Shown here: one piece after another, positions 1 to 64,000 of the stretch
Layout of the letters: every line of letters starts with the position of its first letter
Position numbering within the stretch: position 1 is the stretch's first letter
Assembly (NCBI GenBank): GCA_023476565.1
Contig: JAMCVZ010000053.1
Span: forward strand, 1 to 64,000
From: Nitrospirota bacterium
Lineage (GTDB): Bacteria; Nitrospirota; Thermodesulfovibrionia; Thermodesulfovibrionales; Dissulfurispiraceae
Direction: 5' to 3'
Length of the DNA stretch: 64,000 bases
The notes under the pieces: generated by a model
The model's database searches: none
Told to the model about the DNA's origin: nothing
Seen by the model: the letters and a program-made list of their open reading frames with translations, nothing else
Made by a program: the position numbers and the translations under genes

Positions 1-206
1 TCAAAGAGGCCGAAGCAAAAAAGAACATTTTGTAAGGGGATAGGGGCACTCAATCCTTTGAGGCGCAAAGGAAGTGGTGCGCCCATTTTTCGTCTCTTCC
101 TCTTATCGCTCATTTCATCTTTTCCGGGGTATTCCTTTTTCCTGCACACGTAGAGACCTTTTGTTAATTTCGTACAAGACAAGCAAGTGCTATGCCGAAC
201 AGTGTT
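1..206. other. Left-edge stretch without a recognised gene
   Basis: No recognised gene lies here. On the minus strand an open frame starts with ATG at 111-113, begins MSDKRKRRKMGAPLPLRLKG, and stays open to the window edge. It has only a weak purine-rich upstream stretch and no family I recognise. A livF gene would be expected after livG, but nothing here resembles the start of an ABC ATPase. Confidence 0.3.
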
Positions 207-254
207 GGGACAGTCCCTATTCTACGACTTCGTCCGTAAATAGGGACTGTCCCC
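207..254 (+). repeat. GGGACAGTCCC-ended palindromic repeat, copy 1 (short form)
   Basis: The ends are inverted copies of GGGACAGTCCCTATT, and each end is itself nearly palindromic. The centre is TCTACGACTTCGTCCGTAA. It lies immediately after the livG stop codon. The same unit recurs at 5774, 7879, 21312, 22291 and 40093 in the same orientation. The right end here reads GGGACTGTCCCC, one base different from the other copies. Confidence 0.9.
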
Positions 255-258
255 TTAC

Positions 259-1026
259 TCAGTGCGCCGTTTCCCTTCCCAGGTACGCTTCTATTACCAG
301 GGGATCGTTCCTGACCTCTTCAGGAAGGCCCTCCGCGATCCTGACCCCGTGGTCCAGGACAATGATCCACTCCGATATTCCCATGACCAGATTCATATCG
401 TGTTCGATCAGCATCACCGTCTTGCCCAAACCCTTTATCTTTTTTATCAACTCCATTACTTCCAGGGTCTCCACGGGATTCATCCCGGCGGTCGGCTCGT
501 CGAGGAGCACGATCTTCGGCTCGGTTGCCAGGGCCCTGGCTATCTCAAGCCTCCTCTGGCTGCCGTACGGGAGGCTGCCCGAAAGCGTGCCGGCATAATC
601 CTCGAGCCCCAGGAGCTCAAGGTACTCAAATACCTTTTCCCTGATGACCTGCTCCTTGTTCCTGAAATTACCGCTGCGCAGGATCGCGCTCATCAGACCG
701 TACTTCATCCGTGCATGCTGTGCAACCATGACGTTTTCCAAAACGGTCATCTCCGAAAACAGCCTGATATTCTGAAATGTCCGCGCAAGGCCCAGTTCAG
801 AAACCTCGTGAGGCGGAAGTTTTGATATCTCGCGGTCCATAAAATGAATGCTGCCCCCGGTGGGTTTTGTCATGCCCGTAAGACAGTTGAACAGGGTGGT
901 TTTCCCAGCGCCGTTAGGACCGATTATACTGATTATCGCCCCCTCCTGCGCCTTAAAGCTCACCGCCTCGATAGCCTTTATGCCCCCGAAATGTTTTGTC
1001 AGCTCCCTGACCTCCAAGATATACAC
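259..1026 (-). CDS. livG: Branched-chain amino acid ABC transporter ATP-binding protein LivG
   Basis: This is a cytoplasmic ATPase that powers branched-chain amino acid (or related amide/urea) uptake with LivH and LivM. It has the Walker A motif GPNGAGKTT near residue 36, the signature LPYGSQRRLEIARALA near 150-165, and Walker B IVLLDEPTAGMNP followed by the switch His in LIEHDMNLVM. The 255 aa length is normal for LivG. The start is GTG with GGAGG five bases upstream. It is the last gene of livH-livM-livG; LivF and the periplasmic binding protein are not in the window. A palindromic repeat follows the stop. Confidence 0.95.
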   Translation of the reverse strand: MYILEVRELTKHFGGIKAIEAVSFKAQEGAIISIIGPNGAGKTTLFNCLTGMTKPTGGSIHFMDREISKLPPHEVSELGLARTFQNIRLFSEMTVLENVMVAQHARMKYGLMSAILRSGNFRNKEQVIREKVFEYLELLGLEDYAGTLSGSLPYGSQRRLEIARALATEPKIVLLDEPTAGMNPVETLEVMELIKKIKGLGKTVMLIEHDMNLVMGISEWIIVLDHGVRIAEGLPEEVRNDPLVIEAYLGRETAH

Positions 1027-1084
1027 AGTCCCCTCCGGGTAAATTCAAAAGGCAAAAAATAAAAATGTAAAATTGCGGAATCCC

Positions 1085-2302
1085 TTAATTTTGCTTTCTA
1101 CTCTTTAATATTTTATTTCTGCTTAATAATCCCTGCGGTCTGAATATCATGAGCAGGACAAGACCGATTCCCAGGATCAACATCCTGTATGACTGGACCT
1201 CCCTCAACGCCTCGGGCAGCACCACGAGGATAACTGCGCCGGCTGCAGCCCCGTAAATATTCCCGAGCCCCCCGAGTATGACCATGCTCAGGATCAGGAC
1301 CGATTCCATGAAGGTGAAACTCTCAGGGGATACAAAGCGCATCTTTGCAGCGAAAAGTATTCCCGCTATTCCGGCCCAGAAGGTACCGAAGGCAAAGGCG
1401 TACAACTTGTACCGTGTAGTGTTTATGCCCATGGAGGAGGCCGCTATCTCGTTCTCTTTTATCGCCAGCCACGCCCTTCCTATCCTTGATGCCTCGACCC
1501 GCTTCATCACCGGTACGGCTACCAGTACGATCAAAAGGACGAGATAGTAATAATATTTCAGGCTTCCCAGAGAGACCCCGAACAGGAACGGAGGCGTAAT
1601 TCCCGATATCCCGTTCGGGCCGTTCGTAAAGCTATCCCAGTTGTTCAACACAATGCGGAGGATCTCCCCAAAACCGAGCGTCACAATGGCAAGGTAATCG
1701 CCTTTCAACCGCAAGGCCGGGAAAGCGAGCAGCAGGCCGCTTAATGCGGCTGCCCCGGCAGACAGCGGCAGGGACGGCCAGAAGCCGAGGCCCAGCTTCG
1801 TATTGAGAAGCGCGTAGGTATATGCTCCAATTGCATAGAACGCCGCAAACCCCAGGTTAAGGAGCCCTGTGAATCCTACTATGACGTTAAGCCCGAGGGC
1901 GAGGAGCACATAAATGCCCGACATGACCAGCACGTCCATATAATAGTCCCGCAAGGTAAAGGGAAGGACGAGAAGAATGATGAATAAGAGCGGAAGGGCA
2001 GAAGAGCGGCCGAAGCGGCTCTCAGCGAAGACTCGCAGCGGGAAGCGCGGAAGGGATTTTAGTGCGGCAGTGCGGAAGCCTGCGCTCCAGGGCTTTCGCG
2101 CTAATTGAAGGGCCGGCAGTCCGGCAACAATGATTATAAACAATGTCAGCGCAGGCATTATACCCTTAAACGGCAGAAATAACAGGGCTGCCCATGCTGC
2201 AATAAGTACCGGGCGGGAGCTTGCCGATTGTTTTATGGATCCGCCTATCCCCCGGGGCCTGCTCCTGAGCTCGTGCACAGGCTCCTGAACCCCACCCTTC
2301 AA
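1085..2302 (-). CDS. livM: Branched-chain amino acid ABC transporter permease LivM
   Basis: Inner-membrane permease that pairs with LivH to form the translocation channel. The core motif GLNVIVGFTGLLNLGFAAFY and the later GPNGISGI and LGGLGNIYGA segments are typical of LivM. At 405 aa it is full length, with an extended hydrophobic N-terminus of two extra membrane segments before the conserved core, as in E. coli LivM. The start is TTG with GGAGG seven bases upstream, and it overlaps the livH stop by four bases (TTGA), indicating translational coupling. The gap to livG is about 58 bp and holds an AT-rich imperfect inverted repeat. Confidence 0.93.
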   Translation of the reverse strand: MKGGVQEPVHELRSRPRGIGGSIKQSASSRPVLIAAWAALLFLPFKGIMPALTLFIIIVAGLPALQLARKPWSAGFRTAALKSLPRFPLRVFAESRFGRSSALPLLFIILLVLPFTLRDYYMDVLVMSGIYVLLALGLNVIVGFTGLLNLGFAAFYAIGAYTYALLNTKLGLGFWPSLPLSAGAAALSGLLLAFPALRLKGDYLAIVTLGFGEILRIVLNNWDSFTNGPNGISGITPPFLFGVSLGSLKYYYYLVLLIVLVAVPVMKRVEASRIGRAWLAIKENEIAASSMGINTTRYKLYAFAFGTFWAGIAGILFAAKMRFVSPESFTFMESVLILSMVILGGLGNIYGAAAGAVILVVLPEALREVQSYRMLILGIGLVLLMIFRPQGLLSRNKILKSRKQN

Positions 2303-3198
2303 ACCTTTTCCTCCGTATGCCTTCCCAGGATGCCGGATGGCCGTATAAGCAGGATAATCAGGAGCATGACAAATGCGTAGACATCCTTGTATTCGCTCGA
2401 GATATACGCCGCGCCGAGGCTTTCAATCAGCCCAAGGAGTATTCCCCCCAGCATTGCGCCGGGTATGCTCCCGATACCGCCGAGGACAGCAGCCGTGAAT
2501 GCTTTAATTCCTGCTACATAGCCTATGAAGTAATTTACAATGCCGTAATAGGAGGCGACCATTATTCCAGCCACCGCTGCAAGCCCCGCCCCTATGACAA
2601 AGGTCAGCGATATGATACCGTCCACGTTGATTCCGACAAGGGCGGCCATGGTCTTGTCCTGCGCAGTAGCCCTCATTGCCTTGCCCATGCGCGTTTTCCG
2701 GAACAAATGCAGGGCCAGCATCAGCAGGGCCGAGGTCGCGATTATCATCACCTGCAGATAGGTCATTTCAACGTTCAGGAAATGCACATGTGCTTCGCCG
2801 TACCTGTAGGGGAAGACCTTATCCGTGGCCCCCTGCGTAAGCATCACATAGTTCTGGAGGAAAATGGAGACCCCGATGGCGCTTATGAGGGGACTCAATC
2901 TCGGCGCATTGCGTAAAGGCTTGTACGCCACTTTTTCCATGGTGAACCCGTAGGCCGAGCAGAAAAAAACCGTAATAAGAACGGTCAATATCAGCGCAAG
3001 GGGAAAGTTTGCCGCTGTCAAACCCATGGCGGTAAAAATGCCGAGAAAGATAATGCCGAGATAAGCGCCGAGCATGTAAATCTCGCCGTGGGCAAAATTT
3101 ATAAGCTCAAGAATCCCGTATACCATGGTATATCCCAGTGCTATGATGGCGTAAACACTGCCAAGGGTAAGACCGTTTATCAGTTGCTGAAGCAGCAT
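2299..3198 (-). CDS. livH: Branched-chain amino acid ABC transporter permease LivH
   Basis: Inner-membrane permease of the Liv transporter, first gene of livH-livM-livG in this window. Family signatures are NGLTLGSVYAIIALGYTMVY at the N-terminus, INFAHGEIYMLGAY, and the C-terminal AAVLGGIGSIPGAMLGG. About eight hydrophobic segments can be seen. The chosen ATG (3198) gives 299 aa; an in-frame TTG at 3216 is possible, and neither has a clear Shine-Dalgarno. The binding protein gene is not upstream: the next gene on the same strand is an M48 protease, so the solute-binding component lies elsewhere. Confidence 0.92.
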   Translation of the reverse strand: MLLQQLINGLTLGSVYAIIALGYTMVYGILELINFAHGEIYMLGAYLGIIFLGIFTAMGLTAANFPLALILTVLITVFFCSAYGFTMEKVAYKPLRNAPRLSPLISAIGVSIFLQNYVMLTQGATDKVFPYRYGEAHVHFLNVEMTYLQVMIIATSALLMLALHLFRKTRMGKAMRATAQDKTMAALVGINVDGIISLTFVIGAGLAAVAGIMVASYYGIVNYFIGYVAGIKAFTAAVLGGIGSIPGAMLGGILLGLIESLGAAYISSEYKDVYAFVMLLIILLIRPSGILGRHTEEKV

Positions 3199-3232
3199 GG
3201 CATGAAAGTTTAGCAAAAATGCCGGTATATTG

Positions 3233-4759
3233 TCATTCTGACCTCCTCTTCTGATTACCTTCCAGTATATATCTCAAAAAAAGCGCCCGTGAAGCGGCAT
3301 ATCTTCCCATCTCGTTATCAGGAGCTACCTTAAGCTGTCTTATGTATTCGTTGTATGCTGAATAGGCATCATGCATCTGCTCATAAGACATCCCCAGCAC
3401 AGCGTGTATCTCGGGGTGCTGCGGCTGCGCTTCCGCGAACGGCTTCAAATACCGGACTGCCTGACTGTAGTCCCCTGTCTTGAAATAACTCATACCCAGG
3501 AAATAATGAGAGAGCACATCCTGCGGAAAAAGCGTGAGGCTGTGCTTCAGGATCCTTATGCTTTCGTTATAGTCCCCTCTCGAATACCGGACAGCTCCCA
3601 ATCCCCGCAATGAAGGCTCATAGGCGCCATCGAGGTTGAGCGCACGGTTAAAGTTACTTTCAGCCCCGGAGTAGTCCTTCTTCTTCAGCAGTATAAAGCC
3701 TTTCAGGGCATAAAAGGGGGGCTGGTCCTGGTTCACGCTTATGGCCTTGGATACGAGGGAGTCGGCCTCTTCGAGATTGTTCTTTTGAAACGCCTGCGCC
3801 GCTTTATCAAAATAACCGGAATAGACCTCGTTGACCTTCTTCAGCCCTGCAATCATGTCCTGGAACCGTTCTCTGTACTTCCCGTCACCCGACACCGGAG
3901 CGGGCGGTGTATTTCTGATTATATGCTCAATCTCCCCGATCCTCACCGATGTCCTGGGATGGGTCGAAAGCAAATCCTCAAAAAGACTCTTTTCATGCGG
4001 GTCCTTGCCCAGCGATTTAAGATATTCCTGCGAGACCCGTTCAAGGTTCCTGTGAGCGCTGACGGCATTCCACGGATCGTACCCGAGCCTTGTCATATAG
4101 AGAACCCCAAGCCTGTCCGCTTCAAGCTCATGGGTCCTGCTGTATTTCAGGAGCACAAGGCTGCCCCCGATTGAACCGAGATTGAGCGCCGCGTCTGAAT
4201 AACTTTTACCGCCGAGGCCGACACCAAGACCTGCCAATCCCACCTGCATCAGCATGGACGAAGTCATCTGCTCAGCAGAATGCCGCGCTGATACATGCCC
4301 CATCTCATGTCCCATAACAAAGGCGAATTCGGCCTCGCTGTCAAGCGCTGCAAGCAATCCCCGCGTGATGACGACATAGCCGGGTATTGCCCATGCATTG
4401 GGAGTCGAGCTGTTCTGGATCGCGAAAGACACGGGAAGGTTGGGCCTGTGGGACACGCCGTGTATCCTGAAAATGATATCTCTTAAATAAGACCTCAGCC
4501 TCTCGTCCCTATACTCACCGCCGCCGCCCTCCGCGCCCCAGAGGGCATTAGGATAAAGCTCCTTCCCCAGCGCCACTTCCTGCGCCTCGGATACGAGCAT
4601 TAACTCCCTCTGCCCGGTTACCGGGTTTATGGCGCAACCCGAAAGCAGCAACGAGTAACAAGCAACGAGCAAACCTGAAAACAGCGACAAGCAACGAGTT
4701 AAAAGTAACGGGTTAAAAACAAAATATTTATTGCGAAAAAAGGAGCTCTTGTCTTTCAT
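3233..4759 (-). CDS. M48-family metalloprotease lipoprotein with TPR repeats (BepA-like)
   Basis: Predicted periplasmic, lipid-anchored zinc protease of outer-membrane quality control. A lipobox LLSGC lies near residue 42. The zinc motif HEMGH is near 151-155 and the third ligand is in HELEADRLG. TPR-like helices follow from about 320 to 490, as in E. coli BepA/YfgC. The ATG at 4759 (MKDKSSFF) with AGG upstream is preferred; an upstream GTG at 4789 would overlap nagA. The hydrophobic core of the signal peptide (NPLLLTRCLSLFSGLL) is encoded by a repeat element also found in nagA and in the lipid kinase gene at 16.5 kb, read there on the opposite strand. Confidence 0.88.
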   Translation of the reverse strand: MKDKSSFFRNKYFVFNPLLLTRCLSLFSGLLVACYSLLLSGCAINPVTGQRELMLVSEAQEVALGKELYPNALWGAEGGGGEYRDERLRSYLRDIIFRIHGVSHRPNLPVSFAIQNSSTPNAWAIPGYVVITRGLLAALDSEAEFAFVMGHEMGHVSARHSAEQMTSSMLMQVGLAGLGVGLGGKSYSDAALNLGSIGGSLVLLKYSRTHELEADRLGVLYMTRLGYDPWNAVSAHRNLERVSQEYLKSLGKDPHEKSLFEDLLSTHPRTSVRIGEIEHIIRNTPPAPVSGDGKYRERFQDMIAGLKKVNEVYSGYFDKAAQAFQKNNLEEADSLVSKAISVNQDQPPFYALKGFILLKKKDYSGAESNFNRALNLDGAYEPSLRGLGAVRYSRGDYNESIRILKHSLTLFPQDVLSHYFLGMSYFKTGDYSQAVRYLKPFAEAQPQHPEIHAVLGMSYEQMHDAYSAYNEYIRQLKVAPDNEMGRYAASRALFLRYILEGNQKRRSE

Positions 4760-4800
4760 ATTTTTACCTGTCATGTTTTTACTTGTCACTCGTTACTGCT
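4644..4800. repeat. GTAACGAG-word inverted repeat, copy spanning the M48 gene start and nagA end
   Basis: On the plus strand the left arm is tandem variants of the word, including AACGAGTAACAAGCAACGAG and GACAAGCAACGAGTTAAAAG. The right arm at 4781-4798 carries ACTCGTTACTG. It encodes the signal peptide of the M48 protease and the last residues of the NagA-like protein. The stretch GACAAGC.ACGAGTTA..AGTAACGGGTTAAAA closely matches the copy at 16524-16618. Confidence 0.75.
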
Positions 4801-5717
4801 TCCATGTATCTTTCAGGATTCTCCGTAATGCACTTCATTACAACATCCCTGTCAAACCCCGCCTCAATGAGCATTACAGAGGCTTCGGAGACCGTCATGC
4901 TGCCTCCCAGGAGACTTCCGTGGATATCGGTTACGCCCTGTCCCTTTGTAAACGGCGTTGTTTCCTTCACGGTATCGGAAATGATAATAATGCGTTCAGC
5001 CTTCTTTGTTTCGAAGATCAGCTCAAGCGTTTTGGGATGCAGGTGATGGGGATCCGCAATAACTTCGATATAGATATCCTTGTTCATAAGCCCGAAGCCC
5101 GCTATGCCGGGCTCCCTGTGGTGGAAACCGCGCATCGCGTTGAAGATATGCGTTATGCCTTTTGCACCTGCATGAAAGCCGGCTTCTGCTTCGGCGTGCG
5201 TTGCGTCCGAATGCCCCATACTGGCGATGATGCCCCTATCGGTTATCTTCCTGATAAGCCCCGGAGCCCCGTTCAGCTCAGGCGCGATGGTGATTATCTT
5301 CACCATATCTTCAAAACCTTCTATAAGCTCTTTCAAGTGGTATTCAGTGGGCTCAAGAAATGTCATCGAGTTCAGGGCGCCGCATTTCGAGAAATTCAGG
5401 AAAGGGCCCTCGAGGTGAACGCCGGCTATAAGTGACGAGTGACGAGTAACGAGTAACGAGTTTTCGGATTCTTTCTTATTCTTTAACTCGTTACTTGTAA
5501 CTTGTAACTTGTTACTGTCTTTCTGGCGTTCCATCGCCTCCCTGACCACTGCCATATTTTCACGCATTACTTTAATGGCAGCAGGATATATGGTGGGGAT
5601 TATTTCCGAAACGCCCTGAGAGCCGTGTATTTCGGCAATCCTGAGTATATGCACGGCATCTGTAGTCCGCGTATCATAGCCGGCAATGCCGTGGGTATGG
5701 ATGTCGATCACCCTCAT
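4779..5717 (-). CDS. nagA: N-acetylglucosamine-6-phosphate deacetylase (NagA-like, short form)
   Basis: Amidohydrolase-family TIM barrel expected to deacetylate GlcNAc-6-phosphate in amino sugar and cell-wall recycling. Motifs are IDIHTHG at the N-terminus, GVHLEGPFLN near 99-108, GHSDATHAEAEAG, THIFNAM and the catalytic-Asp region IIISDTVKE. At 312 aa it is shorter than the usual 380 or so: it begins directly at the barrel HTHG strand and lacks most of the small beta domain. Residues about 66-96 are an insertion (DSNKLQVTSNELKNKK and following) encoded by a repeat element lying between a helix and the HLEGPF strand. Activity is therefore less certain than the family assignment. Neighbouring AmpG and NagZ support a recycling role. 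Confidence 0.85.
   Translation of the reverse strand: MRVIDIHTHGIAGYDTRTTDAVHILRIAEIHGSQGVSEIIPTIYPAAIKVMRENMAVVREAMERQKDSNKLQVTSNELKNKKESENSLLVTRHSSLIAGVHLEGPFLNFSKCGALNSMTFLEPTEYHLKELIEGFEDMVKIITIAPELNGAPGLIRKITDRGIIASMGHSDATHAEAEAGFHAGAKGITHIFNAMRGFHHREPGIAGFGLMNKDIYIEVIADPHHLHPKTLELIFETKKAERIIIISDTVKETTPFTKGQGVTDIHGSLLGGSMTVSEASVMLIEAGFDRDVVMKCITENPERYMEAVTSDK
5431..5518. repeat. GTAACGAG-word inverted repeat inserted in frame in nagA
   Basis: The left arm is four tandem heptamers of the GTGACGA/GTAACGA type, the spacer is about 26 bp, and the right arm is the inverted heptamer series CTCGTTACTTGTAACTTG. The whole 88 bp is read through in the nagA frame. The encoded peptide closely resembles the one produced by the copy at 16524-16618. 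Confidence 0.85.
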
Positions 5718-5773
5718 GGATGTATGATAACACAGAGAATAAGCGTGAAAAAACGCCTCATATCGTGCGTGCA

Positions 5774-5822
5774 GGGAACAGTCCCTATTCTACGACTCCG
5801 TCCGTAAATAGGGACAGTCCCC
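5774..5822 (+). repeat. GGGACAGTCCC-ended palindromic repeat, copy 2 (short form)
   Basis: Short form of the family, with centre CTACGACTCCGTCCGTAAAT. It lies between the divergent starts of nagA and the DUF1460 gene. It keeps an open frame upstream of the DUF1460 start, so an automatic caller may extend that gene through it. Confidence 0.9.
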
Positions 5823-5872
5823 TGGGTTATGCTCAATTTGCCATAGCCGGCTCTAAAAGGGTATCGTATTTT

Positions 5873-6601
5873 ATGGAGCGCGAGACGATCATTTTAGGCG
5901 GATGGACTGAAGATAAGCTGGATCATATCCTCCGCGAAGCGTCCGAAATCCGGGAAGCAGGCGAGCGGATAGACTTTATTTCAAAGCATTTTCTGGGCAT
6001 TGATTACAAGGAATCAACGCTTACCGGCGCTATAAACAGGCGGGAAGAGCTTGTCATGAACCTTGGGGGAATCGATTGCTTTACCTTCATCGATTATGTT
6101 GAGGCCATGCGGCTGTCAGCGTCATTTCCCGAATTCAAAGAGATTTTAAAAAAGGTGCGGTATCGATCAGGAGAGGTCGTCTTTACGAACAGGAATCATT
6201 TCTTTACCGATTGGGCTGAATTCAATTCAGGCTTTGTGCGTGACGTTACCGGACAGCTCGGCGGGCGAAAAGCGGCAACAGCGCACAAGGAACTGAACAA
6301 AAAAGAGGATGGGACATGCTACCTTGAGGGAATCCGGTCCAGGCAGAGGGAGATCGGATATATCCCTTCCGATGCGATTGACAGGTCGGTTGCAGATAAA
6401 ATCAAGACCGGAGATTATATCGGGATTTATTCAATGGCACAGGGCCTTGATGTCTCCCACGCAGGAATTTTCATAAGACATGGTGAAGAAACCTGTCTCA
6501 GGCATGCCTCGTCAGCAAAAGAGCACAGGAAAGTCATCGATCAGGATTTTAAGAGTTACATAGCCGGCAAGCCGGGGATCATCGTATTAAGGCCGGAATA
6601 A
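5873..6601 (+). CDS. DUF1460 N-acetylmuramoyl-L-alanine amidase-like protein
   Basis: Member of the DUF1460 family, papain/NlpC-like proteins thought to act on peptidoglycan fragments. The signature GGIDCFTFIDYVEAM holds the presumed nucleophile Cys. The later DVSHAGIFI segment holds the presumed His, and the protein ends in IIVLRPE. The ATG at 5873 gives 242 aa; the frame extends upstream to 5720, but that extension is encoded by a palindromic repeat. No signal peptide is evident from this start. It converges on ampG with an 8 bp gap. Proximity to AmpG, NagZ and NagA suggests work on muropeptides. Confidence 0.75.
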   Translation: MERETIILGGWTEDKLDHILREASEIREAGERIDFISKHFLGIDYKESTLTGAINRREELVMNLGGIDCFTFIDYVEAMRLSASFPEFKEILKKVRYRSGEVVFTNRNHFFTDWAEFNSGFVRDVTGQLGGRKAATAHKELNKKEDGTCYLEGIRSRQREIGYIPSDAIDRSVADKIKTGDYIGIYSMAQGLDVSHAGIFIRHGEETCLRHASSAKEHRKVIDQDFKSYIAGKPGIIVLRPE

Positions 6602-6609
6602 AGCAGCTC

Positions 6610-7860
6610 TTAACCGGTGCTGTTTTTCAAAGCAGTGATCTCGCTTCTCAGCCGCCAGAGCATCCACAGCCCGGGCAGCGCAGAGAGGGCAGCTACGATG
6701 AAGAAGTCGGCCCAGCCAAGATAATTGACAATGTACCCTGATGTAGGCGCAATAAAGATGCGCCCCAAAGCGGCAATTGACGACAAGAGCGCATACTGGG
6801 TAGCGCTGTAGCGGTGATTGCACAATGCCATAAGCAGCGAGACAAAAGCAGCGGTCCCCATGCCGCCGCACAGGTTTTCGAAGGCGACCGCAAAAATCAT
6901 CATCGGATAACTTTTGCCTGCCCATGCGAGAACCATAAATGACAGGATAGATCCCGCTTGCAGTATCCCGAATAACAGAAGCGACTTGAACAGACCGAAG
7001 CGCACCATAAGCGTGCCCCCGAACAGCGCGCCCACAATCAGGGAAATGAGCCCGAGACCTTTATTGATGGCGCCGACATCGGTAGGCGTGAACCCTAACC
7101 CCCTGATCAGAAACGCCGTAGTCATAGTCCCGGCATAAGCATCTCCCAGTTTATAAAGCATGATTAAAAGCATAATGGCAACCGCACCGCGCCGGGAAAA
7201 GAAATCCCGTAAAGGGCCCCATACAGCCTCCTGCAGACTCCCGGGGTGAGCTATGTCATCCTCAGGCTCCGGCCCCCACAACGTAGTGATAACCCCTACT
7301 GCCATTAAAGCGGCCATGAACAGATAGGTGTTATGCCAGCCTATACGGTCGGACAGGATCATCGCAACAGCGCCCGATACAAGCATCGCAATGCGATAGC
7401 CCATAACGAATACGGCGGAGCCCACACCGCGCTCTTTCTCGTGCAGCACATCGGTACGGTACGCATCGACCACAATATCCTGGGATGCGGAAGCAAAGGC
7501 AACTATCAAAGCAAGGGTGCCGAGGAGCAACGGTGCGCTGTTCGGTGAGCTGAACGCCATAGCCGCTATACCGGCCATCAGGCCGAACTGGGTGAGCACT
7601 ATCCAGCCGCGCCGCCTTCCGAGCCAGGGCGGCACAAAACGGTCCATAAGCGGAGACCAGAGGAATTTCAGGGTATAGGGAAGCCCGACAAGCGCAAAAA
7701 CGCCGATAGTGCGCAAATCCACCCCTGCCACGGCCATCCATGCCTGGAGAGTGCCGCTGGTCAGCGCCAACGGCAGCCCCGAGGCAAAGCCAAGCAGCAT
7801 AATTGCGGAAATGCGGCGGCTGCGGAATACTTGAATATAAGGAGCGATATCAACGCGCAT
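6610..7860 (-). CDS. ampG: AmpG-type muropeptide MFS permease
   Basis: Major facilitator that imports GlcNAc-anhydromuropeptides into the cytoplasm for recycling. The N-terminal GFASGLPLALTSGTLQAWM, followed by LPYTLKFLWSPLMDRF and LGRRRGW, is diagnostic of AmpG. The 416 aa comprise about 12 membrane segments. The ATG has AAAGGA six bases upstream. It is followed downstream by the convergent DUF1460 gene. NagZ lies upstream on the same strand, separated by an 80-codon gene and a composite repeat, so the import and hydrolysis steps are clustered. Confidence 0.93.
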   Translation of the reverse strand: MRVDIAPYIQVFRSRRISAIMLLGFASGLPLALTSGTLQAWMAVAGVDLRTIGVFALVGLPYTLKFLWSPLMDRFVPPWLGRRRGWIVLTQFGLMAGIAAMAFSSPNSAPLLLGTLALIVAFASASQDIVVDAYRTDVLHEKERGVGSAVFVMGYRIAMLVSGAVAMILSDRIGWHNTYLFMAALMAVGVITTLWGPEPEDDIAHPGSLQEAVWGPLRDFFSRRGAVAIMLLIMLYKLGDAYAGTMTTAFLIRGLGFTPTDVGAINKGLGLISLIVGALFGGTLMVRFGLFKSLLLFGILQAGSILSFMVLAWAGKSYPMMIFAVAFENLCGGMGTAAFVSLLMALCNHRYSATQYALLSSIAALGRIFIAPTSGYIVNYLGWADFFIVAALSALPGLWMLWRLRSEITALKNSTG

Positions 7861-7878
7861 AATATCCTTTTACGTGCA

Positions 7879-7979
7879 GGGGACAGTCCCTATTCTACGA
7901 CTCCGTCCGTAAATAGGGACAGTCCCCTCGACTCCGTCCGTGGTAAACCACCTACTGTTGGTAAATAGGGACAGTCCCC
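7879..7979 (+). repeat. GGGACAGTCCC-ended palindromic repeat, copy 3 (composite)
   Basis: A short form (7879-7927) is joined directly to a second centre plus right end containing the extra hairpin GTGGTAAACCACC, giving three end sequences in one block. It looks like a partial tandem duplication between a short and a long form. It separates ampG from the 80-codon gene. Confidence 0.88.
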
Positions 7980-7987
7980 TTGGTTCT

Positions 7988-8230
7988 TCAGGTCTTATGC
8001 TCTACGAAGAGCGCCTTTAAAACTATTTCTATTTGCTGGTAGGTCATCCAGTTCTTATCCAGGAAAATCTTTCCTATAACTCTATGGGGATTATTGATCA
8101 GGTCATCATCCACCTGCTCGGCCAGGGCCTCTTTCAATTGACCGGGAGTAATAAAACCGTAGTCGGCCGCAATTTTACCGAAACGGCTGCAACGCCTTTT
8201 CACATGCTCTTTGTTCGTATTCTTCTCCAC
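7988..8230 (-). CDS. Small conserved-looking cytoplasmic protein, function unknown
   Basis: An 80-residue protein without signal peptide or membrane segment. Residues about 17-70 (FGKIAADYGFITPGQLKEAL and following) resemble one half of the MshEN/GspE N-terminal fold found in type II secretion and type IV pilus ATPases and in some c-di-GMP binders, but the match is by eye and weak. It starts with GTG preceded by GAGGAGG at good spacing. It follows nagZ with a 14 bp gap and is probably cotranscribed with it. Confidence 0.7.
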   Translation of the reverse strand: MEKNTNKEHVKRRCSRFGKIAADYGFITPGQLKEALAEQVDDDLINNPHRVIGKIFLDKNWMTYQQIEIVLKALFVEHKT

Positions 8231-8244
8231 AGTATACCTCCTCC

Positions 8245-9765
8245 TCAGTGAGTCCGGGCGCGGGCATCAAGCCTGACAGGAAGCCGTCCTTTAAAGTCCG
8301 CCTCCCCTTGCAGGCGCTTTATCACAGCCTCCTGGGCCTGCCCGGTTGCATCATAAGCGGCAACCAGTATATCAGCTTCCGGAAAATGACGCAAAACATA
8401 GGGGCTCCCGAAAGAAATTACGATGGATTTCTTCGCTCCGTCTATAAGCCCGGAAAGCTTCTGCCTCTCGGTGCTCTCCATCCCCGAACTGCCTTTCCAC
8501 GCGGCAACGCCGGTAAATACCGCGCATACCGCCGTCCCCTGCCTTAATTCATTTATATCTGCAAGATTAACGGTATCCTTAAAATGACCCCGCAGCGGGG
8601 AGTGCTCAAAGTATTTCCTGTCACCGGCGAATATCAACTGTGTCCCGTCGTCCGAAAGCGGCATCAGCCCGGCTTTATTTTTTATAAGTGTAATCGCCCT
8701 GCCGGCAATCAGGGATGACAGTTCTTTATGGCCTGAATAGTCCGCTTCCGCAGCCCCGGCGCTTTGCAACCCCGCCTTCACCTCCGCAATGCGGCGAAGT
8801 GAGGCATCTATGCGTTCCTCCGCTATTTTCCCGGATCCGGCTGCAGCCATAAGCTCCCTGACGGTCAAATCGGCATCAGCAGGATGGAGCAATATATCAG
8901 CCCCTGCACGGATACATTCGACGGGGACATTGCCGGTTGCGCTCAGCGCGTTCATATTCAATGCATCGGTAAGTATCAGGCCGCCGAACCCGAGTTTCTC
9001 TCTCAGCAGGCCGTTAATCACCTTTTTCGACAGGCTTGCGGGCCTTGAATCGAGCGCGGGAACAGTCAAATGGCCGATCATGATACTGCTCGCCCCTGTT
9101 TTGATGGCCTCGACAAACGGCATTACATCAGTATTCATCAGCGCACTTTCAGACTTGTTGATGACGGGCAGAGCGATATGCGAGTCTATGGAAGTGTCGC
9201 CGTGCCCGGGGAAATGCTTTGCGCAGCTTATGAGCCCGGAGGCCTCCAGTATTTTTATATATCTTGAACCGAACCATGCCACATCCCGGGGGTTGTCCGA
9301 AAACGCCCTTGTGCAGATAATGGGATTGTCGGGGTTCAGGTTGACATCCATGACAGGTATGAGGGGCATATTGATTCCGATATCAAGCGCCTCGGCAGCT
9401 ACGGCTTTTATTGCATCCTCAAGGAGGCCGGCGTCTTCCTGCCTGTTCCTGTCGATGGCCGCGGCCACAGCCATCTGGCAGGGGAACGGGGTTGCCCCTT
9501 TGATCTGCTGCCCAACGCCCCTCTCGATATCCGATGCTATGAACAGGGGTATCTCTGCAATGGATTGGATTTCAGTTATGAAACCCTTTATTGCACTTCT
9601 CATACCGCCGAAAATTATAAAGCCGCCTATGCCTTTCTTGACGAGCCCTATTATTCTCTTACGGTAATCCTCATTCTGGATATTATCGCCATCAAGCCTG
9701 CCGATTACTAATTGGTAGAGTTTTTTTTCGAGGGAATCGAGGCCGGACATACTGTTTCTAAGCAT
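8245..9765 (-). CDS. nagZ: Glycoside hydrolase family 3 beta-N-acetylhexosaminidase (NagZ-like)
   Basis: Expected to remove GlcNAc from anhydromuropeptides imported by AmpG. The GH3 motif KHFPGHGDTSIDSH, with the catalytic His loop, is near residues 180-195. DAIVM-like ILTDALNMNA supplies the nucleophile Asp. At 506 aa it is longer than single-domain NagZ (about 340) and carries a C-terminal alpha/beta domain, as in Gram-positive and Bacteroidetes forms. No signal peptide is evident. Start choice is uncertain (ATG 9765 or ATG 9750); neither has a clear Shine-Dalgarno. Confidence 0.88.
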   Translation of the reverse strand: MLRNSMSGLDSLEKKLYQLVIGRLDGDNIQNEDYRKRIIGLVKKGIGGFIIFGGMRSAIKGFITEIQSIAEIPLFIASDIERGVGQQIKGATPFPCQMAVAAAIDRNRQEDAGLLEDAIKAVAAEALDIGINMPLIPVMDVNLNPDNPIICTRAFSDNPRDVAWFGSRYIKILEASGLISCAKHFPGHGDTSIDSHIALPVINKSESALMNTDVMPFVEAIKTGASSIMIGHLTVPALDSRPASLSKKVINGLLREKLGFGGLILTDALNMNALSATGNVPVECIRAGADILLHPADADLTVRELMAAAGSGKIAEERIDASLRRIAEVKAGLQSAGAAEADYSGHKELSSLIAGRAITLIKNKAGLMPLSDDGTQLIFAGDRKYFEHSPLRGHFKDTVNLADINELRQGTAVCAVFTGVAAWKGSSGMESTERQKLSGLIDGAKKSIVISFGSPYVLRHFPEADILVAAYDATGQAQEAVIKRLQGEADFKGRLPVRLDARARTH

Positions 9766-9891
9766 ATGAAAGTTTATCAGATCGCTACAGATAGAGACAA
9801 CAAACGTTTATCTCATCTCAAAGCCTGCAGAAAAAAATGGTTGTATGCAACTGTTGATTACACCCTGCTAACAAGCAGGTTTAAATCAGGC

Positions 9892-10944
9892 CTATCTTTG
9901 CAGGGCTGCGCATCCCGCAGCGGGAATGGTGCTTTTTAGTTCTATGCCGTATTCCTTGAATTTCTTGTAAATGGCCCTGTTCATCTCATCTATGACCCTG
10001 CCCCTCAGGTACGGCTCTTTAATCCAGAATAAAAGCTCGAAATGCAGGGAGGCATCACCGAATGTGGTGAACAGCGCCCTCGGAGCAGGATCGCTGACAA
10101 CATTCTCGTTCTGCATGGCGAGATCGACCATAGTCTTTTCCACAAGATCGATGTCGCTTCCATACGCCACGGCAGCGGGCAGGCAAATTCTGAGGTAGTG
10201 AGTCCGCACGCTTTCATTGACTATCTTCGTGTTTATAATCACGGCATTCGGGATGGTTATCATGATGTCTTCCAGGGTCCTGACCTTGGTGCTCCTTATC
10301 CCTATCGCCACCACCTCGCCCCTCTCTCCCCTGTCGAGGACGATAAAGTCGCCTATTTTAAAAGGCTTGTCAACGAACAGGCTTATACCGCCGAGGAAAT
10401 TGGCAATCGTATCTTTTGCCGCAAGCGCAACAGCGATACCGGCAATTCCGGCTGACGCCAGGATCGGGGCGATGTTTACCTTCCATAAGGACAGTATCAC
10501 CATAAACCCGGCAAGGACAACGACCAGCCTGGAAACATTTTCGACAAGGGGAATTACATCCTTTCCCAGGCCGGTAACATCGGAGACCTTGAAGAAGGCG
10601 TTCTCTATAATGATGTTTCCTATCTTCACGGCTGCGACCATCCATATCACGGATATAACGGTGTAGAGGCTGCCGTCGATATAAAATACGATCTTATCGG
10701 AGAGCCTGAGATAGGTAAAGGCAAGGCTTATGCCGAACAGTATGATAGTAAAAAAGACCGGCCTGTGGACAATATCTATGAGGCTGCCGCCCACTTCGGG
10801 CTTTGTAAATTGCGCGAATCGCCTTATAACCTTATCAACGAGGAAGTCCGCAATCCTGGCCACTATGATAAATGCCAGGATTATGACTGCAGCGTTCACA
10901 TAGGCAGATGACGAGATATTCAGCGACTCCAATATTTTTGTCAT
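9892..10944 (-). CDS. Small-conductance mechanosensitive channel, MscS family
   Basis: Inner-membrane channel that releases solutes on hypo-osmotic shock. It has N-terminal membrane segments starting at about residue 15, then the MscS pore helix region ILASAGIAGIAVALAAKDT. The cytoplasmic beta domain signature FKIGDFIVL.RGERGEVVAIGIRSTKVRT is present in full. The 350 aa length with four predicted helices places it among the somewhat longer YnaI/YbdG-like forms rather than E. coli MscS. It lies 3 bp after the rsmI stop, on the same strand. Confidence 0.92.
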   Translation of the reverse strand: MTKILESLNISSSAYVNAAVIILAFIIVARIADFLVDKVIRRFAQFTKPEVGGSLIDIVHRPVFFTIILFGISLAFTYLRLSDKIVFYIDGSLYTVISVIWMVAAVKIGNIIIENAFFKVSDVTGLGKDVIPLVENVSRLVVVLAGFMVILSLWKVNIAPILASAGIAGIAVALAAKDTIANFLGGISLFVDKPFKIGDFIVLDRGERGEVVAIGIRSTKVRTLEDIMITIPNAVIINTKIVNESVRTHYLRICLPAAVAYGSDIDLVEKTMVDLAMQNENVVSDPAPRALFTTFGDASLHFELLFWIKEPYLRGRVIDEMNRAIYKKFKEYGIELKSTIPAAGCAALQR

Positions 10945-10947
10945 ACG

Positions 10948-11778
10948 TCAAACAACTCTCAATCCGAGACTCCTGTCGTACAGTTCTTTCCTGCTGAGCC
11001 CGTACTCTTCGGCCACGATCTTCACGGCCTCCTTGCGCCCCTTCCCTCTCTTCATCAGGACCTTAATTTCCTCCAGGGCCTCGTCTGCTGTCAAGCCCGC
11101 TCTGCTTTTTCCCTCTATCATGAGTACGTATTCCCCTGCAATAACCCGGCTCTCAAGGGCTTCGAGTATCCCGGCCACAGCGCCCCTTATAACCTCCTCG
11201 TGCATCTTTGTTATCTCTTTGGCAAGGACGGCGGTCCTTTCACCGAATATTTCGCCCACATCGGAAAGCATCTCGACTATCCGGTGCGGGGCCTCGTAGA
11301 ATATCAGCGTTCTGGGTTCATGCTGCAACTCATGAAGTCTCTTCCGCCTCCGGGCGGCCCTGGGCGGAAGAAATCCTATGAAGGTAAACTCCTCTGTGGA
11401 GAGACCCGATACGGCCAGGGCGGCGATAAGGGCCGAGGGTCCGGGAATCGGGATTACTTTCACTCCCTCCTGCAGGGCTGTTTTGATCAAAACGGCGCCG
11501 GGATCGGATATGCCGGGAGTCCCTGCATCAGAAATAAGGGCCACCGAGAGACCCGAGCGGAGTCTCTGCATGACCTCCTCTGTCCTGACCTTTTCCCGCT
11601 CGCCCCAATAGCTGATAAGGGGCTTTGATATGCCGTAATGGCCCAGCAGCTTGAGGGAGTGCCTCGTGTCCTCTGCGGCAATCGCATCCACCTCTTTGAG
11701 CACCCTGAGCGCCCTCAGAGTTATATCCTCAAGATTGCCTATCGGCGTCGAGACAATATACAAATTTCCAGCCGGCAT
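10948..11778 (-). CDS. rsmI: 16S rRNA (cytidine1402-2'-O)-methyltransferase RsmI
   Basis: SAM-dependent tetrapyrrole-methylase-fold enzyme that methylates C1402 in the ribosomal decoding centre. Motifs are LYIVSTPIGNLEDITLRAL at the N-terminus, AAEDTRHSLKLL, and SDAGTPGISDPG near residue 85. The ATG at 11778 gives 277 aa, the normal size. An upstream in-frame start at 11838 would overlap the rubrerythrin gene, and the extra residues (IVTRYCF) are partly encoded by a fragment of the GTAACGAG-type repeat. Confidence 0.93.
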   Translation of the reverse strand: MPAGNLYIVSTPIGNLEDITLRALRVLKEVDAIAAEDTRHSLKLLGHYGISKPLISYWGEREKVRTEEVMQRLRSGLSVALISDAGTPGISDPGAVLIKTALQEGVKVIPIPGPSALIAALAVSGLSTEEFTFIGFLPPRAARRRKRLHELQHEPRTLIFYEAPHRIVEMLSDVGEIFGERTAVLAKEITKMHEEVIRGAVAGILEALESRVIAGEYVLMIEGKSRAGLTADEALEEIKVLMKRGKGRKEAVKIVAEEYGLSRKELYDRSLGLRVV

Positions 11779-11798
11779 CTTAAAACAGTAACGAGTTA

Positions 11799-12272
11799 CT
11801 ATCCTTTCGTGAGCGTGCTCTTGAATGCGTTCAGCCACATGATGTGGCTCTTTTCCTCGTTGATGACCTCGTCGACGACATCCTTTTCCTTTACGGCATC
11901 CCTGACACCGTAAAAATAAAGGAGGGTCTCCTTCTCAAATCCAAGCGCATAATTCACCGCATCCGCTGCGGTCTTTATCCCATCCATGGACGGAAGGGAC
12001 TTATTCTTGCCCAGGAAAAATTCCGACTCGACGATGGCCCTCAGGTATTGGGCTATCTCCTCCCATCCGGCAGGCTCGCTGTCGACGATCATATCTTTCA
12101 ATTCAGAGTATGTCTTTTCATGTCTCAATTCCTTTTCGGCAAGTGTGGTGAACAGCTTTGCAAGCCTTTCTTCTTTCCTGAACCTGCCGGCCATAGAGGT
12201 ATAGAACTGGTACCCCAGCCTTTCCGTCTGAACGGCCTGTTCAAGCACCTCTCTGATCGTGAATTTCTCCAT
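11799..12272 (-). CDS. Ferritin-like/rubrerythrin-fold protein
   Basis: A 157 aa four-helix-bundle diiron protein, probably in peroxide or iron handling. Metal-ligand patterns are visible: EQAVQTERLGYQFY, LAEKELRHEKTY, YALGFEKETLLYFY and VINEEKSHIMWL, i.e. two ExxxxxY and two ExxH-type helices. It lacks the C-terminal rubredoxin domain of classic rubrerythrin. The ATG at 12272 has AGGAGG at ideal spacing. The short upstream extension of the frame (MTPALSRGGI) is not needed. Confidence 0.85.
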   Translation of the reverse strand: MEKFTIREVLEQAVQTERLGYQFYTSMAGRFRKEERLAKLFTTLAEKELRHEKTYSELKDMIVDSEPAGWEEIAQYLRAIVESEFFLGKNKSLPSMDGIKTAADAVNYALGFEKETLLYFYGVRDAVKEKDVVDEVINEEKSHIMWLNAFKSTLTKG

Positions 12273-12295
12273 GATGCCTCCTCTTGATAGCGCCG

Positions 12296-12366
12296 GTGTC
12301 AATGTCTCGTGTCAGTTATAAGAAATTGAAGAAAGTCTTTGTCCGATACTGAGACTCATCACTGGC
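12296..12366. repeat. Word-type imperfect inverted repeat (GTGTCAGT-like)
   Basis: Left arm GGTGTCAATGTCTCGTGTCAG and right arm GATACTGAGACTCATCACTGGCAC surround an AT-rich spacer. It is the same architecture as the element at 35357-35437, and lies between the rubrerythrin gene start and the next gene end. Confidence 0.5.
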
Positions 12367-12372
12367 ACTTTC

Positions 12373-12699
12373 TTATTCAACCTCAAGCAGCTTTCTCAAG
12401 CGCTTGTCCGCCCTGGCGATCTCATCGGGATTGTCCCCGGTAATGTCCCATTGGTACTCGCCTTTTGCAGTTCTGTGGAGCTTTATTTTAACCGGCTTCT
12501 TCGGCTTCACCTGCTGAATAGCCTGATTCCTGCCGAATTGAAGCGCGGGTTTTTTATCGGTTACCGCAGCATGGGCATTGAAGGACAGAAGCCAGATGAC
12601 AGGAATCAGAAAACAGACGGCAGAGAAAAGACGACGGACTATTCTATCCTTCTTTTCCAGACCGACGCCCATTCTCTGTGCTCTGTCCCCTGTCTTCAT
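12373..12699 (-). CDS. Small exported protein, function unknown
   Basis: A 108 aa protein with a signal peptide: basic start, hydrophobic core LFSAVCFLIPVIWLLSF and probable cleavage after AHA. The mature part is short, basic and contains KKPVKIKLHRTAKGEYQWDI, then GDNPDEIARADKRLRKLLEV. I recognise no family. The ATG at 12699 overlaps the nadE stop by one base (TGATG), so it is probably translationally coupled. A start at internal ATG (MGVGLEKK) would give a more typical signal peptide length. Confidence 0.65.
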   Translation of the reverse strand: MKTGDRAQRMGVGLEKKDRIVRRLFSAVCFLIPVIWLLSFNAHAAVTDKKPALQFGRNQAIQQVKPKKPVKIKLHRTAKGEYQWDITGDNPDEIARADKRLRKLLEVE

Positions 12700-14450
12700 C
12701 ACCAGCTTCTATACCTGTTCGTTATCGGAAATCTCCTGTCCCTGCCGAACGCACGGGGTGTTATCTTGATTCCCGGAGGTGATTGTCTTCTCTTATATTC
12801 ACTGTGGTCTACCATGTTGATGATGCTCTTCGCGCGGGCCTCATCGCAGCCGAGGCCGATAATCTCATCAAAGCCCTTGTCATCCTCAATATATGCCCTG
12901 AGAATAGGATCAAGGACATCATAGGGCGGCAAGGTATCCGTGTCCTTCTGGTTGGGCCTCAATTCCGCTGTCGGCTCTTTGGATAATATCCTTTCCGGGA
13001 TAACTGTCCTGCCTTCCATCCTGTTTTTCCAGCGGCATATTCTATACACAAGCGTTTTAGGCACGTCCTTTATGACCGCGAACCCTCCGGCCATATCGCC
13101 GTAAAGCGTTGCATAGCCCACGCTCATTTCCGATTTATTGCCCGTTGTCAGGACAAGCCACCCGAACTTATTGGACAGGGCCATAAGGATGTTCCCCCTG
13201 ATGCGCGCCTGTATATTTTCCTCGGTAATATCCGGAGGCATATTCTCAAAATTCGGTTCCAGCGTTTTCAGATATCCCTCAAAAATAGTGCTTATAGGCG
13301 ACTCGAGCACTTTTATCCCGAGGGTTTCCGAAAGCGCCTGCACATCTTCCCTGCTCTCCGCCGACGTATAAGGGGAAGGCATAAAAACACCCGTAACATT
13401 CTCTTTTCCTATGGCATCAACGGCAACGGCAGCAACAAGCGCCGAATCCACTCCCCCGCTCAGGCCGATACAGACCTTTTTGAAACCGTTCTTCCCGACA
13501 TAGTCCCTTGTTCCAAGAGAAAGGGCCTTGTAGGCCTCCTCCTCTATGGGAAAAACAGGACAGCCGGCAGGCGCGGGAGCGCCGAATCGGGGGAAGGACG
13601 TCCGCGACTCAGGACTGCCCGGCTCCCGGGCAAGGGCTATTTCCTCCACCAGCTCTCTTCTTAAACTCATCGCCTGCTGTCTCCTCCGCGGATTGTGCAG
13701 CCTCTTCATAAATACCGCTTCGAGGTCCAGATCGACTATGACCATATCTTCTTCAAATGCCTTTCCCCTGGCAATGATATCGCCGTTGTGGTCCAGCACA
13801 AGGCTTTGCCCGTCGAAAACAAGCTCGTCCTGGCCCCCCACGGTATTCACGTATGCAATAATAACGCTGTTGTCATTTGCCCTTGTGGAGATCATTCTCT
13901 CCCTGAACCCTGACTTGCCGATGTTGTACGGAGAGGCGTTTATATTGATGATGAATTCCGCGCCTGCCAATGCCTGCACCGTGCCCGGCCCCTCCGGATA
14001 CCAGATGTCCTCGCAGATGCTGACCCCGAACAGGACGTCATCCATCCGGTAGACGGGATAGCGCATCCCTGCCTGAAAGTACCTGAATTCGTCAAAGACT
14101 CCATAATTGGGCAAGTGCATCTTATGGTAAATATCAACGATTTCACCCTTATGGATTATCGCCGCGGCATTATATATATCATCCCTTCTATCTACGAAAC
14201 CGGTTATTACCACACAATCGCCCGCAGCTTCCTGAATTTCTCCCAGGGCGCTTATGTTGTCCCTTATGAATTGGGGCTTCAGGAGGAGGTCTTCAGGGGG
14301 ATAGCCTGTAACGGCAAGTTCCGGAAAGGCCACTATATCGGGATTGTAAGCGCCGGCGTCTTCGATGCACTTGATTATCCTTCGGGCATTGCCGTTAAGA
14401 TCGCCGACGGTCGTGTTGATCTGGCACAGAGCCAGCCGTATTGTTTTCAT
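12699..14450 (-). CDS. nadE: Glutamine-hydrolysing NAD+ synthetase
   Basis: Converts deamido-NAD to NAD using glutamine-derived ammonia. The N-terminal nitrilase-type glutaminase domain shows the Glu-Lys-Cys triad in [28 protein letters not shown] and [11 protein letters not shown]. The C-terminal synthetase domain has the P-loop [19 protein letters not shown] near 330-348 and [19 protein letters not shown]. The 583 aa length matches bacterial two-domain enzymes. The ATG has AGGAG upstream. Confidence 0.96.
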
Positions 14451-14520
14451 CTGAACTCCTGTCCTCTCTTCGCAATACTTCCACCAACGTATTGATACCG
14501 TTTCATTTTACCACATTTCA

Positions 14521-14546
14521 GGCTGATTGTTTCTCCCGGAGCAATC
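14521..14546. other. Small hairpin between nadE and the PilZ gene
   Basis: CTGATTG and CAATCAG form a perfect 7-bp stem around a GC-rich loop. It lies upstream of nadE on the minus strand and downstream of the PilZ gene. There is no T-tract directly after it, so its role is unassigned. The rest of 14451-14652 shows nothing I can name. Confidence 0.35.
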
Positions 14547-14652
14547 AGATATTCAAAAAAAACCGGCATGTATACGGCGCGGGGCTTTGCATTTTAAAAT
14601 AAACTCCTGAGGTGAGAGGCATGCAACGCTTTACGGCGGGGTATTGTGGTGA

Positions 14653-14943
14653 TTATATATACTTCAGCCCGACCTTGTACTTGCTTCCCGCATCAAGCGC
14701 CCACATTACAACACATGGCTTGATGTTGCTGTTCCGGTTGAATTCAAGCAGCATGCCCGGTTCCAGCAGGGTATCGGTCATGAGCCCGATGCCGTTCTCC
14801 GATATGTCGACTAGCGTGCCTACCCTGTCAGGCTCAGGCCAGAACTCCCTGAGCCCGTCAAAGGAGCCCACAACAGAGAAGGTCACTACTTCTGCAAGGG
14901 GCGCCCGCTCATGCTGTCTCTTATCCCTGTTTGGGTCTTTCAT
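14653..14943 (-). CDS. PilZ-domain protein
   Basis: A single-domain 96 aa PilZ protein. It shows RQHERAPLAEVV at the N-terminus, where the c-di-GMP-binding RxxxR arginines lie (RQHER), and LVDISENGIGLMT for the DxSxxG motif. Both motifs are present, so c-di-GMP binding is likely. Two GGDEF proteins within 20 kb could supply the ligand. It stands alone between nadE and bioW, and its target is unknown. Confidence 0.88.
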   Translation of the reverse strand: MKDPNRDKRQHERAPLAEVVTFSVVGSFDGLREFWPEPDRVGTLVDISENGIGLMTDTLLEPGMLLEFNRNSNIKPCVVMWALDAGSKYKVGLKYI

Positions 14944-15173
14944 TATCCGCCCTACGGTTCTCTCTTGATTTTCAGACCGAGCCTCTCACCCGCTGACAGG
15001 CTTAAGGGTTCCCTCAACTCAATAATATATTATCCATACTTATTTTGGTAGTCCCCCTGCATTATCAATTGAAAAAAGTCTCCGCAGCCCGGCTTACAGG
15101 AAAGCTTCCGCGCTCCCGCTCCGTGAGCTGTCAGCCGTCAAGGTTCCCCTGCAAAAAATATATCGCAACACTG

Positions 15174-15179
15174 TATAAT
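15174..15179 (+). promoter_or_regulatory. Possible -10 box of bioW
   Basis: A perfect TATAAT lies six bases before the proposed bioW ATG. If used, transcription would begin at or next to that ATG, giving a leaderless mRNA or use of the downstream ATG at 15201. No good -35 hexamer is visible at 16-18 bp. Confidence 0.4.
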
Positions 15180-15185
15180 CTCAGT

Positions 15186-15971
15186 ATGTGGAATATACGA
15201 ATGAGGGCATCGAGATCAGCTCAGAGGCGACCTTCGGCCAGGAGCCGGAACAATACTCAAAGCCCGGGGTCCGCCGGGGTGCACATCTCAGGAGCAGAGG
15301 GCATATATGACGACACGGAAATCACGGGCATTATCAGCGCATACGCCAGGAGGGCCCTCCGCCATCCGCGGGGCAGGCCGGATGAGATAGTAATAACTAT
15401 AGAAGCATTGCACCGAAAGCCTGGTAAAATCCCTTTATTGCCTATAACAACCCTGGAGTGCAACGCCCCGGACGAAGCATACGTGCTTATCTTCAAAGCG
15501 CTGTCGGACCTCGGCATCTCATCAAAAGCGATCAGCGCTGCCTTGAGGGTCCTGACGGCAGAAACCTCAATGCGGGGCGCTTCGCTTATACGGATAAGGT
15601 CAGGTCGGCGTGCGGAGCCCGACAGGATTCGCGGGGTAAGGGTTTCAGGACTGGGAATTGAGAGGGTCTCCGGCAGGAGGCTGAGCCAAAAGCTTTCAAG
15701 GTTAAATCTCGATACTACGACAGTGGGGGAGGCCCTCGTCCTTGCGTCGAAAGTCGCATCCTGCCCCGGCATAGCAGCGGAGATCTGTATCTCCGACGAT
15801 CCTGACTATACAACAGGGTATATTGCATCGAGGGAATCGGGATACTTGAGGATACCGAACATAAAAAATCATGGGGAGATGTATGGTGGAAGGGTGTTCT
15901 TTATCAGAGAGGATGCCGCTATTGAAAAACTGATGGACTATCTTGAAAAGACACCGGTGATTTTATATTAG
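15186..15971 (+). CDS. bioW: 6-carboxyhexanoate-CoA ligase (pimeloyl-CoA synthetase) BioW
   Basis: Activates pimelate to pimeloyl-CoA, the first committed step of one biotin route. The N-terminal MWNIRMRAS and VHISGAEGI motifs, the basic RGVRVSGLGIERVSGRR segment in the middle, and GGRVFFI near the end match the BioW family. From ATG 15186 it is 261 aa, the normal size. The frame continues upstream to 15045 without family similarity. No bioF, bioA, bioB or bioD gene adjoins it, which is unusual because bioW is commonly in a bio operon. There is no clear Shine-Dalgarno. Confidence 0.9.
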   Translation: MWNIRMRASRSAQRRPSARSRNNTQSPGSAGVHISGAEGIYDDTEITGIISAYARRALRHPRGRPDEIVITIEALHRKPGKIPLLPITTLECNAPDEAYVLIFKALSDLGISSKAISAALRVLTAETSMRGASLIRIRSGRRAEPDRIRGVRVSGLGIERVSGRRLSQKLSRLNLDTTTVGEALVLASKVASCPGIAAEICISDDPDYTTGYIASRESGYLRIPNIKNHGEMYGGRVFFIREDAAIEKLMDYLEKTPVILY

Positions 15972-16003
15972 AACCAAAGAGCATCGGAGCGCTGAAATCC
16001 CGT

Positions 16004-16070
16004 AATTCAGATTCCAAATTGCAAAACAGGTCTATCCCTTCAGTTGTTATTTGGAATTTGGGACTCGGAG
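16004..16070. repeat. AT-rich inverted repeat (CCAAATTGC words)
   Basis: GATTCCAAATTGCAAAA and TTATTTGGAATTTGGG face each other across about 30 bp between bioW and the lipid kinase gene. It resembles the TTTTGCA/AATTGC word elements near 1046 and 45160. Confidence 0.45.
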
Positions 16071-16115
16071 TTTATAGTTCTTGCATACAGGCAAGGACTT
16101 CGTGAGGAGCGTGGT

Positions 16116-17177
16116 TTGAAAAACATTGTTCTAATAGGCAATCCCGCGGCAGGCGGCGGGGCGCTTAAAAAAATAGAAAAGGCGGCAAGTATCATCAGGG
16201 ACAAGGGCTTCGATGTCCGGGTTCTGCTCACCGGCAAGAGGGGTGATGCCGAATCCTTTGCCAGGGAGATCGCATCTAATTCCCCCACCTTTAAAAAAGC
16301 GGGGCAGGGGGGGATTCTGGTTATGGCCGCAGGCGGCGACGGCACCTATAATGAGGTGGCTAACGGCCTGATCCATTCGGATGTGCCCATGGCCGTACTG
16401 CCGTTAGGTACCTCTTCTGTACTCGCAAAAGAACTGCGCCTACCCGGAGATATAGATAAAGCTGTGCATATTGCTTTGAACGGCTGCATACAAACTGTGC
16501 ACGTTGGGAAAATAACATTAAAAGACAGTGACAAGCTACGAGTTACGAGTAACGGGTTAAAAGATAAAAAAGACACAGAAGATTTGTCGCCCGTTACCGA
16601 GAATGTTACCCGTTACTTCCTCCTGATGGCAGGCATCGGCTTTGATGCCGAGACCGTTTTCGGTATTAGCGAGAGAATAAAAAAATATACCGGGAAGGCG
16701 GCTTATATACTAAGCGGCATTGAAACAGTCATGAAGTATAATCCTTCACCGCTAACGATAAAAGGATACGGATCACCGGTCGCAAATCATGAGAGCAAGG
16801 GTTCCGGCCCCCTTGCCTTCCGTCCCTCATCTATTGTCCTGACCGGATATACCGCTATTATCGGCAAGGCATCATGTTATGGCGGCAATTTCAAAATCAC
16901 GCCTGATGCCAGTTTGACGGACCCCCATTTTTATGTCTTTGTAACGCACAAAAAGAGCAGATCGTCCCTCATCAAATATGTAGCGGGAATAGTAAAAGGA
17001 TTTCACCTTGGCTTTAAAGATATAAGTTATTTCAGGGCAGCGGAGATTGAAGTGGAAGGGAACGCGCCTATACAGATCGACGGCGATTATGCAGGCGCTG
17101 CTCCGGCCAAAATCGAGATCGCACGGGATGCGCTGAAAATAGTAACCGCCAAAGACCCCTGTATTCAGCAGCTCTGA
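16116..17177 (+). CDS. Diacylglycerol/lipid kinase family protein (YegS/BmrU type)
   Basis: Soluble or membrane-associated kinase of the DAGK catalytic family, phosphorylating a lipid alcohol with ATP. It shows IGNPAAGGGAL at the N-terminus, the nucleotide motif AAGGDGTYNEVANGL near residue 70, and MAVLPLGTSSVLAKEL. FLLMAGIGFDAETVF and IQIDGDYAG follow. TTG at 16116 is chosen because GAGGAG lies six bases upstream; it gives 353 aa. Residues about 137-167 are an insertion beginning DSDKLRVTSNGLKDKK, encoded by a repeat element and sitting just before the conserved YFLLMAGIGFDA strand. The kinase core appears otherwise intact. Confidence 0.87.
   Translation: MKNIVLIGNPAAGGGALKKIEKAASIIRDKGFDVRVLLTGKRGDAESFAREIASNSPTFKKAGQGGILVMAAGGDGTYNEVANGLIHSDVPMAVLPLGTSSVLAKELRLPGDIDKAVHIALNGCIQTVHVGKITLKDSDKLRVTSNGLKDKKDTEDLSPVTENVTRYFLLMAGIGFDAETVFGISERIKKYTGKAAYILSGIETVMKYNPSPLTIKGYGSPVANHESKGSGPLAFRPSSIVLTGYTAIIGKASCYGGNFKITPDASLTDPHFYVFVTHKKSRSSLIKYVAGIVKGFHLGFKDISYFRAAEIEVEGNAPIQIDGDYAGAAPAKIEIARDALKIVTAKDPCIQQL
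16524..16618. repeat. GTAACGAG-word inverted repeat inserted in frame in the lipid kinase gene
   Basis: The arms are GACAAGCTACGAGTTACGAG and CCCGTTACC...GTTACCCGTTAC, with an A-rich spacer between them. The encoded peptide matches the NagA insertion at most positions: DS[ND]KL[QR]VTSN[EG]LK[ND]KK. It is about 95 bp and a multiple of three as inserted. Confidence 0.85.
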
Positions 17178-17292
17178 TCAACCGATAGCTTATCTCATTG
17201 CTTAAATCCCTTATCATTGACAGGGCATCCGGTAATTTCCGGGTTCTTTCCCTTACCGTTTCCTCAAGATTCCTTTTATAATCCCTCTCCAA
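17178..17292 (-). pseudogene. Remnant of a response-regulator/HD-GYP protein
   Basis: This minus-strand frame encodes LEETVRERTRKLPDALSMIR and then LIRAAEYRG. That is the characteristic linker and first helix between a receiver and an HD-GYP phosphodiesterase domain. After RAAEY the similarity stops where the convergent lipid kinase gene begins. No receiver and no HD or GYP motif remain. It sits just downstream of the GGDEF response regulator on the same strand, so it may be the residue of a deleted partner phosphodiesterase. Confidence 0.5.
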
Positions 17293-17305
17293 TCGAGAAC
17301 GGCAG

Positions 17306-18202
17306 TTAGGGACGGTTCTGCTTCTTCATGCGTTTCTGCTCGTACATCAATTTGTCGGCTTTTTCCAGAAGCTCATCAATGTTGCACGGGTCTTCAGGTC
17401 TGTAATGAGTAATACCGATACTTAAGGACAGCGCGTACGGCCTGTTTTTCCCGGCATTGCAGGCGGCGAGATTTTCCTGCAGGCGGCTGATTATAACCTC
17501 ATCGCTGAACTCCGACTCTTCCAGCGCAATAACGGCAAATTCATCGCCTCCCATGCGGGCAATGACATCCGATTCCCGGAAAGTCTCTTTAAGGACCTCG
17601 GCGGTATCGGCCAATGCCCTGTCGCCTTCGAGGTGCCCGAAGGTGTCGTTAATCGATTTCATGCCGTCCAGGTCCGCAAAGAGCAGCAGCAGCCCCACTC
17701 TCATACGGTTGGCCATCTTCAACTGCTGCTGGGCAAGGGTCATGAAACCCCGGCGGTTGTATATGCCGGTCAGATCATCGGTAAGCGACATGGCCCGCAG
17801 CTCCATTTTCATCCGCTGCCGCTCGATGGAATAACGTATGGTGCGGATAAGCAGGTTCGTGTCGATCTGCCCCTTGACGAGGTAATCCTGGGCGCCGCTT
17901 TGTACGGCCTTGACAGCCATTTCAGCGTTGTCAAATCCGGTCAGGACCACAACCGGAACATCGGGTGCTTTTGCAAGCACATCAAGCAACGTGCCGGGCC
18001 ACGAACTGTCGGGCAAGTTTAAATCAAGCAGGACGACATCCGTACTTTTATTATTCAGATGTGAAAGCCCGTCTGAAAGGCTGCCGACGTGGACCAGGTC
18101 AAAATTCACGCTTTCCGCGTCCTTGAGCGTCTCCTGTATCAAACGGGCGTAACCGGGGCTGTCCTCGATGAGTAAAACCCTGATCACCCTTCCATTGAAC
18201 AT
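17306..18202 (-). CDS. Response regulator with GGDEF diguanylate cyclase output
   Basis: A cytoplasmic c-di-GMP synthase switched by phosphorylation. The receiver domain occupies residues about 7-120, with the phospho-acceptor Asp60 in VVLLDLNLPD, an acidic pocket at IEDS and the conserved Lys in YLVKGQ. The GGDEF domain follows, with LTGIYNRRGF, the intact active site GGDEF at 218-222 and an RESD inhibitory site five residues before it. Catalysis with product inhibition is expected. AGGAGG precedes the ATG. No cognate kinase is adjacent. An HD-GYP remnant lies immediately downstream. Confidence 0.93.
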   Translation of the reverse strand: MFNGRVIRVLLIEDSPGYARLIQETLKDAESVNFDLVHVGSLSDGLSHLNNKSTDVVLLDLNLPDSSWPGTLLDVLAKAPDVPVVVLTGFDNAEMAVKAVQSGAQDYLVKGQIDTNLLIRTIRYSIERQRMKMELRAMSLTDDLTGIYNRRGFMTLAQQQLKMANRMRVGLLLLFADLDGMKSINDTFGHLEGDRALADTAEVLKETFRESDVIARMGGDEFAVIALEESEFSDEVIISRLQENLAACNAGKNRPYALSLSIGITHYRPEDPCNIDELLEKADKLMYEQKRMKKQNRP

Positions 18203-18235
18203 AGCTGTCGTGCCTCCTATCCTAATTCTAACATT

Positions 18236-18271
18236 AAAAAAGGCCCCTGCAATTCCTGCAAGGGCCTTTTT
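18236..18271 (-). terminator. Intrinsic terminator between the por operon and the GGDEF regulator
   Basis: A 10-bp stem GGCCCTTGCA/TGCAGGGGCC with one mismatch and a 5-nt loop is flanked by A and T runs, so on the minus strand it ends in TTTTTT. It lies 30 bp after the porB stop and can end por transcription. Confidence 0.8.
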
Positions 18272-18300
18272 ACGATTACCGACCGCTTGTAACTCTCGAT

Positions 18301-19245
18301 TTATTCTTTAGGGGCGAAGAATGCCTCTTCCTTCAAGAGCCTTTCCCAGTACGCGTCAACATAGTCCTGCGCCTGTTTCAGAAGGTGTTCGTTTTCAGGG
18401 GCAAAGAGGTGCTTGAACCTGCCTTGCGGTTTAAGGAAATCAACAAGGGGCTTGTGCTCCCTGGGTTTTACCGTGACCCTTGTGACCCCGTCCTCGATCT
18501 CGAAGAGCGGCCAGTAGCAGGTCTCCACAGCGAGCCTGCTCAGGAGAATGGCATCATCGGTCCTCGACCTCCACCCGCGGTTACAGGGTGCAATGATATT
18601 CATGAATTTCGGGCCCTTTATATCGAGCGCTTTTTTCACTTTTTTCATCAGATCCGACCAATGGCTCGGGGATGCCTGCGCAACGTACGGTATGCCGTGG
18701 GCTGCCATTATCTTGGTGAGGTCCTTCCTCTGCTGGAGCTTGCCGGGGACGACGCTTCCCGCCGGGCAGGTGGTTGTATCGGCGCCGAACGGTGTCGCGC
18801 TGGAGCGCTGTATGCCGGTGTTCATGTATGCGCCGTTGTCGTAGCAGATATAGAGCATGTCGTGTCCGCGTTCCATCGCTCCCGAAAGGCTCTGGAACCC
18901 TATATCATAGGTCCCGCCGTCGCCGCCGAAGGCAATGAACTTGATGTCCTTGTCTATCTTGCCCTGTTTCTTGAGGGACCGGTACATGGTCTCAACACCG
19001 GAAAGGGTAGCGGCGGCGTTCTCAAAGGCGTTGTGTATCCAGGGAATCTTCCATGCGGTATATTCGGATATGCAGGTGGAAACCTCAAGGCAACCGGTTG
19101 CATTTGACGCTACGATCGGATAATCGGTCGCGAGCAGCGCCATCTTTACGACTATGGGAGCGCCGCAACCGGAGCACATACGGTGTCCTCCCGTAATCCG
19201 CACCTCTTTTTTGGAAAGTTCCTTTAAGCTCAGTGGTGTCGCCAT
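18301..19245 (-). CDS. porB: Pyruvate:ferredoxin oxidoreductase, beta subunit
   Basis: Thiamine-diphosphate-binding subunit of the four-subunit enzyme that interconverts pyruvate and acetyl-CoA plus CO2 with ferredoxin. The N-terminal HRMCSGCGAP supplies iron-sulfur ligands. AFGGDGGTYDIGFQSLSGAM followed by YDNGAYMNTGIQ is the ThDP/Mg motif. CNRGWR lies further on. The 314 aa length is typical. It is the last gene of porC-porD-porA-porB, starting one base after the porA stop with GAGGGAG upstream of the ATG. Confidence 0.94.
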   Translation of the reverse strand: MATPLSLKELSKKEVRITGGHRMCSGCGAPIVVKMALLATDYPIVASNATGCLEVSTCISEYTAWKIPWIHNAFENAAATLSGVETMYRSLKKQGKIDKDIKFIAFGGDGGTYDIGFQSLSGAMERGHDMLYICYDNGAYMNTGIQRSSATPFGADTTTCPAGSVVPGKLQQRKDLTKIMAAHGIPYVAQASPSHWSDLMKKVKKALDIKGPKFMNIIAPCNRGWRSRTDDAILLSRLAVETCYWPLFEIEDGVTRVTVKPREHKPLVDFLKPQGRFKHLFAPENEHLLKQAQDYVDAYWERLLKEEAFFAPKE

Positions 19246-19246
19246 A

Positions 19247-20428
19247 TCACTCCCTCACTCCTATATATTCTTTGAAGGTTTTTACTCTTCCTGTTTTCGC
19301 TACCTCCGCAAGCTCTGCCAGTACGAGCTCGGCGTGCTCGGGCATATAGTCCCTTCCTCCGAGTCCGTATATTTTGTTGATGAGCAGCGGCCTGTCCTTG
19401 TACGGATAGATGCCGGAGGCGATATCCATAAAGAGCGGCCCGTACGAGGCGCCGAAGGCATCGGCCCTGTCCAGTACGCAGACGGCTTTGAGGTGTTTTA
19501 AGGCCTCTCCGATCTCTTCGTAAGGGAACGGCCTGTACAATCTCGGCTTCAGGAGTCCTGCCTTTATCCCCTTGTCCCTGAAGACATCAACCGCATCCTT
19601 GGAGGTGCCTGCCGCAGAGTTCAGGATCACCAGCCCTATTTCAGCATCATCGAGCCGGTAGGTCTCGAACAGTCCATACTTCCTGCCCGAAATCTTTTCG
19701 AAGTCTTGAGCCACATCCAGTACCACTTGTGAGACCTTCGACATGACTTCAGCATGCGCCCTTCTGTATTCCATGTATAAATCGGTGAGTATCAAGGGAC
19801 CGTAGCTTACCGGATGCTCTATGTCGAGAAGGGGGTTCAACTGCTTGAATTCCCCGATAAAGTTCTTTACGACAGCATCGTCGAGGTACTCCATTCTCTC
19901 TATGGAATGGCTTATGATGAAGCCGTCCAAGCATACCATTGCAGGCATTCTTATGTCCATGTGCTCGGCGATGCGAAACGACTGTATCATGTTGTCATAC
20001 GCTTCCTGGGCATTTTCGCTCCAGAGTTGTATCCAGCCGCAGTCACGTGCGCCCATGCCGTCGGAGTGGTCGCCGTGAATGTTGAGCGGCGCGGAGAGTG
20101 CCCTGTTGACCAGGGTCATTATAATGGGCAGCCTGGTGCCGGATGCAATAAACAATTCCTCCCACATGAGGGCAAGGCCCTGCGATGAAGTGGCGGTGGC
20201 AACCCTGCCCCCTGCCGCAGATGCTCCGACACAGGCGCTCATGGCGCTGTGCTCGCTCTCGACGAGGACCATTTCGGTCTTGACTTTGCCGTTGGAGACA
20301 AAACCGGTAAACCGCTGCATGATATCCGTCGCAGGGGTTATGGGGTACGCTGCACAGACATCGGGGTTTACCTGCCTCATGGCCTCTGCAACCGCTTCAT
20401 TTCCGGTAACCGCAACAACTCGTGCCAT
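19247..20428 (-). CDS. porA: Pyruvate:ferredoxin oxidoreductase, alpha subunit
   Basis: Binds the pyrimidine half of ThDP and forms the active site with PorB. It shows TGNEAVAEAMRQVNPDVCAAYPITPATDIM at the N-terminus (quoted discontinuously: AYPITPATDIM is the key motif), ESEHSAMSACVGASAAGGR and TSSQGLALMWEE. Domain II ends with LDRADAFGASYGPLF. ATG 20428 gives 393 aa and overlaps the porD stop by one base (TAATG). The frame extends upstream to 20602, but that part only shadows porD. Confidence 0.94.
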   Translation of the reverse strand: MARVVAVTGNEAVAEAMRQVNPDVCAAYPITPATDIMQRFTGFVSNGKVKTEMVLVESEHSAMSACVGASAAGGRVATATSSQGLALMWEELFIASGTRLPIIMTLVNRALSAPLNIHGDHSDGMGARDCGWIQLWSENAQEAYDNMIQSFRIAEHMDIRMPAMVCLDGFIISHSIERMEYLDDAVVKNFIGEFKQLNPLLDIEHPVSYGPLILTDLYMEYRRAHAEVMSKVSQVVLDVAQDFEKISGRKYGLFETYRLDDAEIGLVILNSAAGTSKDAVDVFRDKGIKAGLLKPRLYRPFPYEEIGEALKHLKAVCVLDRADAFGASYGPLFMDIASGIYPYKDRPLLINKIYGLGGRDYMPEHAELVLAELAEVAKTGRVKTFKEYIGVRE

Positions 20429-20721
20429 TATTTGCCCTCCTCTTCCATAACGATTGCCTTCTTGCCTTTCTTTCCGGGACATTCGAGGGCGCAGATGCCG
20501 CAGCCCTTGCAGTAGTCGTAATTGAACTCGCCCCTCTTGCCGTCCTTTGCCCTGACCGCCATATCGGGACAGTATGCCCAGCAGAACATGCATTGAATGC
20601 AATTCTCCTCAATCCATCGAGGTCTAAAGGCTCTCCACGAGCCTGTTTTAAACTTCTCGGCGCTTCCGGGTTCGGTAACCACGGCGCCCGGTTTCAGTTC
20701 TTTCCATCCCCTGGGTTTCAT
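20428..20721 (-). CDS. porD: Pyruvate:ferredoxin oxidoreductase, delta (ferredoxin) subunit
   Basis: An 8Fe ferredoxin-type subunit that wires electrons out of PorAB. Two complete clusters are visible: CIQCMFCWAYCP near residues 41-52 and CKGCGICALECP near 71-82. It is 97 aa. It overlaps porC upstream by four bases and porA downstream by one base, so the subunits are tightly coupled. Confidence 0.95.
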   Translation of the reverse strand: MKPRGWKELKPGAVVTEPGSAEKFKTGSWRAFRPRWIEENCIQCMFCWAYCPDMAVRAKDGKRGEFNYDYCKGCGICALECPGKKGKKAIVMEEEGK

Positions 20722-21293
20722 CCTTCCCTTACCTCCCCGTAACCTTTCCGTGCAGCCTCAAGGTTGCCGTCTATTATCTTCTGGGAAAACTTTTTCCCGA
20801 AGCTCTTTTTTACATCTTCGAGTATCTGGTCCAGGCTTATAAGACCCGATACCTTTGCCAGCACCCCTACCATCGGGGAGTTCGGCAGCGGCCGTCCGAT
20901 GCACTCCAGTGCTATCCTGGTGGCATCTATCGTAAACACCTTCTGTGTCGGTTTTGCCTTCAGTTTCTCCCTGATCTCTTTGGGGTCCTTTGCGGAATTG
21001 ACAACAATGACGGCGTCATCGGGAGCGCCTTCCATGACGTTGATGCTGTCAAGCAGGGTTGCATCCACAACCGCGACAATGCCCGGCCTTAAAACAGGGC
21101 AGTGCATCCTGAGCTCCTTTGAGCTGACCCTGTTATAAGCCCTCAAAGGGGCGCCCGATCTTTCAGGGCCGTACTCGGGAAACGCCTGTACATGCCTGCC
21201 CCCGCTCAAACACGCATCGGCAAATACCTTGGCGGCAGTAACGGTGCCCTGACCTCCCCTGCCGTGCCATCTGATCTCAACCATTTCAGCCAT
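20718..21293 (-). CDS. porC: Pyruvate:ferredoxin oxidoreductase, gamma subunit
   Basis: The gamma subunit of the same complex, 191 aa. Its start EIRWHGRGGQGTVTAAKVFA and QAFPEYGPERSGAPLRAYNR are signature sequences of the family. It is first in the por operon. AGGATAG precedes the ATG. A long-form palindromic repeat starts 19 bp upstream, between this gene and the Crp-family regulator. Confidence 0.95.
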   Translation of the reverse strand: MAEMVEIRWHGRGGQGTVTAAKVFADACLSGGRHVQAFPEYGPERSGAPLRAYNRVSSKELRMHCPVLRPGIVAVVDATLLDSINVMEGAPDDAVIVVNSAKDPKEIREKLKAKPTQKVFTIDATRIALECIGRPLPNSPMVGVLAKVSGLISLDQILEDVKKSFGKKFSQKIIDGNLEAARKGYGEVREG

Positions 21294-21311
21294 TTCTATC
21301 CTCCCCTACGC

Positions 21312-21392
21312 GGGGACAGTCCCTATTCTACGACTCCGCTTCTGCTTCGTCCGTGGTAAACCACCTACTGTTGGTAAATAGGGACAGTCCCC
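21312..21392 (+). repeat. GGGACAGTCCC-ended palindromic repeat, copy 4 (long form)
   Basis: An 81-bp copy with the additional internal hairpin GTGGTAAACCACC and ACTGTTGGTAAAT before the right end. It lies in the 5' region of porC, downstream of the Crp-family gene. Confidence 0.92.
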
Positions 21393-21498
21393 TGTGTTAT
21401 TTCGTTTATTTCGTTAATGTAAAAGGTAACACTGAATCCACTTAGGATAACTAAAGTTTCCATTGTTTTTCAACAAACCAATGTGTCAATTAGTAAAA

Positions 21499-22200
21499 TT
21501 AATAGGCGGGATCCAGGATTGACTTCAAGGTATCCAGCTTCAGGACTGCGATCTTTCCGCCCTCGTCATTGATAAGGCCCAGCCTCTTGAACTTGCTCAT
21601 GACCCTGATGGCGGTCTCCACCGTAGTCCCGACCATTTCGGCGATGTCCTGTTTGGTGAGCCTCATGTTTATAACAACCGCACCCCCGTCCGTCCGGTCG
21701 CCTGTTTTGTCCGCAAGCTTCAAAAGCAGCGCGGCTATCCGTGCCTCCACCTTTTCGAGGGCTATATTTTTAAGGGTATCGTGGAAGTCCCGTATCCTCT
21801 CGCCAAGGCTCGAGGTTATGTCGTACATGATATTGGGGAACCTGTCGATAACCCTCATCAGGTTGCTTCTGGAAATCTTCAGGACCTCCGCATCTTCCAT
21901 GGCAACGGCATTTGCGGGATAGGGGAACCCTTTCAGGACGGCGAAGCCGCCGAAGAAGTCCCGGGGCGATATCACCTCCAGGATTATTTCCCTTCCATCG
22001 TGGGACAGCTTTGTTATCTTGATCTTTCCGCTCAGGACCACATAAAACCAGTCAGGGGGGTCTCCTTCGGAAAAGATCTCCTGCTTCTTTTTGACCGCCT
22101 CCCTGACGCAATAGGGCCGGATCTCCTGTATCTCGTCATCGCTGAAGGTGGAAAACATCGGAATTTTCTTTAAATCTTCCTTATCAAAATTCATACGCAT
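21499..22200 (-). CDS. Crp/Fnr-family transcriptional regulator
   Basis: Dimeric sensor-regulator, 233 aa. The cyclic-nucleotide-binding-fold domain covers about 15-130 (EIFSEGDPPDWFYVVLSGKI, FFGGFAVL). The crp-type winged helix is at 150-225, with recognition region LTKQDIAEMVGTTVETAIRV. There is no N-terminal cysteine cluster, so it is not an oxygen-sensing Fnr. The ligand is unknown. It is flanked on both sides by long-form palindromic repeats and has no operon partner. The start is ATG 22200 or 22194. Confidence 0.9.
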   Translation of the reverse strand: MRMNFDKEDLKKIPMFSTFSDDEIQEIRPYCVREAVKKKQEIFSEGDPPDWFYVVLSGKIKITKLSHDGREIILEVISPRDFFGGFAVLKGFPYPANAVAMEDAEVLKISRSNLMRVIDRFPNIMYDITSSLGERIRDFHDTLKNIALEKVEARIAALLLKLADKTGDRTDGGAVVINMRLTKQDIAEMVGTTVETAIRVMSKFKRLGLINDEGGKIAVLKLDTLKSILDPAY

Positions 22201-22290
22201 CTCAAAATTGGTTTAATAGTATCAGCATACCATGGCCGGTATATATACAGTAAAGGCCCTCTTGACACTTGCTCCATCCCCACTTGCTCA

Positions 22291-22371
22291 GGGGACAGTC
22301 CCTATTCTACGACTTCGCTGCTGCTTCGTCCGTGGTAAACCACCTACTGTTGGTAAATAGGGACAGTCCCC
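22291..22371 (+). repeat. GGGACAGTCCC-ended palindromic repeat, copy 5 (long form)
   Basis: Nearly identical to copy 4 and in the same orientation, so the two long forms flank the Crp-family gene as direct repeats. It sits between the starts/ends of the Crp-family gene and the REC-PAS-kinase gene. Confidence 0.92.
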
Positions 22372-22384
22372 TGAGTCCCCTGTG

Positions 22385-23935
22385 TTATTTGGGGACAGGT
22401 AAATATATGGCAACTATCGTTCCGAACCCTGCTTTACTGTAAACGGTGATTTCACCGCCATGGTCTTTCACTATGCCGTACGAGGCAGCGAGGCCGAGCC
22501 CTGTTCCCTTTCCTTTTTCCTTGGTGGTGTAAAAAGGCTCGAAGATGTGAGGCAGGTGCTCTTCGGCAATTCCGGTCCCCGTATCGGAAATGCGTATAAC
22601 AATGAATTGCCCCTCTTTTATATCGGCATGGAACCCCGGACCGCCCTGCAGACCGCTATTGGGCAGACTGCCGGGCTTGACATTGACAAGACCCGTGGAT
22701 ATGTCGATTTCACCGCCGTTGGGCATCGCATCCCGTGCGTTGATGACCAGGTTCATTACCACCTGGCCTATTTGTGTCGCGTTGCCCATGATAGGGACAA
22801 TGGTTGCATCGAGCTTTTTCTTGATGATGATCCTGGGCAGGATAAGCTTGGACACCATAGCCAGCGTATTTTCAATGACCTCATTCACGCGCAAGGGGTT
22901 AAATTCATTCCCGCCCCTGCGTGCAAAGCTCAGGAGCTGCGCTACCACCTGCGACGCCTGGCGGGCCGAGGATTCTATCACCTGGAGGCTTTCCAATGCG
23001 CCGGTTGACAACTGCTCGGTCGCAAGTATCATATCGGCATGGCCGAGAACAGCGGTCAGGATATTATTGAAATCATGGGCCAGTCCCCCGGCCAGCGTGC
23101 CTATCGACTCCATCTTCTGCGAATGGAACAACTGGGCCTGGAGCCGCTTTTTTTCCGTTATGTCCCGGTAAAACGACTGAATGGTCATTCTGCCATCGAC
23201 CTCTATGGCTTTGGCGCTTATTTCAATCGATACCTTATTCCCGCTTTTCGTGTAGTACTCGGTCTCAAAGAGTAATTGCTCCCCGTTCAGCAGTCTTACC
23301 ATCCGGTCCTTCCAGAGATACTTGCTTTCCTCCGCCTCAAAGGTGGTGATCTTTTCACCCTTTAACTCCTCTTTCGCATATCCCATCAGCTCGCATGCCC
23401 TCAGATTGAGATCGAGGATGACCGCATCCGTGTTCATGATTATGATGCCGTCGTTGGCGTTCTCGAACAGCTCCTTGCGCATCCGCTCGGTTATCATGAG
23501 CTCTTTTGTGCGCTCATCAATAAGCTCTTTCAATTCGGCATGCTCTTGTTTAAGCTCCTTCGCCTTCTTCCGCTTGTGCATCCCCCTTTCAACAACTTTT
23601 ATTACGTCATTCCTGTCGAAGGGCTTCATCAGGTAATCAAAAGCGCCGTATTGTATTGCCTTCCGTGCCGTATCGACACTGGCATATGCGGTCACTATCA
23701 GGACCTCGGAATCAGGACATATTCTCTTTATTTCCTGGAGCGCGGTGATGCCGTCCATGTGGGGCATCCTCAAATCAAGGAGGACAACGCTGAAATCGTC
23801 TTCGGACAGGAGTTTCAGTCCTTCGAGGGCATTCGGCGCTGTCTTAACCGGGTATTTATCCTTGATAATCATCCGGAGAGATTCTCTCGGACCTATTTCA
23901 TCGTCAATGATCAAAACTTTGCCGCCGGAATTCAT
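22385..23935 (-). CDS. Receiver-PAS-histidine kinase protein
   Basis: A soluble signalling protein of 516 aa. The N-terminal receiver has phospho-acceptor Asp54 in VVLLDLRMPHMDG. A coiled coil follows near 130-165, then a PAS domain (FENANDGIIIMNTDAVILDL). The kinase core has the H-box LAHDFNNILTAVLGH, N-box MNLVINARDAM, and complete DTGTGI and GKGTGLGLAASYGI motifs. Catalysis is therefore expected. ATG 23935 with AAGGAGG is preferred over an upstream start. It is the last gene of the ketosynthase-to-kinase operon and a plausible phosphoryl acceptor for the membrane kinase. Confidence 0.92.
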   Translation of the reverse strand: MNSGGKVLIIDDEIGPRESLRMIIKDKYPVKTAPNALEGLKLLSEDDFSVVLLDLRMPHMDGITALQEIKRICPDSEVLIVTAYASVDTARKAIQYGAFDYLMKPFDRNDVIKVVERGMHKRKKAKELKQEHAELKELIDERTKELMITERMRKELFENANDGIIIMNTDAVILDLNLRACELMGYAKEELKGEKITTFEAEESKYLWKDRMVRLLNGEQLLFETEYYTKSGNKVSIEISAKAIEVDGRMTIQSFYRDITEKKRLQAQLFHSQKMESIGTLAGGLAHDFNNILTAVLGHADMILATEQLSTGALESLQVIESSARQASQVVAQLLSFARRGGNEFNPLRVNEVIENTLAMVSKLILPRIIIKKKLDATIVPIMGNATQIGQVVMNLVINARDAMPNGGEIDISTGLVNVKPGSLPNSGLQGGPGFHADIKEGQFIVIRISDTGTGIAEEHLPHIFEPFYTTKEKGKGTGLGLAASYGIVKDHGGEITVYSKAGFGTIVAIYLPVPK

Positions 23936-23958
23936 AAGGCCTCCTTCACTATATACCG

Positions 23959-25917
23959 TCATCCGGCTATATCGCACGCTGGGATTGAAATCACAACGGA
24001 ACTCCCCGCATTAACCTGCTTTATCATTAAACTGCCTTTATGCCCCTCGGCTATCTTCTGGATCAAAGCGACATCCAGGTCCTCGCTCGGCGCTTCGGAA
24101 CTGAATGTTAATGCGCTCCCGACCGGCCCCTCTATGAACCGCGTATCAGGACAGGTTACGGCTATCTCGATATGGGAAATCTTGTTGCCTATGGTGTTCG
24201 CTTCCAATATTATGGAATCGCCCTTTTGCAGCCTCTCGGCGCACGATACTATTAAATAGTAAAGCCCCTTTGAAAGTAAAGGCCTGTCGGCATTGATGAA
24301 CGCGGGTTTCTCCAGTTTGTTTACAACCAGGTTGACGCCTTCGGGCATCTCCTGGTTCACCGCCTCACCCACCTCTTCGATTATCACGTTGACATCCTGG
24401 GCTTCGGCGGCAAACTCCAGCGAGTCGGACAGGAAAAGGATTTTGTTTATAAGCTTGTTCAGCCTGTCTACCGATTGCAGGACCGTTGTCTTGTAGAATT
24501 GCCTGAACTCCATATCCTCGAATTTCTCCTCGAGCAACTGTGTAAAAGTCATTATCGATGAGAGGGGATTTTTGATGCTGTGCGCTATCTGCCCGGTGAT
24601 AAGGTGCATCATCCTCAATTTCTCGGCCCTCCTCTTTTCCTCCTCGAATCTCTTGAGATCCGAGATATCGGAGAAGATAATACCGGCCCCGGCCACATTC
24701 CCCCTCTCGTCATCAAGCCTGTAGCTGTTTATTCCCAGTTGTATCCTCCTCGGACGGAGGAGCGCCTCGTGCCTTTCGTAAAATATCCCGTCAACCATGG
24801 TCTCATACAGAATATCCCCGAGGGGAGAGGGAAGATTTCTCAGATCCTTTCCGATAATATCCTCAAATCCGATGCCCAGAATCTCCGAGGCCTTCGGGTT
24901 GAAGACGCGTATCGTTTCATCCTTGTCTATGGTAATGACGCCGCTGTTCATATTGGAGAGTATATTCCTGATAAAATCCTTCTGGCTTTGTATCTGGTGG
25001 TACAGGTCGATGTCCTTGATCGCGGCGGACTGATAATTGCACAGAGTATAGATTACCTCGAGCTCGTCGTTATAAAAGGGCTCGCCGGTAATTTTCTCGC
25101 CTATGTTCACTATCCCCTCGAGCCTCCCCTTATAAATCATCGGGAAGGAGAGGATGCACTGCAGGCGGCCCATTTCCTGGAATATCCTCATCCTGTCCAC
25201 GTTTTCCGCCGTGGCCGTCCTCTGTATGATTCCCCCGTGCTGGGCCAGGTGGTAAACAAGCGTGCTCTTCAAGTCGAGCTTGAGTTCCCGGGCAAGATAG
25301 GGGTCCAATCCTTTCTGCGCCTTTATTACAAAAACATTCTTTTCCCTGAGCATTATGGATATCTTGTTGACCTTTGCGATCTCCGCAAGCGATTCCATAA
25401 AATGGCTCAGCAGCTTGTCGATATCAAAATGAGCAGTCAGCACTTTTGCGAAATTGACCAGTACGTGCCTGTAAAGGAAATCGCTGCCGGGGAGGTCCCT
25501 CTTCGCGAAAGCGCCCGGCGGCTTTTCCGGAGTCCGGGAGGCAGGTTCCCTGTGAAGGATCGCGTTGTTTTGATTGCGGGTGTTTTTCTTGTTGAGCAGC
25601 AGTTCAAGGATGGGCTGCAGCTCCAGGTGCATATTATCGGCTTTGATCTGCAAGGGAAGGCTCTCGAGCCTTTGCGCATCGAATTCCGGATGCGTGAGCA
25701 GGACTATCGATTCCCTGCCGAACAACCTGATAACGGTGTTTATCTGCGAGGTCTCGAAGGAGTCCGAATCAACGATGCACAGGTCGAAGGTATAATTGAT
25801 CAGCGACTCTTCCAGCTCCGTAAGGTCCCTGATGGCATGGACAGTATAGTTCTTCAGACTGTCCTTGACGGCCTCCGCCCTTTTAGGACTTTTGCAGAGA
25901 AGCGCTAAGAATTCCAT
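23959..25917 (-). CDS. Receiver-like/GAF/PAS histidine kinase homologue with degenerate ATPase domain
   Basis: A 652 aa cytoplasmic protein: receiver-like domain (1-110, DLCIVDSDSF), GAF (about 165-305), PAS (315-420), and a dimerisation domain with the phospho-acceptor His446 in GQIAHSIKNPLSSI. The C-terminal ATPase domain is eroded. The N-box position reads YYLIVSCAERLQ instead of NLxxNA, the G1 box reads DTRFIEGPVG instead of DxGxG, and no GxGLGL G2 motif remains. It may be phosphorylated in trans or act as a scaffold. It overlaps the membrane kinase gene upstream by 13 bp. Confidence 0.88.
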   Translation of the reverse strand: MEFLALLCKSPKRAEAVKDSLKNYTVHAIRDLTELEESLINYTFDLCIVDSDSFETSQINTVIRLFGRESIVLLTHPEFDAQRLESLPLQIKADNMHLELQPILELLLNKKNTRNQNNAILHREPASRTPEKPPGAFAKRDLPGSDFLYRHVLVNFAKVLTAHFDIDKLLSHFMESLAEIAKVNKISIMLREKNVFVIKAQKGLDPYLARELKLDLKSTLVYHLAQHGGIIQRTATAENVDRMRIFQEMGRLQCILSFPMIYKGRLEGIVNIGEKITGEPFYNDELEVIYTLCNYQSAAIKDIDLYHQIQSQKDFIRNILSNMNSGVITIDKDETIRVFNPKASEILGIGFEDIIGKDLRNLPSPLGDILYETMVDGIFYERHEALLRPRRIQLGINSYRLDDERGNVAGAGIIFSDISDLKRFEEEKRRAEKLRMMHLITGQIAHSIKNPLSSIMTFTQLLEEKFEDMEFRQFYKTTVLQSVDRLNKLINKILFLSDSLEFAAEAQDVNVIIEEVGEAVNQEMPEGVNLVVNKLEKPAFINADRPLLSKGLYYLIVSCAERLQKGDSIILEANTIGNKISHIEIAVTCPDTRFIEGPVGSALTFSSEAPSEDLDVALIQKIAEGHKGSLMIKQVNAGSSVVISIPACDIAG

Positions 25918-28025
25918 AACAGCGGTTGCTCTCCTTTATAGTCCTCTTTTACATCGTCTGCGGGCTCGAATGACAGGGTGAAGGCAGTGCCTTCGTTCTG
26001 CCTGCTCGAAACGCTTATACTGCCGCCGTGATCTTCTATTATCTTCTTGCTGATCGTGAGGCCGAGGCCGTTGCCCGTCGCCTTTGTAGTGAAGAAAGGC
26101 TCGAATACCCGTTCGATGTCCTTCTCGTGAATCCCCGCACCGCTGTCTTCAATATTGATATTAATCTTATCGTCAAATACGGTGGCTATCTTGAGGACCC
26201 CGCCGTTTTCCATCGCCTGGCAGCCGTTCGACAGTATATTTATCAAGGCCTGTTTGATCCTGACCCTTTCGCCTTTTATGTACAGCGGTTCCGAATAGTC
26301 TTTTATGACTTTTACATTGCTCTTCCGGAATTGATCTGAAAACAGTTTCAGGGAATCTTCGATCAGCGTGGTGATCTCGATCCTTTCCATGTTTGACGAG
26401 GGAGCATTCCTGGTAAAAGTGAGCAGCTCGGTTACCAGGTTATCGATCCTCTGTATTTCACCCGGCACTATCGCTGCGAACGTGTCCCTGAATTCCTCGT
26501 CAGCGTATTTTTCAGGCAGAAGCTGGGAGAAGGTCTTTATGGATGAGAGGGGATTTTTAATCTCATGCGCAAGCGTTGTGGCCGTCATGCCGACCGTTGC
26601 AAGCCTTTCGGTACGAAGCTTTTCCGCATAAAGGGAGGCGGTCTTCATGCTCAGGGCCGTCTCATTCGAAATAGTCCTGAGGAGATTGATATCCTCGTCA
26701 GTGAAGATATCCCCTGACTGCTTGCCGCCCAGTATCATTATTGCCTCCAATTCACCGTCGCTTATTATAGGCGCCGCAGCCTCTCCGCTGAAGGGCGCCA
26801 TATCTGCTGCAATGGCCTCCGCTCTGTCCGACTCAATGAATCCGGGCAATTCCTCTCTGATGATGATATCCCTCCTGTCTTTGAGAAGCCTGATCAGTTC
26901 GGAATCATTTCTTATTCTCAGCCGCTTGTACGTGCTCTCATCAGATGACTTATCTTTAGATTTCATGTGATATACTGTAACATAATATTTTCCCCCGGCC
27001 AATAAGAAATGGGCGTCTTTAATCTTCAAGGTATCTGCGATGAGCTCAACAATAAACTTTTGAATATCTTTCAGATATATTTTTGCCGAGAGCTCACGGC
27101 TTGCCTTTTGGATGACGGTATAATAGTTGTATGATGTCTTGTGGAAAAATTTGTTTATGATAATCTGAATTCTATTATTCAAAGGTGTAAAGAGAAGTGC
27201 GATTATAAACGCTGAAAGAAGATTGATCTTAAAGGACGATATCTTTGCAAATTCTGATACAATACTCGTTAAAGCAAATACAAGGGCAACATATAGACCT
27301 GTAAGGGTTCCTACTAAAATGGAGTAGGCCATTGTCTTTTTGATGACAATGTTGATATCGATAAGCCGATAACGGATAACTGCGTAAGTAAATGACAAGA
27401 AAAAGATTAGGACAAGAGGGTTCCCATAGGGAGGGATTGGAACGTTATACCATAGCGGGAAGTTTGTTGCACCACCTGCGAATCCTATAGCACTCCCTAA
27501 TAGGAGATATTTGGTATGGTTCCGCCTGTCCCCTGTTGATTTTTTGAATTCTCTAATCAAAAGAAAGAGGGCATATCCCACAAGGGAGAAAAACATTATA
27601 AGAAAGAAGTGGTAAAGGGGTCCGGGCTCAGGCCAGAATTGAAAAAATAATTTAGGTACGACATCTCGAACAAGGAGTGGTGAGAAATTAGCTACAAGAA
27701 ATAGCAATCCGAAAGCATGACTTATATAAAGAATGCCTTTTTTCTGATGGTCAATGACATTTAAAAAAGTAACGATGAAATAATAGTAATAAATGGGAAT
27801 GAGAATAGAGCCCGCTGTAAAAAACCTGCTCCAAAAAAGAGCGTCGTGCTTGGTAGTCGACATCAACCACTGCCAATAACCATAGCTCCAGAATGCAATA
27901 GACCAGCTGTAAGCGAGGTATGCTCTGTTTAGGCTCCGCGAGGTATTCTTGATGTAAACGAAGAAGCCGAACAAAGAGGATACGATAAAATTAATAAGCC
28001 CGCTAAGCGCAATGATTTGTAACAC
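25905..28025 (-). CDS. Membrane histidine kinase with multi-TM sensor and GAF domain
   Basis: Sensor kinase of 706 aa. The N-terminus has about eight membrane segments ending near residue 290, of the 7TM histidine-kinase sensor type (YAVIRYRLIDINIVIKKTM at the end of the bundle). A linker and a GAF domain at about 310-460 follow. The kinase core is complete: LAHEIKNPLSSIKTF, NILSNGCQAME, DSGAGIHEKDIERVFEPF and GNGLGLTISKKI. Start is GTG with GAGAGGAG at good spacing, 10 bp after the LuxD/methyltransferase stop. The membrane half is more AT-rich than the kinase half. PEP-CTERM PrsK kinases share this layout, but no PEP-CTERM genes are here. Confidence 0.9.
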   Translation of the reverse strand: MLQIIALSGLINFIVSSLFGFFVYIKNTSRSLNRAYLAYSWSIAFWSYGYWQWLMSTTKHDALFWSRFFTAGSILIPIYYYYFIVTFLNVIDHQKKGILYISHAFGLLFLVANFSPLLVRDVVPKLFFQFWPEPGPLYHFFLIMFFSLVGYALFLLIREFKKSTGDRRNHTKYLLLGSAIGFAGGATNFPLWYNVPIPPYGNPLVLIFFLSFTYAVIRYRLIDINIVIKKTMAYSILVGTLTGLYVALVFALTSIVSEFAKISSFKINLLSAFIIALLFTPLNNRIQIIINKFFHKTSYNYYTVIQKASRELSAKIYLKDIQKFIVELIADTLKIKDAHFLLAGGKYYVTVYHMKSKDKSSDESTYKRLRIRNDSELIRLLKDRRDIIIREELPGFIESDRAEAIAADMAPFSGEAAAPIISDGELEAIMILGGKQSGDIFTDEDINLLRTISNETALSMKTASLYAEKLRTERLATVGMTATTLAHEIKNPLSSIKTFSQLLPEKYADEEFRDTFAAIVPGEIQRIDNLVTELLTFTRNAPSSNMERIEITTLIEDSLKLFSDQFRKSNVKVIKDYSEPLYIKGERVRIKQALINILSNGCQAMENGGVLKIATVFDDKININIEDSGAGIHEKDIERVFEPFFTTKATGNGLGLTISKKIIEDHGGSISVSSRQNEGTAFTLSFEPADDVKEDYKGEQPLLWNS

Positions 28026-28035
28026 TAAACTCCTC

Positions 28036-29679
28036 TCATTTTATCGCAACAGCCAGGTTTGCCTGGTTGCCAAAAGATCGGATACAGCGAATATTTTTAA
28101 AACCAGCTTTTCTCAAAAGAAGAGCTATTTGCTTCTCGCTGTAAAAGCGATAGTGCCCCTGACTTTCTTTGATCCTTATCATACCCGCGCTGCTCAGCAG
28201 CTTCTTTGCCTTTTCTATATCTGCTTTCTTACGTATTTGTGAAACAAAGTTACGGTAGATTAAAGAAAGGTCGGCATAGGGTTTTAACGACGATACAACA
28301 AGAATTCCGCCAGGTTTGAGTATTCGGAAGCACTCTTTTAGAAGAAGGGATGGTGACTGCAAATAGGATATAAGCAGACTGCAGCAGATTTTATCGGCAA
28401 CCCCCTCTTTGAAACAAATATAGGTACCATTATGATGTTGCCTTTTGGAAAAGTCTACATCTCCGCTTAAGTAATGTAACTTGTTGAGGTATTCATGTTT
28501 TCCCATTTTCTTGAGGATATCTGCATGGCCTTTCTTGGCACTTTGTAACACGGCATCAACAATATCAACCCCTATATATGTCGGGAAATTGTCGATATTC
28601 TTTTCCATTATCCATGTTCCAAAGAAACCAGGTCCACAGCCGAGATCTAGGACGATATCCTCTTTGCCTATTCCTCCAAAAATATTTATGACATCTTCCA
28701 TATAGGCACGGAAATCAGGAATATGATCAATAAACGAATATTTTGTCAGGTACTTTTTCCAGAACAAGCTTTCTTGCTCTTTGATTATCTCACATGTCCT
28801 TAATCTCTTTTTTTCGAGGCGCTTTTGTGCTGCCTCCACACTGAGAGGAGGTTTTATTACATCTTTGTGATCGATCCTCTCCTTGTTGAGATATTGTTTA
28901 CAGCTCGTCACCGTCTGTCTGAATATGCACAGTGCTCCTAACGGGTTTTCGTTTATCTGGTGCAAGACATTTCGGATGATGTGAAGGCCAGATATTGCAT
29001 GTCCGCTACTCATGACCTTTTTAACATCTTCGATTTCCACCCATGCATCGTTATCAGCAAAGAAATAACCGGTAGGAATCCTAAGTTTTCTAAAATCGTT
29101 CAAAGTGCTTCTTATACTATGATAGTTATTAGTAATCGCATCTTCCATGAAATTAACACTTATTTGATAGCCGAAAATGTCAGAGAACTTCTTTTTTTTG
29201 AATTTCCCTCTTTTTACGAGATCTACGAGGTCCTCCCGGTATATGGACTTAAGAGTAGCTTGAAGGTTGACTATCCCGCCTATCCCCAACAGATATTTGA
29301 TCCTCCTGTCTTCAGTAGCGGCTTTCAAGGAGTATCTCCACGATAGGGATTTTGCGACAATGCCGATTGTTGGAGGATGAAAAGTCTTCGATACAAAATC
29401 AATGCTCGCTATAAGGTCTTTTTTCCCTCCGCTCAAGGTGAAATCGTACATATCACCGTCGCTCTCCCCCGGATGGCTTGTGCCATCATAGCGCAGGACA
29501 TCGAAGCCATTCATAGCTAAAAAATACGATAGCCCGACTGAATCACATTTGGTCTCTCCAAATGCGCTAGGAATAATGATAAAAGGCCTTTTTTTATCAG
29601 CAGGAGGGATGTGATCACATGCAGCAATGATTGTTTGCCCCGAGGGGGTTCTGTATGAAACAAAATCGGTTTTAATCAT
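28036..29679 (-). CDS. LuxD-like acyltransferase/thioesterase fused to a SAM methyltransferase
   Basis: A 547 aa two-domain protein. Residues 1-260 resemble LuxD, which releases myristate from acyl-ACP for bacterial bioluminescence. It has the unusual nucleophile elbow AxSxS (AKSLS, Ser111), Asp211 in ADNDAWV and His240 in LHQINENP, all at LuxD-like positions. Residues about 310-547 are a class I methyltransferase with motif I VLDLGCGPGFFG (343-354) and ILKPGGILVVSSL. The gene overlaps the ACP gene by four bases (ATGA). No luxC, luxE or luxAB is present. I infer acyl-ACP release or transfer coupled to methylation; the acyl chain and methyl acceptor are unknown. GC is lower than in the flanks. 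Confidence 0.85.
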   Translation of the reverse strand: MIKTDFVSYRTPSGQTIIAACDHIPPADKKRPFIIIPSAFGETKCDSVGLSYFLAMNGFDVLRYDGTSHPGESDGDMYDFTLSGGKKDLIASIDFVSKTFHPPTIGIVAKSLSWRYSLKAATEDRRIKYLLGIGGIVNLQATLKSIYREDLVDLVKRGKFKKKKFSDIFGYQISVNFMEDAITNNYHSIRSTLNDFRKLRIPTGYFFADNDAWVEIEDVKKVMSSGHAISGLHIIRNVLHQINENPLGALCIFRQTVTSCKQYLNKERIDHKDVIKPPLSVEAAQKRLEKKRLRTCEIIKEQESLFWKKYLTKYSFIDHIPDFRAYMEDVINIFGGIGKEDIVLDLGCGPGFFGTWIMEKNIDNFPTYIGVDIVDAVLQSAKKGHADILKKMGKHEYLNKLHYLSGDVDFSKRQHHNGTYICFKEGVADKICCSLLISYLQSPSLLLKECFRILKPGGILVVSSLKPYADLSLIYRNFVSQIRKKADIEKAKKLLSSAGMIRIKESQGHYRFYSEKQIALLLRKAGFKNIRCIRSFGNQANLAVAIK

Positions 29680-29936
29680 TTCGATATATTTCTCATGCTC
29701 TTATAAACGTAATCCGCAGCATCTTTTACGGTTACAAGCTTGGGGAAAACGGCACTTTCTTTGATGAGCTTGATATCAAATGCTTCTTCAATTTCCTGTG
29801 TGATCTCCAATATACCATAGGAGTCTAACCCGAGTTCGTCAACAAGTAGAGTAGATAATTTGATCTGGCCCAGAGGGATATCTAGGCTTTCAGATAAGAT
29901 GTATCTTACCCTCTCCTCTATTTCCCTATGTTTCAT
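29676..29936 (-). CDS. Acyl carrier protein
   Basis: An 86 aa acidic helical carrier protein. The phosphopantetheine site is Ser39 in DELGLDSYGILEI; Tyr replaces the usual Leu after the DS. Secondary structure order matches type II ACPs. GAGGAG precedes the ATG by about 10 bases. It overlaps the ketosynthase gene by 11 bp and the LuxD/methyltransferase gene by four, so the three are translationally linked. It is probably a dedicated carrier rather than the housekeeping AcpP, which normally sits with fabD, fabG and fabF. Confidence 0.92.
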   Translation of the reverse strand: MKHREIEERVRYILSESLDIPLGQIKLSTLLVDELGLDSYGILEITQEIEEAFDIKLIKESAVFPKLVTVKDAADYVYKSMRNISK

Positions 29937-31176
29937 TATTATTAAATCTCCTCAGCACCATGCAGGCATTATTATTGCCCACCCCAAAAGAATTCAGCAA
30001 TACAGTATCAAGACGCGCTCTTCTTGCCTTGTTAGGAACATAATCCAGGTCGCATTCCGGATCAGGATGCTTATAGTTGATTGTCGGCGGTATAAGATTA
30101 CTCTCCAGCGCCAGTACGCAGGAAACCGTTTCAATAGCACCAGAGGCCCCAGCGGTATGGCCAATCATTGATTTTATAGAGCTGATGGGTACATTGTAAG
30201 CGTGTTCTTTAAATACCGCCTTTAACGTCTTTGTTTCGGCCTTATCATTAGGTTGGGTAGAATTCCCGTATGCGCTGATATAATCAATCTCGTATGGCTT
30301 TATCTCGGCTTCCCTGAGAGTTGCTCGCATTACTTTTGCAGCCTGCACTCCTTCCGGCTCGGGCAGCACCATATGATATGCTCCGCAGTTAAAGCTGTAA
30401 CCCGCTATCTCAGCATAAATGTAAGCATTTCTTGTAAGAGCATGCGACAACTCTTCCAGGATGAGAACTGCTCCCCCCTCTCCAAGGACAAAGCCGTCCC
30501 TTTCCTTATCGTAAGGTCTGCACGCCTCTTCAGGCACATCATTCCTTTTAGATAGAAGCTGCAAGTTGCAGAAAGCGCTAAAAGTTATAGGAGTTATAGG
30601 GGCCTCGGCTCCACCGGCAAGTATGACATCTGCATCATTATTCTGGATAAGCCTGAATGCCTGACCGATAGCATTAGTGCCTGAGGCACATGCAGTGGAA
30701 ATAGCCAAATTCGGACCGGTTAAATCATGCATTATTGAGATATTGCTCGAAACGGCGTTAGTACTTACTTTTGGGATACTAAGGATATTTACTCTGTTAA
30801 ATCCCTTCTGGTATCCAGTAATGATTTGCTCCTCATGAAACAACACTCCGCCGAACACAGAGCCTATACTTATACCTATACGATTCTTATCTTCTCTCTC
30901 TAAATTTATACCTGAATCCTCTATCGCCATTTTTGCTGAAGCAAGGCCGAAATGAACAAATCTATCAACTTTTCGAACGGTGACTTTAGGGATAAAATTT
31001 AAAGGATCAAAATCATGCACTTGTGCGGCAATCTTTGTGTCTAATTTCGATGTATCAAAATCTTTAATAAGGCTAACACCTGATCTGCCCTCGATGTTTG
31101 CCCGCCAGAATTCATCCTTGCCTATACCATTTGGGGCAACGACACCGAGGCCTGTAATCACCACTCTACGACGCAT
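29926..31176 (-). CDS. FabF-like beta-ketoacyl-ACP synthase with His303 replaced by Tyr
   Basis: A 416 aa KAS II-type condensing enzyme, MRRRVVITGLGVVAPNGIG at the start. The nucleophile is Cys163 (STACASGTNAIG) and the second His is His340 (SMIGHTAGASGA). Where FabF has the first catalytic His (AHGTST, His303), this protein has AYGNST, so Tyr303. The gating-loop GFGGTN is GVGNNN. Numbering coincides with E. coli FabF. Such a change could alter decarboxylation, making it a chain-length factor, an acyltransferase or a weak condensing enzyme; which is not decidable here. It is first in the operon, with no strong Shine-Dalgarno. Confidence 0.9.
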   Translation of the reverse strand: MRRRVVITGLGVVAPNGIGKDEFWRANIEGRSGVSLIKDFDTSKLDTKIAAQVHDFDPLNFIPKVTVRKVDRFVHFGLASAKMAIEDSGINLEREDKNRIGISIGSVFGGVLFHEEQIITGYQKGFNRVNILSIPKVSTNAVSSNISIMHDLTGPNLAISTACASGTNAIGQAFRLIQNNDADVILAGGAEAPITPITFSAFCNLQLLSKRNDVPEEACRPYDKERDGFVLGEGGAVLILEELSHALTRNAYIYAEIAGYSFNCGAYHMVLPEPEGVQAAKVMRATLREAEIKPYEIDYISAYGNSTQPNDKAETKTLKAVFKEHAYNVPISSIKSMIGHTAGASGAIETVSCVLALESNLIPPTINYKHPDPECDLDYVPNKARRARLDTVLLNSFGVGNNNACMVLRRFNNNET

Positions 31177-31220
31177 CGTACATATTAATTAATAATTCCG
31201 TAAAAATTCAATTGTTTTTA

Positions 31221-31229
31221 TGCTATAAT
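31221..31229 (+). promoter_or_regulatory. Extended -10 promoter of the membrane GGDEF gene
   Basis: TGCTATAAT is a perfect extended -10 (TGnTATAAT). There is no good -35, which is common for extended -10 promoters. It lies 64 bp before the GGDEF ATG in the 116-bp divergent spacer shared with the ketosynthase operon. Confidence 0.5.
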
Positions 31230-31292
31230 AGCGGTTTCAAATAGCTTGAGGCTGGATTAATCGAATCGTAAAGCCTCGATAAAGGATCTGGA

Positions 31293-33173
31293 ATGAACCT
31301 TTTAGGAATAATCGGGTATCCTTTATTCTTTGTTGCTGCCTCAGAGATATTACTGGGATTCATCTTCCTTAAAAAAAATCCACGCAACAGCCCTGTAAAT
31401 AAAGCTGTTGCAGCATTATCTTTCTTTTTATCTTTATGGTGCATGTTTGCGGGTATTGTATACGTCCGTGCATCAATGGGACTGGATTACGATATTTTTT
31501 ACCGCGCATGCTGGATAGGCTGGCTTGCCGCACCGGCAGCATTTCAATTAGTCTTCTATTTGCGAGACGAAAAGAGCCGGAAAGCACGCTTGATAGGCAT
31601 TATCCTTTATCCTTTTTGGTTCATAATGTTTATTTTATGCCTTGTCACAGACCTTGTTGAAAAAGGCGCTTATTCACTGATTCCCTTTGTTGTCCGCCGA
31701 GGCCCTCTTGGAAATCCGGCCCGTTTTTTAGGGGCTGTCCTCCTCATATGGTTAACTTACGAGGTCTTCAAATTAAGAAAACAGAGCATGAGCCTAAAAA
31801 GAGCCCAGCTTAGTTATTTTCTTTTAGGGACCATACTACTGGCCGGAAGTGCAGCATTAGTGGAAGGCGTATTTCAAGTATTTGGAGGACTGGGGGTTGA
31901 ACCCAAAGTAGCCTCTTATGTCAGCCTCCCCTGGGCGGCTCTCACCTACTATTCAATTGGGCGTTACAGATTATTCGATATCCAGATAGCAATCTCGCGC
32001 ACATTAACAATCGTACTTTTTCTTACCGGGGCGGTAGCTGTCCATATCGGCTTGTTTAAACTACTGGAGCCCGTAATAGGCTCGATACCGGCAATTCTCG
32101 TCTCACTCTCGATTATCTTTTTTATTTTCCTTAAAACTCCATTAAAGAAGAAAATTGAGACCCTCATAAATGACATTGTTTTAAGGAATAAATACGGCTA
32201 TCAGGAAATTCTTAGAGAGTCCACCAGGGCCGTGGCAACCATTTCGGACCTGAACGAGCTGTTGAATTACATAGTCGTTATTATAGGAAAAAGCCTGAAG
32301 GTGGAGAGCATATGCCTGTTCATAAAAGAGGAAGACGGCTTGTATCATGCACATTGCAGTTGCGGGATCGATAAGAAGACGGCATCTGCGTATAAATTGG
32401 GGAGTGGCATTATCAACTGGCTCATGCTGACAAGGCAGGTATTTATCCGGGAGGAGCAGGAGATGTTAAAGACCCCCGAGAATTTCAGCGCAGTCTACAC
32501 AGACCTGGGAAAAATAAGCGCTGAATTGGTTATACCCTTGTTTCACAAGGGGGAGCTTGCCGGCATCCTGACCTTGGGATACAAAGGGAACAGAGAAATA
32601 TACGTTCAAAGCGACATCGATCTTCTGGAATCATTGGCCGACCAAGCCGCCATTGCGATTAAAAATATCAGGCTCTCAGCGGAAGCCATCACTGACGGAC
32701 TCACAGGGCTCTACGTCCATAAATATTTTAATATAAGGCTGCAGGAGGAAATAGAGCGCGCCAAACGGTACAGACATCCCCTGAGCCTGCTCCTTATCGA
32801 TGTCGATCATTTCAAGAGAGTAAACGATGCGCACGGCCACCTTGCAGGAGACAGGATATTGAGAGCAATTTCAAGATTGTGGAAAGATAATATCAGATCA
32901 GGCGATGTTCTATCCCGGTACGGCGGTGAGGAGTTCGCAGTCATATTGCCCGAAACATCAAAAGCGGATGCGGTAAAAGTAGCCGAAACCTTGCGATCCT
33001 ATACCGAGAGCGCGAGAGTTGACGGGATAAGAGTGACCATCAGCATCGGTGTTGCATCCATCGGGGAAGGGGATTTGGATTGCGATCGCAATAAATTAAT
33101 CAGAAATGCCGATAAAGCGCTCTATCTCGCAAAGCATAAGGGAAGAAACAGGACTGAACTTACAGACTGGTAA
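31293..33173 (+). CDS. Membrane GGDEF diguanylate cyclase with the same sensor type as the neighbouring kinase
   Basis: A 626 aa protein. About eight membrane segments span residues 1-280, a GAF domain covers about 310-450, and the GGDEF domain runs from about 460. The active site is GGEEF at 544-548 with RSGD as inhibitory site five residues earlier, so catalysis is likely. The end of the membrane bundle (SIGRYRLFDIQIAISRTL), the TPLKKKIETLIN linker and the GAF onset align by eye with the histidine kinase at 25905-28025 (IRYRLIDINIVIKKTM, TPLNNRIQIIIN). It is divergently transcribed from the ketosynthase operon. AAGGA lies eight bases before the ATG. Confidence 0.9.
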   Translation: MNLLGIIGYPLFFVAASEILLGFIFLKKNPRNSPVNKAVAALSFFLSLWCMFAGIVYVRASMGLDYDIFYRACWIGWLAAPAAFQLVFYLRDEKSRKARLIGIILYPFWFIMFILCLVTDLVEKGAYSLIPFVVRRGPLGNPARFLGAVLLIWLTYEVFKLRKQSMSLKRAQLSYFLLGTILLAGSAALVEGVFQVFGGLGVEPKVASYVSLPWAALTYYSIGRYRLFDIQIAISRTLTIVLFLTGAVAVHIGLFKLLEPVIGSIPAILVSLSIIFFIFLKTPLKKKIETLINDIVLRNKYGYQEILRESTRAVATISDLNELLNYIVVIIGKSLKVESICLFIKEEDGLYHAHCSCGIDKKTASAYKLGSGIINWLMLTRQVFIREEQEMLKTPENFSAVYTDLGKISAELVIPLFHKGELAGILTLGYKGNREIYVQSDIDLLESLADQAAIAIKNIRLSAEAITDGLTGLYVHKYFNIRLQEEIERAKRYRHPLSLLLIDVDHFKRVNDAHGHLAGDRILRAISRLWKDNIRSGDVLSRYGGEEFAVILPETSKADAVKVAETLRSYTESARVDGIRVTISIGVASIGEGDLDCDRNKLIRNADKALYLAKHKGRNRTELTDW

Positions 33174-33301
33174 CACCGGGCTCATCGGACCTCCGGGCAC
33201 TGGAAGGCCTTTATGTCTTAACTGCCTCCAATTCATTCAATCTATTCACGAAGGCCCTGTAATTTTCCTCCGGCCTGCCGTGCTGGTACATTACGCTTGC
33301 A

Positions 33302-34855
33302 TCAGCTTGTTATCCATTTGCGATTTTCCCGCTCAAGCAGTTGATAAGCCGCTGCCGGTCCCCAGTCGCCCGCTGCGTAATTCGGGAAATCTTCGGGGGG
33401 ATTGCCCTCCCATCTCGAAAGAATAGGATCGACGATTGCCCACATCTCCTCAACCGTGTCTTCTCTTACAAAGAGCGTCAGGTCCCCTCTCATGCAATCA
33501 ATCAGCAGTCTCTCGTAAGGGGGGTGGACCTTCATTTTGAATGTTTCGTTATAATTGAAAACCATATTCACATGGTAGATATGGCTTTCGGAATATGGGT
33601 ATTTCACCCCGAAGCGCAGCGCTATCTTTTCATCGGGCTGGATGGTCAGGATAATGATATTGGGTTCCAGGGTATCGCACGTACGCCCGAAGAGCTTTAC
33701 CGGGAGTTGCTTGAACTGCAGGCATATCTCGGTGATGCGCGTGGGCAGCCGCTTTCCTGTACGGATGTAAAACGGCACCCCAGCCCACCTCAGGTTATCG
33801 ATATAAAATTTGCCGGCGAAAAAAGTCGGGGCATTCGATATTGGAGAGACATTTTTCTCTTCCCTGTATCCGGCAACCGGCCTGCCCCGTATCGTGCCCG
33901 GCCCGTACTGTCCACTTACCATGAACTTATCTAGGTAACCCTCATCCATATGGTGGACGGCCCGGAGTATCTTTAATTTCTCATCACGAATGAAATCGGC
34001 CTTAAAGGCGATCGGCGGCTCCATCGCGATCAAACCGAAGATTTGCATGATATGGTTCTGGACAATGTCCCTCACAACACCTGCTCTCTCATAGAATGCC
34101 CCTCTGTGCTCGATCCCTATATCCTCGGCAACGGTTATCTGTACGTTGTCAATATAGTGCCGGTTCCATATCTCTTCGAATATGGTGTTGGTAAAACGGA
34201 AAAAAATAATATTCTGCACGGAATCTTTGCCGAGATAGTGGTCAATGCGGTATATCTGGTTCTCATCAAAGGCATCCAGCAGGATTTTATTCAATTCCTC
34301 TGCCGACCTCAGATCATGTCCGAACGGTTTCTCGACAATGATCTTCGTCCTGAACTCCCCTTTGGCGAGATTGTGCTCTTTCAGCTTTTTAACCACGAGC
34401 GGAGTAACCTGGGGCGGAAGCGCCATGTAGTAAATGACATTTTTATTGCCGTTTGAATCGGGAATTGCAATCTGATCAACTCTCTTGCGGAGCTCCCCGA
34501 ATTTTTCATCGTCTTCCAGATCGCCTGATAAAAAATTCAGGTATCCGCTGAATTCGTCCCACGTGCCCTCATCAAAAGGTTCCCTGCCGAACTCCCTGAC
34601 CGCCCCTTTTATTACAGTGCGGTATTGCTCATCGCTCAACCCGGTCCTGTCGAATCCCAGAAGAGAGAACCCGCCGGCAAGAACATTTTCCCGGAAAATA
34701 TAAAAGATGGACGGCAGGAGCTTTCTCTGGCTTAAATCACCGGCCCCCCCGAAAATGACCATAGTAAAGGGCTCAATCCTTTTCCCCTCAACAGGGATGT
34801 CGCACGTCTGCAAAAACCTGCTGTACATCATGTCGGGGCTTTCCATGACAGACAT
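33302..34855 (-). CDS. zwf: Glucose-6-phosphate 1-dehydrogenase
   Basis: First enzyme of the oxidative pentose phosphate pathway, making NADPH and 6-phosphogluconolactone. The nucleotide motif FGGAGDLSQRKLLPSIF is near residues 34-50, and the active-site RIDHYLGKDSVQNI near 197-210 includes the catalytic His. EKPFGHDL is also present. The 517 aa length is normal. It is the last gene of tkt-tal-rpiB-zwf; 6-phosphogluconolactonase is not adjacent, and gnd is 19 kb away. A 26-codon frame after the stop (MYQHGRPEENYRAFVNRLNE...) is unassigned. Confidence 0.96.
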   Translation of the reverse strand: MSVMESPDMMYSRFLQTCDIPVEGKRIEPFTMVIFGGAGDLSQRKLLPSIFYIFRENVLAGGFSLLGFDRTGLSDEQYRTVIKGAVREFGREPFDEGTWDEFSGYLNFLSGDLEDDEKFGELRKRVDQIAIPDSNGNKNVIYYMALPPQVTPLVVKKLKEHNLAKGEFRTKIIVEKPFGHDLRSAEELNKILLDAFDENQIYRIDHYLGKDSVQNIIFFRFTNTIFEEIWNRHYIDNVQITVAEDIGIEHRGAFYERAGVVRDIVQNHIMQIFGLIAMEPPIAFKADFIRDEKLKILRAVHHMDEGYLDKFMVSGQYGPGTIRGRPVAGYREEKNVSPISNAPTFFAGKFYIDNLRWAGVPFYIRTGKRLPTRITEICLQFKQLPVKLFGRTCDTLEPNIIILTIQPDEKIALRFGVKYPYSESHIYHVNMVFNYNETFKMKVHPPYERLLIDCMRGDLTLFVREDTVEEMWAIVDPILSRWEGNPPEDFPNYAAGDWGPAAAYQLLERENRKWITS

Positions 34856-34880
34856 AAGGAGTCCTTGCCTCTCTCAACCT

Positions 34881-35339
34881 TCATCCTTTGCTAAAATCCC
34901 TCTCCATATCTTTTACCTTTTCAAGCCTGCGCACATGCCGCTCAGCGCCGGAGAACCGGGCAGAAAGAAAACGCAGCACTATTTCTTTGGCAAGCTCAGG
35001 TCCTATAACCCTTTCGCCGAGACTGAGCACATTCATGTCATCATCCTCAACTCCCTGATGCGCGGAGTACGTATCATGGCATACGGCTGACCTGATACCC
35101 GGGAATTTATTCGCCGCAACCGAGGCGCCGACGCCGCTTCCGCATACCAGGATCCCCCTCTCCGCCTTTCCCTGGAGTATCGCCTCTGCGACAGCCTTTG
35201 AGAAATCGGGGTAATCATCGGATGCCTCCGGGCCGTATGCGCCGAAGTCGAGCACCTCAAAGCCTTTGGACTCTAAAAACGGCGCTACGATATTTTTAAG
35301 GGCAAAACCGCCGTGATCCGCTCCTATCGCTACTTTCAT
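34881..35339 (-). CDS. rpiB: Ribose-5-phosphate isomerase B
   Basis: Interconverts ribose-5-phosphate and ribulose-5-phosphate. The start KVAIGADHGGFALK, the active-site GILVCGSGVGASVAANK with its Cys, and NVLSLGERVIGPELA are diagnostic of the RpiB/LacAB family. ATG 35339 gives 153 aa; the upstream extension to 35399 covers a repeat. It is third in the pentose phosphate operon, 25 bp before zwf. Confidence 0.94.
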   Translation of the reverse strand: MKVAIGADHGGFALKNIVAPFLESKGFEVLDFGAYGPEASDDYPDFSKAVAEAILQGKAERGILVCGSGVGASVAANKFPGIRSAVCHDTYSAHQGVEDDDMNVLSLGERVIGPELAKEIVLRFLSARFSGAERHVRRLEKVKDMERDFSKG

Positions 35340-35356
35340 GAGATGGACCTTTCGCT

Positions 35357-35437
35357 TTACAGTGTCAGTTGAAGGAGTTTTTCCAATATTATTTACCAAT
35401 CACTGACACTGATCACTGACACCGGCACTCATCACTG
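35357..35437. repeat. Word-type inverted repeat (GTGTCAGT words)
   Basis: Left arm CAGTGTCAGTTG and right arm CAATCACTGACACTGATCAC continue into tandem variants of CACTGACA up to 35437, around an AT-rich spacer. It lies in the gap between tal and rpiB and resembles the element at 12296-12366. Confidence 0.6.
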
Positions 35438-35440
35438 TTT

Positions 35441-36325
35441 TTACGTGCGCGCCCCCGCAGGTTGCCCTATGAGAGAATTCCAATCTTTTGAGAAATTTTC
35501 CATTCCTTTTACAGTCAGGTCGTGGCTGATATCATAGTCCTGCCATTTTTTCGAAAGGTCGCTATCTTTGCAGGGAATAGTTCGCAAGCCTTTTGAATCA
35601 TACCTGTAGTCATCGCCGGGCATCGGGAGGCCCTTCTCGCCCCATTCCTTCAATATCTCAAACGGAACGGTAATAATATCCGAACCGAGCTTTATCGCAT
35701 ACAGCAGATGATCCATATTCCTTACGCTTGCGGTCAGGACTTCCACATGGCCGTCGCCTTTCCGGTACATCCCGACGATATTCGATATCAAGTCCATGCC
35801 GTTTTCCCCCCTGTCGTCAAGCCTCCCGATGAAGGGTGAGACAAACACGTCGCCTCTCTTTGCGCCACGCGTTGCGGCGTAAACCGCGGCAGCCTGTTCC
35901 TGGGTGAAACAGAGGGTCAGATTCACACGCAGGCCGCTTTTAACCGCCTGCTCCGCAGCGATTAATCCCTCTTGGGATGCAGGGAACTTGATCTGGGCAT
36001 TGGGAATCCATGAAAACATTTCCCTGCCCTGCCGCAGCATCTCATCAGCCTTCGTAGAAAGGTCGGCATATACCTCGATCGATACAGACCCCCGGGGGAT
36101 CAGCGCCGATATTTTCTTGACAACATCCCTGTAATAATTATAGATATCCTCCGAGGTAAATCTACCGCCGCGCTCAAGATGCTCGCGAACCCCCGGGGTT
36201 TTTGCAATCAAGGTAGGATTTGTCGTCTGTCCGTCAAGGAAGCCCAGGAGCTTTATAATTTCTTTCGTTTCATCGGGATTGCCCCCATCCAGAAATATTC
36301 TCGTCTTAAGATTGTGCGGTCTCAT
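35441..36325 (-). CDS. tal: Transaldolase family protein
   Basis: Schiff-base aldolase moving a dihydroxyacetone unit between sugar phosphates. LDGQTTNPTLIAK near residue 30 and the IKFPAS strand holding the catalytic Lys are characteristic. VNLTLCFTQEQA and VSPFIGRLDDRG also fit. At 294 aa it is between the short fructose-6-phosphate-aldolase-like type (about 215) and TalB (317). The operon context with tkt and rpiB supports true transaldolase function. AAAGGAG precedes the ATG. Confidence 0.9.
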   Translation of the reverse strand: MRPHNLKTRIFLDGGNPDETKEIIKLLGFLDGQTTNPTLIAKTPGVREHLERGGRFTSEDIYNYYRDVVKKISALIPRGSVSIEVYADLSTKADEMLRQGREMFSWIPNAQIKFPASQEGLIAAEQAVKSGLRVNLTLCFTQEQAAAVYAATRGAKRGDVFVSPFIGRLDDRGENGMDLISNIVGMYRKGDGHVEVLTASVRNMDHLLYAIKLGSDIITVPFEILKEWGEKGLPMPGDDYRYDSKGLRTIPCKDSDLSKKWQDYDISHDLTVKGMENFSKDWNSLIGQPAGART

Positions 36326-36336
36326 AAAAACTCCTT

Positions 36337-38223
36337 TTATATAATCTCTTTCACCTTTTTTATGATCGCATCCTTGGAGATGCCCTCATAATCGAGGAGT
36401 TCCTCCGGCGTTCCGCTTTTCGGCATCTTCATCACCGACAGGGAGTGGACAGGTACATCGAACTCGGCCATCGCGGTCCTTACCGCCTCTCCCATGCCCC
36501 CCTCGAGGTGGTGGTCTTCAACGGTAATGATCGCCCTGGTAATGCCCCCGGCCTTTCTGAGAGTGGCCTTGTCGATCGGCTTGATACTGTAGAGGTCTAT
36601 CACCCGGATCAAAGTACCTTCCTTTTTCAGTTCCTCATAAGCCTTCAGCGCCTCGTGGAGCGTTATACCCGCCGCAGCAACCGTGATAATGTCATTATCC
36701 GTCTGTTTTATGACTTTGCTCCCGCCGATCGGGAACTCCTCGCCTGCATCATATATGATAGGGGTGTCCTTCCTGGTCGTACGTATATAGACGATCCCCT
36801 TATGCCCGGCAGCCTCCTGAACCAGCTTTTCGGCCGATACCGCATCCGACGGGTACAGCACCACACTGTTCAGGACCGTTCTGAACATGGCGAGATCCTC
36901 AAGCCCCATCTGAGAGGGCCCGTCCTCACCTATGGATACCCCGGCATGAGAGCCGGAGAATTTGATATTGGAATCCGAATACTGGCTCATCCTTATCTGG
37001 TCGAAGGCGCGGGTGAAAAAGGCGGCGAAGGTCGAAACAAAGGGAATCTTGCCCCGGCTGGACAGCCCCATCGCTGCATTCACCATATTCTGCTCCGCGA
37101 TATACATCTCAAAAAAACGCTCCGGATAGGCCTCTTTGAATATTTCCGAATAGGTCGAATTGCTCACTTCCGCATCCAGGACCACCATATCGGGGAATTG
37201 GGGGTATATCCGTTTCAATGCATTGCCGTAGGCTTTCCTCGTTGCAACAGGTTTGTCGACCGGATAAGATACCCCTTTTGCAGCCCTGGGAGACTGCTTC
37301 CCGGGTTTCAGATCTTCCGGCGCCGCTATCTCCCCCCGCACCGATTTATCGACCTCTCCCATATCCTTAAGCGCCTGCTCAAGCTGCTCTTTATCAAGCG
37401 CCTTGCCATGCCAGCCGTTTTTATCATCAGCAAAATAGACACCTTTACCCTTAATCGTCTTGGCGATGATCATTGCCGGCCTGCCCTCAGTCAAAAAGGC
37501 CCTTTCATAAGCCGCAAGGATCTCGTCATAGTTATGCCCGTCAATCACGATGGACTCCCAGCCGAAAGAGGCAATCCGCCTCTCATAGGCTTCAACATCA
37601 TACCCGTACATCGTCTCGCCCCTCTGCCCGAGGCGGTTAACATCAATAATGCCGGTAAGATTGTCCAGCTTGTAGTGCTCGGCAACCTGTATGGCCTCCC
37701 ACTGAGAGCCTTCCGACATCTCGCTGTCACCGAGGAGCACATAGGTCCTGTAAGGGAGCTTATCGATATATTTGGCGTTCAATGCCATTCCAAGCCCGAT
37801 GGGAAGCCCCTGTCCCAGCGACCCTGTTGCGACATCGGCATATTTGAAGGCAGGAACCGGATGTCCTTCCAGCGGGCTGCCGAATTTCCTCAATGTCATC
37901 AACTCCTGCTCGCTCACCTTTCCGGCTGCAGCCCATAAAGCATACAGGAGCGGCGATGCATGGCCTTTGGAAAAGATCAGGCGATCGTTATTCGGGAAAT
38001 CCGGATTATCGGCATTATATCGAAAGAGCCCGCTGAACATGAGGGCGGTCATCAGTTCGACAGCAGATAGCGAGGAGGTCGGATGTCCTGAACCGGCCTC
38101 TGTTGTAGAAACGAGAATATAATAGCGGATCAGCCTGGCAAGTTTCTCCAGTTTCTCTTTATCAACCGTGATCTCCTCCAATTGTGCGGATTTCGTCTTG
38201 TAATTAATTTCATTTACTTTCAT
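36337..38223 (-). CDS. tkt: Transketolase
   Basis: ThDP enzyme of the non-oxidative pentose phosphate pathway. The N-terminal AGSGHPTSSLSAVELMTAL, GSLGQGLPIGLGMAL and the ThDP motif LLGDSEMSEGSQWEA are intact. The pyrimidine domain shows FFEMYIAEQNMVNAAMGLS, and a C-terminal domain follows. ATG 38223 gives 628 aa and has GGGGGGA upstream; the frame extends to 38271 without support. It is first in the operon, behind a near-consensus promoter. Confidence 0.95.
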   Translation of the reverse strand: MKVNEINYKTKSAQLEEITVDKEKLEKLARLIRYYILVSTTEAGSGHPTSSLSAVELMTALMFSGLFRYNADNPDFPNNDRLIFSKGHASPLLYALWAAAGKVSEQELMTLRKFGSPLEGHPVPAFKYADVATGSLGQGLPIGLGMALNAKYIDKLPYRTYVLLGDSEMSEGSQWEAIQVAEHYKLDNLTGIIDVNRLGQRGETMYGYDVEAYERRIASFGWESIVIDGHNYDEILAAYERAFLTEGRPAMIIAKTIKGKGVYFADDKNGWHGKALDKEQLEQALKDMGEVDKSVRGEIAAPEDLKPGKQSPRAAKGVSYPVDKPVATRKAYGNALKRIYPQFPDMVVLDAEVSNSTYSEIFKEAYPERFFEMYIAEQNMVNAAMGLSSRGKIPFVSTFAAFFTRAFDQIRMSQYSDSNIKFSGSHAGVSIGEDGPSQMGLEDLAMFRTVLNSVVLYPSDAVSAEKLVQEAAGHKGIVYIRTTRKDTPIIYDAGEEFPIGGSKVIKQTDNDIITVAAAGITLHEALKAYEELKKEGTLIRVIDLYSIKPIDKATLRKAGGITRAIITVEDHHLEGGMGEAVRTAMAEFDVPVHSLSVMKMPKSGTPEELLDYEGISKDAIIKKVKEII

Positions 38224-38315
38224 TTCACATCCCCCCACGTACTCTCGGATTTTATAAATGGATTTGGTCATTGCCGGGATTTGTCCGGTTCGGGCTACAG
38301 TCGAGTTCTAATTTA

Positions 38316-38343
38316 ATTCTATCAATCTCAGGGGCATTGTCAA
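38316..38343 (-). promoter_or_regulatory. Sigma-70 promoter of tkt-tal-rpiB-zwf
   Basis: On the minus strand TTGACA, 16 bp, then TAGAAT. Transcription would start near 38309, leaving a leader of about 85 nt before the tkt ATG. Confidence 0.65.
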
Positions 38344-38633
38344 CTGCCTGCAATTTACGAACTGCGGTGAAGGTCTTGTGCAGTGGACTGCAAAGAACTT
38401 GCCTGCATGCCGTCTCCTGCAGCACCACTTCAGCGCCATGAATTGACAGCAGATGTCTTTGGTGATATCGTTTAGGCATGAAGGCGATCAGCACTGAGGA
38501 GAAGACCTTCTCTCTCATGCTCGCCCGGCCGGCGCCTCACCAATGGAGTTTTCTAAAATAACACGGGGGCTTCCGCCTTATATTACCGGTAGCGCGTCAA
38601 TAGATTATGATACCCAAAAAGTTCCAACGTGTT
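38344..38633. other. Gap between nuoN and the tkt promoter
   Basis: Apart from the tkt promoter and leader, the 410 bp between 38224 and 38633 hold no convincing gene. An 88-codon minus-strand frame crosses the promoter but has no family resemblance. No clear terminator for the nuo operon is visible. Confidence 0.5.
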
Positions 38634-40070
38634 TTATATAAGTCTCGCAACCGTCGTCTGGAGCATTCGTATGAAGGGTGAAGGATAAACCCCGAGCCAG
38701 ACCAGCAGCAAGGTAAGCACCGCCATTACAATCCCTCCCGCTAAGGACAGATGAGGCGCGGCAACTGCCTCTTCCGCGAGTGAGCGCGCATATAAAGCAG
38801 CAACAATCCTCAGATAATAAACCAGGCTGATGGCGCTGTTCACCGCCAGGACTAGGACGAGCAGCCATAATGCCGACCCCACGCCCGCGGTTACAATATA
38901 GAATTTCCCTATAAACCCTGCTGTAAGCGGAATGCCGGCCAAAGAGAGCAGCATCGCGGTAAATATCCCTGACAGCCAGGGCCTGCGCCCGGCCAGGCCC
39001 CTGAATTCATCTAAGGTATCGGCATCCTTCACCTTGCCGGACATAAGGGTGATGACGCCGAATGCGCCGAGGATAGCGACAAAATAGGCGATCAGGTAAT
39101 AGCTGACTGCGGCAACCGCGAGAGCGCCGCTTGCGAGGAAGGCGACAAGCATGTAACCCAGGTGCGCTATCGACGAATAGGCAAGGATGCGTTTGATATT
39201 GTCCTGGAACAGCGCGAGCAGGTTGCCGGTGAACATCGAGGCAATCGCGATTGCCGTGAAAACCGGAAATAACGGCCCGAAGGTCCGTATATCCACCAGG
39301 GTAAAGTAGCGCAGCAGGAGCGCAAGCATAGCGCCTTTGGAGACAGTGGCGATGAAAGCGGACACCGGGGCAGGGGCGCCTTCGTAAACATCGGGGGTCC
39401 ACATATGGAACGGCGCCACAGCGAGTTTGAATCCTGCGCCGACTGTTATCAAAATAAGTCCGGCCAGGAGCAGTGCGCTGCGCATATCCGCGGCAGTGCT
39501 CCTTTGAGCGATCAGGGAGAATTCCATTGTGCCGAGCTGGGCATAAACCAGCGCCATACCGAAAAGCAGGAATGATGCAGAGGAGGCGGCCAGGATGAGG
39601 TACTTGATACCTGCCTCATTGCCGAGCTCACTGACACGGAAATAGGCGATAAGCACATAGAGGGATATGCTGAGTATCTGCAACCCCAGAAAGAACGAGG
39701 CGAAATGGTTGCTGCTGACCAGCACCGCCGAACCCAGTGTAGCCAGGAGCAGGAGGATATAATACTCGTCCTGCCTGCCTTCGCGCCCTTCAATGTACCC
39801 GTAAGACAGGATCGTCACGACAAAGCTTGCCGCAAAAATCAATCCCATGTAGAAAAGGGCATAGCTGTCCATGATGATGAGCGGCGTCACCTTTCTCGGC
39901 ACGACAGATGCAACCGCGAAGAGCGATATGAAGGCGATTGCGAGACCGCCCAATGTCAGTTGCACGGTCAGCATATGCTTCCGGTAAAAGGCGACGGCCA
40001 GCATCACGACAACCGAAGCCGCTGCGATCACCAGTAAGGGCAATAAAGCCAATAAATCATCAGCGCCCAT
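38634..40070 (-). CDS. nuoN: NADH-quinone oxidoreductase subunit N
   Basis: Antiporter-like proton-pumping membrane subunit of complex I, 478 aa with about 14 membrane segments. The conserved region FKLAVAPFHMWTPDVYEGAP and LFQDNIKRILAYSSIAHLGY place it in the NuoN class. GGAGG lies six bases before the ATG. It is the last gene of the nuo operon and overlaps the end of nuoM by 11 bp. Confidence 0.96.
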   Translation of the reverse strand: MGADDLLALLPLLVIAAASVVVMLAVAFYRKHMLTVQLTLGGLAIAFISLFAVASVVPRKVTPLIIMDSYALFYMGLIFAASFVVTILSYGYIEGREGRQDEYYILLLLATLGSAVLVSSNHFASFFLGLQILSISLYVLIAYFRVSELGNEAGIKYLILAASSASFLLFGMALVYAQLGTMEFSLIAQRSTAADMRSALLLAGLILITVGAGFKLAVAPFHMWTPDVYEGAPAPVSAFIATVSKGAMLALLLRYFTLVDIRTFGPLFPVFTAIAIASMFTGNLLALFQDNIKRILAYSSIAHLGYMLVAFLASGALAVAAVSYYLIAYFVAILGAFGVITLMSGKVKDADTLDEFRGLAGRRPWLSGIFTAMLLSLAGIPLTAGFIGKFYIVTAGVGSALWLLVLVLAVNSAISLVYYLRIVAALYARSLAEEAVAAPHLSLAGGIVMAVLTLLLVWLGVYPSPFIRMLQTTVARLI

Positions 40071-41691
40071 TCACTGCCTCCATAGGGACACCGGGGACAG
40101 TCCCTATTCTACGACTCCGCTTCGCTTCGTCCGTAAATAGGGACAGTCCCCGGCGCGTGTCCCCGGCGCGAGATAAACGTGGTTTTGCAATTTCAATTAT
40201 GTCCACACTCCTTTGCAGATTCCCCAGCGCCTGACCGGCCTTGTTGAAAACCGGCTGAGGATAGAGCCCCAGCCATACGATAACGATGATCATCGCCGCC
40301 ATGATGATCATCTCCCGCCCCCTGAAATCAGGCATGCGCCAGTTGAATGTATTCGGGCCGTGAAAAACACGCTGGATAATCCATAATGCATAGACCGTCG
40401 CCGCAATAAGGCCTACCGCCGCCACCGATGCAGCAGCGATATTCACCCTGAAAGAGCCCAGCAGAACGAGGAATTCTCCTATGAAGTTCCCCAGTCCCGG
40501 CAATCCGAGCGAGGCAAGGGCGAAGAAGAGCGCGACCCCGCCTATCCTCGGAGCCGTTGCCCACAGCCCCCCCATGCGGCCCATTTCACGGGTATGGATG
40601 CGTTCCTGGAGCGCGCCCACCAGTATGAAAAGCGCTCCTGTGGCGACCCCGTGGCAGATTATCTGCATCACCGCACCCTGGAGCGCAGTCTCGTTCCAGG
40701 CAAATATGCCGAGGAGCACAAATCCCATATGGCTGATGCTTGTATACGCTACAAGCCGTTTGAGATCGGTCTGGGCAAAGGCAAGCACAGCTCCGTACAG
40801 TATCCCTATGACAGCCAGCACAAAAGCGATTGGAGCGAACTCAAAAGCCGCGCGGGGGAACAGCGGGATCGTAAAACGCAGCAGGCCGTAAGCCCCTGTT
40901 TTAAGCAGGAGCCCTGCAAGGATTACGCTGCCCGCGGTAGGCGCTTCGGTGTGGGCCTCGGGCAGCCATGTGTGCACCGGCACTACCGGCAGCTTGACGG
41001 CAAAGGCAATGAGGAAGCCCAGCATAAGCCAAAACTCGGTTGCCGGCTGCATGTACGTGCCGAGCAGTTGCAGGTAATCGAACGTATAGACGCCTGTGTT
41101 CCGCGCGTGAATAAAGTACAACCCCAGGATCGCTATCAGCAGCAGCAGGCCGCTGACCTGGGTGAATATGAAAAACTTTACGGCGGCATAGAAGCGGTTC
41201 TCATGTCCCCAGAGCGCAATGAGAAAATACATGGGGATCAGCATCAGCTCCCAGAAAAAGTAGAAGATGAAGAGATCCATGGCCAGGAATACTCCAATGA
41301 TGCCCGCCAGGACCCACATCAGGTTCAAATGAAAAAAACCCACCCTGTCCTGTATCTCGGTCCATGAAGATGCAACGGCGGTAATGCCGAGAAAAACGGT
41401 GAGCAGGACAAGCAGGAGGCTCAGCCCGTCCATCGCAAGGTGGAGGCTTATTCCCAGTTGAGGGACCCAGCTCCGGTCCAGCTCCGCCAGCCACATTGTA
41501 CTGCCCTGCACCAGGTTGCCGGCGGGGGGCAGGACTATTCCGGGCTTGAACCATAAGGCAAGCAGCAATGCAAAATCGAAAGTGAGGGCGATCAACGAAA
41601 TCCATCGCGGCAGCGCCGTATTCAGACGGTCGGAGTACCACGCGATAATGCCGCCCAGAAAGGGTATTATGATAAGCCAGATCAGTATCAT
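40060..41691 (-). CDS. nuoM: NADH-quinone oxidoreductase subunit M
   Basis: Antiporter-like proton-pumping subunit. The conserved Glu lies in WELMLIPMYFLIALWGHENR, and FAVKLPVVPVHTWLPEAHTE, AQTDLKRLVAYTSISHMGF and LPGLGNFIGEFL are typical. ATG 41691 overlaps the nuoL stop by four bases and gives 543 aa, about 30 longer than E. coli NuoM. The last 25 or so residues (SLFTDEAKRSRRIGTVPG and flanks) are encoded by a palindromic repeat inserted at the nuoM/nuoN junction. Confidence 0.95.
   Translation of the reverse strand: MILIWLIIIPFLGGIIAWYSDRLNTALPRWISLIALTFDFALLLALWFKPGIVLPPAGNLVQGSTMWLAELDRSWVPQLGISLHLAMDGLSLLLVLLTVFLGITAVASSWTEIQDRVGFFHLNLMWVLAGIIGVFLAMDLFIFYFFWELMLIPMYFLIALWGHENRFYAAVKFFIFTQVSGLLLLIAILGLYFIHARNTGVYTFDYLQLLGTYMQPATEFWLMLGFLIAFAVKLPVVPVHTWLPEAHTEAPTAGSVILAGLLLKTGAYGLLRFTIPLFPRAAFEFAPIAFVLAVIGILYGAVLAFAQTDLKRLVAYTSISHMGFVLLGIFAWNETALQGAVMQIICHGVATGALFILVGALQERIHTREMGRMGGLWATAPRIGGVALFFALASLGLPGLGNFIGEFLVLLGSFRVNIAAASVAAVGLIAATVYALWIIQRVFHGPNTFNWRMPDFRGREMIIMAAMIIVIVWLGLYPQPVFNKAGQALGNLQRSVDIIEIAKPRLSRAGDTRRGLSLFTDEAKRSRRIGTVPGVPMEAVNGR
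40093..40151 (+). repeat. GGGACAGTCCC-ended palindromic repeat, copy 6 (inside nuoM 3' end)
   Basis: Intermediate-length copy with centre CTACGACTCCGCTTCGCTTCGTCCGTAAAT. It is read through in the nuoM frame and supplies its C-terminal tail, ending just before the nuoN start. An extra GTGTCCCCGG stutter follows the right end. Confidence 0.92.
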
Positions 41692-43580
41692 AAGAACACC
41701 ATGGCCGACAGTGCCAGGATTGCGCCGATTACTATACCAACCGCATACCACCTTACTTTTCCTGTCTGGGTATGTACAAGGAGGCGGTTGACGCCCTTGC
41801 CGGCCCATATTGTCCCGAGATAGGGAAGGTCCAGAAAATCGTTTTTATCTATGCGTGCAAACCACAGGAAGGGCCTCACGATGATCCTGTCGTATATCCA
41901 GTCGAAGCCCCAGCCCGAAAACCAGAAGCGGTGCAAAGCCGAACCGGACGGAGTGCTTGCAAGGCGCCCGGTATAGCGGGGGCGATACAGGAAGAATAGA
42001 TACGCAATGAAAATGCCGATAGGCGGCGCCAGGGCAGCCTCAATCTCCAGGATGAACTCCCCTGTTGCCGGTAGGGGAAGATTGACTACGGGGGGCAGTG
42101 CGGTGTACATGAATTTCGTAAAGATATGGAGCCCGCCCAATGAAGCGGGCGTCTCTACAAAACCCCCTATGATGGATAAGACCGCCAGGATTATCAGAGG
42201 TATCTTGATCTGCATTCCGGGCTTGCGCTCCACGCGTGTCTTTTCCTCCCCGAAAAAGACAAGAAATACCATCCGGAAGGTATACAGCGCCGTCAACAGC
42301 GCTCCAGCCAATCCTGCGGCCCACAGGAGCGGGCTGCCTGCTTCCGAGGCCCATGCGCTATAGAGGATAAGGTCCTTGCTGTAATAGCCCGCGGTGACAA
42401 GCGGCAGCGCTGACAGAGAAGCAGCGCCGATAAGAAAGGTCCAGAAGGTCAGGGGCAGTTGCTTGCGAAGGCCTCCCATTTTGAACATATTGTGTTCGTT
42501 GTGAAGCCCGAGGATTACCACCCCGGCTCCGAGGAAGAGGAGCGCCTTAAAAAAGGCGTGGGTCATGAAATGAAAAATGGCTGCGGACCAGGCCCCTACC
42601 CCGAGCGCCAGGAACATATAGCCGATCTGGCTGATGGTCGAATAAGCCAGAACACGTTTTATATCACTTTGCGTCAGCGCGCTGAATCCGGCAATGAGCA
42701 ATGTCACAGCGCCTATAACGGCAACTGCGGCCTGCACAAGAGGGGCCAGCGAGAAAAGCACGTGCGTACGGGCGATGAGGTAAACTCCTGCCGTCACCAT
42801 GGTCGCTGCATGGATAAGAGCGCTCACGGGTGTCGGACCTGCCATTGCATCGGGCAGCCATGTCTGGAGGGGAAGTTGGGCGGACTTGCCGAGGGCGCCG
42901 CCGAGCAGCAGGGCCGCTGCTGCACCGGCCATAACGTTGCCGGAACCCCATTGCTGTAATGCACGCTGCATGAGCTCCTGGATCTGCAAGGTGCCGAGTA
43001 CGGTAAAAAGCAGGAAAAGGCCTATGCCCATTGCCGTATCGCCGATACGTGTTACAACAAATGCCTTGCGCGCAGCATAACCGTTATAAGTATCTTTATA
43101 CCAGAAGCCGATGAGCAGATAGCTGCAAAGCCCGACGCCCTCCCACCCGAGGTAGAGGAGCAGCAGGTTATCGGCAAGCACCAATGTCAGCATCGAGCCG
43201 ACAAAGAGATTCATGTATGCAAAAAAGCGGCTGTACCCCTCATCACCGGCCATGAATTCCGATGAATACAGGTGTATGAGAAAGCCGACTGCGGTTACGA
43301 CCGTGATCATCGCCAGCGACAGCGCGTCGAGGCGGAAGGCGATTTCCGGCCTGAACCCGCCGACGGACATCCATGTCCATAATACCTGCACATATGCATT
43401 ACCGGGCGGAGGCGAGCCGATAAACCGTATGCCCGTCAGAATGGTTATAACCATCGACAGTCCTGCCGAACCGGCGCCTATGACCGCTGTCCGGGTACGC
43501 GTAAGCCGCGAGCCTGTGAGCGCCAGGATAATAAATCCGGCAAAGGGCAATGCAGGAATCAGCCATAAAAGTTTAAACAT
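41688..43580 (-). CDS. nuoL: NADH-quinone oxidoreductase subunit L
   Basis: The largest antiporter-like subunit, with the lateral helix at its C-terminus; about 630 aa. GWEGVGLCSYLLIGFWY, GKSAQLPLQTWLPDAMAGPT, ALTQSDIKRVLAYSTISQIG and THAFFKALLFLGAG are diagnostic. ATG 43580 is preferred because GAGGGG lies six bases before it. The ATG at 43586 overlaps the nuoK stop and lacks spacing. Confidence 0.96.
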   Translation of the reverse strand: MFKLLWLIPALPFAGFIILALTGSRLTRTRTAVIGAGSAGLSMVITILTGIRFIGSPPPGNAYVQVLWTWMSVGGFRPEIAFRLDALSLAMITVVTAVGFLIHLYSSEFMAGDEGYSRFFAYMNLFVGSMLTLVLADNLLLLYLGWEGVGLCSYLLIGFWYKDTYNGYAARKAFVVTRIGDTAMGIGLFLLFTVLGTLQIQELMQRALQQWGSGNVMAGAAAALLLGGALGKSAQLPLQTWLPDAMAGPTPVSALIHAATMVTAGVYLIARTHVLFSLAPLVQAAVAVIGAVTLLIAGFSALTQSDIKRVLAYSTISQIGYMFLALGVGAWSAAIFHFMTHAFFKALLFLGAGVVILGLHNEHNMFKMGGLRKQLPLTFWTFLIGAASLSALPLVTAGYYSKDLILYSAWASEAGSPLLWAAGLAGALLTALYTFRMVFLVFFGEEKTRVERKPGMQIKIPLIILAVLSIIGGFVETPASLGGLHIFTKFMYTALPPVVNLPLPATGEFILEIEAALAPPIGIFIAYLFFLYRPRYTGRLASTPSGSALHRFWFSGWGFDWIYDRIIVRPFLWFARIDKNDFLDLPYLGTIWAGKGVNRLLVHTQTGKVRWYAVGIVIGAILALSAMVFL

Positions 43581-43582
43581 AA

Positions 43583-43891
43583 TCATCCCCTCATCCTGCT
43601 GGCGGCATCCGTGTCCAGTGTCCTGGTTTTGTTGTAGAACTGGAGAGCGAGGGCCAGGCCTACGGCGACCTCTGTTGCCGCCATCGCCAGGATAAAGAAA
43701 AACATTATCTGTCCATCGGGCTGGCCCCAGCGGTACCCGGCTGCGATAAAGGCCAATCCTGCGGAATTCAGCATGACCTCGATGGACAACAGGATAAAAA
43801 TGATATTCCTTCGCACGAGCACCCCGAGCAGCCCGAGTATGAAAAGTATGCCTGCCAGGATAAGCCCGTATTCAACAGGAACCGATGCCAT
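43583..43891 (-). CDS. nuoK: NADH-quinone oxidoreductase subunit K
   Basis: Small three-helix membrane subunit, 102 aa from ATG 43891, which has CAGGAGG upstream. RRNIIFILLSIEVMLNSAGL holds the first conserved membrane Glu, and FFILAMAATEVAVGLAL holds the second. The upstream extension to 43930 has no support. Confidence 0.96.
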   Translation of the reverse strand: MASVPVEYGLILAGILFILGLLGVLVRRNIIFILLSIEVMLNSAGLAFIAAGYRWGQPDGQIMFFFILAMAATEVAVGLALALQFYNKTRTLDTDAASRMRG

Positions 43892-43904
43892 GAAGACCTC
43901 CTGA

Positions 43905-44003
43905 AATAAGGGCGATAGGCAATAGGCCATGGGCTATAGGTAAATCAAGAAAACAGGATACTTTGCTGATTCCCATTGCCTATCGCCCCTCGCCTATTGC
44001 CTG
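43905..44003. repeat. Word-type inverted repeat (GGCTATAGG/GCCTATCGCC words)
   Basis: Left arm GGGCGATAGGCAATAGGCCA and GGGCTATAGG, right arm CCCATTGCCTATCGCCCCTC and GCCTATTGCC, around about 35 bp. It lies at the nuoJ/nuoK junction and encodes the last residues of NuoJ. Related copies are at 50765 and 54778. Confidence 0.75.
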
Positions 44004-44495
44004 CTGTTTATCCCTTCGCCCCAGGTGAAAGGCGCCTACAAGGCCGGCAAGAAGCAGCATGGACGCCAGCTCCACACCGATCAGATAGGGGCCGAAAAGG
44101 GCGATTCCCACCTGCCTGGGCCCGACCATTGCAATACCCGGCATCCGTAGAGCACTGCGCGCAAGCGCGTATACCAGTTCTGCCATTAAAATGATGACCA
44201 GGACTACCGGGCCTATCCACATGCCGGGGCTCAGCATCCATTTCTCCTGCTCTGCCGATCCGGGACCGAGATTGAGCATCATGATTACGAATACAAAGAG
44301 CACCATAATCGCCCCTGCGTAGATAATCACTTCGAGCGCGGCAACAAAGGGGGCGCCGAGCGAATAAAAAACCAGGGCTATCGCCAGCAGTGAAATAATC
44401 AGGTACAGGAGCGCATGTACCGCATTCAGCTTGGTTATCACCATTACCGTAGATAGAATCGCCACCGCAGCGGATACATAAAACAAATCGTTCAT
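43980..44495 (-). CDS. nuoJ: NADH-quinone oxidoreductase subunit J
   Basis: Five-helix membrane subunit. ALEVIIYAGAIMVLFVFVIMM, the pi-bulge helix region, and the N-terminal AVHALLYLIISLLAIALVFY identify it. ATG 44495 has GAGGTGG seven bases upstream and gives 171 aa. The last residues (RRDKQQAIGEGR) come from the word-type repeat that separates it from nuoK. Confidence 0.94.
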   Translation of the reverse strand: MNDLFYVSAAVAILSTVMVITKLNAVHALLYLIISLLAIALVFYSLGAPFVAALEVIIYAGAIMVLFVFVIMMLNLGPGSAEQEKWMLSPGMWIGPVVLVIILMAELVYALARSALRMPGIAMVGPRQVGIALFGPYLIGVELASMLLLAGLVGAFHLGRRDKQQAIGEGR

Positions 44496-44504
44496 AATAA
44501 CCAC

Positions 44505-44606
44505 CTCAATCGTAACGCGTGACCTAAAGACCGTGACCCGTGATCCGTGATGAGCCGGGAATTGTGTCGGTTTTTATCTGATCACGGATCACGGGTCACG
44601 GCATTA
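44505..44606. repeat. Word-type inverted repeat (CGTGACC/CGTGATC words)
   Basis: Left arm GACCGTGACCCGTGATCCGT and right arm ATCACGGATCACGGGTCACG are nearly perfect inverted copies of about 20 bp around a 33-bp spacer. It lies between nuoI and nuoJ and reaches into the last two codons of nuoI. Confidence 0.8.
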
Positions 44607-45111
44607 AACTCCGCACATCAACAGGAGGCGCCTCATTCCCGGCCTCTCCTTTTCCTTTATCCTTTATCGTTAGACCGGCAACCTTGTAATAATTGTAGTC
44701 GTGGTACTTTCCTGTCCCGTCGATCAGCAGGTCCTCCTTCTCATAAACCAGCGGCTGCCGGGTATACTCGCACATCTCATAATCGGGTGTGAGCTGGATG
44801 GCATACGTGGGACACGCTTCTTCGCAATACCCGCAGAAGATACACCGTGAAAAGTTAATGCGGAAAAATGCGGGATATCGCCTCCCGTACTCGTCCTCGG
44901 CCGCCTGCAGGGCGATGCAATCGACAGGGCATGCAGCCGCGCAGAGATAACATGCAACGCAGCGCTCCCCTCCGTCGGGGTCGCGCGATAGTATGATGCG
45001 CCCCCTCCACCTCGGCGGGATGTAAGACTTTACCTCAGGGTACTGGATGGTCACCCTCCGCCGGAATGCATGCAGAAAAATATCCCATGCTGTTCTGATC
45101 AGACTGAACAC
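44596..45111 (-). CDS. nuoI: NADH-quinone oxidoreductase subunit I
   Basis: Peripheral-arm 8Fe ferredoxin subunit carrying clusters N6a and N6b. [16 protein letters not shown] and [12 protein letters not shown] are complete, 171 aa in all. The start is GTG preceded by GAGGTGA. The C-terminal tail after YNYYKVAGL is short and charged. A 180-bp gap with an AT-rich word-type repeat separates it from nuoH. Confidence 0.96.
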
Positions 45112-45159
45112 GGCATCACCTCATCATCTGTAATCACATAACCACAGAGGCACAGAGCG

Positions 45160-45260
45160 AAAATAAAAAATTCAAAAGGTAAAAGGCAAAATTCAAGATT
45201 GCGGAGCTCATTGATTTAAAATTTATCATTTTGCAATTTGCGTTTTGCATTCTCTTTCCC
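45160..45260. repeat. Word-type inverted repeat (AAAAGGCAAAATT/TTTTGCA words)
   Basis: Tandem AAAAGGTAAAAGGCAAAATT on the left faces ATTTTGCAATTTGCGTTTTG on the right, around about 35 bp between nuoH and nuoI. A related but weaker element lies at about 1046-1100. Confidence 0.6.
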
Positions 45261-45290
45261 TGTGTCCTCTGCGGTTTTCTTAAGCATTAT

Positions 45291-46244
45291 TTATCCCGCT
45301 GCCAGCAAAATACCGCCGGTTACCGCCAGATTCAGCAATGCCGCAGGCAGCATCACCTTCCAGCCCAATGCCATCAATTGATCAAATCTCGGCCGCGGAT
45401 AGGAGGCACGGAGCAGTATGAACAGGCAGATGAATATAAATGTCTTGAGCAAGAACCAGACGACCGGCGGAAGCACCGGCCCGAGCCATCCCCCGAAAAA
45501 CAGAGTGGTTATGAGGGCTGAAATGAGCGTCATCCCGAGATACTCTCCCACAAAGAACATGCCGAATTTTATCCCCGAGTATTCGGCATGAAAGCCGGCC
45601 ACCAGTTCATTTTCAGCCTCAGGCAGGTCAAACGGCAGCCGGTGCGTTTCAGCGACCCCTGCAATAAAGAAGATAACGAGGCCGGGGAACTGCGGGATAC
45701 AGAACCACAAGCCCCTCTGCGCCTCCACAATATCCCGGATATTGAATGAGCCTGCAAGCATGACCACCCCCATAAGCGACAGGCCCATGAACACTTCATA
45801 GCTCACCATCTGTGCGGCTGCCCTCATCCCGCCGAGCAGCGCGTACTTGCTGTTCGATGCCCATCCCGCCAGCACTACGCTGTATACACCGAGAGCCGAC
45901 ATTGCCAGGAAAAAGAGCAGGCCGATATTCAGGTCCACAACCTGTATGCCAGGAGTAAAAGGGATTACCGTGAAAGCCATGAATACAGTAATCATGATGA
46001 TGGCCGGGGCAAGTACAAAGACCGGTTTATCGGCAAAAGGCGGGATCCAGTCTTCTTTTGAGAATATCTTAATCATATCGGCAAGCACCTGCAGAAGGCC
46101 GAAAGGCCCGACGCGGTTCGGACCGTAACGGTCCTGCCACAGGGCGAGCAATCTGCGCTCCAGCCATATAAGCCCAGCGCTTATGGTTGTCAGCGCGAGC
46201 AAGACGCCTGCAATTATCACCAGAGGGATTACAATGCTGTTCAT
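45291..46244 (-). CDS. nuoH: NADH-quinone oxidoreductase subunit H
   Basis: Membrane subunit that with NuoB and NuoD forms the quinone site, 317 aa. [20 protein letters not shown] near residue 30, [15 protein letters not shown] and [17 protein letters not shown] are family hallmarks. ATG 46244 (TGATG overlap with nuoG, GAGGTGG four bases before) is preferred over ATG 46247. Confidence 0.96.
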
Positions 46245-48991
46245 CATACCACCTCAACCATCCCGGATGTTTTCGAGAGCGAGCCCCATGCAGGGAGTGT
46301 TGCCTTGTGGACTCCGGGCAGACCGGCAGGCAGGCCGGCAACCCCCGCAGGCAGGCCGGGGACATGTCTGACCGGGAGTTGATACACGGCGCCGTTTACA
46401 TTCACCTCTATTTCCTCCCCTGCACTCACCTGAAGGTTGTTTGCCTCTTCGAGATTAAGGCCCAGATACGGCCGGGGAGACAGTTCAGCAATACCCGGCG
46501 ATAGAATGCTCATTTCCTCAGACCCGAATAGGTGATAGACAGGGATAAACAGCCATTCGCCTTTGCGGGAAACAAAGGCCCCGGGAATTGCCTTGAAGAA
46601 AGGTATCTCTTTCACTTCCGCCGGTTCGAGCAGCCGCTTTCCCGGATCTCCGCCGTGCAGCGGGCCGCCTACCTCGCTCTGGAATTTATTTACAGCCTGG
46701 ACAGAGTTCCAGCCCGGCGACCAGAAACGAGGGATAAGGGGTGAAGGCGGCCGGCCCTGATACCCTTCCATGGTGAAGGAAAGGGGCGAGTCAGGATCTT
46801 TGGGGGGCCTGGGTTCAAATACGGTTATATCCGCAAACATGGCAGTGCGCCCGCTGTATCTCTGGTGTTGCCGCGGTATTTTCATACCGGCGATACGGAA
46901 CCCGGCGGGCGGCGCTATATCCTGTATCTGTTTGAATACGGGCAGCGCTTCTGCCAGGGCCGCCATGACCGCATCCGGATTCTCCCATTCACGCGCATAT
47001 GCGCGCCGGGTGGTGATCATGATATCCCGCAGCCAGCGCCAGCTCTCCTGAATGCCGCCTTCCGGTACAAATACCTGATAAAAGCGCTGGGCGCGGCCTT
47101 CGCTATTCACCAGTGTGCCGTCAGCCTCTGCAAAGGCAGCGGCTGGCAGCGCTGCTTCTGCTTTGTGCGAGGTCGGGGTGGTGAGGTGATCGATAATTAC
47201 AGCGTGCTTTACACGGCCCAGGAAATTATTCACCGCCCCCTCATCTGCGCGGCGATAGAGATCGTTTTCAAGGATTATGACCGTATCCGCTGCTCCTTCC
47301 TGAACGGCCCTGAACGCCCCGTCCAAACTGTGACCTCCCATAAGACCGAGGCCGAGGCTGTTGCATTCAGGCGCCGTGAAGCAAAGGTCCGCTCTCCGGC
47401 CGCCGTTGCTTAATGCCCATGCAATATCGGCGGCGGCCTGTATGACGGCCTCGCTGCCGCAGCCTGTCCCCGAAACGATAAGCGGCCGCTGTGCATCCTT
47501 TAAAGCACCGGCGATAGAACCCGCCAGAGAACGCACCTGTTCCGGCAATCCCTCAACATACGGCAACGCTTTGTTCAGCTCATGGGCAACTGCAAAGCCC
47601 AGTCTCGCAAGGTCATCAGGCGCCGCGTGATAACTATGAGCAGATAGGTCCTCAAGCCGTGTGCTGTATGGCGCGGCAATGTAAAACGGGCCCTTGGCAT
47701 CCTGAATAGCGTTCCTGGTCGCGGCATCGTCCCAGCAGGGAATGTGCTGCTTCCGGGCAGCTTCCATAGGCTTCTGACGCGCCGACCGGCGCAGGGCCAG
47801 GGCAAGCACCGGGGCCGTATTGGTCACATCCTCTCCCAGTACAAATACCGCATCGGCGGATTCCACTTCAAGAAGCGAGGGTGAACGGGCAGGCCCCTTG
47901 CTTAAAATATCGATGATCATCGCAACCAGGCGGGAGTCCGTATCCGACGTTCCTGAATAGAAATGTTCAGGCCCGACCAGGGAGCGCAAAGCAAAATTCG
48001 CCTCGAGCGAGGCACGCGGCGAACCGATGCCGATAACCCCGGCGCCGAAATAAAGGAGGTCCGCTATATGGCGCAGCGCCTCTTCGCCGGCAACGGTACT
48101 CTCCCCGCCGCTACTATCCCCGTCGTGAGGGGTCGGCCGTAAGAGCGGCCGGCGAATACGCCGGTCGCTATTCACAAACTCATAGCCGTATCTCCCCCTG
48201 TCGCAGAGAAAATAGCGGTTGACCTCCCCGTTATACCGGTTGCGAATCCGCCGCAACCGGCCGTACCTTTCTCCGGGAATGGTATTGCATCCCACGCCGC
48301 AATGAACGCAGATCGACGGCGCTGTCTGTAAATCCCATTTGCGCGTATAGTGCTTATTGAAGGTTTTGTCGTCAAACACGCCTGTGGGGCAGACTTCCAC
48401 GAGATTGCCGCTGAACTCATTCTGCAGCACTCCGTCTTCGTGCCGCCCGAAATAGACATGATTATGCGAGGCGAAAACATCAAAATCGCGCCCGCCGGCG
48501 TAATCCCGGTAAAAGCGGACGCAGCGGTAACACTGGATGCAGCGGTTCATTTCGTGGGTAAGAAACGGGCCGAGATACTGGTTATTATAGGTGCGTTTTT
48601 TGAAACGGAACCTGCGGTATACATGCCCGGTCATTTGCGTCATGTCCTGGAGATGGCATTCACCGCCTTCGTCGCAGACAGGGCAGTCGTGCGGATGGTT
48701 TGTCATGAACCATTCGATAATACTCGCCCGGAACGCCTTTACCTCCGGGTCATCAATCGATATGCGCGTACCGTCGGAGGCCGGTGTCATGCAGGACATG
48801 ACGATCCTGCCCCTGGTGTCCTTCTCATCCTTAAACTGCTTCACCGCGCACTGCCGGCAGGCGCCGACCGAGTGCATGGCAGGATGCCAGCAGAAGTAAG
48901 GCACATTGAACCCCAATGACAGGCATGCGTGGAGCAGGTTATTCCCGTCCTTGACTTCATACGGTTTATTGTCTATGTATATCGTCGCCAT
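46244..48991 (-). CDS. nuoG: NADH-quinone oxidoreductase subunit G
   Basis: The large iron-sulfur subunit, 915 aa. The N-terminal [2Fe-2S] ligands are Cys34, 45, 48 and 67. [15 protein letters not shown] binds N5, and [10 protein letters not shown] with VCPTGVF binds N4. An N7 site is intact (CVHCGVGC, then [10 protein letters not shown]), as in E. coli. A molybdopterin-oxidoreductase-like domain fills the rest. Near the C-terminus a short GC-rich tandem repeat adds [12 protein letters not shown] to the dinucleotide-binding-like domain. Confidence 0.95.
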
Positions 48992-48997
48992 AATAGA

Positions 48998-50284
48998 TCA
49001 AAATATACGTCCATTTCCATAAGGGCACCGTTTCTCATTGATGTGCCTTTCAAAATCCTCCTTGAACAACTTCAGGCCGCTCCGCAGGGGCTCCATGGCT
49101 CCGGGCGCCAGAGCGCAATAGGTCTTGCCCAGCCACAGGAATTCACCATGCATTTCCAGCTTCTCAAGGTCATCGGGCTGTCCCTGTCCCTCCTCTATTG
49201 CCTTGAGAAGCTTTTCCACCCACGGCAGGCCCTCGCGGCACGGGGTGCACCATCCACATGATTCATGTGCAAAGAAATGCTCGAGATTGTACAGGACGCT
49301 GATCGGGCATGTCTTATCATCGATGATTATCATGGCGCCTGTGCCCAGCCTGCTGCCCGCTTTCATTACCGAGTCGAAGTCCATCTTCACGTCGAAATGC
49401 TCCCCGGTGAGGAATTCGGTCGAAGCGCCGCCGGGGATAAGACAGCGGAATTTGTAGCCGTCCTGCATGCCGCCCGCATGCTCTTCGAAGAGCTCCCTGA
49501 TGGTTGTCCCCATCGGGAGCTCCCATAATCCCGGCCTTTTCACCCTGCCGCTCACTCCGTATATTTTCGTGCCGCCGTCCTGCGAACGGCTCAACCCCTT
49601 GTACCACGCAACCCCGTTTTTGACGATATGGGGCACATTGGAGAGCGTCTCGGCGTTGTTCACCACGGTCGGCTTTCCCCATAGCCCGCTCACCTGCGGA
49701 TAGGGGGGTTTTGTGCGCGGAATGGCGCGCTTGCCTTCGAGGGCGTTCAGAAGCGCGGTCTCTTCTCCGCAGATGTAACGGCCCGCACTGGTATGGAGAT
49801 GCAATTCCAGATTATAGCCTGATCCGAATATGTTTTTGCCGAGACAATTGTTGTCGTAAGCCTCGGATAACGCCGCAGCAACCCTCTTTGCCGCAGTTCT
49901 ATATTCATCCCGCAGGAAGATATATGAAATACCGGCCTGTATGGCAAATGCGCTGATAATCATACCCTCGATCAATTGATGCGGATTCCCCTCCATGAGC
50001 ATGCGATCCTTGAAGGTTCCGGGCTCCATCTCATCGGCATTGGTTATCAGGTATTTCGGACGGGGCGCGTCATCTCCCATCGGCACAACGCTCCATTTCA
50101 GTCCCGTATTGAACCCTGCCCCGCCGCGTCCCCGCAAATTGGCGTTTTTCACCATTGCCTGTATCTCTTCCGGGGCCATCTTGAGCGCCGTGCGCGCTGC
50201 CTGGTAGCCGCCGGTCTTCTCGTACTCCTGAAGACTCAATGCCTTTCCGTCGGGCCGCATATGCTGTGTAAGCGGACGCTCCAT
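48998..50284 (-). CDS. nuoF: NADH-quinone oxidoreductase subunit F
   Basis: NADH- and FMN-binding subunit with cluster N3, 428 aa. LRGRGGAGFNTGLKWS (FMN/NADH glycine loop), NADEMEPGTFKDR, YICGEETALLNALEG and ESCGWCTPCREG with the later Cys in KTYCALAPGA are intact. ATG 50284 overlaps the nuoE stop by one base and has GAGAGG upstream. The upstream in-frame start at 50299 lies within nuoE. Confidence 0.96.
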   Translation of the reverse strand: MERPLTQHMRPDGKALSLQEYEKTGGYQAARTALKMAPEEIQAMVKNANLRGRGGAGFNTGLKWSVVPMGDDAPRPKYLITNADEMEPGTFKDRMLMEGNPHQLIEGMIISAFAIQAGISYIFLRDEYRTAAKRVAAALSEAYDNNCLGKNIFGSGYNLELHLHTSAGRYICGEETALLNALEGKRAIPRTKPPYPQVSGLWGKPTVVNNAETLSNVPHIVKNGVAWYKGLSRSQDGGTKIYGVSGRVKRPGLWELPMGTTIRELFEEHAGGMQDGYKFRCLIPGGASTEFLTGEHFDVKMDFDSVMKAGSRLGTGAMIIIDDKTCPISVLYNLEHFFAHESCGWCTPCREGLPWVEKLLKAIEEGQGQPDDLEKLEMHGEFLWLGKTYCALAPGAMEPLRSGLKLFKEDFERHINEKRCPYGNGRIF

Positions 50285-50760
50285 CAATCCCTCTCCCAAC
50301 TGTATTTCCCGAGTATCTCGTCCATTTTTTCAGGGGTAAGGTCGCCGTAAAGCTCGTTATCTATCATCATTGCCGGCGCCTGGTCGCATGCCCCGAGACA
50401 GGGGACAGGGAGCAGGGTAAACCTGCCGTCGGCGCTGGTATCCCCGAGGCCGATGCCCAGCCGCTCATTCAGGGACCTGAGCACCTGGTTGTATCCCATG
50501 ACCCAGCAGCTGATGGTGTTGCAGATCAGGATCACATGCCTCCCCACCGGCTTTCTGAATATGAGGCTGTAGAATGTCGCAACACCGTCGAGTTCATCCG
50601 GGGTCATTCCCAGTATCCCGGCAAGATCATGTATCCCGTCGTCGGAGACCCATCCCCGGCTGTGCTGCATGATCTTAAGGGCCTCAACGCATGCGGCCCG
50701 CTTGTGCTCATACTGCTTGAGCTCCGTCTCGATTTCATTTTTTTCTTTTTCAGACAGCAT
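50284..50760 (-). CDS. nuoE: NADH-quinone oxidoreductase subunit E
   Basis: Thioredoxin-fold subunit carrying [2Fe-2S] cluster N1a, 158 aa. The four ligands are in CNTISCWVMG and PCLGACDQAP. VATFYSLIFRKPVG precedes them, as in E. coli. GAGGT lies four bases before the ATG. Confidence 0.96.
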   Translation of the reverse strand: MLSEKEKNEIETELKQYEHKRAACVEALKIMQHSRGWVSDDGIHDLAGILGMTPDELDGVATFYSLIFRKPVGRHVILICNTISCWVMGYNQVLRSLNERLGIGLGDTSADGRFTLLPVPCLGACDQAPAMMIDNELYGDLTPEKMDEILGKYSWERD

Positions 50761-50764
50761 AATA

Positions 50765-50862
50765 CCTCATTAGGCAACAGGCGATGGGCAAGAGGCAATA
50801 GAAACAAAAGCAACTGCCTGGATTTCCAAAGCTCCCGCCTATAGCCCGTTGCCTGTTTTATT
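50765..50862. repeat. Word-type inverted repeat (GGCAATAGG/CCTATAGCCC words)
   Basis: Left arm GGCAACAGGCGATGGGCAAG and right arm CCCGCCTATAGCCCGTTGCC lie around about 45 bp between nuoE and nuoCD. It is the same family as 43905 and 54778. Confidence 0.75.
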
Positions 50863-52613
50863 CACCTGTCCACATCCCCCATAATAAAATCGAGGCTTCC
50901 CATAATAGCTATAAGGTCCGCAACCTCCAGGCCCCGGCTCATTTCAGGGATTACCTGCAGGTGCGGAAAAGACGGGGTGCGGATACGCGTGCGATATGAC
51001 ACTGTATTTCCGTCACTGACAAGATAATAGGTGTTATTGCCTTTTGCCGCCTCTATCCCGAAAGCCGCCTCACCCGCCGGAATGACCGGCCCCCAGCTCA
51101 CATTGAGAAAGTGGGTTATCAGTGTTTCGATATCATGCATGGTATGCTCTTTGAGCGGCGGGGTGGCCAGCGGATGTTCCGACTTATACGGTCCGTCGGG
51201 CATGTTCTTCATGCACTGTTCGATAATCCTCAGGCTCTGGCGCATCTCCTGAACGCGCACGGCAGCGCGATCATAGCTGTCCCCGTGTGTTGCGGTAGGG
51301 ATATCGAATTCGAACTGGTCATACCCGGAATAAGGCCGCTTTTTCCGGAAGTCCCAGGCAAATCCGCACGCGCGCAGATTGGGCCCGGTGATCCCCCATT
51401 CGACAGCCTCATCCAGGGTCAAACTTCCTACACCCTTGGTCCGCGCCTTTATAATGCGGTTCTGCATCACAAGCCTGTCGTATTCGTCCAGCCGTGGCGG
51501 GAAATAATCCAGGAAGTCACGCACGAGCTTGTCCCATCCCCTGGGCAGGTCGTATGTTACACCGCCGATGCGAAACCACGCCGGATGCAGGCGGAAACCG
51601 CATATGGCCTCTGTTATGGAGTAGATGTGCTCACGATCGGTAAAGGTGAAGAACACCGGAGATAATTGTCCAAGGTCCTGGGCAAAAGTTCCATACCATA
51701 CCAGATGGCTTGCGATACGGTACAATTCAGCCAGCATGACGCGTATCACCTTGGCCTTGTCCGGCGCCTCGATGCCGGCAAGCTTTTCTACAGCCAGCAC
51801 ATAAGGAAAGTTATTCAAAACACCGGCAAGGTAATCGATCCGGTCGGTATAAGGGATATAGGTGTGCCATGACTGGCGCTCGCCCATTTTTTCAGCTCCC
51901 CGGTGGTGAAAGCCGATATCAACCACCGCATCGATGATCTCTTCACCGTCGAGTTCGAGTACGATGCGGAGTATGCCGTGAGTTCCCGTGTGGTGCGGGC
52001 CCAGGTTGAGGAACATGAAATCCGTGCCGTCCCTGTGGCGGGTCATACCCCATTCCCCGGGATGGAACTGCTCCGCCTTTTCCTCTCTCTCATCTTTCTC
52101 TTCGGTCAAAGTGAATCTGCCCAGTTCGGTACGCCGCGCAGGATGCTCTTTGCGAAGGGGATGGCCCTTCCACGTGGGGGGCATGAGTATCCGCCTGAGG
52201 TTGGGGTGCCCTTCGATAGTGATGCCGAACATATCCCATACCTCCCGCTCATACCAGTTTGCCGACTGCCAGATATCGGTTATGGTAGGGATTGACGGGT
52301 ATTCCCCTTTCAGGGGCACTTTAATTCTGACATCCTCGTTCCGATCAAAGGAAAGGAGGTGGTAAACAACGGTGAAGTCGCTGTCCGGCTGGTTCTGCCT
52401 GCCGTTGCGCACCCGTTCATCGATAGCCGTGAGGTCGTATAACATTTTGTACGGCTTAGCGGTATCTGTTTTGAGGTAGCGCAGGACGTCATGCACTTTG
52501 TCCTTTGTCGTCCATAGCGTGGGGATATCATCATGCGTCGGTTGAGGTGTAAGCTCCGTCTCGCCGAATAAGCTCTGCAATTCCCGGGTGATAGTTGCAT
52601 TAGCGGTCATCAT
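50862..52613 (-). CDS. nuoCD: NADH-quinone oxidoreductase fused subunits C and D
   Basis: A 583 aa fusion as in E. coli. The NuoC part (1-190) has the motif [20 protein letters not shown]. The NuoD part (from about 200) has [15 protein letters not shown], the quinone-site HRGAEKMGE and the C-terminal [19 protein letters not shown]. It overlaps nuoB by four bases. The fusion and gene order match the E. coli nuo operon. Confidence 0.96.
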
Positions 52614-53242
52614 ATTTCATCCGGGGGGCGCAGTTCGGTTGCCCGCTGTCTTCGGGGCCGCTTGATATCACGCATCACCGGCATGGGGGGCCGCTCAACA
52701 CCTTGAGGACCGATCACCCAGCTCAGGGGACGACGCTCCTTGCCGACAAGGTCCCGCAGCATCAGGAGGCCCTCCATCACCGCCTCGGGCCGCGGCGGGC
52801 AGCCGGGGATGTACAGATCCACCGGCATAAATGAATCGACGCCCTGAACAACGCTGTAAATATCATACATGCCGCCTGAATTGGCACAGGATCCCATCGA
52901 GATCACCCAGCGCGGCATCATCATCTGTTCGTAGAGTCTCTTGATCATCGGCGCGGCTTTTATAAAGACAGTTCCGGCTATGATTATCATATCGGCCTCT
53001 CTCGGCGTACTGCGGAGCACTTCATAGCCGAAACGGGCTATATCGAACCTGCTCGTGAGGCTGGCGGCCATTTCTATGTAGCAGCATGAGAGCCCGAAAT
53101 TAAAGGGCCAAAGCGAGTTTTTCCTGCCCCATGCCAGGACATCCTCCAACCTTGTGAGGACGACGCTCCTGCGTACGGCCTCTTCGACAGGATCAGCTAC
53201 GGCCAATGCCGGCGTTTCCGGGTTACGCAGTGACCGGTTCAT
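52610..53242 (-). CDS. nuoB: NADH-quinone oxidoreductase subunit B
   Basis: Carries the terminal cluster N2 next to the quinone site, 210 aa. The ligands are in GLSCCYIEM (adjacent cysteines), [13 protein letters not shown] and [13 protein letters not shown]. The tail after residue 175 ([20 protein letters not shown]) is longer and more basic than usual. It overlaps nuoA by four bases. Confidence 0.96.
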
Positions 53243-53667
53243 AAGCTGTCTCGCTCTACCGTGAACCTGATCCCCCGCCTTAGCCTCCCCGGAGTCCCCC
53301 AGTCAAGCGCGCCCAGCTTCCACAGATATACGAGTGCGGCGGTAAGAATGCCGATAAAGATCAGCGCTTCGATATAACCGGCCCATCCGATTTCACGGGC
53401 GGCAACGGCCCAGGCGAAAATGAATACGGATTCCAGGTCGAAGATAACAAAAAACATGGCTATGAGATAGAACTTGATGTCGAAGCGCAGCCGGGCAGAG
53501 CCGGTAACTGGCATACCGGATTCGTAAGGCTCTCCCGTCAATCGTTCTTTGTGCCGCTGTCCCAAAAAATAGGAAAAGACCATCATTGATGCCACCATCA
53601 GGACTACTGCAACGAAGTAAACCGCCAGGGGCCAGAGCGCTGTTGTATACGCAGACGGCGTATTCAT
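53239..53667 (-). CDS. nuoA: NADH-quinone oxidoreductase subunit A
   Basis: Three-helix membrane subunit, 142 aa, first in the operon. [20 protein letters not shown] and [20 protein letters not shown] are characteristic. GGAGGT precedes the ATG at good spacing. Confidence 0.95.
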
Positions 53668-53693
53668 GGGGTACCACCTCCCGCCATATTAAA

Positions 53694-53721
53694 ACCTTAC
53701 CACACCAAAAAATTAAGTCAA
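53694..53721 (-). promoter_or_regulatory. Possible promoter of the nuo operon
   Basis: Minus strand TTGACT, 16 bp, TAAGGT. The -35 is good and the -10 matches four of six bases. It lies about 30 bp before the nuoA ATG in an AT-rich stretch. Confidence 0.4.
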
Positions 53722-53793
53722 TGTCGATGCGATGATGATAAAGATACTTCTTTTCATTTAATCCCCGAACAATGCCGCAGCAGATGTGCACAC

Positions 53794-53820
53794 AAAAGCC
53801 GGGAGCCGTATCCCCGGCTT
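53794..53820 (-). terminator. Intrinsic-type hairpin after gnd
   Basis: AAGCCGGG and CCCGGCTT pair over an 11-nt loop, followed on the minus strand by TTTGTGTG. It begins at the gnd stop and separates gnd from the nuo promoter. Confidence 0.7.
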
Positions 53821-53821
53821 C

Positions 53822-54763
53822 CTACCTGTTTCCGGTCTTTTTAGACGCTCTGCCCTTTTCCTTTATAACGGCGTGGCCGCCGAATTCTCTCCTCAAAGCA
53901 GCCTGAAGCTTGTCGGAAAAAGATTCTTTCTCGCGGGAACGGAATCTCTCAAACAATGAGAGCGCGGTGATGGGGGCCGGCACAGCGCTCTCAATCGCCT
54001 GATGCACTGTCCAGCGGCCCTCTCCTGAGTCCTCGACATACCCCTTGATCCGGGAAAGGTTCTTATCGCTTCTGAACGCGGCTTCGGCAAGCTCAAGCAG
54101 CCAGGACCGTACAACGCTTCCCTGGTTCCAGAGGTGCGCTATACTCCCCAGGTCCAGCTCTTTCGCGTAGGACGAGGAATGCAGTATCTCGAATCCCTCC
54201 CCGTATGCGGCCATCATGCCGTACTCTATTCCGTTATGTACCATCTTCACGAAATGCCCTGAGCCGACAGGGCCGCAATAAAGATATCCGTCCTTCGGTG
54301 CGAGCGACCTTAGAACAGGCTCAATACGCTTGAAGCTTTTTTTATCCCCTCCGGCCATAAGACAGTAGCCTTCCTTGAGACCCCATATGCCGCCGCTCAC
54401 GCCGATATCCATATAACCGATCCCCATGGCGCCGAGCTGCTGCTCGTGCCGGATATCCTCTTTGTAAAAACTGTTCCCGCCGTCGATGAGGAGATCGCCC
54501 TTCTGGAACAGCCCCTTAAATTTTTCGATTGTATCGTCTACAGGCTTGCCTGCAGGCAGCATAAGCCATGCTGTCCGGGGCGGCCTCAGCAGTCCGGCCA
54601 CATCTTCAAGAGAATACGCCGCCTTCACTCCCCTGCCCGTCTTTACGGCCTCCCTGATCTTTTCAGCGGACCTGTCATAGACAACTACCGTATGCCTGTC
54701 CTTCAGCAGCCGCTTCGTCATGTTCATTCCCATCCGTCCGAGACCGACCATACCTATCTGCAT
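53822..54763 (-). CDS. gnd: 6-phosphogluconate dehydrogenase (decarboxylating), short YqeC/GntZ type
   Basis: Oxidative decarboxylation of 6-phosphogluconate to ribulose-5-phosphate. The nucleotide motif MQIGMVGLGRMGMNM is at the N-terminus, IDGGNSFYKEDIRHEQQL near 93-112 and FVKMVHNGIEYGMM near 170-183 with catalytic Lys and Asn. DSGEGRWTVHQAIES is typical. The 313 aa length marks the short type rather than the 470 aa enzyme. AGGAGG precedes the ATG. It stands apart from the zwf operon. Confidence 0.95.
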   Translation of the reverse strand: MQIGMVGLGRMGMNMTKRLLKDRHTVVVYDRSAEKIREAVKTGRGVKAAYSLEDVAGLLRPPRTAWLMLPAGKPVDDTIEKFKGLFQKGDLLIDGGNSFYKEDIRHEQQLGAMGIGYMDIGVSGGIWGLKEGYCLMAGGDKKSFKRIEPVLRSLAPKDGYLYCGPVGSGHFVKMVHNGIEYGMMAAYGEGFEILHSSSYAKELDLGSIAHLWNQGSVVRSWLLELAEAAFRSDKNLSRIKGYVEDSGEGRWTVHQAIESAVPAPITALSLFERFRSREKESFSDKLQAALRREFGGHAVIKEKGRASKKTGNR

Positions 54764-54777
54764 ATACCCTCCTGAAA

Positions 54778-54858
54778 GCAGGCAAGGGGCGGGGGGCTAT
54801 AGGCAAGGGGACAAATTTTTACCCATTGCCTCTTACCTATAGCCCATTGCCGTTTTCA
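54778..54858. repeat. Word-type inverted repeat (GGCTATAGG/CCTATAGCCC words)
   Basis: Left arm GGGGGGCTATAGGCAAGGGG, right arm CCCATTGCCTCTTACCTATA then GCCCATTGCC, between gnd and the cytochrome gene. Same family as 43905 and 50765. Confidence 0.75.
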
Positions 54859-56844
54859 TGAAATGTTCCTTCTGATCCTGATACCCCCCTGCAATAGAAT
54901 AATCAGGACGTACACAGCCGTTATCAGTATGAAGAAATTGCGGGGCCGCATGCCCGGATTAATCAATTGTGCGCGGTCCACCCCGTTAATGCTCAGAATA
55001 TACGCCTCAATATTTGCGATCTCCTGCTGTGTCAGTGTTTGACCATCTCCGAAAGCCGGCATGCTGAGCGAGGGTTTGCTCCCGGCAGGCGCCGAACCGT
55101 GCTGTATAAAGCGGCCGATATTTCCGGCAAACGCCCTGGGGTCCTTGTTATACAGCCTGCGATCTATAGGATTGAGCTGCGGGACCGTGCCTCCCGTTGA
55201 ACCGGGGTTGGGAATATTCCCCGTGCCTTTCTGCCCGTGGCAGGAAGTGCAATACAGGGCAAATAACGCAGCGCCCCTATCGGCACTGCCGATGATGCCT
55301 GCCGCCTGTCCGGTGTCCTGGCTCGAAGCAGGGCCTGCCTGAGCAGGCGACTGCTTCCGACTTTTCGCCTGTGCAAGAACAGGGGCTTGCTCCTGTGATC
55401 CCGTCCCCCCGCTTTGACTTGTCCGGGGATTGGCTTGCGATGGGGCAGCCCCGGCGCTTCCACCTGTAAGATAAGAGACTATCTCGTTCATCTGCTGGTC
55501 CGGCAAGGAGGCAAAAGCGGGCATTATTGAACCGGGATTGTGCGCTTTCGGATTGCGGATCTGCTCAACAATCCATTCCCGGCTTTTCCCCTTGAGTGTT
55601 TCTCCGGATAATTCCGGGCCTGTCGTCCCGCCCGTGCCGCCTACGCGGTGGCAGCCCGTGCAGCCTGCTGTTTGGAATATACGGGGTGCAGGTTTTCCGG
55701 TACTTGCCGCCTCTGTCTGTGCCGGTTGTGATGCAGCGGGTTGCGAAGCTGCCTGCGGCGGAGCGGTAGAGCCCGCTGAAACAGGGGCTCGCGCAAAACC
55801 GGGACTGTAATACCCTGATATGGTAAGTGCAGCCAAAACTCCGGTAAACAAGAGTCCGCACAGCATTGCAAACGGGCGGCGGAGGGGGTTTGTTTCCGGG
55901 TTCCTGTCGATAAACGGAAGCAGGACGAGAAGCAGTACTATGACTGTGGGGACACCGATAGTGCCTACAGGCTCAAGGGGCCCCTGAAAATATTTGAGGG
56001 CCTCATAAAGGAAAAGAAAATTCCATTCAGGTTTCGGCACATAGGAAGTGTCCAGAATATCGGCTGGACCGGCAAATCCAGGAGGCACGTATACAGATAA
56101 AGCGATTAGTATAAAAAATACGCCGGTACTCACAAGTGCATCTTTATAAGCCTGGTCCGGCCAGAACGGTCCGCTGTACCTTCTCTTGAGGGCATTCCAC
56201 GGTCCAACGCTCCCGAATTTCCTGAACGCAATGATATGGAATCCGAACAGGGCAACCAGCAGCAGCGGGAATACGGAAGTATGCATGACAAAGAAGCGGG
56301 ACAGCGCCAACTGGCCCATCTGCTCACCGCCGCGCAGCAAGCGTTTGACCAGATCTCCGATAAACGGGGTGGTACCGGCAATGCTTGTGCCTACTTCACC
56401 TGCCCAGTATCCTTTCTGGTTCCATGGCAGCGGGGTTCCGGTGAAGCTCAAGGCCATAGTTGTCAATACCAGGAGTACGCCTGCAAGCCATGTCAGTTCG
56501 CGCGGTTTCTTGTATGCCCCCCAGATAAAGACGCGTATCATGTGAACGACTACAGCGACGATCATCAGATTGGCGCCCCAGTAGTGGAGACCGTGCATCA
56601 GCCATCCGAACGGCGCCTCTGTCCGCAGGTAACTGAGGCTGTCGTATGCATGATCTATGGTAGGCACATAGAAAAAGAGCTGCATGACGCCGGTTACCGC
56701 CTGCAGGATAAATATAATCAGGACAGCGCTGCCTTCGGTATAGGCGAAACTGGAGCCGCCCGGGATCTCTTCATCCAGAGTCAGATTGATCAAGGGAGAA
56801 AAAGGCCATCTCTCGTTCAGCCACTGCCATATGCGTGAGCCCAC
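54856..56844 (-). CDS. Cytochrome b fused to a C-terminal diheme cytochrome c region
   Basis: Quinol-oxidising cytochrome b of a bc-type complex. Four b-heme His are at about 87, 101, 188 and 203 (the 15-residue second spacing is b6-like), with KKPRELTW between them. The subunit-IV part follows, and its Qo motif reads PEWN (272-275) rather than PEWY. After the last b-type helices come two cytochrome c domains, CTGCH at 395-399 and CTSCH at 532-536, joined by Ala/Gln/Ser-rich linkers, and a final membrane helix at about 638-653. GTG 56844 with AGGAGG is chosen, giving 662 aa; the upstream frame overlaps the Rieske gene. Confidence 0.9.
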   Translation of the reverse strand: MGSRIWQWLNERWPFSPLINLTLDEEIPGGSSFAYTEGSAVLIIFILQAVTGVMQLFFYVPTIDHAYDSLSYLRTEAPFGWLMHGLHYWGANLMIVAVVVHMIRVFIWGAYKKPRELTWLAGVLLVLTTMALSFTGTPLPWNQKGYWAGEVGTSIAGTTPFIGDLVKRLLRGGEQMGQLALSRFFVMHTSVFPLLLVALFGFHIIAFRKFGSVGPWNALKRRYSGPFWPDQAYKDALVSTGVFFILIALSVYVPPGFAGPADILDTSYVPKPEWNFLFLYEALKYFQGPLEPVGTIGVPTVIVLLLVLLPFIDRNPETNPLRRPFAMLCGLLFTGVLAALTISGYYSPGFARAPVSAGSTAPPQAASQPAASQPAQTEAASTGKPAPRIFQTAGCTGCHRVGGTGGTTGPELSGETLKGKSREWIVEQIRNPKAHNPGSIMPAFASLPDQQMNEIVSYLTGGSAGAAPSQANPRTSQSGGTGSQEQAPVLAQAKSRKQSPAQAGPASSQDTGQAAGIIGSADRGAALFALYCTSCHGQKGTGNIPNPGSTGGTVPQLNPIDRRLYNKDPRAFAGNIGRFIQHGSAPAGSKPSLSMPAFGDGQTLTQQEIANIEAYILSINGVDRAQLINPGMRPRNFFILITAVYVLIILLQGGIRIRRNIS

Positions 56845-56852
56845 AAAACCTC

Positions 56853-57389
56853 CTATACCGTAATTTTTTGAGGTATACCTACCCTGAACCGTTCCCATTG
56901 GACAAGCACTGTCCCGTTGTCAACTTTGACAGGAAGCGTATCGAGAGGGCGCGGGGCGGGCCCTCCGAGCACTCTGCCGTCAAGGGCAAATACGCTGGCA
57001 TGGCAGGGACATTCAAAATGCCCTGTTTGCGGATCCCATAGATAATAGCAGCCAAGGTGCGTGCAGATTGGAGAAAAGACGGTCACCTCCGAGGGGGAAT
57101 GCCTTATGACCCAAACGGAATGCAGGACCTTATTATGAAAATAGGCATCTTCGGATTCGCTCTGGAATCTGACGTTCACCGGCTTTCCCTGGGGAAGCAA
57201 GCCCATATCCGCAACTTTGGACCATTCCTTCTTTTGTGCCCGCAGAGAAGAATCGGCCAGGGCTTTGAGAAACGGGACAAACACTATGAGACCGTTAACA
57301 ACTGCAATAGAGCCGAGGAGCCATTTAAGAAACTTTCGACGTGTCGTTTCAGCCTGCTCAACTGTTTGGGGCTCAGGACTGTCTTCCAT
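56853..57389 (-). CDS. Rieske [2Fe-2S] protein
   Basis: High-potential iron-sulfur subunit of the bc complex, 178 aa. It has an N-terminal signal anchor (RRKFLKWLLGSIAVVNGLIV, twin Arg) and the cluster motifs CTHLGC and CPCHAS. GGPAPRPLDTLPVKV is the Pro loop region. GAGGAA precedes the ATG. It is the first of a two-gene operon with the cytochrome b-c fusion, 8 bp apart, so no separate cytochrome c1 gene is needed. Confidence 0.94.
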   Translation of the reverse strand: MEDSPEPQTVEQAETTRRKFLKWLLGSIAVVNGLIVFVPFLKALADSSLRAQKKEWSKVADMGLLPQGKPVNVRFQSESEDAYFHNKVLHSVWVIRHSPSEVTVFSPICTHLGCYYLWDPQTGHFECPCHASVFALDGRVLGGPAPRPLDTLPVKVDNGTVLVQWERFRVGIPQKITV

Positions 57390-58009
57390 GGGAATTCCTC
57401 CTCATTTGAGAGCCGGTCTCCAGGGCTGCGGAACAAAAGCGAATAATGAAATATTCCCGGTGCTCCTTAATAATTCACCTTTCCAGACGCGGCTTTTATT
57501 CCTTAATGATAATGCCTTACCATCTATTGCCGTCTAAAAAAGCTTATCACTTTTTTAAATGACACGCAAATTCTTCAAACCCTGCAAGTTCATTCAAGAT
57601 ACGGGCGCACCCGGGCGTGGTTGACTTTTTACGGCGATATGATAGATTGAAATTAAGAGGCGTAATTAAGAGCACCGGAGCTGAAATCCGGCGGCCGCAA
57701 GCAATTCCGGAGCTCTCAGTGCGAACACGCAAAGCAGTTTTCAATGGTGATTGTTTGACCCCCGGATTTATTCAAGTGCTGTAAAACAATCTCTGAAACG
57801 GAGGAATGGAAATGAGAAAGGTCATATCCATATCTGCCCGGCTGATGCTTAAAGAATGTTCGACTGGTTGAGCGCCCGGAACCGTCAATCAGCGCTCCTG
57901 ATGAAATCAAGGTGGTGTTGCAGTGGGCTGCGTGACGCAGCCGGAGCGCAGGCTTCTGCGCGATTTAAAAACATAACCGGCCTGTGCAGGTCACGGGAAG
58001 GAGGCTGTT
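57390..58009. other. Long intergenic stretch upstream of a membrane protein gene
   Basis: No convincing gene is present in these 620 bp. On the plus strand GGAGG precedes ATG 57806/57812, opening a 19-21 codon frame (MEMRKVISISARLMLKECST...), which could be a leader peptide. Two minus-strand frames of 64-65 codons show no family. GC content shifts within the region, which suggests it is mosaic. Confidence 0.4.
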
Positions 58010-58687
58010 ATGAGTGTATCAACACAACAAGAGTTCCAGACTCAGGAACGAAGGTCAAGGGGAGTGCTGGCGGCCGGCACCGCAGCAGAAGGGATCGCAG
58101 GCATCGGAGCTATCGTCCTGGCAATTATCGGCCTGGCAAATACATTGCCTAATTATATGCTTCCCATTGCAACAATAGCTGTCGGGGCCGCCTTGCTCTT
58201 CGAAGGCGGAGCTGTTACGGCACGGTATACCAACCTGCTTACGTCGGCCAGAGGCCGCGTAGATATGAGAGAGTTCGGGATCGGCATGACCACAGAGCTT
58301 CTCGGCGGCGGCGGCGGGCTGGTACTCGGGATACTGGCGCTCATAGGGATATTCCCGCTCGTTCTGGTACCTGTTGCAGCGATCGTATTCGGCGCCTCCC
58401 TGATTCTCGGTACAGGGGTAACATCCCACCTCAACTCACTCTGGACTTCAGCAACCGAAGAGCGCGAGATGGTAAGGGAGGTAACTAAAGAGGCAATAGC
58501 AGCAGCAGCCGGTGTTCAGTTCCTTGTCGGATTGGGCGCTATCACCCTTGGAATCCTTGCTCTTATCGGCATCAATCCTATGGCTTTAAGCCTGGTTGCA
58601 ATGTTGAGCCTCGGCTTTTCCGATCTCTTGAGCGGGACAGCCATCATGAGCAGGATAATGGGGATATCCAAACGCCATAGTGTTTGA
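58010..58687 (+). CDS. Integral membrane protein with three repeated helix hairpins, function unknown
   Basis: A 225 aa hydrophobic protein of six predicted membrane helices in three hairpins. Each hairpin carries a related segment: IVLAIIGLANTLPNYMLPIA, LGILALIGIFPLVLVPVAAI and LGILALIGINPMALSLVAML. This points to internal triplication. The polar N-terminus is rich in Gln and Arg. I recognise no family. GGAAGGAGG precedes the ATG. It is transcribed alone, away from the cytochrome operon. Confidence 0.75.
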   Translation: MSVSTQQEFQTQERRSRGVLAAGTAAEGIAGIGAIVLAIIGLANTLPNYMLPIATIAVGAALLFEGGAVTARYTNLLTSARGRVDMREFGIGMTTELLGGGGGLVLGILALIGIFPLVLVPVAAIVFGASLILGTGVTSHLNSLWTSATEEREMVREVTKEAIAAAAGVQFLVGLGAITLGILALIGINPMALSLVAMLSLGFSDLLSGTAIMSRIMGISKRHSV

Positions 58688-58794
58688 AAAAAGTCCCGGA
58701 ATTTTCAACAATTGAAGGGGTAAAGTATATCCTTTGTGCAGAGGTTGCCTGTAAAGGTGGCCTCTGCATTTCCAGGGTATGCCCCTCCCCATTG

Positions 58795-58935
58795 TCAAGA
58801 CAAAAAATTGCCTTCAATAAGGTGGATTAATTCATCCGCCTGTCCATCGTTATTTCTGCCGTCGCCGGAATACACCTCATGCGGTGTCCGGTATCCCAGA
58901 GACTCATGGAGCCTCTCCCTGTTGGGGATTTCAGG
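58795..58935 (-). pseudogene. C-terminal remnant of an IS3-type transposase (OrfB)
   Basis: The minus-strand frame reads IPNRERLHESLGYRTPHEVY and continues to a stop at 58795. YNxxRxHxSLGYxTPxEVY is the C-terminal signature of IS3-family and related DDE transposases. The DDE catalytic region is absent: upstream of this stretch the frame carries no further similarity. It is a scar of an old insertion. Confidence 0.6.
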
Positions 58936-59089
58936 ACTGGGCAGACATACAGGCCATTGTGGAAATGCTTGGCGATGAGCTCGATTGGAAGCGGAACTTC
59001 AGGGTCAGACACCAAAATTGACAGAAGATGTGATCCTGCAAATAAGACTGTGCGATTGAGGAGCGTGGGAATAAAAATCAGAAGACTGA

Positions 59090-59265
59090 AATCCCCGACC
59101 AGGACCCCTGTAATTCTCCTCATAGAGTTCCTTGTCGTCCTACGGAAGTATCACAAGCACCGCGCCTTTCGGAATCCTATCGAGCACATCCGGGTTCTCG
59201 AAGGTGTACTTCATCCACTCTGCATGAAGGTCCAGATTCTTTTTAATCACTTCTTCTTTTGTCAT
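59090..59265 (-). pseudogene. Small conserved protein (DUF5647-like) broken by an in-frame stop
   Basis: ATG 59265 with GGAGTTGAGG upstream opens MTKEEVIKKNLDLHAEWMKY and runs to GAVLVILP, then TAG at 59140-59142, then continues in the same frame as DDKELYEENY. The intact family has Glu at this stop (LPEDD), so a G-to-T change probably created it. Similarity fades soon after. The family assignment is by eye from the MTKEE.IKKNLEL start and LP.DD motif. Confidence 0.5.
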
Positions 59266-59287
59266 TTCCTCAACTCCTTTTCGAGGC

Positions 59288-59335
59288 AAAAGAAAACCCC
59301 TCGAATCTATGTTTTTCTTTTAGATTAAAGGGGTT
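59288..59335 (-). terminator. Terminator of tRNA-Pro
   Basis: On the minus strand AACCCCTTTAATCTA pairs with TAGATTCGAGGGGTT (one small internal mismatch) over an A-rich loop, followed by TTCTTTT. It begins right after the tRNA CCA end. Confidence 0.8.
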
Positions 59336-59338
59336 AAT

Positions 59339-59416
59339 TGGTCGGGGCGATCCGATTCGAACGGACGACCTCTCGCACCCCAAGCGAGTGCGCTATCCAG
59401 GCTGCGCTACGCCCCG
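59339..59416 (-). tRNA. tRNA-Pro (anticodon GGG)
   Basis: A full cloverleaf: 7-bp acceptor stem CGGGGCG/CGCCCCG, anticodon stem CTCGC/GCGAG with loop TTGGGGT (anticodon GGG), T-arm with GTTCGAATC, discriminator A and an encoded CCA. Its 5' half is duplicated at 60995-61041, marking an integration site. Confidence 0.95.
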
Positions 59417-59419
59417 AAA
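59373..59419. other. attachment site copy within tRNA-Pro
   Basis: A 47-bp block from the anticodon stem to three bases beyond the tRNA 5' end. It is repeated exactly and in the same orientation at 60995-61041. The integrase fragment reads into it and takes its stop codon from it (GGGGCGTAG). Confidence 0.85.
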
Positions 59420-59820
59420 CTTGATTTTAAAAGATTTTCAGACTTCCCGTCAACAACTTTGGCGGACACCGTAGTAAAATCGTAGGAATTCGTCGGGTTT
59501 TGCTCTTTAAAAGAGGCATTTCCTGACATCAAAAAATCCAGCTTTTTTACGCCTTCAGCGAGATGCGCCGGCGATAGATGGCTGTACCTCAACGTCATGG
59601 TAAGGCTCTTGTGTCCCATGAGCTTTGATACAGTTGTCAGATCCACTCCGGCCATGACCAGGTGACTTGCGAACGTATGCCTTAAATCGTGGAAGCGGAA
59701 ATCGGCTATCCCCACCCGCCTGCACGCGGCCTTGAAGCTCTTGGTGATCGACTTGTACGGCTTGCAGGTCTCCAGGTCGAAAAACAGATAGGGGACATCC
59801 AGCCGGACGGATCTCCGCGC
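59407..59820 (-). pseudogene. Tyrosine-recombinase integrase, C-terminal fragment
   Basis: The fragment retains VPYLFFDLETCKPYKSITKS, then HDLRHTFASHLVMAGVDLTT, GHKSLTMTLRYSHLSP: the HxxR, H and Tyr residues of the catalytic box II. The frame meets a TGA upstream at about 59821, and the N-terminal arm-binding and core-binding domains and catalytic Arg I are missing. An internal ATG at 59715 could give a 102-residue product, but not a working recombinase. The stop codon lies within the att core. Confidence 0.8.
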
Positions 59821-59856
59821 TCAATCCAAAATCCCGAGGCAATTGAGGATTTGTGG

Positions 59857-60153
59857 CTACTTTGCATTGCATAAATGCAGAGGGTCAATAAACACTGCCT
59901 CAAGCGGTAGTGTGACATCGGCCCCGGCCTGGCTCATGGCCTGGCCGATAGCCTTAATAGCCTCCTGATCTTGCCGATCGAGTCCCGTGATCGAGGTCCT
60001 GGTGCTTTTCTTCCCCGCGCTTTCTTTCCTCTCATTGCTCTTTTTGAGGCTCTGGCTCTGCTCCTTATCGGCTTTAAGGGTTTCCCCGGAGTCGATGGAC
60101 GTATCCAGGGCGTAAAGAGGAGATACGCCGATTTTTATTTTTCTAACTCTCAT
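59857..60153 (-). CDS. Unknown basic protein of the integrated element
   Basis: A 98 aa basic, Ser/Lys-rich protein starting MRVRKIKIGVSPLYALDTS. It has a low-complexity middle (KKSNERKESAGKKSTRTS) and a C-terminal LDRQDQEAIKAIGQAMSQAG. There is no membrane segment and no recognised family. ATG 60153 overlaps the 68-codon gene by four bases, so the three genes form a unit. It ends close to the integrase fragment. Confidence 0.5.
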   Translation of the reverse strand: MRVRKIKIGVSPLYALDTSIDSGETLKADKEQSQSLKKSNERKESAGKKSTRTSITGLDRQDQEAIKAIGQAMSQAGADVTLPLEAVFIDPLHLCNAK

Positions 60154-60356
60154 TTTTTCTCTATCTCTCTGCAAATATCCTCGACCGTCTTGCCCTTAAA
60201 CAATTTTTTCTTAATCTCCGTATAGTCCCCGTAACCGGACTCATACTGCAAGATGAATCTTGTTGCGTTTACCAGTCCCATGCTTTTTACAAGCGCATTC
60301 CATCCCGCCTCCCTTAACGCGGTCCCTGTCAATGTCTTTTGGGCGGTTTTAAGCAC
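60150..60356 (-). CDS. Small protein paired with the PIN gene, possible antitoxin
   Basis: A 68 aa protein with an N-terminal helical part (AGWNALVKSMGLVNATRFIL) and a charged end (KGKTVEDICREIEKK). It overlaps the PIN gene by 8 bp and follows it. Toxin-first order with a short partner fits a PIN toxin-antitoxin pair, but no known DNA-binding antitoxin domain (AbrB, RHH, PHD) is visible. The role is inferred from position only. Confidence 0.6.
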   Translation of the reverse strand: MLKTAQKTLTGTALREAGWNALVKSMGLVNATRFILQYESGYGDYTEIKKKLFKGKTVEDICREIEKK

Positions 60357-60819
60357 TTTTAAACACCTCCTTCAAAACAAACTCTAACGGATTACATACT
60401 TCAACCTTGAACATCCCTGATTTTCTCCTGACCTTTCTGATAATGCCGGCATCACAAGTAATAAAAAAATCGGCATTTGATTCAGCACAGGCAAGGTGTA
60501 ATGCGTCAATAGGGTCAATGCCTGCGCTCTCTATTTCTTTAGCCCTTCTCTTTACCGCCTCGGTTATGCGAATAAATTTTGATGCAGCCGATAAATAACT
60601 CTCAACCCTTTCTTTGCGGTCATAGAAAGGATTATGACTATTCTCATACAGCAAAACAGACGAACTAACGACGATTATCGCCTTTGAAATGATCTTTTCT
60701 AAAATTGAAAGAAACGCCTCAGTCTCAAGTCGTACTTGCGTTTGATTCTGGTTGTCAAACGGTCTGTTATAAACGCTTGTATCGAGATAAACTCTTATTT
60801 TTGCTTTTACGCCCCTCAT
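60349..60819 (-). CDS. PIN-domain ribonuclease, probable toxin
   Basis: A 156 aa PIN-fold protein. The metal-binding acidic residues are visible: Asp in VYLDTSVYNRPFD, Glu in VLLYENSHNP, Asp in GIDPIDALHLACAE and Asp in FFITCDAGI. This layout is that of VapC-like RNases. The N-terminal VYLDTSVYNRPFDN is typical of a stand-alone PIN subgroup. TATAAT lies within an inverted repeat (TGTGAT-TAT-ATCACA) directly upstream of the ATG, suggesting autoregulation. Confidence 0.82.
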   Translation of the reverse strand: MRGVKAKIRVYLDTSVYNRPFDNQNQTQVRLETEAFLSILEKIISKAIIVVSSSVLLYENSHNPFYDRKERVESYLSAASKFIRITEAVKRRAKEIESAGIDPIDALHLACAESNADFFITCDAGIIRKVRRKSGMFKVEVCNPLEFVLKEVFKSA

Positions 60820-60821
60820 TG

Positions 60822-60836
60822 TGTGATTATATCACA
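60822..60836 (-). promoter_or_regulatory. Operator-like inverted repeat over the -10 of the PIN unit
   Basis: TGTGAT and ATCACA flank a 3-bp centre, and on the minus strand the centre is part of TATAAT. It lies two bases before the PIN ATG. A repressor bound here would block both promoter and start; the regulator is not identified. Confidence 0.45.
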
Positions 60837-60994
60837 ACCGTAGCAACCGTAGTAAAATCGTAGTAAAATTATCACAAAACTTGGAGTTACTAACATTATT
60901 ATATAGAATTATGGAAGGTAGGAGAATCCCCGCAAACCCGGTACTATCGCGGGTTTACGGGGTATTTTCAAGCTCTTGCCTATGTCCTCTTGGG

Positions 60995-61041
60995 TCGCAC
61001 CCCAAGCGAGTGCGCTATCCAGGCTGCGCTACGCCCCGAAA
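60995..61041. other. Second attachment site: orphan 5' half of tRNA-Pro
   Basis: Exact 47-bp copy of 59373-59419. It lacks the variable loop, T-arm and 3' acceptor strand, so it cannot make a tRNA. It overlaps the last codons of merR (HHFGA then stop), where the integrase fragment at the other end reads SSFGA then stop. Confidence 0.85.
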
Positions 61042-61448
61042 TGATGATTGAGCAAATCCTTAAGCTTTGATTTTACCATTTTCAGCACATCTTCTGTATT
61101 AACTTTTTCAGCGCCGGCTTTCAATCCGGGATTGCCCGGTTCCATTCCGGCATGCCCCACCGCATCCGGCTGCTCTGCGTGGGTCCCGAATTTGCGCCGC
61201 ACACCGTCAATCGTATATTTCTCCTCATAGAGGAGGTGCTTTATCTGCACTATCAGGTCAATATCGGTTTTTGTATAGACACGCTGCCCTGCTTTGCTCT
61301 TCCTCGGGTTGAGAAAGGGAAATTCTGTTTCCCAGTATCTCAGAACGTAGGATTCGACACCCACAATCCTGCTGACTTCCCCTATCTTGTAAAAGAGTTT
61401 CTCAGGGAATAATTTCAGCGGTTGAGGCGATTTGTATGCATCGTGCAT
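61029..61448 (-). CDS. MerR-family transcriptional regulator
   Basis: A 139 aa regulator with the N-terminal winged-helix FYKIGEVSRIVGVESYVLRY and WETEFPF, then RVYTKTDIDLIVQIKHLLYE. There are no metal-binding cysteines. A Gly/Pro-rich linker (GHAGMEPGNPGLKAGAEKVN) precedes a short C-terminal helix. It is downstream of ihfA. Its stop codon comes from the tRNA-Pro sequence, which suggests that merR and tRNA-Pro overlapped before the element inserted. Confidence 0.9.
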   Translation of the reverse strand: MHDAYKSPQPLKLFPEKLFYKIGEVSRIVGVESYVLRYWETEFPFLNPRKSKAGQRVYTKTDIDLIVQIKHLLYEEKYTIDGVRRKFGTHAEQPDAVGHAGMEPGNPGLKAGAEKVNTEDVLKMVKSKLKDLLNHHFGA

Positions 61449-61508
61449 TTCTTTTTTTGTCTCAAATGCTGCCCCAAAATTTATCTGAAAAATTTTGCAA
61501 GAGCTCCT

Positions 61509-61787
61509 TTATATTTTTTCGATAACTTCCTTGAGCTGATCGCTTGCCTTGAAGGTTATGACCCTGCGGGGCGTAATCTCGACCTCCTCTTTCGTCTTCG
61601 GGTTTCTCCCTATGCGGGAATTTTTCTTTCTCACATTGAAGGTTCCGAAGCCCGATATCTTGATGGATTCACCGGCTATCAGCGTCTGCTTGACGGAATC
61701 AAAGACGATTTCAACTATGTTCTGCGCCTCGTTTCTCGGGAGCCCTACTTTTTCAAACACATAATTTACAATATCAGCCTTTGTCAT
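61509..61787 (-). CDS. ihfA: Integration host factor alpha-type DNA-bending protein
   Basis: A 92 aa HU/IHF-family protein. MTKADIVNYVFEKVGLPRNE at the start and the DNA-intercalating arm NPKTKEEVEITPRRVITFKA match IhfA better than HU. It would bend DNA for recombination and transcription. Its pairing with merR and tRNA-Pro downstream is the usual IhfA setting in related phyla. A strong sigma-70 promoter lies upstream. Confidence 0.9.
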   Translation of the reverse strand: MTKADIVNYVFEKVGLPRNEAQNIVEIVFDSVKQTLIAGESIKISGFGTFNVRKKNSRIGRNPKTKEEVEITPRRVITFKASDQLKEVIEKI

Positions 61788-61856
61788 AAGTTATCTCACC
61801 TCACCTTACTTTTATTAATTATTAATAAGCATCCGGCCAACACCCCAATCTGCAAT

Positions 61857-61885
61857 TTTATATTACCGTCTTCCCTACTTGTCAA
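61857..61885 (-). promoter_or_regulatory. Sigma-70 promoter of ihfA
   Basis: Minus strand TTGACA, 17 bp, TATAAA, about 70 bp before the ihfA ATG. A second TTGACA with TAAAAT at 16 bp lies just upstream (about 61934-61961), so there may be tandem promoters. Confidence 0.65.
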
Positions 61886-62004
61886 GTTTCTCCATGCAAA
61901 CAAATATTTCCGAACAATCCTCGCCTGTAATAATTTTATAAATTTTTACCCTATTGTCAAGTATTCTTTGCCGTTTCAGCCGTCCGGGTGTCATGCTTAT
62001 TTGT

Positions 62005-62033
62005 TTGACTAAATGCCGCTTTTCTGCTATCTT
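62005..62033 (+). promoter_or_regulatory. Sigma-70 promoter of dksA
   Basis: TTGACT, 17 bp, TATCTT, with a start expected near 62040 and the dksA ATG at 62084. Confidence 0.6.
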
Positions 62034-62083
62034 ATTTAAATATAGTTTTCATCCTTGAACTAACTTAACTACGAGGATTGGAT

Positions 62084-62485
62084 ATGAAAGGCAAAGACAA
62101 AATAAAAGCAGAGAAGAACCTCTCACAGAGGGAGAAGAAGCTTCAGGAAATCAAGAGGAGACTCAACGAGCAGAGAGAGGCGCTCCTTTCGGGTGCAGGA
62201 ATCACGCTGAATAATCTACCGGATGAAACCCTGTTTCCGGAATTGGGAGATCAGGCCTCGGCTGAAATCGACAGGAATTTCACCTTACGGTTAAGGGGAA
62301 GGGAAAGAAAACTGCTCACGAAGATCGACGAGGCGATCGAGAAGATAGACAAAGGCACTTATGGCACCTGCGAAATGTGCGGTGAAGAGATCAATATAAA
62401 AAGACTTGAGGCGCGGCCGGTTACCACAATGTGCATCGAATGCAAAACCGAACAGGAAGAAGAGGAAAAGCTGAGGGAGAGATAG
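62084..62485 (+). CDS. dksA: DksA/TraR-family zinc-finger protein
   Basis: RNA-polymerase secondary-channel regulator of 133 aa. A long N-terminal coiled coil (KNLSQREKKLQEIKRRLNEQ) leads to DQASAEIDRNFTLRLRGRER and the C4 zinc finger GTYGTCEMCGEEI with MCIECKTEQE. The tip lacks the DxxDxA motif of E. coli DksA in exact form, so ppGpp co-regulation is uncertain. ATG 62084 with GAGG seven bases before it is chosen; an in-frame TTG lies at 62078. It converges on the dppC gene with no spacer. Confidence 0.88.
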   Translation: MKGKDKIKAEKNLSQREKKLQEIKRRLNEQREALLSGAGITLNNLPDETLFPELGDQASAEIDRNFTLRLRGRERKLLTKIDEAIEKIDKGTYGTCEMCGEEINIKRLEARPVTTMCIECKTEQEEEEKLRER

Positions 62486-63346
62486 TCAGCTCCTCGAATC
62501 CTTGACTTCATACCTTTCTTTCAAAGATTCACCAACAAAATTAAAACAAAATACCGCTATTGACAGCGCCATGCCCGGAAAGAGAACCGTCCATGGCGCT
62601 GTCAGTATATAGGCCCTGTTTGCGCTTATCATCGACCCCCACGTAGGTGCCGGCGGCTGGGCTCCGAGGCCCAGAAAGCTGAGCGTAGCCTCCGTGAGCA
62701 TGAACCCGCCGAGCTTGACGCCCATCATGACAAGGCTCAGGGGGATGCAGAGCGGGGCTATATGCACAAGCATAATTCTCAGGTTGCCGCATCCCACAGC
62801 CCGCGCCGCGTCTACGAAAGCCATGTCTTTAAGGGTCAGCACGTGGCCCCTTACCAGCCGTGCGAAAGATGTCCATCCGACCGCCGACAGCGCGATCATC
62901 ACCGTATAAATGCCTGGAGGCAGAATTACCGAAACGGCGATCGCGAGGAGCAGCGAAGGAAAGGAAAGGATAAAATCCACTATGGACATGACAACGGCAT
63001 CAAAGCGGCCGCCGAAATATCCCGAAGCAAGGCCCACGGCAAAGCCGATGACCGTCGAAACGAAGGCGGCAAGGACAGCGACACCTATGGATATCTTGCC
63101 CCCGTAGATAATCCTGGAGAAAACGTCTCTTCCCTTGCTGTCTGTTCCAAGGGGATGATCCCATGCAGGCGGCATTTTTAAAGACTCAAGCTCAATTTTG
63201 TTGGGATCGTAAAGGGGCAGCAGCGGCGATAAAACAGAGATAATAAACAGGAAGGCGATCACGAAGAGAGGCAGCAGTAATTTCAGGTTGCCCGGGAAAA
63301 ACCTCTTCAATGGGCTTCCCGGTCTATTTTTATTTATCATCGGCAT
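62486..63346 (-). CDS. dppC: Dipeptide/oligopeptide ABC transporter permease, DppC type
   Basis: Inner-membrane permease of 286 aa. HPLGTDSKGRDVFSRIIYGG near residue 50, the EAA loop DAARAVGCGNLRIMLVHIAP and LSFLGLGAQPPAPTWGSM are diagnostic of the DppC/OppC/NikC group. Six membrane segments are visible. It overlaps the dppB gene by 17 bp. ATPases and binding protein are outside the window, so the substrate cannot be set; nickel and peptide systems look alike. Confidence 0.92.
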   Translation of the reverse strand: MPMINKNRPGSPLKRFFPGNLKLLLPLFVIAFLFIISVLSPLLPLYDPNKIELESLKMPPAWDHPLGTDSKGRDVFSRIIYGGKISIGVAVLAAFVSTVIGFAVGLASGYFGGRFDAVVMSIVDFILSFPSLLLAIAVSVILPPGIYTVMIALSAVGWTSFARLVRGHVLTLKDMAFVDAARAVGCGNLRIMLVHIAPLCIPLSLVMMGVKLGGFMLTEATLSFLGLGAQPPAPTWGSMISANRAYILTAPWTVLFPGMALSIAVFCFNFVGESLKERYEVKDSRS

Positions 63347-64000
63347 GAAGCCTTATCCTCGGATCGAGATAGTGATAGAGCAGGTCCGTAATCAGGTTGA
63401 CGAAAACAAAAACCGCCGTACCGACAATTATGCATCCCATGATCACCGGGTAATCCCGCTTTATTATCCCTTCCATCGTAAACCTGCCTATGCCGTCCCA
63501 GCCGAATATAGTCTCGGTAACGACTGCGCCGTTGAGGTAGCTCCCGAAATCAAGTCCGATAATAGTGACTATGGGGATGACGGCGTTCTTCAGCACATGG
63601 CTTATATGTATCCTCAGCGACGGCAAACCCTTTGCCCTCGCCGTGTTTATATAAGGCATCTTCAATATATCCGAGACGGTTGCCTTTGTGATTCTTATCA
63701 AGGCCGACATCGCGGGTATGGACAGGACAAACGCGGGGAGAGCGAGAAACCTGATGTCCCCGGTCCCCGACGGAGGGAACAGTTTCAGCTTGAGGCTGAA
63801 GATTATCATTACGATTATCGCGCTCCAGAATACGGGGATACTGAGGCCCGCAAGGGAAGCCGCATTAATAAACTTTTCGATAAACCGCCCTTTCCTGTGG
63901 GCCGATAAAAACCCCAGGATTATGCCGGAGGGGACAGCTATGAACATCGCTGCAAAGGCAAGCCTCATCGTGTTCGGAAATTTCAGGACAATGTCCGAAA
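63330..64000 (-). CDS. dppB: Dipeptide/oligopeptide ABC transporter permease, DppB type (5' end outside window)
   Basis: Partial gene: the frame stays open to the right edge, and the residues before MRLAFAAM (SDIVLKFPNT) continue the family pattern. PSGIILGFLSAHRKGRFIEK, the EAA loop NTARAKGLPSLRIHISHVLK, and TETIFGWDGIGRF are hallmarks of DppB/OppB. It partners DppC to form the channel. Confidence 0.9.
   Translation of the reverse strand, partial: SDIVLKFPNTMRLAFAAMFIAVPSGIILGFLSAHRKGRFIEKFINAASLAGLSIPVFWSAIIVMIIFSLKLKLFPPSGTGDIRFLALPAFVLSIPAMSALIRITKATVSDILKMPYINTARAKGLPSLRIHISHVLKNAVIPIVTIIGLDFGSYLNGAVVTETIFGWDGIGRFTMEGIIKRDYPVIMGCIIVGTAVFVFVNLITDLLYHYLDPRIRLHADDK

Follow-up and report, generated by a model that had tools for sequence, protein, structure and literature searches.

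The window analysed here, a stretch of 64,000 nucleotides from a Nitrospirota genome (G000, 2.67 Mb), carries on its minus strand the nagA gene followed by that of an M48 metalloprotease, and a palindrome made of 7-nt repeats (heptads) spans the region from the NagA core to the lipobox of the protease. The features of this locus, together with other copies of the element in the window, are the following:

5425 to 5515, minus strand: complete element, in frame inside nagA (DSNKLQVTSNELKNKKESENSLLVTRHSSL)
4779 to 5717, minus strand: nagA, N-acetylglucosamine-6-phosphate deacetylase (TIGR00221, 2.7e-51, below the curated family cut-off)
4776 to 4803, minus strand: opposite palindrome arm, comprising the nagA end (MEAVTSDK plus stop) and the GTG of the M48 ORF
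4684 to 4711, plus strand: further heptad arm, whose coding strand gives NPLLLTRCLSL
4641 to 4668, plus strand: heptad arm, whose coding strand gives the hydrophobic core LLVACYSLL
4637 to 4759, minus strand: putative lipoprotein signal peptide MKDKSSFFRNKYFVFNPLLLTRCLSLFSGLLVACYSLLLSG, followed by the lipobox Cys codon at 4634 to 4636
3233 to 4789, minus strand: ORF of the M48 metalloprotease with TPR repeats (Pfam Peptidase_M48, 8.9e-33, and TPR); GTG 4789 gives the longest ORF; ATG codons at 4774 and 4759 are alternative starts, an AGG standing 7 nt ahead of the one at 4759
11788 to 11800, minus strand: decayed arm just ahead of the probable RsmI start, read as IVTRYCFK
16528 to 16562, plus strand: element copy in a diacylglycerol/YegS-like lipid kinase gene (16044 to 17174), between its two Pfam domains (DSDKLRVTSNGLK)

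The N-terminal region of the M48 ORF reads ...FVFNPLLLTRCLSLFSGLLVACYSLLLSGC-AINPVTG, and the DNA encoding the leader (4637 to 4789, minus strand) consists of degenerate GTNACNA heptads. The lipobox is LSGC after LFSGLLVACYSLL, with K and R upstream, as in a predicted lipoprotein signal; counted from ATG 4759, the putative signal peptide is long, with 41 residues ahead of the Cys, and its best 12-residue hydropathy is 2.25. An earlier note had taken this leader for an opposite-strand reading of the element, which was borne out, as the arms at 4641 to 4668 and 4684 to 4711 encode it. The stretch quoted in that note is derived from the element too, but represents only the upstream half of the leader, the core adjoining the lipobox, LLVACYSLLLSG, coming from a second arm (4641 to 4668). 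The proposal that the element supplies the export signal of a lipoprotein is supported at the level of the sequence, where heptad arms encode the putative leader. The presence of a Met close behind the lipobox (QRELM) could point to a true start downstream of the element, with the leader left untranslated; such a start would delete the lipobox Cys, which was found along with a hydrophobic stretch in 23 out of 23 orthologues examined, and is scarcely credible.

These orthologues were taken for leader analysis from 27 matches in 26 genomes, leaving out G029 and the second G058 fragment as partial, and G039 and G051 for an identity of 35% or less. One TAG was present inside the match from G001 (L032). 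By the M48 protein, the nearest named relatives are metagenome-assembled Nitrospirota such as SKS1.bin28, whose protein is identical to that of G001, a member of the same genus as G000. The comparison of orthologues left the claim on the leader standing: in six genomes (G006, G012, G014, G018, G021 and G040) the M48 leaders are ordinary, short and unrelated, while the lipobox and the mature protein are kept. The leader of G013 (...LLITSYSLLSGC) is similar as a protein, but its 7-nt periodicity was not significant (p = 0.15), so the M48 residues just ahead of the Cys may predate the element.

On the other side of the junction, the arm at 4776 to 4803 provides the last codons and the stop of nagA, in agreement with the earlier proposal that the element supplies the end of this gene. 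A nagA match was found in 47 of the 60 genomes searched. The complete copy within NagA sits between a helix and the strand that bears the HLEGPF motif; it was disordered (pLDDT under 50 at residues 70-91) in an AF2 model based on a shallow set of 6 sequences (mean pLDDT 68). At the RNA level, a hairpin of -56.7 kcal/mol (z -5.6) was predicted across the junction (4636 to 4806). A general start-site hairpin found no support, as among 12 M48 leaders folded, in 150-nt windows that clip the left arm of long leaders, only that of G026 (z -2.5) was clearly beyond the shuffles. In Rfam searches over the nagA palindrome, the matches were limited to plant microRNA models, with scores far under the gathering thresholds, and were taken as chance.

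The element is about 90 bp long. Typical copies start with AAAGACAGTAACAAG and contain a left arm of three or four GTNACNA heptads, a short A-rich spacer and a right arm of inverted heptads, and their single open reading frame gives DSNKLQVTSNELKDKKESENSLLVTRYSSL. The arms are inverted with tips such as AAAGACAGTAAC, that is, they have the terminal inverted repeats of a MITE. A degenerate 19-mer detected 100 + 76 = 176 arm matches in the G000 genome, compared to 0 + 0 for the reversed control; in the window, five matches on the plus strand and two on the minus strand were found, vs. 0-1 per shuffle in 10 dinucleotide shuffles. Chance heptads were rejected on the basis of both controls. A stricter arm pattern was too specific and gave no matches, and GTAACGAG alone occurred 5 times vs. 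1.07 expected. The minus-strand reading of the lipid kinase copy is FNPLLVTRSLSLSF, just as first described, and the strand of the gene itself reads SDKLRVTSNGLK.

The window also contains a second dispersed family, based on GGGGACAGTCCCTATTCTACGACT and GGGACAGTCCCC and which we take to be REP-like, at 205-255, 5773-5823, 7873-7984, 21311-21397, 22290-22376 and 40092-40151, one of the copies being located in the first part of an AmiA-like ORF (5720 to 6601). A perfect 47-nt direct repeat is found at 59373-59419 and 60995-61041.

The relation of the element to genes was analysed in 93 copies, a sample biased in that the G000 copies came from exact-arm-match regions and those of G001 from the first 100 of 221 matches; 66 copies overlapped predicted genes (34/49 in G000 and 32/44 in G001) and 27 were outside them. 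Copies in L013 that repeated those of L011 had been dropped, reducing the clusters from 52 to 49. Frame was scored in gene-overlapping copies with a recognised left tip, and all 36 internal or N-terminal ones had the same frame, a uniformity that is partly the result of survival, as stop-free copies alone can persist in genes; two gene-end copies were read in another frame. The open frame was kept in 10 of the 15 full-length copies of the G000/G001 sample classed as intergenic (the AhpC-like ORF was tallied as genic in one count and its element as intergenic in this one). When 20 ORFs carrying the element were scanned, Pfam domains were detected in 19, the hosts including XerC/D, RecN, alanine racemase, chorismate synthase, uracil-DNA glycosylase, GlnD and LptD, as well as the CbiA/GATase_3 ORF of L099. 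Copies in loops or linkers were found in NagA, MnmA, RecN, AroC and others, many of them deep inside the enzymes.

Could the element be a non-coding structure (a terminator, an array for binding of a regulator or an RNA hairpin) placed at gene junctions, with translation of the leader as incidental read-through? The palindromic nature of the copies, the 27 of 93 outside predicted genes and the strong folding of the nagA-M48 junction (z -5.6) would fit this idea. Furthermore, the available text of PMC2700814 describes in Geobacter metallireducens similar arrays of four or five heptanucleotides, some as inverted pairs, in both intergenic and intragenic positions, and calls them putative sites of a global regulator; their units, GGGACCG and MTYCTGA, are read there as regulatory sites, and the text describes no coding role for them. 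A non-coding role is improbable given that 66 of the 93 copies lie in or overlap genes in one frame, many far inside enzymes, that the leader DNA retains a conserved lipobox, and that the hairpin is not a general feature of M48 leaders. Probably, the M48 leader derives from a protein-coding palindromic element, one copy of which straddles the nagA-M48 junction.

When G000 and G001 were compared, an AddB copy of G000 was absent from the alignable site of G001, whereas a second AddB site and the sites in MnmA, LeuS and XerD were common to both genomes, with different interiors. The two AddB-like copies of L102 (3228-3299 and 3498-3569) are near-identical, lie in one gene and one of them is absent from G001, which suggests recent local spread or conversion. 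In chorismate synthase, the element occupies different loops in the two genomes, and nested copies are present in G001. At the loop used by the element in G001, the chorismate synthase of G000 (L204) has another heptad repeat, GTTCACG, coding FTVHGS. The distribution of the element is patchy: including G000, at least one exact arm match was found in 15 of the 60 genomes of the relatives search and in 63 of 395 genomes of the phylum, some of them only at control level. No clear target-site duplication was detected at one AddB copy exclusive to G000 when compared with the empty G001 site, nor did the analysis find a mobiliser. Matches to Y1 transposases were highest in G000 and G001 (9 and 13, respectively) among the 60 genomes searched, and these high counts may be tied to the GGGGACAGTCCCTATTCTACGACT/GGGACAGTCCCC family; as sole mobilisers of the element, Y1 transposases are unsupported, since G003 has 82 arm matches and zero Y1.

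The M48 leader is not the only one concerned. In G000, the element was detected in the leaders of M48, LptE, LptD, a SurA-like protein, an AhpC/TSA-like protein and a small protein without Pfam match, and in G001 in those of M48, LptE and two more lipobox proteins. It was also present in pseudopilin-like leaders before GFTLLE/GYTLLE, namely in L097 of G000 and in four cases in G001, three of them in L154 and one in L168. In several exported proteins, it is apparently the right half of the element that now serves as the export signal.

Heptads in leaders were scored as 7-nt periodicity (lag 7) over the 60 nt ahead of the lipobox Cys, compared with codon shuffles. For LptE, with 30 loci of which those of G008, G013 and G022 were left out for lack of a clear lipobox, p <= 0.005 was reached in 11 of 27 leaders, and mean identity was 0.41 and 0.40 at lags 7 and 14, compared to 0.29-0.34 at the remaining lags. 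For M48, p <= 0.01 was reached in 4 of 23 leaders (G000, G001, G026 and G030), with G005 weaker; that of G000 showed a lag-7 identity of 0.58 and p = 0.0005, the floor of the test. The M48 mean at lag 7 (0.35) was not above that at lag 3 (0.355), so the M48 signal rests on those four genomes. The heptad unit varies by genus, being TTTACTG in G017, TTCACTG in G026 and CTCGTTA in G041. Chance convergence was considered, in which T-rich signal peptides rich in Leu and Val would yield coincidental heptads: codons for Leu, Phe and Val are common to hydrophobic leaders, and some low-complexity leaders (e.g. LptE of G010) were significant at lag 7 with no clear unit. Nevertheless, none of 142 control windows from four membrane-protein genes reached p <= 0.01, compared to the 11 of 27 LptE leaders at the stricter threshold, the lag of 7 is no multiple of codon length, and the leader units belong to a family dispersed through G000 and G001, making such a convergence very improbable.

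A more serious question is whether the heptad leaders are ancestral, i.e. inherited and then homogenised instead of inserted within their own genus. Heptad leaders built on other units in the M48 genes of G026, G030 and, more weakly, G005, as well as in LptE across many genera, together with the common spacer type of neighbouring G001 copies, are consistent with this. In the M48 tree, the heptad leaders occupy two clades. Against ancestry, none is present in G002, sister to G000 plus G001, which requires a minimum of one loss or two gains. Ancestry is rather unlikely, though the least unlikely of the alternatives considered here.

Leader and internal copies differ in the Arg codon of the arm. 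Internal copies have CGT in 27 cases and TGT in 1, whereas among the 10 codons counted in leader copies, a small number, 6 were TGT and 4 Arg (Fisher p = 4.8e-4, or 3.1e-3 with orthologues counted once). In three of the 10 scored leaders, those of LptD and of the L157 and L166 lipoproteins, the counted stretch had the Arg codon alone, and no codon could be counted in the SurA-like leader. Replacement of Arg by Cys raises the hydropathy of the arm peptide from 1.23 to 2.58; over 12 residues, the element leaders reached 1.87-2.66, lower than the 2.91-3.46 of the ordinary leaders compared.

Several steps can be read directly from the genomes compared: a dispersed family, a single frame, genomes with and without a copy at alignable sites, and 7-nt-periodic leaders in two conserved lipoproteins. 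To this we would add that, with one open frame, copies could survive in genes wherever 25-30 extra residues are tolerated, namely in loops, in linkers between domains, at the ends of genes and in N-terminal leaders. The T-rich right arm would be translated into a moderately hydrophobic peptide, which upon loss of the Arg (CGT to TGT) could become hydrophobic enough for the core of a Sec/lipoprotein signal, so that an insertion tolerated at first would later have taken over export.

The best-known protein-coding palindromes are those of intracellular Rickettsiales. According to the available sections of PMC2229807, PMC10969869 and PMC2996958, the Rickettsia palindromic elements (RPE) and their Wolbachia equivalents are short dispersed palindromes, in frame in unrelated conserved genes and translated as a conserved peptide that is tolerated in unstructured parts. 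The Nitrospirota element is likewise a short palindrome in many copies with inverted arms (176 arm matches), in one frame in unrelated conserved genes (36/36 tips; Pfam in 19/20 ORFs). Unlike RPE, its host lineage is apparently free-living, judging from the sources of the metagenome-assembled genomes, its arms are degenerate 7-nt tandem repeats, and several copies make up secretion leaders. By analogy, it resembles a Rickettsia-type protein-coding palindrome in the way it would work, with some copies co-opted as putative signal peptides. Co-option of a mobile repeat into a predicted signal peptide was also proposed for Yersinia YPAL/RU-2 (YPO1552), as far as described in the available text of PMC2229807; that case concerns a single lineage-specific exported protein, whereas the Nitrospirota element offers several separate cases in conserved lipoproteins and periplasmic proteins, and M48 and LptE have orthologues without the repeat. 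The palindromic amphipathic repeat coding elements (PARCEL) are also palindromic protein-coding repeats, but, from the portion of PMC2996958 available, they form tandem amphipathic repeats, in contrast to the single in-frame inserts or leaders of the Nitrospirota element. No report of this heptad element was found among the papers listed by searches of the open-access literature.

Tentatively, and with rather less confidence than for the M48 leader itself, the Nitrospirota heptad palindromes may constitute recurring raw material for new secretion signals, the same lipoprotein leader (LptE and partly M48) being rewritten independently by the own unit of each lineage (CTCGTTA, TTCACTG, TTTACTG, CTTCTTG), with a single CGT to TGT transition that would be enough to make an export signal of an insert tolerated in a loop. 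A heavy load of such palindromes outside the Rickettsiales would make it harder to regard them as a peculiarity of reduced genomes. Moreover, their repeated use as leaders would provide a natural replicated series on the origin of signal peptides from non-functional DNA, within which the Arg-bearing and Cys-bearing arms would represent intermediates.

Follow-up and report, generated by a model that had tools for sequence, protein, structure and literature searches.

A dispersed palindromic repeat with heptamer-built arms lies in frame in unrelated enzyme genes of a Nitrospirota bacterium

Palindromic inserts that lie in frame within genes are a notable oddity of Rickettsia. As summarized in PMC3733652 (citing Ogata 2002), the Rickettsia palindromic elements (RPE) are short palindromic repeats found both between genes and in frame in unrelated functional genes. 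REP/RAYT repeats (GTAG and CGTC REPs) are likewise palindromes, sometimes located inside repair and tRNA synthetase genes (PMC3733652). Heptanucleotide repeats are a further point of reference. Geobacter metallireducens has GGACCGG elements of four units, in 49 copies between and within genes (PMC2700814). TAACTGA repeats of Beggiatoaceae include a few cases in open reading frames, one of them in a surface loop of RNA polymerase (PMC4679880), and GGGNATC heptamers, with a preference for four units, occur in Xanthomonas and Nostoc (PMC4692102).

The element discussed here acts like the RPE, whereas its construction is that of the heptanucleotide repeats known from cyanobacteria, Geobacter, and Xanthomonas. 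The window, i.e., the whole stretch of 64,000 nucleotides that was analysed, belongs to a 2.67 Mb Thermodesulfovibrionales MAG (Nitrospirota) with about 100 copies of the element, and contains the following features:

4678..4801, plus strand: degenerate third copy (32 bits), located in the spacer behind NagA and reaching into the end of that gene
4779..5717, minus strand: first host gene, a NagA-like amidohydrolase (TIGR00221, E 2.4e-51, under the curated cut-off)
5424..5523, minus strand: element copy in the NagA-like gene, the top match of the sequence model (E 1.4e-27)
11780..11805, strand not applicable: candidate remnant made up of one inverted pair of units, CAGTAACGAGTTACT, a short way upstream of an RsmI-like start
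16044..17177, plus strand: second host gene, a lipid kinase (PF00781 and PF19279)
16520..16621, plus strand: element copy in this YegS/DAGK-type lipid kinase gene (E 1.2e-21)
44531..44601, strand not applicable: hairpin between genes, from a sister heptamer family with GTGATCC units; its arms are 96% complementary and its loop is 23 nt long

We infer that 11780..11805 is a remnant of the element and that its neighbour is RsmI-like; the true start of the lipid kinase is probably nearer 16116. The earlier note had proposed that one repeat element sits in frame in two unrelated enzyme genes, at 5431-5518 and 16524-16618. Both inserts are found at these places, although they extend further than was thought (to approximately 5424-5523 and 16520-16621). 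Their proposed homology in DNA and peptide is borne out by 73 ungapped bases shared on the coding strands, with a local score of 39 against a best of 15 in 2000 shuffles; the best match in the window outside the inserts scores 25 and is the third, weaker copy at ~4650-4800. The NagA copy is composed of a left heptamer arm, the AT-rich loop GTTAAAGAATAAGAAAGAATCCGAAAAC, and a right heptamer arm, and its peptide stands in the context ...RQ-KDSNKLQVTSNELKNKKESENSLLVTRHSSL-IAGVHLEGPF. The kinase copy encodes KDSDKLRVTSNGLKDKKDTEDLSPVTENVTRYF, in the protein context ...KITL-KDSDKLRVTSNGLKDKKDTEDLSPVTENVT-RYFLLMAG. In both copies the conserved stretch begins with AAAGACAGTAAC and finishes with GTTACTGTCTT. 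The last NagA residues, EAVTSDK, look element-derived as well.

The element is ~95 bases long and consists of two inverted arms, each with three to five GTNACNN heptamers, flanking a conserved AT-rich loop. Along the element, AAAGACAGTAAC is followed by the GTNACNN heptamers, the loop GTTAAAAGATAAAAAAGAATCCGAAAAC, the complementary heptamers, and ACTGTCTT, and the terminal sequences (GAAGACAG/CTGTCTTC) are conserved. The tandem units are exactly seven bases long, and with its inverted arms, conserved loop, and conserved ends the element as a whole is not a simple direct-repeat array. G and T are nearly invariant in the heptamers of the GTNAC copies, and specific positions vary, mostly purine-purine in the left arm and mostly pyrimidine-pyrimidine in the right arm, in genic and non-genic copies alike. 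The predicted hairpins are stable (mean z of -3.6 for copies in genes and -4.7 for copies outside). Arm-to-arm covariation was absent (19.2 matches for a copy's own arms versus 19.6 for arms of different copies, permutation P 0.96), and RNAalifold did not recover the arm-to-arm stem from the copy alignment. Since own arms pair no better than foreign arms, the hairpin is a legacy of the family and is not kept up separately in each copy. No Rfam family matched at gathering score across the whole window, and a literature search, in which journal coverage was incomplete, found no description of a GTNACNN hairpin element.

A sequence model (R1) built from 20 copies gave 151 raw matches genome-wide, with the palindrome counted on both strands. 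The 757 kb that were read, chosen to include matches and supplemented with sample stretches, hold 104 non-redundant matches (E up to 1e-3). The NagA insert peptide alone matches many other open frames in the source genome and in its genus-mate G001. Copy-to-copy identity is ~92% for the best unlinked pairs, with a median of 73%. Two copies in the AddB-like gene of locus L311 (3022-3106 and 3293-3376) are 96% identical at a distance of 270 bases and look like a local duplication. Among relatives, of which those with names are Thermodesulfovibrionales (phylum Nitrospirota), the element is patchily present in 26 of 60 and missing from many others (G001 has 88 matches, G003 71, G041 50, G043 28, and G017 25); in a phylum-wide sample it occurs in 24 of 148.

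The earlier note had suggested a search for further copies with a count of their frames. A codon model, for which 377 long frames served as training set, was used to call coding frames over 150 bases on either side of each copy. On this basis 34 of the 78 copies with at least 30 bits lie in frame within a gene, a fraction that depends on a model trained largely on genic copies. All 34 are in the sense orientation and in the open frame of the element, and they are spread over 28 genes in the 757 kb read, so that there are at least 28 host genes. The inserts are ~30 amino acids long. The hosts include RecN, SMC, MnmA, alanine racemase (Alr), XerD, an AddB-like protein, YbeY, LeuRS, GlnD, a KdsB-like cytidylyltransferase, QueC, MurE-like, CheA-like, and ComEC-like proteins, a P-type ATPase, two CobB/CobQ-type amidotransferases, a CCA/poly(A)-polymerase-type enzyme, a FolC-like Mur ligase, and a BioD-like protein, where names beyond the family matches are our reading; an acyl-CoA dehydratase activase gene holds four copies. 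Some inserts lie within a domain (MnmA, QueC) and others between domains, as in alanine racemase, where the insert covers residues 231-262, one domain ends at 230, and the next starts at 266. The element also occurs between genes. Its consensus has a single open frame of six, KDSNKLPVTSNELKDKKESENSLLVTRHSLLS. Stop codons alone thus lead one to expect the same peptide in proteins that are unrelated, and the common frame is no sign of functional selection. At L034 ~13580-13677 (G000:C2:73579-73673), a copy directly precedes the TsaD-like ILGIDTSCDD, with an in-frame ATG upstream, and this element may form the TsaD N-terminus.

The inserts had been described as lying just before a conserved core strand, and AlphaFold2 keeps that strand intact in both hosts. 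The NagA model has a mean pLDDT of 89.8, with values below 50 only at residues 71-91 (the insert) and at the last three residues, and the HLEGPF strand is intact at 100-102. The kinase model, based on 13 sequences, has a pLDDT of 77.6; its insert (139-161) is below 50 and lies between the strands 124-135 and 164-168, and some other segments of low pLDDT stem from the thin alignment. Modeling NagA with the loop, as had been proposed, and modeling the kinase both predict a disordered loop on an intact fold.

Orthologues carrying the same residues would have pointed to ancestral protein sequence. Apart from the genus-mate G001 and one other genus, G002, they lack these residues, and the G002 insert is in turn an element copy (E 1.1e-14). 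When 12 host genes were compared with five relatives, the genus-mate carried an insert in the same loop of 11 genes, all but YbeY; its alanine racemase insert belongs to another family. Most insertions are therefore old. In other genera, RecN and XerD have no comparable inserts, and several other hosts carry unrelated repeat-derived peptides in the same loop. Target site duplications and cognate transposase ends would mark a MITE; the orthologous empty sites here are too diverged to place exact junctions.

In named relatives from Nitrospirota and deltaproteobacterial lineages, the NagA loop holds AACTCNN, CAGAAGN, CAGCAGT, GTTCGGA, or GCATCAT arrays, or a CCCCCC...GGGGGG palindrome. A period of 7 is seen in 20 of 68 NagA loops and periods of 4-6 and 8-12 in none. 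Mapped onto a quick tree from which the insert was left out, the loop types, whose labels are approximate, change no fewer than 18 times (the minimum possible is 8), and three of them (AACTCNN, CAGAAGN, and CAGCAGT) occur within one genus, g5. The same loops are repeatedly reoccupied by arrays of different heptamer families. The NagA loops L118, L126, L130, L159, L161, and L183 of other Nitrospirota carry the palindrome CCCCCCTTTAxTAAAGGGGGG (translated as NPPLPPFSKGGRGG), which sometimes adjoins or nests in a heptamer array. In the lipid kinase of G017 (L083), the same loop has an inverted TCATAGC heptamer array and then a GTCACTC array.

In the source genome, period 7 prevails among short repeats: 463 kb contain 58 period-7 arrays and 29 of period 14 (a multiple of 7), compared with 0-8 for periods 4-6 and 8-13 and one in shuffled sequence. 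Dozens of heptamer sequences are present, often as inverted pairs and some of them genic. Period-7 arrays number 28 in 200 kb of G005, none in 100 kb of G044, and one in 100 kb of G035. Other repeats are also present. A second dispersed palindrome (GGGGACAGTCCCTATTCTACGACTCCGTCCG...TAAATAGGGACAGTCCCC), mostly intergenic, is matched in its core 41 times across the 757 kb, lies in the window at 200-255, 5768-5823, 7873-7984, 21311-21397, 22290-22376, and 40092-40151, and has no copy within eight Y1 transposase loci examined. Moreover, the end of tRNA-Pro(GGG) is repeated 1.6 kb away as a perfect 47-bp direct repeat (59339-59416 and 60995-61041), the pattern that attL/attR would give if a small element had integrated there.

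Collectively, these data make it likely that each insert is a copy of a non-coding palindromic repeat dispersed in the genome, and that the surviving copies are in frame and drift with no selection on the peptide that could be detected. The ~100 matches share a non-repetitive loop and ends, which argues for copies of a source and not independent expansions. Copies arose throughout the genome, as the ~100 matches show; in genes, those outside the stop-free frame would have cut the protein short and disappeared; and those in frame and sense, in permissive surface or inter-domain loops, would survive and be translated through their open frame as disordered loops. Over time, the same loops are taken by copies of other heptamer families. 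The copying step would most likely combine transposition-like dispersal of the hairpin with slippage or conversion between heptamer units. A donor element, a transposase, a target duplication, and a very recent copy were looked for and none was found, so that mobility is deduced from dispersal. The contrasting suggestion that replication slippage grows heptamer arrays from native sequence in tolerant loops, with no copying between sites, draws on heptamers being the over-represented long repeat unit in many bacteria, on the idea of slippage by a polymerase footprint (PMC4692102, PMC4679880), and on genus g5, where different heptamers occupy the same loop and several resemble native CAG AAG codons. 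We regard it as unlikely, as the GTNAC copies have ~28 nt of non-repetitive loop and the ends in common at dozens of unrelated sites and inverted arms are not made by slippage alone, but local slippage plausibly accounts for arm length and for the other heptamer families. A related and equally tentative idea, which we would not favour, is that a process stepping in seven bases, due either to a templating enzyme or to some property of a polymerase, time and again writes hairpins of changing heptamers into the same permissive loops across Nitrospirota and deltaproteobacterial lineages; if so, essential enzymes would carry repeatedly renewed, DNA-driven loops.

Spread by host Y1 transposases, as for REP/RAYT, or by a reverse transcriptase is less probable still. 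G000 carries nine Y1 loci and one reverse transcriptase locus, but a copy lies within ~1.5 kb at only one of the eight Y1 loci examined, G003, with 71 matches, lacks a Y1 gene, and G041, G043, and G017 (50, 28, and 25 matches) have no reverse transcriptase. Gene content fails to explain the distribution of the element, and dependence on either enzyme is unsupported, even though absence today is compatible with a driver that was lost. Selection of the peptide as a linker, docking site, or regulatory loop might be expected from the same peptide in many core enzymes and from the conservation of its sites in two species of the genus. However, the single open frame accounts for the shared peptide, the insert is predicted to be disordered, and orthologues lack it or have unrelated sequence. 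Left-arm divergence at the three codon positions is 15, 12, and 18% in genic copies versus 16, 13, and 17% in non-genic ones, with synonymous to nonsynonymous counts of 63:111 versus 61:115. Neither measure gave a signal of selection in 62 copies, a sample of modest power, and as the codon-position pattern is equal inside and outside genes, constraint on the peptide is not detectable; a functional role of this kind is thus very improbable. The peptide similarity and the draft state of the MAG could also suggest an ancestral segment common to unrelated proteins or an assembly artefact. This is scarcely credible, given that independent genomes carry copies in the same genes, that the element is also intergenic, and that the hosts are unrelated folds; the ancestral segment is ruled out by its absence from most orthologues.

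In behaviour, as distinct from sequence, the predicted resemblance to RPE is upheld: a short palindrome is dispersed between genes and in frame in many unrelated functional genes (34 copies in 28 genes). The differences are the arms of tandem heptamers, the free-living Nitrospirota host, and the many heptamer families that reoccupy the same loops. Hence, the design does differ from RPE, as had been noted, but it is not without precedent, as heptanucleotide arrays, also genic, are known from Geobacter metallireducens (PMC2700814) and Beggiatoaceae (PMC4679880). The Geobacter elements share tandem heptamers, about four units, genic and intergenic sites, and sometimes several copies per gene; in the text available they are presented as putative regulatory elements, named for their four tandem heptanucleotides, and no frame, loop, or orthologue analysis appears there. 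The Beggiatoaceae, cyanobacterial, and Xanthomonas repeats have a seven-base unit, stops in one orientation, and a few cases within reading frames, whereas direct repeats predominate among them and most lie between genes or at the ends of genes (PMC4679880, PMC4692102). REPs differ in being 20-40 bp long, tagged with a tetranucleotide, tied to Y1 transposases, and not heptamer-built, and the present element shows no association with a Y1 (RAYT) transposase gene. Within the literature found, three features are new: heptamer arms that are inverted around a family loop, the extent of insertion in core enzymes, and the recurrent reuse of loops by different families.

These findings add a free-living lineage with in-frame palindromic inserts in LeuRS, MurE, MnmA, RecN, and other core enzymes, in which one heptamer family takes the place of another in the same loop between sister genera. 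They amount to a natural experiment that shows where loops accept new sequence, and they reveal a source from which protein sequence arises de novo. The bacterial preference for seven-base repeats, as yet unexplained, can be put to the test in this setting. Essential proteins can thus have their loops rewritten again and again by mobile-like DNA and still remain intact.
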